Shown piece after piece: positions 1 to 29,248 of a stretch of DNA of 29,248 bases; the stretch's first letter is position 1; each line of letters opens with the position of its first letter. The DNA lies in contig JAEPRB010000374.1 in assembly GCA_016758965.1 (NCBI GenBank), positions 1 through 29,248 of the forward strand, in the 5' to 3' direction. The notes under the pieces are model-generated. The model was not told where the DNA came from. It made no database searches and was given only the letters and a program-made list of their open reading frames with translations. Both the position numbers and the translations under genes were made by a program. Origin of the DNA: Circinella minor (lineage: Eukaryota; Mucoromycota; Mucoromycetes; Mucorales; Lichtheimiaceae).

Positions 1-3000
1 ATTGATAGTAAAATCATTACAATTTTCATAGTAGCAATAGGTTGAAACAAAAACCCTTTCCGCAGACAACTTTTTTGTATTAATTTCCAGCAACCAATGT
101 TTTTATATCGGAATAGCTGACAATTATTTTTAAAATACAGTGAGCAAATGAAAAGCGAAAAAATATGAATTCAAAGACAGACTATCTTACAAAAAAGGAA
201 ATTTTGAGGTTCAACTATCTTAATATACTAGTTTTTGGATAGAAGTATAGATATAGTTGAGACATAATAATAATTGTATATTAATATAGGATCAAATGAA
301 AGATTTAAAAAGGACCTTCAAAAAAATATATGTGATAATGGAAATGAATCAAATGGCCCGCTGAGCCCTTGTTTTATTAGCAGAAACAACTGAAATTTAA
401 GATTGAACAATATCCCCGTATCGTAACTAACCAAAGAAGACTACTAACATTGTGTTATTTCACTTGAACAAACAAAGCGTCTACCCGCCATCTTTTCATT
501 AACCATTTTTATTTCAACTTGTATTTTTTTCAATGTATATGCATTTCTATATTCTCAAAACAAATTTTTGTATAATCAATCATTTAATAAACTTTTATTT
601 TTTCTATCCATATACTTTATCACTCCTTTACGTATAATATATAACATACATACTTATTTGCATAGCCTTTTCTTCTAGTATAAAGATTTATCTCACTATG
701 TAAATAAGATATCTCATGGTGTCATATACAAAAATAATCTCATAATACGTAATGATTTAATTCAATTGTCTCTCATATTTTACATACAAGGTAAAATTAA
801 ATATCGTTTTTTTTTTCTTTTTCTTCTCTCTTTATTATCTTTTTATATGTAGCTTTGTTGCTTAACTTTATCGATTACGTATAATTATTTTGATTACGTA
901 ATTAAATACGTACGTACGTACTAACTGGCTTTTTACTATATATTATATGTGAAAAGAGCATATAGGAGAAGGTGTATTGGATCCATCACTTTTAAATATA
1001 AAAGAATGGCTAAAATATCAAATTGTGTAGCTCATTTTTTCATCGAGTGTAAAACAATCTCATAGGATGGCCTATTTTTCATACGTACCACTTTATCTTT
1101 AAATGTTTGATACATTAACACCATGATGAACAAAGCGTCAAGAGAATAGTAACTCACGTAGGGATCAAAATGTTATAAATCAACGCGATTCTACAAATAA
1201 CAAAAAATGAGCAACAACACAACACAAATAAATGGTCCCTTTAAAAACAAAAGCATTAAAGTTTGAACATGATGGTTTTCCTTTCCCTTTAGAATTGTTT
1301 GAGCTTGTTTTGTAAAGTACCTTTCATAACATAAAAAGGTTCAAGAATGAATGACTGTTAACAACTGAAAAATAAAATGCAAAGGAGTACTACTTATTGT
1401 TACCATCAATTTATTACCATACACAACAATGGACGAATCACTATGAAAGACACAAAAATAAAAAAAAAGATAGCTATCTTATTAAGTCTATGAAAAAATA
1501 CAAATTTTAAATATTATCTGAATTTGACAATTCATGGTTAGCTGCTATTAATAATTATTGATTGTCATGCTATATTTATATAATACGTAGTAATAATCAT
1601 ACGTACGTACTTACATAATATATATATATACATACACTGTAAACATGATTGAACCTTTTCAAGTTACAATCTGTTTTATATTCTATTAACACCATTGTGC
1701 CATGTTCTTGTTCTTGATTGTAGTTGTCAATTGTCGACAATCTACCTTTATCTACATGTCTTTTGTTACGGAAGCTTGACTACTTGTCCTTAAGCTCAGG
1801 TTATTTAATGGTTTTGGTTTGTGTTTTACAAATGGAGGAGTATAGAGGAGAAGAACCAATTAATTAAACTTGTCAAGGATTCACCAGCAATAAGATGAGT
1901 TATTGGTATAGTGATGCCGGCGTAGATACTTTATTCAAGCTTAAATATAACGATTCACCACAAAATGAATGTTATGACCATTGGTAATATGGATAATTTA
2001 TACGTACTTTTACTCACACATTGTTGATTCGACCTAGCTGCCCAAATAATATTCTTCACTCAATCTTAATAAGAGGAACGGTTATAAAAGAGCAAAAGTT
2101 TGGATCCAAATAATAATGGGAAAAAAATATATTTGTATAATTCAACAATCAAATAAAAAAAAATAATGGGCTCATAGCGCTCATCCTACAAGTATTAGTG
2201 TTAAAATGGGGGGGGGAATAAGTATATCGTCGTAACAATATTTTATATGACTACATTTAGTAAATATTCTATACTATGGGTATTCAAAAGTTTGCATCAA
2301 ACGTTTCTCAGAAAGTTTAAAAGATGAACTTGATGTATAGCTATACTGACTTTTTCTTTTTCATACTTAATGTGGCGTATCATACATAGCTGCAAATTGT
2401 CTTATTTGAGATTTAATTTGGAGCAAAATCCCATACCTCACACCTTAATATCTTTAATGGATTAGTTTAATGGATCAACAATATTTAATCAGGATACGTA
2501 CTATTTTTCTTTTTGAGAATCTAGTTTTGTATTTCATTATTATTATATGTACGTATATCAAAAGTAATATATATATATATATGTATTTGAACTGACATTA
2601 TAAAGCTACTAGTTATTTAATCAAGTGTGTTTTATTCTAAAAAAAAAAAAAGTGACACGTAGTAACAATATCATTGTATAATATATACATTGAAACAAAG
2701 TAACATGTAATCATTCTTTTTTATTTGTGTACGTAGACTCTTATCCAAAATAAACAAATAATTTAACAGTTGAAATCATGATTATAAATTGTTTAAAGTT
2801 TATAAAAGTTATATATATAATATGTCACTTGAATGTATATATAAATACTTGATAAGATATATTTATACATTTAGAAACCAATTTTTGATTCCAAAAAAAA
2901 AAAACTTTTAAAGAGAAGGAAGGGGTGAGGAAGAGTACTAATGGGGTTTTATTTATATTATCATTTTTCTACTAGATTGAAAACTGAAATGTATATTTAT

Positions 3001-3098
3001 CTTAAATCCTTTATAAAATGACAATAGGAAAAAAAAAGAGAGAGAGAGAGAGAGTAAATAAAAGGTATTTTTTTTTTTTACAAGATGATTTTTTTTTA
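1..3098. other. Gene-free AT-rich intergenic region
   Basis: I see no open reading frame with coding character on either strand, no tRNA or rRNA signature and no transposon ends. The stretch is AT-rich with poly-A/T tracts, short (TA)n runs and a (GA)n run near 3038-3054. Its one distinctive property is the repeated hexamer TACGTA, including a three-fold overlapping copy at 907-920; this is treated in the findings. Spliced genes made only of very small exons, or non-coding transcripts, cannot be excluded. Confidence 0.6.
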
Positions 3099-3345
3099 TC
3101 AAGGTATTCCACAATGACCATAGTTTTCTTCTTGTTGAATACATTCTTCACCTTCAGGACAATCACCTAACCCAATAATACATGCTCTACCTACATCTAA
3201 ATAAAATAGATACCTATTAATTGTATACTCATTTTTTTTTTTTAGTAGTGAAAGAAAACTTACCAAAAATAATGGCACTTTGTACTATTATTATTAAATT
3301 CATCATGATAATATAAAATAATGTAATACTTTTGTTGGACATCAT
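3099..3345 (-). CDS. Small secreted cysteine-rich peptide (two exons, 59 aa)
   Basis: Two exons on the minus strand: 3345-3264 and 3196-3099, joined over a 67-nt intron with a GTAAG donor and TTTAG acceptor. The reading frame stays open across the junction (phase 1, giving Asp28) and ends in TGA. Residues 1-24 form a signal peptide: a short polar start with one Lys, a hydrophobic core rich in Ile/Leu/Met, and a likely cleavage after VQSA (residues 21-24). The mature part of about 35 residues has four cysteines at 33, 40, 46 and 56 (C-x6-C-x5-C-x9-C), enough for two disulfides, and is acidic. Two adjacent ATGs start the frame (3345 and 3342); I chose the first. I do not recognise the family. 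The gene is divergent from the kinase at 3868 over 522 bp. Function is unknown; secretion is inferred from the signal sequence only. Confidence 0.6.
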
Positions 3346-3692
3346 TCAAAAAAAAAAAAAAAAAAAAAAAGAGTTACGTATTGTAGAAGTTTATTTTTTT
3401 TTTTTTATGGATTAAAAAGAAACAAGAGTTTATAAAATTTCGGATACTTTTTTTTTTTAAAGTGTAAGTAATACACAATGGATATTTCTATTATATAGAA
3501 TTTCATGTTGAACTATGTTTTTATATTATCCTCGTCTTTTTTCTAATGTGACCTCTATAATAAAAAAAAATGAGCTTGTATATAGTAAAAAAAAGTTTAT
3601 TTGGAAAGAAGAAGAGGGATGGTTTAATTCTTTTTTATAATTAATGAAAGGGAAATAAGTGAGTTTTTAACACCACAAAAAAAAAAAATTGG

Positions 3693-3732
3693 ACGCGTTA
3701 TAAAATTCGCGTCAGAAAAATAAAACACGCGT
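3693..3732 (+). promoter_or_regulatory. Cluster of MCB-like (ACGCG) elements upstream of the Aurora kinase
   Basis: Two perfect ACGCGT hexamers (3693-3698 and 3727-3732) and a reverse-oriented ACGCG core (3708-3712, within TTCGCGTC) lie in 40 bp, about 135-175 bp before the kinase start codon. ACGCGT is the MluI cell-cycle box bound by MBF (Mbp1/Swi6-type, Swi4/Cdc10 family) in fungi. In DNA this AT-rich, three such cores in 40 bp are unlikely by chance. Cell-cycle control of the kinase is an inference. The element also lies in the promoter shared with the secreted-peptide gene. Confidence 0.6.
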
Positions 3733-3867
3733 TTTATGCCTGGTTGGGTTACCCACAGCAACACACCTAATATTTAATTTATGTTCCTTTTGATTTTTTT
3801 TTTTTTTGAATATAATTGACAATTGAACAAATATAAATTCTTTTTATAAACAATAACTTGTTAAAAT

Positions 3868-5519
3868 ATGACAATCGATATAAAATCACAACAACAAGAA
3901 GAAGAAGAATTGACTCATTTCAATGACAGTGTTTCTATAACATCGACACATACAGCAACAGCACCATTATCTGCTTATGTTGATTATACCCCAAGAAGAA
4001 ACTTTGTGACAAAAACAACAACAATAAAAAATATACCACGTTCTGATCCCTCATTAGAAATTAATGGTGTTAGTTTATCACGTCAACATCGAGCTCATTA
4101 TTTTCACCAATTAGCACAACAAGAAAATAATGATATGAATAGTTTAAAAGAAGATTATATGAATACACCTATTGTTCGACGTTATCATGGAATTACAAAT
4201 GAATTAGTATCTATTCAAGTAGATATGAATAATAATAACTTATCAAAGTTTGATAAAGATATAAAGTAATTTCTCTTTTAAAACTGATATTTATATATAT
4301 ATATATAAACTGATCAATTATTATTATTTAGTCATCGAGAATGGTGTGGAAATGATTTTATAGTTGGAAAACATCTTGGATCTGGAAGATTTGGTACAGT
4401 TTATATTGCAACAGAAAAATCAAGTAATAGAGTAGTTGCATTAAAATATGTAAATAAAAATGAATTACAAAAAGCAAATGTCATTCGTTTTTTAAAAAGA
4501 GAAATTGAAATACAAAGTCATTTAAGGTAAGGAGTTGGGGGAAAAGAGAGATAATGGATCATTATTAACTTTTATATATATATATATAGTCATCCAAATG
4601 TTCTTAAATTATATGGTTATTTTAATGATAATGAACATATTTGTATGGTATTAGAAAATGCACTTGGTGGTAGTTTATATGATATTGCTCAAAAAGAAAG
4701 TCCTTTATCTGAAAATAAAGTAGCAAAGGTAAAAAAAAAAAAAAAATTCTAATTTTGTATAATATAATTAATTCTTATTCAATTTTTTTTTTTCAGTATA
4801 TGATTCAAGTATTAGCTGCTTTACGATATATTCATCATTTAGGAGTTATTCATCGAGATATTAAACCTGAAAATAGTGAGTAATATATAGATAGAACCCT
4901 TTCTTTTTTTTTAAAAAAAAACATTGATATTCATTATTTTTATATAGTATTGATTGGTGAACGTGGTGAATTGAAATTAGCTGATTTTGGTTGGGCTGTA
5001 CATGATCGGAGACCACGGTAAGTTAGTAGTTTTTTTTTTTTTTACCCACTCTTTGAAACTAAAATAATTTATATACATATATAAAAAAAAAGTCGACGGA
5101 CCTTTTGCGGAACATTAGAATATTTACCTCCAGAAATGATTGAGAATAAATATCACGATGAAAAAGTCGATATATGGGCTCTTGGCATCATGTGTTATGA
5201 ATTATTGGTTGGTACACCACCTTTTGAAGATGTAACGAGTTACGTGGAAACTTATAGTCGAATCATTCAAACAAAATATTCATTTCCAAATCATATTAGT
5301 ATGAATGGTCAACAATTTGTTAAAAGGGTAAAATAATTTCAATTTGTTTTAATATAATAATAATAATAATAATAATAATTTATATATCTTTTTTTTTTTT
5401 ATTTATTATTTTTTTCCCCTGCCCCCCCCCCTTTTTAGATATTACGCCATGATCCAAGACAAAGACCAACATTAGAAGTTCTGGAAAATCATCCATGGTT
5501 ACAACAATCACGAGATTAA
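3868..5519 (+). CDS. IPL1: Aurora-family serine/threonine protein kinase
   Basis: Seven exons: 3868-4265, 4332-4526, 4590-4728, 4797-4875, 4948-5017, 5093-5327, 5439-5519; 398 aa. Residues 1-132 are a low-complexity regulatory tail; the kinase domain fills the rest. Visible landmarks are the REW-x4-F lead-in (135-142), Gly loop GSGRFG (149-154), ATP-binding Lys171, helix-C Glu190, catalytic HRD (263-265), KPEN (267-270), DFGW (283-286) and the activation loop RRTFCGTLEYLPPEM (295-309), with Thr297 at the position of the Aurora autophosphorylation threonine. DFGW plus CGTLxYLPPEM, and HDEKVD after it, are Aurora hallmarks. Fungal Aurora kinases (Ipl1/Ark1) act in the chromosomal passenger complex to correct kinetochore attachments and support cytokinesis. 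All phases agree and no catalytic residue is missing. MCB-like sites upstream suggest cell-cycle expression. The tail is poorly conserved, so its start is less certain than the domain. Confidence 0.95.
5355..5379. repeat. (AAT)n microsatellite in the last kinase intron
   Basis: A run of AAT/TAA trinucleotides sits in the 111-nt final intron of the kinase gene. A similar run lies at about 5901-5921 between the kinase and the mannose-1-phosphate guanylyltransferase gene, and others at about 7125-7142 and 13545-13566. They are ordinary simple repeats. Confidence 0.8.
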
Positions 5520-5936
5520 AAAAAAAAAAAAAACTTCCATAGCAACAATAATACCTTTTCATCCACTCCCCCACCCTTCTCATAATACAAAACAGTATCT
5601 CATATTTGTAAATAGTATATCAAAGTGAACAACAAAAGATTATTTCATATAAATAATTATAATTTAAAAAAAAAAAGAAAGAAAAATGGTGTATAATAGT
5701 TTCAAAGGAACAAAAAAAAAGTGAAAGAGTATATAATGATGAGGGGGATTATTTCTTAGCTTTTTTTTTTTTTAGTTATGATGGAAAAGAATTTGGTTTC
5801 AATGTATTATTGAAAAAAAAAAAAAAAAAGTTTGGACGAGAGAGGATTTTGGGTTATTTTTTTTTTTTGAGGAGCGAAAGGAAAGGGAGAAAAGGGTAAA
5901 ATAATAATAATAATAATAATATCAATAATAGCTTAT
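5520..5936. other. Convergent 3' spacer
   Basis: This spacer of 417 bp lies between the stop codons of the kinase (plus) and the guanylyltransferase (minus). It holds poly-A tracts, AATAAT-rich sequence and simple repeats, and presumably the 3' UTRs and polyadenylation sites of both genes. No coding sequence is visible. Confidence 0.7.
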
Positions 5937-6620
5937 TTACATGATAATTTGTGGTTCGGTGATATTGTTAGAGATACCCTTATGAGGTAAAATGGAACCA
6001 CCGTTCACGTAGATCTCATCATTGATCGTCACATCGTCACCGAGCACAGAACATCCTTCCAATCGGGACTAGTACAAAAAAAAATAATGTCAGTTCAATT
6101 TAACCCTCTCAATAACTAAAAATAGCTTTTATGTGGTTATATAACTCCCACAAACACAAACACACACACACACACAGATCATCATTGATATTATCATTTG
6201 GAAAAAAAATAAATTGACATTTACCCAACGACCCACAGAAGAGTGCCATCCAATAATACTTGATTGAACCCAAGCATAATCTTTGACTTTAGCACCTTGC
6301 AAAACAACACAACGTTGTAAACGAACACCATCACCAATAACGACATTAGGACCAATAACAACATTAGGACCAATACGACAATCCTTTCCAATCTTGGCAG
6401 TAGGATGAACCATCACATTACCCTTGTGTACATAATCCAAGGTTGGATTAGCAAGTTCTTGTGGTTTCTTTTTAGATAAATGACTAAGATACAAACATGT
6501 ACCAGTTAAAAAGTCTTTGGGTTGACCTACGTCCATCCAAAAACCTTCCAAGTCAAATGTATGTAATTGACCATCTTGAGCAATATAAGGGAATACTTCT
6601 TTTTCAATAGAAGTAGGTTT

Positions 6621-6663
<43 letters not shown>

Positions 6664-7797
6664 AATAAAGTTAGTTATAAATAAATAAAATAAAAACCTT
6701 CTCTGTTTTTTTTTTAAATATATATATATAAAGTGTTTGCTTTTTTTTTTTTTATACCTCAATACGATCCAATACACTTGGACTCAATACATAAATACCA
6801 GCATTGATTTTATTGCTAATGAATTCCTTGGGTTTTTCAACAAAACGTTCAATTCTTGTACTGTCAGCTTGATTTACAATAACACCATATTTTGATGGGT
6901 CATCTACTTTAGTGACCTATATTATTATAATAAAAATAAATAAATAAATAAAATATTTCTTTCTTTTCTTTTTGTCCCAAAAATAGATAATTATTTATCC
7001 TCTTTGTTCATCTTTAGCCACCCAATACCCTCCTACCTCCCCAAATAAAATAATCCTTGCATATTTTCTACACCCCTTCCCTTTAATTCTTCTACAACAT
7101 CCCCCCCCAAAAAAAAACAATAATAATAATAATAATAATAATACATACCACAATAGTACCTTCATTACCATGACCAAGATGGAAATCTCGAAGTTGTTCA
7201 AATGGATAATCACAAATGATATCACTATTTAAAACAAAGAAGGGTGTATCATCCTTGCCTAAAATATCGCGTGCTAAAGCCAAAGGACCTGCAGTACCAA
7301 GGGGTTCAGTTTCAACCGAAAAGGTAATAGTAACACCAAATTCTTCTTCATATTGTTTTAATGTAGCAACCATAATTTCGGGTCGATAGTTAACAGCAAG
7401 AACAATATCTTTTACACCAGCCTTTTTTATTTTTAAAAAAATAAAAAAAATAAAAAAAAAGTTAATATGTATACAATAAAAAAAAAAACCCCACCCAAAA
7501 AAAAAAGAGAGAGAGAGAGAGATGAAGTTATTTTTATTTTATTTTTTACCTTGGCAAGGTTTTCAATTTGATGAAGAATCATGGGCTTATTGGCGAATTC
7601 AACCAAAGGCTTTGGTAAAGTGAGTGTAAGGGGACGAAGACGAGTGCCAAAACCTAAATAGATGATTGAAATTTACATGGATGATGAGAAAAAACGCTCA
7701 TCTTTTTTTTTTGAATGTGTTTCATCCGAGATGAACAAAAGTTGAGTTTGTTAAAACTACAAGTTATATTACCTCCAACAAGAATAAGAGCTTTCAT
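5937..7797 (-). CDS. MPG1: Mannose-1-phosphate guanylyltransferase (GDP-mannose pyrophosphorylase)
   Basis: Six exons on the minus strand: 7797-7773, 7653-7550, 7421-7149, 6916-6758, 6623-6225, 6068-5937; 363 aa, close to the usual fungal length of about 361. The enzyme makes GDP-mannose from mannose-1-phosphate and GTP in the cytosol, feeding protein glycosylation, GPI anchors and cell-wall mannan. The N-terminal nucleotidyltransferase domain starts with the signature [11 protein letters not shown] (8-18), then EPLGTAGPL (82-90), LNSDI with metal-binding Asp110, FVEKP (159-163) and NAGIY (172-176). The C-terminal part is a left-handed beta-helix of hexapeptide repeats ([17 protein letters not shown] and following), ending in the conserved EPQIIM. 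The 25-nt first exon ends inside the GG of the signature. Intron 5 carries a (CA)n run (about 6160-6176), and the intron before exon 5 a long (AT)n. Divergent from the gene at 8218. Confidence 0.97.
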
Positions 7798-8217
7798 AGT
7801 TTATATATATATATGTGTGTGTGTTGTTGTAATAAAAAAAAAGAAGAGTATTTATTTAAAGGAGAGTAAAAAAAAAAAAAAAAAAGAGGACAAAAGATAA
7901 AGAGAAATTAAAGAGGGAAAAGAAAGAGAAAGAAAATGGGAAGGGATATTTTTATTTTATTTTATTTTCGAGTTCCCTTCAGTAACCAAGGTTTTCTTTT
8001 TTTTAGTTTCCCTTTTTTTTTTTATGCCCCCCCAACCAATCATCCCACCCACCCTCCCCCCTCTAATAAAGATATATATTATATTTTAGTTAATTCTAAA
8101 AATGAAAGTACACTAAAAGAAAAAAAAAAGATCGACTCCGATTTTTTCAAACAAAAAACCCATCCTTTACCCAATTTGTGAACCCTTAAACTATTTTTTT
8201 TTTATTTCTTCCTCGGA
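7798..8217. promoter_or_regulatory. Divergent promoter between MPG1 and the unknown gene
   Basis: Both start codons face away from this 420-bp spacer. It contains a TATATATATATG stretch just before MPG1, purine-rich tracts, C-rich tracts and a CCAAT at about 8035-8039. The open frame at about 7936-8181 is low-complexity Phe/Pro/Ser sequence and does not look coding. Confidence 0.55.
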
Positions 8218-9856
8218 ATGAATAATAATAATGCTTTAGATCAATCACTTGATCTTTTAACACAACGTCTTTTACATGCGCGTGCTCAACAAAGACGTAT
8301 GAAACGTAATGTAAGTTTTTTTATTTTTATTTTTATTTTTATGAAAAATAGATATATATAAAACATAAAAACTCATTTTTTTTTTTTTTTTTTTTTTTTT
8401 TCTGTTGTTGTAAATTAGGCTGAACGAAAACGTGAAATACTATTGAACTCTGGGAACGTATTGGAATATGAGCTCAAAGATGCGTTCTCAATAGAAACTA
8501 TGTCACAAAAGAAAAAAAAGAAGAAAATACGTATTTCACCACCACCTGGATTATTTCCTTTATTAATAAATAATATTCCTTCTTTGAATAATTTACATTA
8601 CCCCGATGATAATAAGATTTTGGCGCCAACTGCAACTACTTTTATGCATAAAAACAAGAATGAAGAACAAGAATGTGGTGGTCTTGTTTTTAGTAAGGAT
8701 AGTAGAAGTAGTGGTTGTTTTCTAATTCACTCTTGTATGGGTTGGATCCGAGGAACTTTTCAAGATAGAGTTTGGATACGTCTTATTATTGAAAATACTT
8801 CAACTGTGACAACAAATCAAGTTCATTTAATTCTTTCACCTAATCATTTATTACCTAAGCTTATATTACGAAATACTCAATCCTTCGTTACCCCTGGACA
8901 ATGTATTGAATTATATGCTGCATTCACAATGACAGACGATTTATTTTATTCTCAACTTGAACATACATTAACTGTTGCTATTCAATATACCATTCGTCGT
9001 CAAGAAGAAGAAGAAGAACAACAACAAGAATACCATGACAACGACAATCATACTACAACATCTATTATTACCAATCTATCTAATTATTGTAAAATTCAAT
9101 GGATAAAAAATAATGATTCAGATAATAATAATTGTTGGATCCAGACTTTTATTAATAAAAATACTAAACTAGATCAAGGTAAAAAAAAAGTCTTTTTTTT
9201 TTAATGCTCCGCATTACACACATACCCTAAAATAGTTAACTAAATATATATGTATTTTTTTTCTTTTTTATGCCAAGCGTTGTCGATCTTTTATCCATCC
9301 AATGTAAAAATAATATTATCATTTATTGATAATCATATCATGAATCAAATATGTCAATTATTAGAATTAAAACACTATAATAATAAACAACAAAAGGTAA
9401 AAATTGACCCAAATTAAAAAAAGAAAGTAAATGTTTTAAAATAACTAATTTCCCAAGAAATTTATATAGTTATTTTATACAGATAATGAAGATCTTATCC
9501 TCATCCTTCATAATGAAAAAGAAAGAAATAATAATAATTATTGTTTGGATATATATGGATTAACAGATCGTTTATTGGCTCAATGTATAAATCAATTAAT
9601 ACAAAATATGAAACTTGATACTATTCAAAATATAAAATATGGATTATCTAAAAGAGCCTCTTCTTCTTTTTCTTTTAATGAATTAATTATTTCTTTACAA
9701 GATCAAGTGGATTATATGAATACAAGAACTATACCAACGAATCATAATGATCAAGTAGAAAATGATAAAGTATTTCAAAATAATAGAAATCTAATGGCTG
9801 CTCGTGAAAATACAATGACCCTATTAAGTCAATTATTAGAAACACGTGGCAAATAA
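8218..9856 (+). CDS. Uncharacterised protein with coiled-coil start and predicted beta-rich middle
   Basis: Four exons: 8218-8310, 8419-9178, 9278-9396, 9470-9856; 452 aa. All junctions use GT...AG and keep frame (phases 0, 1, 0). I do not recognise the family. Residues 5-60 are rich in Arg, Lys, Glu and Leu and probably form a coiled coil. A Lys run follows (about 61-67). Residues about 119-224 alternate hydrophobic and polar residues (for example WIRLIIENTS, VHLILSP, PGQCIELYAAF) and look like a beta-sandwich. An acidic/Gln run (227-234) and an Asn-rich linker come next, and the end (about 325-452) is mostly helical. No signal peptide or membrane segment is visible, so it is probably intracellular. 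Coiled coil followed by a beta-sandwich and a C-terminal domain recalls the distal parts of the Fanconi core proteins FANCB/FAAP100, but that is speculation from layout. For exon 4 the acceptor at 9468-9469 is required, since a second AG at 9481-9482 breaks the frame. Confidence 0.75.
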
Positions 9857-10183
9857 AAATAATGCATTTTTACAACCCATTTCATTTTTTTTTTGGGGGG
9901 GGAGGGGGATTATTATTACATATTAAAAACACGTTTTCTTTTTTTGTTTGGTATCCTTCTTTTTTTTAAAAAATATATATATATTTTTTTTTAAGAAATT
10001 ATTTGGGATTAAAAAGTAAAAAAAAAAAGAAATTATCTACAAATTTCAAATAGGTGACAAAAAGTGTGTTAATATAAAAAAGCAAAAAAAAAAAGAAAAA
10101 AGAGTTTGATGGGGGGGGGAAGGAGGTTAGAAGGGTTGAAACAGAGTAGGTGTGGATTATGTAATATATATATTGGGGAAAAG
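9857..10183. other. Convergent 3' spacer
   Basis: This spacer of 327 bp between two stop codons contains homopolymer runs of A, T and G and presumably both 3' UTRs. No coding sequence is visible. Confidence 0.65.
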
Positions 10184-11532
10184 TTATTGTTGAATGGTCA
10201 TATTTTTGAAAGACTCCAAAACTTTCTTTGCATTTCCATTCTTAATGGATTGTTTTGCTTTAGCAACACCATCTTTAAAATCAGTCGCAATACCTGATAC
10301 AACTAATAATGCAGATGCATTCAATAGAACAAAATCTAAAATTGGATCATTTTCAGGTAATTCATTATTTAAAAGACGTTTCAAGATTTCAGCATTATGA
10401 TGACCATCACCTCCTTTTACTTGTTCCAATGGATGTGTATGAATACCAAAGTCACGAGTAGGATGAAGTGTACCCGTTGTTACTTCACCACCTTCATGTA
10501 CTCTCCAGAACTATATAATATAAATGATGAATAGTTTATATTTAATTTCTTTTAATTTCGTTCCATATATATATATATATATATATAGGTCATTTCAATA
10601 ATCTTACGTTAGTTTCACCAGCAGGACTGATCTATTAGTTAAAATAATTTAATTTCAATTAGTTATCTAATGTTTGAATATACATAATATTTTAAATATA
10701 ATATATATATATATATATACCTCATCAAGTTTTTCAGCACCACAAACGACCAAAATTTCATTAATACCAGTTAATTTTAAAGCATTGGCCATTAATTCAC
10801 CAATTTGAGGTGAATGAACACCAACAACCACTCTTGAAGGACGAGCTGGATTACTCATAGGACCCAATAAATTAAATACAGTAGGAAGACCAATTTCTTT
10901 ACGTAATGAAGCAACATGTTTCATGGCTGGATGATAAATTTGTGAAAATAAGAAACAAAAGTTGGTTTCTTCTAAAATAACAGGTACTTGAGAAGGGTCT
11001 ACTTTACTAATTTGACAACCATGCGCTTCCATAATATCAGCTGAACCTGATTTAGAAGAAGCTGCTCGATTACCATGCTAATGAAAAGAAAAAAAAATAT
11101 ACAAAATTTACTTTTTTAGTATATATATATAATTAATTCAGTATTTTTATTAATTACCTTGGCAACTTTAGCACCTGCACCTGCTGCAACAATAGAAGCA
11201 GTGGTAGAAACATTATAAGTATTATGACCATCCCCACCTGTACCAACAATATCAATGACATTGCCTTCTAAATGTTTATAATTTTCATAAGGAACTAATC
11301 GTGCATGACGTTGCATAGATTTAGCACAAGCTGCTACAATAGTAGGATCGGAATCTTTGCCTTGTAATCGTAAACCAACAAGAAAAGCAGAAATTTGACT
11401 TCGAGTCGCTGTTCCTTGCATGATTTCATTAATGGCTAAACTAGCATCGTCAGGTGTAAATTTAGCTGGGTCAAAAACAAGTGTTTTTAAAAGTTGCTTC
11501 ATATTCCCGGATTCTGTTTCAACATTCATCAT
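10184..11532 (-). CDS. TRP4: Anthranilate phosphoribosyltransferase (tryptophan biosynthesis)
   Basis: Four exons on the minus strand: 11532-11158, 11077-10721, 10631-10608, 10510-10184; 360 aa, all junctions phase 0. The enzyme joins anthranilate to phosphoribosyl pyrophosphate, the second step from chorismate to tryptophan. The PRPP-binding signature GTGGDG (97-102) followed by NTYNVST, the anthranilate-site segment HGNRAASSKSGSAD (126-139), HPAMKHV (174-180) and FNLLGPMSNP (193-202) are all present. The third exon has only 24 nt and encodes ISPAGETN (245-252), a conserved family motif, so it must be included. The protein is a single-domain enzyme, as in yeast Trp4, not fused to another tryptophan enzyme. 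Two adjacent ATGs begin the frame; the first is used here. A Gcn4-type site lies about 140 bp upstream, which fits amino-acid control. Confidence 0.96.
10608..10631 (-). other. 24-nt micro-exon of the anthranilate phosphoribosyltransferase gene
   Basis: The eight codons ISPAGETN lie between a TAG acceptor and a GTAAGA donor. The two flanking introns are 89 nt (10632-10720) and 97 nt (10511-10607). Skipping it would keep the reading frame but delete the conserved ISPAG motif. Confidence 0.88.
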
Positions 11533-13716
11533 TTTTTTTTTTGTTGTTGTTGTTGTTGTTGTTGTTGGGTCCGTTTGGTTGTTTGAATTAAAAAAGGGAG
11601 GAAGGGGGGGGAGAGAGAGAGAGGGAAAGAGGATTGATTTTTTTTTTTTTTTAAGAAAAAAAAGTAAAAGGATGAGTCAATAAGAGATGGGAGGGAAATT
11701 TAATGAGGGGAATTATATCGTTCAAAAAAAGTTGTGACTAACTTCCCAAAAAATTGGGGTCCAATCAAAGGATTTGAATTTTCTCCGAAGTTAAACATTG
11801 GTTTTGTTTCATGCGAAATAAGTAGTTAATCTAACCAATGCAATTTTACTAATTCTACTACCCCCTTTCTGAAAAAGTAGTTGTTATAAAAAAAAAACTT
11901 TTGAATAAAATGATACTCACTCTTCTTTTTCTATTGAAAATACATTCTATTTAGACGCATTAAACATAAAACGTATAATAAAACGAAAGCTATTTTATAT
12001 ATCATACGTTTACTAAGAATAAGAGAATGAAAAGCTTACTTTTCTTTTGTATACATAGATTGTTGATAATAAAGGTTTTTTTTATTATGTAAATGTATGT
12101 ATGTATATGTGCGTGTATGCAGAAATGGTTAATGCATGTAAATCCAAGTTTGTAGTATTTACAAAAAAGAAAGAAATTATATTCATTTAAAGAGTTAAAA
12201 GAAGAATCTTCTATACATATTTTATGTCAAGTCATGTTAATCTGTAGATAGTAAATGTAAATGTGTGTATCTTCATTCGTATTTAAATGGGATTATAAAA
12301 TCAAGCACATATATAACTCAGACGTTGTATAGTAGAACAGCAATGATCATAAAATACTACACGAGATTTATTTTTGTTCTTCTCTTTTTTTAACTACATC
12401 GATATTTATCACACGTCAACCGAACACGATAACGATGCAAATAATTTTTATTATAAAAATTAGCAATCGAAGTTGTTTTAAGTTGAAATCATTTGTTTTA
12501 TTAATGACGAAATTGATTAAACACACACTAATTTCAGCTTATTACTCTCGTCAGCTCACAAAGAGAGATACTGAAAAACCTGCTTAGGCAGCAGAAAAAA
12601 TGTGGGGGTGGAATGAAGGTACCAATGGGGTACAAAAGGAAAGAAAATAGGGAAAACTAAAATACAATAAAGTGGGAGGAAGAAACATCTAAGCTAGGTG
12701 GAGTGGAAACATGGTAAGCACGAAATTGATTTACAGTAACAAGTAGATGTCATGACGCATAATACTATTAGAACAAATGCTGACAGAAATTTTTATGTCG
12801 TTTTACTATAATAATATAGTACTCAATATATAATGAACCCTGTAGAGCAACAACAAAAAATAGTTTAATTTATAATGTATAGAAATGAACACCATTTTAA
12901 TCGATCAGTTACACTTTTTTTTTTTATCTCTTACTTTTTATAGAAAATTATAGTTATCTTTTGTATTATACAAATACATTCTCCATCACCACTACGTACC
13001 TTCTCTGTATACCTTTCTTCAATAAGCGTGAAGGGAGGGGGTGAAAACGCCTTACAAATTAGAACTAAGTATTAAGCAAAAATAAACAACTATTATTTAT
13101 GATTCAAAAAAAAAAAAAAAGATAGGAAAATTTCAATACCTTAATTCTATCTGCATGAATGGAACATTTGATCACTCCTGATTTTTTTTTTTTAATTTAT
13201 TTGGTAGATTGCATGTATAATCTACTTATCGAATATATCTTAAAAAATTAATTGTTTAATATTACGTACGTATAACAAACAATTATTTTTTTTCTCATAT
13301 ACACATGATGTCTATATATAAATTGCTTTTTGTCTCGATTATATACAAAAATTTGTTTTTATTTTTTTTTTCATGACGTTTTGTTTTAGATAAAAATAGA
13401 GTGGTGAGACAAGCCAATTATTAGCAATGTCACTTTTTTTTAAAAAATAAAATGTTTACGAGACAAAAAAAAAAAAAAAAAGTGTAAGAGGGAGAAGAAT
13501 TTAAAATAGTAATGAGTAGTTAGAAAAGGAAAAAAAAAACGACAACAATAATAATAATAATAATAATATATACGTAATAAATTATTTGGCAATATAATTA
13601 ATAATAACAATAATAGTCAAGTCGTATAAATGGATCAAATGTGGGAATAAAACTACTATTACTATTACTACTTACGTACTAGTACATCATGTAGAAAACA
13701 TAAATTTAATTATGCT
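11533..13716. other. Intergenic region between TRP4 and the transporter array
   Basis: This 2.2-kb stretch starts with the TRP4 promoter (G-rich and T-rich low-complexity tracts, the Gcn4-type site) and ends with the presumed 3' UTR of transporter A. I see no gene in the middle. There are several TACGTA copies (12993, 13263, 13267, 13571, 13673) and an (ATA)n run near 13545-13566. Confidence 0.6.
11673..11679 (-). promoter_or_regulatory. Gcn4/CPC1-type site upstream of TRP4
   Basis: TGAGTCA (TGACTCA on the gene strand) is the perfect palindromic-type site of fungal Gcn4/CPC1 bZIP activators of amino-acid biosynthesis. It sits 141-147 bp upstream of the start codon. A one-mismatch relative, TGACTAA, follows at 11735-11741, and ATTGG-GGT-CCAAT at 11753-11765 carries CCAAT boxes in both orientations. 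The sites are seen directly; their use is inferred. Confidence 0.6.
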
Positions 13717-16353
13717 TTATTTTTCTTTGTCATTCGTGATAAAATCCAATGAAGATGGTTCGATTTTTTTCTCTTCATCAGCTGCAGGACTGGAATCAGA
13801 AATACTTCCATTATCAAAATAACGAGCTAATTCACGTCCAAGATCATTTCCATCAAGTTTAGGCATTCTTTGAGCCATTTTAACAGGTGACACATTTTCT
13901 TCATTTGCTTTTGCAAACATTACATCCAATTCTTCAAGACTTCTTCCTTTGGTCTCAGGATACCAAAAGTATACCTAACAGGAAGAGGTATAATAGTGAA
14001 TAATGATGAGCCAGAAACAAATAATAATATCCATAACAACAAGAACAATAAAATAGTGATAACTTACAATAGGAATAAACAAAAAGTTAAAGATAGCAAA
14101 AATAACGTAAATACCATAACCAATGTTTGCAATAGCAGGAGGAGTAATCATGACAATTACATAGTTTGAAAGCCAATTGGAACATGTAGATAAGGCATTG
14201 GCTTGGACACGGGTACGAAGAGGATTGATTTCAGCAGGATATAACCATGTCATACCAAGGAAACCAATCGCAAAAAATGTGTTAAAAGTGAATAAAGTAA
14301 GCGTACCTACATAACCTTCTGCATCTGGAACAACAAGTGCACCAAATTCATTTCTCCATCCAGCACTTAAACAACCTGCTAATACAGCCATGGATACCAT
14401 CATTCCGACCAATCCAACAAACATCAATTTACGACTAATAAGTTAAAGTATTAATGAATTATTTAGGCTTACATTATTCATTGTAATAACATTACTTTAT
14501 GTTTTGAAATAAATCAAAAGAATGTATGTGTTTACGTACCGACCATAACGTTCAACAAAAAACATGGCAACAAGAGCCGATAACCAATATTCAGTACCGT
14601 TAATAGCTGCCAAAAGACGAGACATGGCAGCATCAAAACCAAGTGATTCTTCGAAAAGCATAGTAGCATAGTACCTTTTATTTTGATGCAAAAATTTTTA
14701 AAAAGAAAAAAAAAATTAGAATTCAAAAAGTTGCATAAATAAATTAGACGTTTATACTAAATACAGTATATACATATACATACGTAATAAGATTAATACC
14801 ACAAAACTGTTGCATAGCTTGAGCAATCACACCTAACATCATACGACGAAAATGTTGAACATGACCATGACGCAAAAATTCACGATACGAAAATTTTTGA
14901 CCCTCAAGAGCTAAAGTATGTTCAAGAATAGCCATTTCTTCAGAAACTTTTTCGCTCTCGATATCTTCACCCGCTAAACGAGCCACAACTTCACGAGCTT
15001 CTTCATTACGTTGTTTTTTGAGTAACCAACGAGGAGAGTCAGGAAGTATAAAGACACCAAGAATGACAATAATGGAAAAGATAGCTTGAAAAGCAATAGG
15101 AAAACGCCATCGAATACTACCTTCCAAAAAATAAAAACCATAGTCAATCCAATAGGATACCATAATACCGAAACCGATCAACATGCCTTCGTTCATAATA
15201 AGAAAACCACGATCTTCAGGTTTTGCACATTCACTTTGCCATGTAGGAATGGTGGATGTCACCATACCATTCCCAATACCACCAAAAATTCGACCAAAAC
15301 AAAGAGTACCATAATCATGAGATGATGTTTGAACGACAGTACCAAGCTATTATTATATAAAGATAAAAAAAAAAACATGAGATTATTGTTATTGATGGAA
15401 GATATTTTTTCATAAAAATAGATAAATTGAAAGAAGAAAAAAAAAAGGATGATATATACAGTGACAATAACAGTACCCCAAAAAGTAGAGCTACGACGAC
15501 CCCAGGAATCACCAAAGAACAAAACAAGAACAGCACCTAAAAAACATCCCTATTAAAAGAAGAAGGTAAGTTTTATTTACTTATTATTATTTTGACACAA
15601 GATATATATACTGAGCTAATAGACTTTTTTTTTTCCTACTTACTATTTGATAAATGCTGACCATGTTCTAAAAACCCATATATTAAAATAAAGTGAGTAT
15701 ATTATTATTTACATTTGTATGCAATAAGAACAAAAAAAAACAACGTACAGATTGTAATTCAGGGGTACCAATACACATGCCATCTTCTTCACAAAGGGGG
15801 TTGGCGTCAGAGTGAGGAGTGGCTGTAGGGAATTGCCGTTGAAAATCATCGAGCTGTTTAATCATTAAAATATATATTAGTATGAATATTTATTTCATAA
15901 ATAGACATGATAGTAACAAGACTCATTCTTTTTCTTTTTATTCTTTTTTCTTTCTTTAGAGTATCAATTATAATTTACCGTAAGCAAAGAACTCATAACA
16001 CCTTGATCATAACCGAACATACTAATAATTTTTATTACGACATGAGAAATACATTCTTTTTTTTTCCTACTATACGAACTGCCTTTTTTTTTTATATAAA
16101 TGATAACCAATAGAATATAACTTACAGGCTAATGAAAAAAAAAATCAAGTTAGAAATCTACTTGATATAATAATCAAACACAATCATCCCAAAATATATC
16201 GGTTTCCAATGTTCATGTAAAAACTTACAAACCACAACCAGCAATAAAACCAATACCCCAATTAAGGGCACGACCATGTAATTTTTTACCATTTTGAATT
16301 TTAATTTCTGGTAAGTAGGATAGTTTACGAACAATAGTATTAAAGAATCCCAT
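13717..16353 (-). CDS. SP-family MFS sugar (hexose) transporter, copy A
   Basis: Ten exons on the minus strand: 16353-16229, 16128-16126, 16021-15979, 15853-15749, 15667-15644, 15549-15460, 15346-14784, 14674-14540, 14434-14068, 13974-13717; 570 aa. It is a plasma-membrane proton-coupled or facilitative hexose carrier of the fungal high-affinity glucose transporter type. Family motifs are FGYDQGV (45-51), DSWGRR (114-119), GRIFGGIGNG (148-157), WQSECA (166-171), SYWIDYGF (194-201), PDSPRW (232-237), QQFCGINLITYY (309-320) and PETKGRS (491-497), spread over a twelve-helix fold. Cys78 and Cys84 in the first outer loop could pair. The cytosolic tail after PETKGRS is acidic and Ser-rich. Exon 2 appears to be 3 nt long. 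It shares long stretches with copy B. The exact sugar cannot be read from the sequence. Confidence 0.93.
16126..16128 (-). other. Putative 3-nt micro-exon, transporter A
   Basis: On the gene strand the trinucleotide CCT lies between ATTAG and GTAAGT. Exon 1 ends in phase 2 (TT) and exon 3 starts with T before ATG, so including CCT gives Phe42-Leu43-Met44, matching the usual GFLxFGYDQG spacing. Flanking introns would be 100 and 104 nt. A branch-like CTAAC lies shortly before it and recurs in copy B. Confidence 0.75.
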
Positions 16354-16525
16354 TATTCTTTTTTTTTTTTTAAAAAAAAAAAGAAAGAAAGTAGTTATAG
16401 AAAAAAAAGAAGAGAGTAGGGGAATCTTGAAAAAAAAAAAAATTATGAAATAAGGAAATATTCCATATTTAAAATGATTTTTATTTTTCTTCAAGGCGGC
16501 ATTGCAGAAAAAAAAAACTTAATTT

Positions 16526-16542
16526 GGTACGACACCAATACC
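16526..16542 (-). promoter_or_regulatory. Conserved A/B promoter element (copy A)
   Basis: GGTAC-N7-ATACC lies 173-189 bp upstream of the A start codon, inside a stretch also found upstream of B at a similar distance. A second shared word, ATACTCCGAAAT, follows at 16651-16662. The rest of the two promoters has diverged, so these words may be protein-binding sites. Confidence 0.45.
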
Positions 16543-16679
16543 AAGATTTCTATATCACTTGGATTTAGGGTTAACTTTTTCTTTAATGCTTTTAACATTG
16601 TGGTTGTTGTGTTTCCAGAAAACTCAGAAGAAAAGAAGGGACACACACACATACTCCGAAATTACCTTCGATTTCGGAT

Positions 16680-16694
16680 GCGGGGGATGCGGGG
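16680..16694 (+). promoter_or_regulatory. Two Mig1/CreA-like GCGGGG sites upstream of transporter A
   Basis: GCGGGG occurs at 16680-16685 and 16689-16694, 327-341 bp upstream of the start codon. It fits the SYGGRG consensus of fungal carbon-catabolite repressors Mig1/CreA, which control sugar transporters in other fungi. The sites sit at the edge of a G-run, so they may be low-complexity sequence. Confidence 0.35.
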
Positions 16695-18258
16695 GGGGGG
16701 TGGGGCTGGGAGGGAAGAAGAAGAAGAAGAATTCGACTATCATTGGGATTGGACAAAGTTGTACATATAAACCACATTAAAAATAGAGTGGGGTTTATTA
16801 ACCCAATATAAGACATTATCATTTTGTTTAGTAACGAAACCCTCATAGTAAATTAAAAAGATTTCCGAATAAAAAAAAAAAAAAAAAAAGAGTTATAATA
16901 TCAGAACAGTTCTTATCCATAATTTTCCGTTTTTCCATTCTGTTTCGATTCTTTTTTAATTTCATGATTACTTATCTCTATCATAGCCGTTTCCTTTGCA
17001 GTAATTTTGTAACGAATACCATTTTTACTTTGTAATATAGCAAAAAATATAAATAATCATGTCTTTTTTTATTGCATTTTCTACCTTCCAGAAAAAAAAA
17101 ATTAATTAATCAGAAATTCTTATTGTTTGTTTATTTTTATTTTTTATAATAAATTAATAAAGGTACGAATACGTATATTGATCTGTTACTAGTATTTTTT
17201 TTTTCTTTTTTTTTTTTTTTGGATCAAGTTTTTATACATATTTCTAATGTGTAAGGAGATAAATGCAAAAATGTATAAATTGATTTATGACGTCGTAAAA
17301 CATGGAAACGGAAATTTTGTTAAATAAATGTCCTTTTTATTTCGTTTTCTTAATTTTCTAAATCATATTCCTCCCCCCCCCTCTCACACACTTGAGCTAT
17401 TACCAAGTGCCCGGGTTACAGTGATTTCACTGAATAGAATACGTAACATATAAAAAACGGTTTCGTATAGATGTGATACATTACTCGTCTGAGCGGCAAT
17501 AAAAAAAAAAGGGGGGGGGGAGAGTATCTTTTGTTTTCTATAGAAAAATTGGAAATATATATAAAACATATGATCAATAAAAGGAAAGAAAAGGGATACC
17601 GGTAGAACAATTAGTCATTACTTAGTAATAATAGTAACAAAGTTTCTATTACTTTTTATTTGATATATATATGAGAATACTTTGCGTATCTATCCAAAGA
17701 TTTTTTTTTTTTTGTTCTGTCATTATTTTTTGTTTTGGTTACCATGGTTTCTCTTCTTTCAATTACTTTATCTATATTCACTTTTATATATATAATTATC
17801 TTACGTAGGAATACGTAATACATAAAGTAAAATGTAGCAAATACACATGATACTTTTAAAATTTACAAATAAATGTAATTAATCATAAAAATGAACAATG
17901 AGTTACGTATTTCAATAAAAAAAAATAGTTTCTATTATGCAAATCCTCTTTATAACTTTGTTATATTGGTCTTTTTATTATATAAGTAAATCATAAAAAT
18001 AAGATACTACATATATAAAAACAATTATATACACTTTGGGAGCGGAGGGAGAAATTAATAAACAACATAATTGATTTTCTACCAAAAAATAAAAACAAGT
18101 CTAAAAAATAAAAAGATGGGAAATACGTAAAGAAAGGAGTAAGAAAAAAACAAGAGTTTTTGATACTATACAAATAATAAAAGCAATACTGTCTATTATA
18201 ACAATATAAAAGAATGCCTCAAAAAAATACATAATAATAATAATAAGTGTTATAATAT

Positions 18259-18545
18259 CTAAGCCTTTTCAGAGTTGTCACGTTGTTGTCCATCGTTGGT
18301 ACTTGATAAAGAATCATTCAAAGCTGTTTTTGCTGAAGGGGTCTTTTCAATATCAGTCAAAGAACCATCACTCGTTTCATCATTATTAAAGTATTTAATA
18401 AGTTCACGTTCAAGTTCAACACCTTCAAGTTTAGGCATTATTTGAGCCATCTTAACAGGTGAAATCTTTTCTTCATTCGCCTTTGCAAATAATACATCCA
18501 ATTCTTCCAATGAACGTGCTTTGGTTTCTGGATAAAAGAAATAAA

Positions 18546-18578
<33 letters not shown>

Positions 18579-20952
18579 ATATGGTTAAACTTTTTTTTTA
18601 CAAAAATAATATGTTTCTACAGAGTACCAAAAAAAAAACAGGAAAAAAAGAGAGGGAAAGAAATCTTATATGATAACGAAAAAAATTATATGTATGTACT
18701 TACAATAGGAATAAACAAAAAGTTAAAGATAGCAAAAATAACGTAAATACCATAACCAATGTTTGCAATGGCAGGAGGAGTAATCATGACAATTACATAG
18801 TTTGAAAGCCAATTGGAACATGTAGATAAGGCATTGGCTTGAACACGGGTACGAAGAGGATTGATTTCTGCAGGATACAACCAAGTCATGCCAAGAAAAC
18901 CGATAGTAAAGAAGGTGTTAAATGTAAAGAGGGTGACAGTACCAACATAACCTTCTACTTCGGGGAGAATAAGAGCACCAAATTCATCCTTCGTACCGGA
19001 ACTCAAACAACCTGCTAAAACCGCCATTGATCCCATCATTCCGACTACTCCAACGAACATCAATTTACGACTATATTCCATAATAGAAAGTGTTAGTATA
19101 TTTAATATGTAAATGGCTCTATTGTAATATTAGTAGAAATGATAAAAGAAAAAAAATTAAACTCACCGACCATAGCGTTCGACAAAAAACATGGCAATAA
19201 CAGCAGATACCCAGTATTCAGTCCCATTAATAGCAGCCAAAAATCGAGACATTGAAGCATCAAAACCAAGAGATTCTTCAAAAAGCATAGTAGCATAGTA
19301 TCTTTTTACATTGATTGAATATAAACAAGAAATGAGTGTGTATTTATATATATATATATATATCCATTTTTTTTTTTTTTTGCATATCAAGAAATGGAAA
19401 AAAAAAGTATTATACTTACGTAATAAGGTTACAACCACAAAATTGTTGCATAGCTTGAGCAACAACACCTAACATCATACGACGAAAATGTTGAACTTTA
19501 CCATGTCGTAAGAATTCACGATAAGAAAATTTTTGACCTTCAAGAGCTAAGGTATGTTCAAGAATAGCCATTTCTTCAGCCACTTTTTCACTCTCTGGTT
19601 CTTCATCAGCCAAACGAGCAACAACTTCACGAGCTTCCTTTGTATGATTCTTTTTTAGTAACCAACGAGGCGAGTCAGGAAGTATAAAAACACCAGCGAT
19701 AACAATGAGTGAAAAAACAGCTTGAAAAGCAATTGGAAAACGCCATCGAATACTTCCTTCCATAAAGAAGAAGCCATAATTAACCCAATACGAAGTCATG
19801 ATACCGAAACCAATAAGCATGCCTTCACTCATAATGAGAAACCCACGATCTTCAGGTTTTGCACATTCACTTTGCCATGTAGGAATGGTGGATGTCACCA
19901 TACCGTTACCAATACCACCAAAAATACGACCAAAACAAAGAGTCCCATAGTCATGGGATGAAGTTTGGATAACAGTACCGAGCTATTATTATATGATATA
20001 GAATATACAACGAGTGGTTAACAAGAAAACTTTTTTTTTTTTTAGGAATTTTGAAGACTAATCACTATTATTATAATACATACAGTGACAATAACGGTAC
20101 CATAAAAAGTAGAGCTACGACGACCCCAGGAATCACCAAAGAACAAAACGAGAACAGCGCCTAAGAAGCATCCCTATTAAAAGAAGAAGGTAAGTTATTT
20201 ACTTATTATTATTTTGACACAAGATATAGATACTGAGCTAATAGACTTTTTTTTTCCTACTTACTATTTGATAAATGCTGACCATGTTCTAAATGTCCAA
20301 ATAGTAAAAAAAAAAAATAAGTAATTATATTATTATTTATAATTTGTATGTACGTATACATTAAAAAAAAAAAGAAACATACAGATTGTAATTCAGGAGT
20401 ACCAGTACACATACCCTCTTCTTCACAAAGAGGATTAGATGCAGAGTATGGAGTAGCAGTAGGAAATTGACGTTGAAAATCGTCAAGCTACGATCATAAA
20501 GAGTAATGCGTTAATTACGTAAAATGATTCTTATTCTTCTTTTTTTTTTATTTAACTTACCGTGAGCAAAGAACTCATGACACCTTGATCATAACCGAAC
20601 ATACTAAATAATATTTAAACAGCATTTACTTACGTATTATAATATAACCATCCACTATGCTTTTATAACTATAACCAACTTTAATTAATATAAAAACTTA
20701 CAGACTAAACAACAACAACAACAGAGATACATAAAAATTACATTTTTTTTTTTTTTTAAAAAAAAAAAGACAAGTTAGAAATATATTTGGATGCGTACGA
20801 AATTACGAGAATTTAATATTAACTTACAATCCACAACCGGCAATAAAACCGATACCCCAGTTAAGCGCACGACCATGTAATTTTTTACCATTTTGAATTC
20901 CAAATTCTGGCAAATAGGATAGTTTGTTGGAAAGAGTTTTGATGAACCCCAT
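18259..20952 (-). CDS. SP-family MFS sugar (hexose) transporter, copy B
   Basis: Ten exons on the minus strand: 20952-20828, 20704-20702, 20603-20561, 20487-20383, 20288-20265, 20173-20084, 19982-19420, 19301-19167, 19070-18704, 18546-18259; 580 aa. Every exon before the last has exactly the length of its counterpart in A, so the two are close tandem duplicates. Motifs match A: FGYDQGV (45-51), DSWGRR (114-119), GRIFGGIGNG (148-157), PDSPRW (232-237). Two normally conserved positions differ: QQFCGCN has Cys in place of Ile314, and the terminal signature reads PETKARS, with Ala replacing Gly495. Whether these alter substrate use is unknown. The C-terminal tail is 10 residues longer than in A and differs after the shared FAKANEEKxSPVKMAQ stretch. 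The intron before the last exon ends in a 28-base T run on the gene strand. Promoter shares an element with A. Confidence 0.93.
20702..20704 (-). other. Putative 3-nt micro-exon, transporter B
   Basis: TCT lies between TTTAG and GTAAGT on the gene strand, at the same coding position as in A and C. Inclusion gives Phe42-Leu43-Met44. Flanking introns are 123 and 98 nt and have diverged from those of A apart from the splice signals and a branch-like TTTCTAACTTG near 20771-20781. Confidence 0.75.
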
Positions 20953-23251
20953 TTTCCAACACTATATAAATGAAATAATAATAAAATAAAAAAAGATAAC
21001 AAAAGAGACAGAGGACAACTTTATGAAATCAATGAAGAAAAAGACTTTATATTTAAATGATGTTAAAAAATGATTCCAAATGAAGAATAGTATATCGGGA
21101 TATATACATATATTATAAAAGCTTTCAAAAAAAAAAACCAGTTTGGTACGACTTCAGTACCGAAGATTTTGTTGATGATTTTAGGAACGTGCGTAAGGTG
21201 GTTTTTATCATTTTATGTTCTAGAAAGTGAAGAAAACTAACATATATACTCCGAAATGATTTTGATTTTTGATCATGTGCAAAGAAAAAAAAATGAGAGA
21301 AATTATATATTATTAGATATTGATATTAACCATAGAAATAGTAAAAGCTATTATTTTGGAATATGAATACCAAAAAGAGAGATTATTTTTTTTTTTGTGA
21401 TCCAAGCAAAGTAATTGAATAGTTTTTTTTTTTCCTTGTAAATTCTGTAAGAAGTACTTTCGAATAATTTGACCAAAAGAAGTTCCGTTTTTCCAGTCCG
21501 CAGAATTTTCTACCTTTTGGATCTTCCTAGTTACCATTCTTGTATTCAGTTACAGCGGTACTTTCTTAATTGAAGCGATTTAAACAGAACTTGATCACAC
21601 AAGGAATGGGATCACAAAATAAAAATAAAAAATCTCAAGCTTCCATTGAAGTCTATTGGCTTCATTTGAAACCCATTTAAAGTTTTATAATAAATTGATA
21701 AACTTAAATAAACAAAGCTGAAATTGATTGTGTGGTAAATATAGTGGAGCTAATACGTAAACAGATTCTATATATTATATATTCATTTTAAAAATGTTTA
21801 TATGTTATTTATATTACAAAAACATTTATGTGAATAAAAGTAATGAGTGCAGTACATATTAAATTGCTATTATTGTTTGTTACTGTTACAATGTAGATGA
21901 TGTACAATAGGTAAATAAGTTACAATAATAAGTTGAATCTTGTGTGCTTATGAATTTCTTATCTTTTGTTTTTTTCTTAATGACGTTATACATGGAATTA
22001 GATGATGTTAAAGAATGATATGAACTTTCTGAATTTTCTTAACACTCTTTATGCACTACCACCATCAGCCTCCTTCCCCACCCCCATCCCCACGCCACCC
22101 CCCAAAAAAAAGGTATAAGGTAGAGGAATTGATTATTGTTATTTTTTTTTTCTTTTTGAAAGAAAAGGGGGGAGGTGCTTCAATTAATTTCATGTGACAA
22201 CATTGTATTTTTATTCTCGGTAAAAAGGGGAGAAATCATAGAATCTTTGGAAAAAAAAAACCTACTTTACTAACCCCCTCCCCCCAATAAAGAATTAAAA
22301 ATAAAGATAATTTGTCTTTATCTAGAAAATAATCATATATTTCTACTTTTTTGTAGTTTTTTTTTTCTCTGTATACGTAGATCCCGATTTTTCTTTTCAT
22401 TATGGGCATTCATGCAACATCTGTCAAAAAAAACATATTGTGTAACATGAGTACATGAGGGGATCATATGTAACAGATATTCATTTTATCTTTTTCCAAT
22501 TTCACTTCTTTAAAGACTAACCAATCTACAATATCACTATGGTTACTATATTTAATCAGTTTAATAAAATACAACATAAAATCATCTTTGGAAACATATT
22601 GTAGTAAAAAAAAAAAGAGAGAACGAAGCTATAGATTACTTCACCTTTAAGATGGATATATATGTAACAACGACAGAAAAAAAAGTAGAAAATAGTATTT
22701 AATTTTATATAGGCTACTCAACAATTGTTTTCATTAATAGTTTGCTATGTTACCAACTTTGGGAAATAACTATGCAACACGAAAATATATATAAAAAAAA
22801 AAGAACAATGATTCAATGGTAATTTGTGTATAAAAGTTATTACAAATATAACGACATTTAAAAAGACTTACAATATAAATAATTATAATAAAAAATACTT
22901 CAAAATTTATATTTAAACTATTTGTTTGTTCGATAATTTCTTTTGATTGTATTTGTGAGAACAATCAAAGTTAAATATTAATTTAATAGTATTTCATAAA
23001 GTTAAGAAGGAATATCCGTTATAAAAAAGGGAGAGAGAAGAATGAGAGGTTTATAAAAAAAAAAAAACTATTAAATATAAAAAAAAAGAGATAGGCAAAA
23101 AGAATAGGAAGTACGTAGTATAAAAACAAATATTGATAAAAGGAGGAAAGAAATAAAAGATTTTGAATAAGTATATAAAGGGGAAATAATTAAAAATAAC
23201 AAGAGAACCAAAAAAAAAAAAAACAAAAATAATAAATAAAAAAAAAAGAAT
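20953..23251. other. Intergenic region between transporters B and C
   Basis: This 2.3-kb stretch holds the B promoter on its left and the 3' flank of C on its right. The rest shows only short chance ORFs and C-rich or G-rich tracts around 22070-22290. No gene or known RNA is visible. Confidence 0.55.
21145..21161 (-). promoter_or_regulatory. Conserved A/B promoter element (copy B)
   Basis: Here the element is a perfect interrupted palindrome, GGTAC-N7-GTACC, 193-209 bp before the start codon. The flanks (TTT before, AAGATTT after) and the downstream word ATACTCCGAAAT (21246-21257) match the A promoter. No clear copy is seen upstream of transporter C. Confidence 0.45.
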
Positions 23252-26232
23252 CTAAGCCTTTTCATCAACAGCAACTTTTTCAGAGTCACCACCGTTAGAT
23301 TTTACTTGTTGAGCCTTTTCAACATCACTAGGTGAATCACTATCACTGCTACCATCAAAGTATTTAGCAAGTTCACGTTCAAGTTCATGACCCTCATAAT
23401 GGGGCATGTCAAATGCCATCTTAACCGGTGAAACACCTTCTGCATTTGCCTTGGCAAAGACAACATCCATTTCTTCCAAACTACGTCCTTTGGTTTCAGG
23501 GAAATAAAAGTAAATCTATAAAACATATGAGAAGTAAAAAATTAGAATTCCCGTTAATATCTTCTCATGAAAAGCAATATACATATGTGGGTGGGTATAT
23601 ATTAAAAGATTTTTGAACTATTATGAAATTGAATGTTGTGTGTACAACCCAAATTGTTATCTACTTACGATAGGAATAAACAAAAAGTTAAGAATGGCGA
23701 AAATGACGTAAATACCATAACCAATGTTTGCAATGGCAGGAGGAGTAATCATGACAATAACATAATTGGAAAGCCAGTTGGAGCAAGTAGACAAAGCGTT
23801 GGCTTGGACACGAGTACGAAGAGGATTAATTTCTGCAGGATACAACCAAGTCATACCAAGGAAACCAATAGCAAAGAAGGTGTTGAAAGTGAATAAAGTA
23901 AGAGTACCTACGCCACCTGGACCCTTTTCCAAAACAATTCTTTGTTCTGAATCACGAGTACCAGAGCTAATACAACCAGCAAGCATAGCCATACTGCAAA
24001 TCATACCAACGAGACCAACGAACATAAGCTTACGACTATAAATATATATTTAAAACAAACATATGTTTTTTGTCGTTTAGAGTTTTAGTAACTTTAAAAG
24101 AATTATTTAAATAAAAATAAGATTGAAAAAATAGCTTACCGGCCAAACTTTTCAATCATAAACATAGCAACAATAGCTGACAACCAATATTCAGTACCGT
24201 TGATAGCAGCCAAAAGACGAGACATCATAGCATCAAAACCAAGACTAGAAGAAATGAAAAAAAAAATTGTGAGTAAATTAAATATGTATATAAGTAAATG
24301 ATTTTTTTAATTAAATTTTGGATACTTACGATTGTTCGAAAAGAACGGTAGCATAGTAGCTATTAAAAAAAAAAAAGAACAAAGAAATTGTCGTCAGTAA
24401 AGTAATAAAATGTAAACAGAAGAAAATAAAACAAAATTCGGAGGAGGTAGTTTGTTTACTCACGTAATAACATTAATACCTAAAATAATAATAAGAAAAT
24501 GTAAGTATATGCATATAAGATATTGACTCAAAAACAAATGTACATAGACGTGCAGCATAAAATGCAATTTTATTTACTTATTTATTTATTATACTAATAA
24601 TGAAAAAATACTTACCACAATACTGTTGCATAGCTTGAGCAACAACACCAAGCATCATACGACGGAAATGTTGAACACGACCATGTTTCCAGAATTCACG
24701 CCATGAGAAACCTTGTGCTTCAAGAGAGATAATATGTTCAAGAATAGCAACTTCTTCATTCACAAGATCACTGTTAGGATCAACATCATCAAGACGAGCA
24801 ATGACATCACGCGCTTCCTCATTATAACCTCTTTTTAATAGCCATCGAGGAGAGTCAGGAAGAATGAATACACCAGAGGCAACAATAATACCAAAGAATG
24901 CTTGAAAAGCAACAGGGAAACGCCAACGGATACTTCCAGTACAAAAGTAGAAACCAAAATCAATCCAGTATGAAATCATGATACCGAAACCAATAAGCAT
25001 ACCTTCGTTCATGATAAGGAAACCACGATCTTTTGGTTTTGCACATTCACTTTGCCATGTAGGAATAGTAGATGTAACCATACCGTTACCAATACCAGTA
25101 AAAATACGACTGAAACAAAGTGTTCCATAATCATGAGCAGCAGCTTGAATAATTGTACCAACCTATAAATCATTTTTTTAAAGATAGGTGTCAGTTTTAT
25201 AAAAAAAAATAAAGTATAATAATATAACACAAAGGTATATAAACTTACAATAATAATCAAGGTACCCCAGAAAGTAGAAGCACGACGACCAAGAGAATCA
25301 CCAACCAATAAAATTAAAATAGCACCTAATAAGCAACCCTATAAAAAAGCCAAGAGTAAAGAAAAGATTAGTTATAAATATTTTTGCCTATAACTTTATG
25401 GAAAGCAATGTAAAAAAAAAAAGAATCAAAAGGCTTAAAACTTACGATTTGATAAATAGAAACCATGTTCTATAATACAAATAAAGTTATATGGAAATAA
25501 ATTAGTATTGATGTTCAAAAACTGCTTATCATTTTTTTTTTGGGTTCCCTAATGTAATTTTGTTTATCTTACCGACTGAAGTTCTGGTGAACCCGTACAC
25601 ATGCCTGGTTCTTTACAAACTGGATTTGAAGGAGAAAAAGGTGAAGCCGTAGGGAATTGTCGTTCAAATTCAGGAAGCTATACATATACGTTATCGTTAT
25701 TAGTCACTTTTTTTTTGTTTGCAATTTGTTGTCATCCTCATTCACTGTGTATGAGGGAAGAAGAAAATAATCTTACAGTAAGCAAGGAGCTCATAACACC
25801 TTGATCATAACCGAACATACTAAATAAATAAATGTTACAAGATAAACCATCATTACATCCAACATCAAAAGCTAATATATTAATAAAAAGAATAATAATG
25901 TCATCATAGTAAATCGATCATTTGAATCAAAAATAACTTACAGACTACAAAATAATATTTTTTTCAAAAATATAAATCATAAAATTAGTTTTTTTACATC
26001 AATATATAAAGTTATGAACGGGGATGATCGATGTAAGGAGCTAATGTATATACTATTTAAAAAGACGTGGGAGGGTTATATGATGGTAATTAAAAAAAAA
26101 AACTTACAATCCAGCACCAGCAACGAAACCAATAGCATGATTTAAGGCTTTACCATGAAGTTTCTTACCACCTTGAACTTTAAATTCAGGGATTGAAATC
26201 AACCATTTTCTTACAGCTTGCAAAAAACCCAT
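23252..26232 (-). CDS. SP-family MFS sugar (hexose) transporter, copy C
   Basis: Twelve exons on the minus strand: 26232-26108, 25944-25942, 25819-25777, 25677-25573, 25469-25446, 25338-25249, 25162-24616, 24479-24464, 24359-24330, 24244-24140, 24035-23669, 23515-23252; 572 aa. The start codon is in a strong context (CCACCATGG). It is the most diverged of the three paralogues but keeps the same length up to codon 485 and all nine shared intron positions, plus two extra introns that cut out a 16-nt and a 30-nt exon. Motifs: FGYDQGV (45-51), DSLGRR (114-119), PDSPRW (232-237), QQYCGIN (309-315), PETKGRS (491-497). The family GRxxGGxGxG segment reads SRIFTGIGNG (148-157). First-loop cysteines 78 and 84 are kept. 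Function is probably hexose uptake at the plasma membrane; specificity may differ from A and B. Confidence 0.92.
24464..24479 (-). other. 16-nt micro-exon specific to transporter C
   Basis: It encodes the GINVIT part of the helix-7 signature QQYCGINVITYY, between a TTTAG acceptor and a GTGAGT donor. Exon 7 of C (547 nt) plus these 16 nt equals the undivided 563-nt exon 7 of A and B, which confirms the model. Confidence 0.88.
25942..25944 (-). other. Putative 3-nt micro-exon, transporter C
   Basis: TCT lies between TGTAG and GTAAGT at the same coding position as in A and B. Flanking introns are 163 and 122 nt. Conservation of this tiny signal in the most diverged paralogue argues that it predates the duplications and is kept by selection. 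Confidence 0.75.
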
Positions 26233-26538
26233 GGTGGATTATTACAGTTATATATAAAAAAAAAGTGTAAGAAAAAAGAAAAATATAAATATAAAAAAAA
26301 AAGAGAAAAAAAAAAGGTTTCTAATATTTTACATCCCAAGGTACAAATATATATATATGGAAGAAAAGATTTAATAGGTAAGATACCTTTTAAGTTTAGC
26401 CGAAAAATATCAACTGTACCATACTTTTTTTTTTCTCATGAGACTGGATACATATAATTGTTATGGTTAAGCTGAGACCAGTATTAAAATACTTGAACTT
26501 GATTTACTTAAAAGGTGAGGGAATGAATATAAAGAAAA

Positions 26539-26551
26539 CTGGGGTCCCCAC
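26539..26551. promoter_or_regulatory. Back-to-back Mig1/CreA-like sites upstream of transporter C
   Basis: CTGGGGTCCCCAC reads as CTGGGG on the plus strand and GTGGGG on the minus strand, both fitting SYGGRG, about 310 bp before the start codon. The plus-strand site follows an A-rich stretch, as is typical for Mig1 sites. Function is inferred from motif match and location. Confidence 0.35.
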
Positions 26552-28526
26552 GCAATTTAGTTACACAAACAGGCGCTATTTTTTCCGGTTTTGGAGAATT
26601 GTACAGAAATCTGTCATGTTGATAACACCTTTTTTTTTTTTGTCTTATTCTGCTTAATTTTCTTCTCTGTATTGACACAGATAACCCCCCTCCCCCCCAA
26701 AAAATATCATATAAAAAGCACAAAAAGCGACTAGAATACATTATTGTTGAGCACAGCCCGCGCTACTCCAGGTTTTTTTTTTTACTGTCACAGGATATTT
26801 AAATTTAAGATAATGTAATAAGAAAAGAATAGATATTTTTAATTATTATATATATATATATATATCAATTTTCTTTATGTGTGTCTTTTTTTTTTACATG
26901 AGGAAAAATCAAGGACAATCATTCTTTTTTGGATGTATCACAGACAACATTAAACAAATCATTATCGGGCTTATTATACATTTCTGTCCATTTCTATTCT
27001 GATTTACACATTTCTATAAGCAGCATGTGATGTCGCGGTACAGCCCGATTAAAAAAATAATTCTACCTTTATTGACCTTTCGTTAAATGGTTTTCATAAT
27101 ACATATATAAACAATACAATCTTTTATGTAGAAGAATGATATGGTTTTTGTATAAAAAAAATAGCTATTGAAAGTTAAAAAAAAAAGGTATGCCACTCAT
27201 AACTAATTCTTCAAATAAATACAGGTGATTGGGTGGCAAACGGAGAAAAAAAAAACCTTACTTGTTCAATAAATCCCATTTACTTTCTTCAACCTTCTTT
27301 CACACTTAACCCCCCCCAACATCTCATTTTGTTTTTAGTTCATTTTTATTATATCGCTTTTGTGTCATTTGTGTTTTCTAAGGCTTCTACTTGTTGTACA
27401 ACTATTTTTCTCTTTTAACGAAAACTTTTTTTTTTTTGGGGGGGGGGAGAGGAAAACAAAGAGTGAAGAACCAGATATTAATCAGATATTATTACGACAA
27501 AGCAGGAGACATAGAAACCCAATGTTATCAAGAGTTATCAAACACTCGTTGTGTAAGGGAAACTATTATATTATAATGACACAGTACTAAAACTCGTCAT
27601 AAGGGATTTTATTTCCGTTTAAGAAAACGTACTACTTATAATGCAAATTTGACGCCATCAAGTAATGAATGCCATTACAACGAGAGCGAAAGAAAGAGTT
27701 ATCACTTTTTTTGAATGTTGATGTAAAATAATACCTTTTTGTTATACTAGTAAGTAATATTTTTTTGTTATTTTTTCTTCTGTTTCTATTTTCAAGAAAT
27801 AATCTCCTAAAGTTTCTACCTTTTTTTATTTCTTGGGATTTACTACACACGCTTTTTTTTTTTTTTTTGCATTAGAGAAAAACTTTAAAAAAAGGCTTGG
27901 GGATCCAGTAATATCTGATCGGAGAAAAGAAAAACAGAAAACCTGAATTGTTCTCTGTGATGTGCACTGGTGATGCGAACATATTGCAAATAGAAACACA
28001 TAATACAAATAAGTTTTGTAAGACAATTCAACAATTTGAAAGTTAAGAAACAATAACATGTTTTTTTCTTACTACCTATTAAGTGGAATTTTTAATTCAT
28101 CATCTATTCTTTTGATAAAGTCAAATAAAATAAAAGATACCGGGTGAATGGGTTTTTCTTGTCCCCCACAATTATTTTGTCTTTTTCCTCCCCCCTACCA
28201 ACAAAGTTTCCACAATAGTTAACAAAATACATATTTACTATTGGTATGAAAAAAAGTTTCGTGGGACTCACTAAATCAGGTTAAGGTTTATCAACATATA
28301 GTTTCACTTTTTTTTTTTGGTCTTGAAAGACAGTATAATTTCGTTTTTCTCCACACATAATATACACAGCCCACTCCCTAGATTTCTAAACAATAGAAAG
28401 CATATGATACGAATAATTTTGTTTCTATGGTTACTAATAATTTCTCAGGTAACTGCGTCCCACTTTTAGTTATGAGTAATAAATATTATTGACTACTCTC
28501 TCATTTTTTTTTTACTTAGTAAGAAT

Positions 28527-28566
28527 AATCCTCCCTGAGGTAGAAAATGCCTCACAAAGGAGGATT
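28527..28566. repeat. Imperfect inverted repeat
   Basis: Arms AATCCTCC...TGAGG and CCTCA...GGAGGATT pair around a short loop, with an asymmetric internal bulge (1 nt against 4 nt). It lies in gene-free DNA and has no T-run or neighbouring gene to explain it. Confidence 0.5.
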
Positions 28567-29248
28567 TGTAAAAATACAATTTTGGTGGTATGATCTATCG
28601 TAAGCAAGTTTGTGAAACCTCTGTAAATCGTCGGGAAAAAAAAAACGAAAAGGTCTCACGCTAACTAATATTATTTTGATTAGGGTCAGGGACTTTTTAC
28701 GATTATGATTATTTTTCTACCTTTTTGAAGCTGCTTACGAGATCAGCAACTAAATTTCTGTACCGGAAAAAACAGTGTTAGATCATTTATTATCCACAAT
28801 GTATTACCACTACCATAGAATACAAAATATGGAAAAGAAGAGATAGGCAGAAGTAAATGAATATATAGATTACATTTATAAATAAAAATCACAAGATTTA
28901 TAAAAATGTAAAGACAGTTTTTTTCTACTTTCTACCACCTTCCACAAAATATGACAAGTGAAACGTGTAATAAAAAAGATAAATTTAGTTTTCTTTTTTC
29001 TTTTTCCCTTTCCCTTTCCATTTACTCAAATTATAAACACGTAAGCGGCCCTGAAAAAAAAAAAGGATGATGCGGTATCATATACCTTTTTTAATAAAAA
29101 GCGATTATACCATCGGCGAATGCAAGCCTTGAATTGTGTGCCCGTAAACCTCAAATTTTATTGGCCAGATATTTGGCCTACCAATAAATACCATTTTGAC
29201 TGCTATTTCCTCATTTGACTTTGGGATTTTGACTTTGATTTTTTTTTA

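Follow-up and report, generated by a model that had tools for sequence, protein, structure and literature searches.

Three tandem, putatively STL1-like transporter genes of Circinella minor very probably share a three-nucleotide internal exon

Can an internal exon consist of three nucleotides, and do three neighbouring transporter genes of Circinella minor (Mucorales, Lichtheimiaceae) each contain one? The question is raised by a 29,248 bp contig, the whole of which we analysed (hereafter, the window); genome-wide scans covered the 46.6 Mb assembly of 619 contigs. Three neighbouring tandem copies of a transporter gene lie on the minus strand: gene A (13717-16353; 10 coding exons, 570 aa), its paralogue gene B (18259-20952; 10 coding exons, 580 aa) and its paralogue gene C (23252-26232; 12 coding exons, 572 aa). 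Genes B and C match gene A at 483 and 418 of 570 aligned residues, respectively. Gene A scores above the curated cut-offs of TIGR00879 (328.3 bits; cut-off 237.8) and PF00083, Sugar_tr (383.2 bits; cut-off 22.3), and thus belongs to the sugar porter family of MFS transporters. The profile scan was of gene A, and genes B and C are placed in the same family because of their identity to it. STL1 is the source-given name of several of the nearest ascomycete homologues among the best 120 of 4082, and we call the three genes STL1-like, a provisional label in that it rests on the names of homologues, which are not tests. Transporters of the STL1 type are glycerol/sugar proton symporters.

The initial annotation proposed that a trinucleotide with its own splice sites is a real exon in all three genes and supplies one leucine. 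The coordinates of these islands proved exact. On the gene strand they read TAG-CCT-GTAAGT in gene A (16131-16120) and TAG-TCT-GTAAGT in genes B (20707-20696) and C (25947-25936), so that exon 2 would be CCT at 16126-16128 and TCT at 20702-20704 and 25942-25944, all on the minus strand. In gene A, exon 1 (16229-16353, 125 nt) ends in phase 2 (..GGT TT); intron 1 (16129-16228, 100 nt) and intron 2 (16022-16125, 104 nt) both run from GTAAGT to TAG, and exon 3 (15979-16021, 43 nt) begins T-ATG. The final TT of exon 1, the initial T-ATG of exon 3 and the lengths of 125 and 43 nt are common to all three genes, as had been claimed. Introns 1 and 2 are 123 nt (20705-20827) and 98 nt (20604-20701) in gene B, and 163 nt (25945-26107) and 122 nt (25820-25941) in gene C.

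The trinucleotide completes the Phe42 codon with one base and begins the Leu43 codon with two; the final T of the Leu43 codon comes from exon 3, ahead of the ATG. As predicted, all three translated models then read GFLMFGYDQGV and stay open. If the trinucleotide is omitted, the frame is also intact and one residue is lost (GFMFGYDQGV; 569, 579 and 571 aa for A, B and C), again as predicted. We made the models by our own splice-aware alignment with a hand-built gene A protein as query, and this recovers the 3-nt exon in all three genes; because a gap costs slightly more than an additional intron in its scoring, it builds the models but does not arbitrate on the exon. Other short exons occur in these genes. 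Exon 5 of gene A is 24 nt (15644-15667, minus strand; NMVSIYQI) and has counterparts in B (20265-20288) and C (25446-25469). Gene C also contains exons of 16 nt (24464-24479) and 30 nt (24330-24359), produced by two additional introns that interrupt what forms exons 7 and 8 in A and B; either C has gained these introns or A and B have lost them. Farther along the contig, positions 27256-27279 of the minus strand read ATGGGATTTATTGAACAA followed by GTAAGG and resemble the first codons of the transporters (MGF..). We found no convincing further transporter homology around this element, between 26300 and 29248, and it is perhaps a relic or due to chance.

Homologous proteins indicate which of the two forms is expected. 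From 7997 scored candidates we found 4082 homologues and used the best 120 for counts at the junction, which is covered ungapped in 106. Opposite Leu43, these 106 have Leu (96), Thr (6), Phe (2) or Ala (2). Exactly residue 43 is absent from only two of the best 120, P0005 of Dichotomocladium elegans and P0008 of Fennellomyces sp., both of which we take to be Mucorales. Two others, P0100 and P0109, have other gaps or are misaligned at the junction, and ten do not cover it. In P0100, a Tilletiopsis transporter, four residues (GYDQ or equivalent) are missing within the TM1 motif, possibly another missed micro-exon or a model error.

These counts bear on the reading that there is no exon at all. 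In that case exon 1 would be joined straight to exon 3 to give GFMFGYDQG, and AG-YCT-GTAAGT would be a decoy, a relic or a product of chance. The direct join is in frame, two Mucorales proteins are deposited in the GFMF form, and the broad Pfam models score the protein higher when Leu43 is left out: gene A then reaches 385.8 instead of 383.2 bits against Sugar_tr (2.6 bits better) and gains 2.7 bits against MFS_1. However, the residue that the island supplies is the one found in 96 of the 106 ungapped homologues from the best 120, and Leu is carried by the Circinella umbellata orthologues of two of the genes. Rightly placed islands that spell Phe-Leu are very unlikely to occur by chance in three genes, and they persist within largely diverged introns. 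We consider it very improbable that the island is no exon.

More distant relatives give a mixed picture. We aligned 20 distant paralogue loci to gene A; the first helix lay outside the models and was read by eye in eleven. The best-scoring of the 20 (locus L038 on contig C21; 39-41% identity, depending on the stretch) reads AGVGFLLFG in one open frame, which speaks for Leu43, and since YDQGVMSG follows in another frame downstream, we infer an intron there. Several of the distant paralogues read motifs like GGFLFGYD, so distant families cannot decide the register. The plant transporter STP10 aligns with the C. umbellata orthologue P0001, which has the Leu, ungapped in this region, but a one-residue shift in the variable part of the helix would fit as well.

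Could other splice sites supply the leucine codon, as the initial annotation allowed when it named what would count against the exon? We enumerated single-intron joins between GT or GC donors up to 45 nt from the end of exon 1 and AG acceptors between 75 nt ahead of exon 3 and 30 nt into it, with an intron of at least 30 nt and an open, in-frame product. There were 22, 9 and 6 such joins in A, B and C, respectively, and none adds 3 nt. The only one of unchanged length is the direct join of exon 1 to exon 3. Judged as an ultra-short micro-exon (15 nt or less), the trinucleotide thus has canonical sites on both sides, TAG before and GTAAGT after, in three of three genes; it provides a residue expected from homologues that none of the enumerated joins supplies, with the 2.6 bits of the broad Pfam model standing against it; and it has the same size and position in three paralogues, with phase 2 on both sides.

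The proteins deposited for related fungi also look as they would if a 3-nt exon had been overlooked in some of them. The ten top homologue rows are all taken to be Mucorales. Six have FLMF: P0001 and P0006 of C. umbellata, P0002 of Phascolomyces, P0003 of Fennellomyces, and P0004 and P0007 of Lichtheimia ramosa. P0005 and P0008 read GFMF. The remaining two begin downstream: P0009 (Lichtheimia corymbifera) within exon 5, the one of 24 nt, and P0010 (Syncephalastrum) with MFGYDQG, exactly at exon 3. From P0008 the octapeptide NMVSIYQI of exon 5 is missing as well, so that short exons seem to have been lost from its model. This pattern, in which the residue is present or absent or the protein starts downstream, would be the trace expected from an exon missed by annotation, and P0005, P0008, P0009 and P0010 are probably wrong or truncated at the junction through annotation errors. 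The C. umbellata orthologue of gene A is P0001 (96% identity, FLMF) and that of gene C is P0006 (94% over residues 1-130, FLMF). Since the intron pattern is very likely shared within the genus, these two models probably rest on transcripts. C. minor itself is named on none of the best 120 homologue rows (of 4082). The proteins of genes A and C may have been absorbed into the 90% clusters that P0001 and P0006 represent. Gene B, at 85% identity to A, should have a row of its own, and its absence among the rows listed suggests that it is not annotated at full length.

How much of the likeness between the three islands is due to chance or to common ancestry? In the window, the motif YAGNNNGTAAGT (YAG-NNN-GTAAGT) occurs 4 times against 0.32 expected, a number reached in none of 100 shuffles, and three of the four occurrences are the three exon sites. 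In 20,000 dinucleotide shuffles per gene of the stretch from exon 1 to exon 3, YAG-NNN-GTAAGT arose in 0.2%, 0.5% and 0.06% (A, B and C, respectively). When the triplet had to encode Phe-Leu (YCT), the figures were 0, 0.015% and 0%; for YAG-YCT-GT, a less strict motif, they were 0.4%, 1.9% and 0.5%. The percentages of the three genes are not to be multiplied, because the copies share ancestry. Fourfold-degenerate sites differ by 32% between A and B, 38% between A and C, and 41% between B and C. In global alignments of the flanking introns, all six comparisons were at about shuffle level, with 41 to 242 of 300 shuffles reaching the observed score. The claim that these introns have otherwise diverged therefore holds for intron 2, whichever two genes are compared, and for intron 1 when gene C is one of the pair. 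It fails for intron 1 of A/B, where local alignment finds a common block of 30 nt that none of 500 shuffles matched. This block contains a branch-site-like element, TTTCTAAC or TTTCTAACTTG, and a T tract, and it lies farther from the acceptor in gene B. Its presence means that conservation is in part plain ancestry. The paralogues are not independent. The donors that flank the 3-nt exon are GTAAGT in six of six cases, compared with 11 of 23 donors elsewhere in these genes (one-sided Fisher p = 0.026, indicative only, as the genes are related), and the flanking acceptors are TAG in six of six.

Sequence has probably also been exchanged between A and B. Intron 5 is nearly identical in A (15550-15643) and B (20174-20264), and most other introns have diverged. 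In exon 9 the second half is 92-100% identical and the first half 73-88%. Together, these observations suggest probable gene conversion or sequence exchange between the tandem copies.

The homologues, the enumeration of joins, the unchanged signals and the Mucorales proteins all support a real exon supplying Leu43 in the three paralogues. We are highly confident, from these comparisons of sequence, that each tandem STL1-like gene has a constitutive 3-nt internal micro-exon of phase 2-2 that would supply Leu43 in transmembrane helix 1 (GFLMFGYDQG). An alternative is that the exon is a cassette, so that the Leu43 form and a form shorter by one residue are both made and the register shift of helix 1 tunes transport. 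The initial annotation had pointed out that skipping would make such an isoform; the arithmetic is sound, and nothing here shows that skipping occurs. The exon is symmetric (phase 2-2) and its omission leaves the frame intact, the gene A forms with and without Leu43 both fit Sugar_tr well, alternatively spliced 3-nt exons are known, for example in Drosophila TnT (PMC8042270) and hth (PMC7392893), and the two deposited Mucorales proteins without residue 43 could in principle reflect real skipping. However, the position is filled in 106 of 108 proteins (those from the best 120 that are ungapped or lack only residue 43), and the splice signals are perfect on both sides in all three genes. We regard alternative inclusion as unlikely, though somewhat less so than the absence of an exon.

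If the exon is constitutive, how might it be spliced? The flanking introns measure 98-163 nt and the remaining introns of genes A, B and C 73-157 nt; we suspect that the flanking ones are recognised by intron definition. They may be removed one after the other, since two spliceosomes could hardly occupy a 3-nt exon together. The uniform GTAAGT donors may offset the missing exonic donor context. We postulate that the arrangement predates the duplication of the three genes, that it probably originated when a conserved motif came to hold two introns separated by 3 nt, and that it may have been retained because helix 1 would change its register without the residue.

Removal in two steps could also leave no exon behind, if the whole stretch were a stwintron or were spliced through a zero-length recursive site. 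Stwintrons are known in fungi (PMC5639578), and the locus does have consecutive introns with AG and GT close together, but two-step removal of this kind would take away the conserved residue too. By inspection, no external donor or acceptor assembles across the junction to form a stwintron: exon 1 ends in T rather than in G or GT, and CCT or TCT follows the AG. A zero-length recursive site needs AG directly before GT, and three bases intervene in all three genes. We give two-step loss of the trinucleotide next to no credence.

Islands of this form are, by themselves, common in this genome. TTTTAG followed by 1 to 12 nt and GTAAGT has 162 matches, and the reversed control, with 317, has more. 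Spacings of 5 nt make up 22 of 100 listed matches for TTTTAG (162 in total) compared with 5 of 100 listed for TTTTGA (270 in total). We read six of these 22 loci closely and glanced only at the printed translations of the other 16. Five of the six are ordinary open reading frames entering a donor, three as TTA-GNN-NNN up to a phase-0 donor and two in another frame, and we take the excess of 5-nt spacings to be mostly a matter of coding periodicity. Among the matches listed, eight have 3-nt spacings, and by eye, in an inspection that was not exhaustive, none has flanks that can be joined across.

The sixth locus looks like a genuine 5-nt exon. GTTGT, on the plus strand of contig C64 (L088:2524-2528; also L071:924-928), lies in a Dbl-homology/BAR (dynamin-binding-like) gene and reads TDIN-VV-HGFNKK with its neighbours. 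If the neighbours are joined without it, a stop follows after 14 codons, and the exon is thus needed for the frame. The C. umbellata protein P0134 reads TDINVVHGFNKK; the deposited C. minor protein P0135 reads TDINNLDYIDDIIEKKK, entering the intron behind the 5-nt exon and missing the exon. Among the 54 homologues listed, [VILM]VHG[FI][NT]K is present in 21 and not in 33. Many of the 33 have insertions, gaps or unrelated residues exactly at the junction, and such scrambled junctions are found in Mucorales, Umbelopsis, Mortierella and arbuscular mycorrhizal relatives. Divergence or incomplete sequence may be all that sets some of the 33 apart. The pattern suggests that this exon is old and often broken by annotation.

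We speculate that Mucoromycota have an old set of constitutive exons of less than two codons (3 nt, 5 nt) that would be spliced reliably by intron definition and systematically mis-annotated, with many deposited zygomycete proteins corrupted at such junctions; the case for and against this is, to us, evenly balanced. Exons of 3 nt are easily overlooked by gene annotators, and there is a practical warning in this for the transporter family, in which the deposited P0005, P0008, P0009 and P0010 are those that we suspect. Few codon-sized exons are on record, and genes A, B and C would contribute a natural example that is clean and comes in three copies. Three diverged copies and a frame-neutral exon could serve as a test of the spliceosome on an exon far below its footprint, and of how complete inclusion is.

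Exons of 3 nt were already known, fungi included, and the view in the initial annotation that this size is at the lower limit has to be given up, as 1-nt exons have been reported in Arabidopsis (PMC4674806) and Fusarium (PMC12940212). Our search of the micro-exon literature by fungal and Mucorales names returned no Mucorales case among the matches listed, and the case described here is without an earlier report among them. A Trichoderma paper from 2024 describes functional micro-exons as previously undescribed in filamentous fungi (PMC11121469). In Ascomycota, lipS of Dactylellina haptotyla has two 3-nt exons (PMC5639578) and the nank family of Tuber melanosporum has multiple alternatively spliced "codon-sized microexons" (cited in PMC4986451). 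These resemble the exon of genes A, B and C in size, roughly one codon, in internal position and in coming from a filamentous fungus. In contrast, the Circinella case comprises one exon at one position in three tandem Mucorales transporters, and it appears to be constitutive.

The 1-nt exon of Fusarium CYP621A P450 genes (PMC12940212) is similar in that a conserved protein motif reveals the exon, the flanking sites are conserved and pipelines find it hard to handle. It differs in restoring the frame and in being confirmed by SRA reads, whereas the 3-nt exon is frame-neutral and known from sequence. In plants, micro-exons of 1-15 nt are conserved (PMC8831610), and stepwise removal of the flanking introns has been proposed for the 1-nt exon of Arabidopsis APC11 (PMC4674806). 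Like the exon described here, these are coding micro-exons conserved in position and phase and often mis-annotated, and the VPS55 micro-exon shares with it conserved GTRAGT donors. The plant cases are backed by RNA-seq or experiments, and that of genes A, B and C is read from the genome. Lastly, the 3-nt exons of Drosophila TnT (PMC8042270) and homothorax (PMC7392893) are also frame-neutral but are alternatively spliced, and in homothorax the 3 bp are the start of a longer exon of 48 bp, whereas in genes A, B and C the three nucleotides stand alone between two introns.
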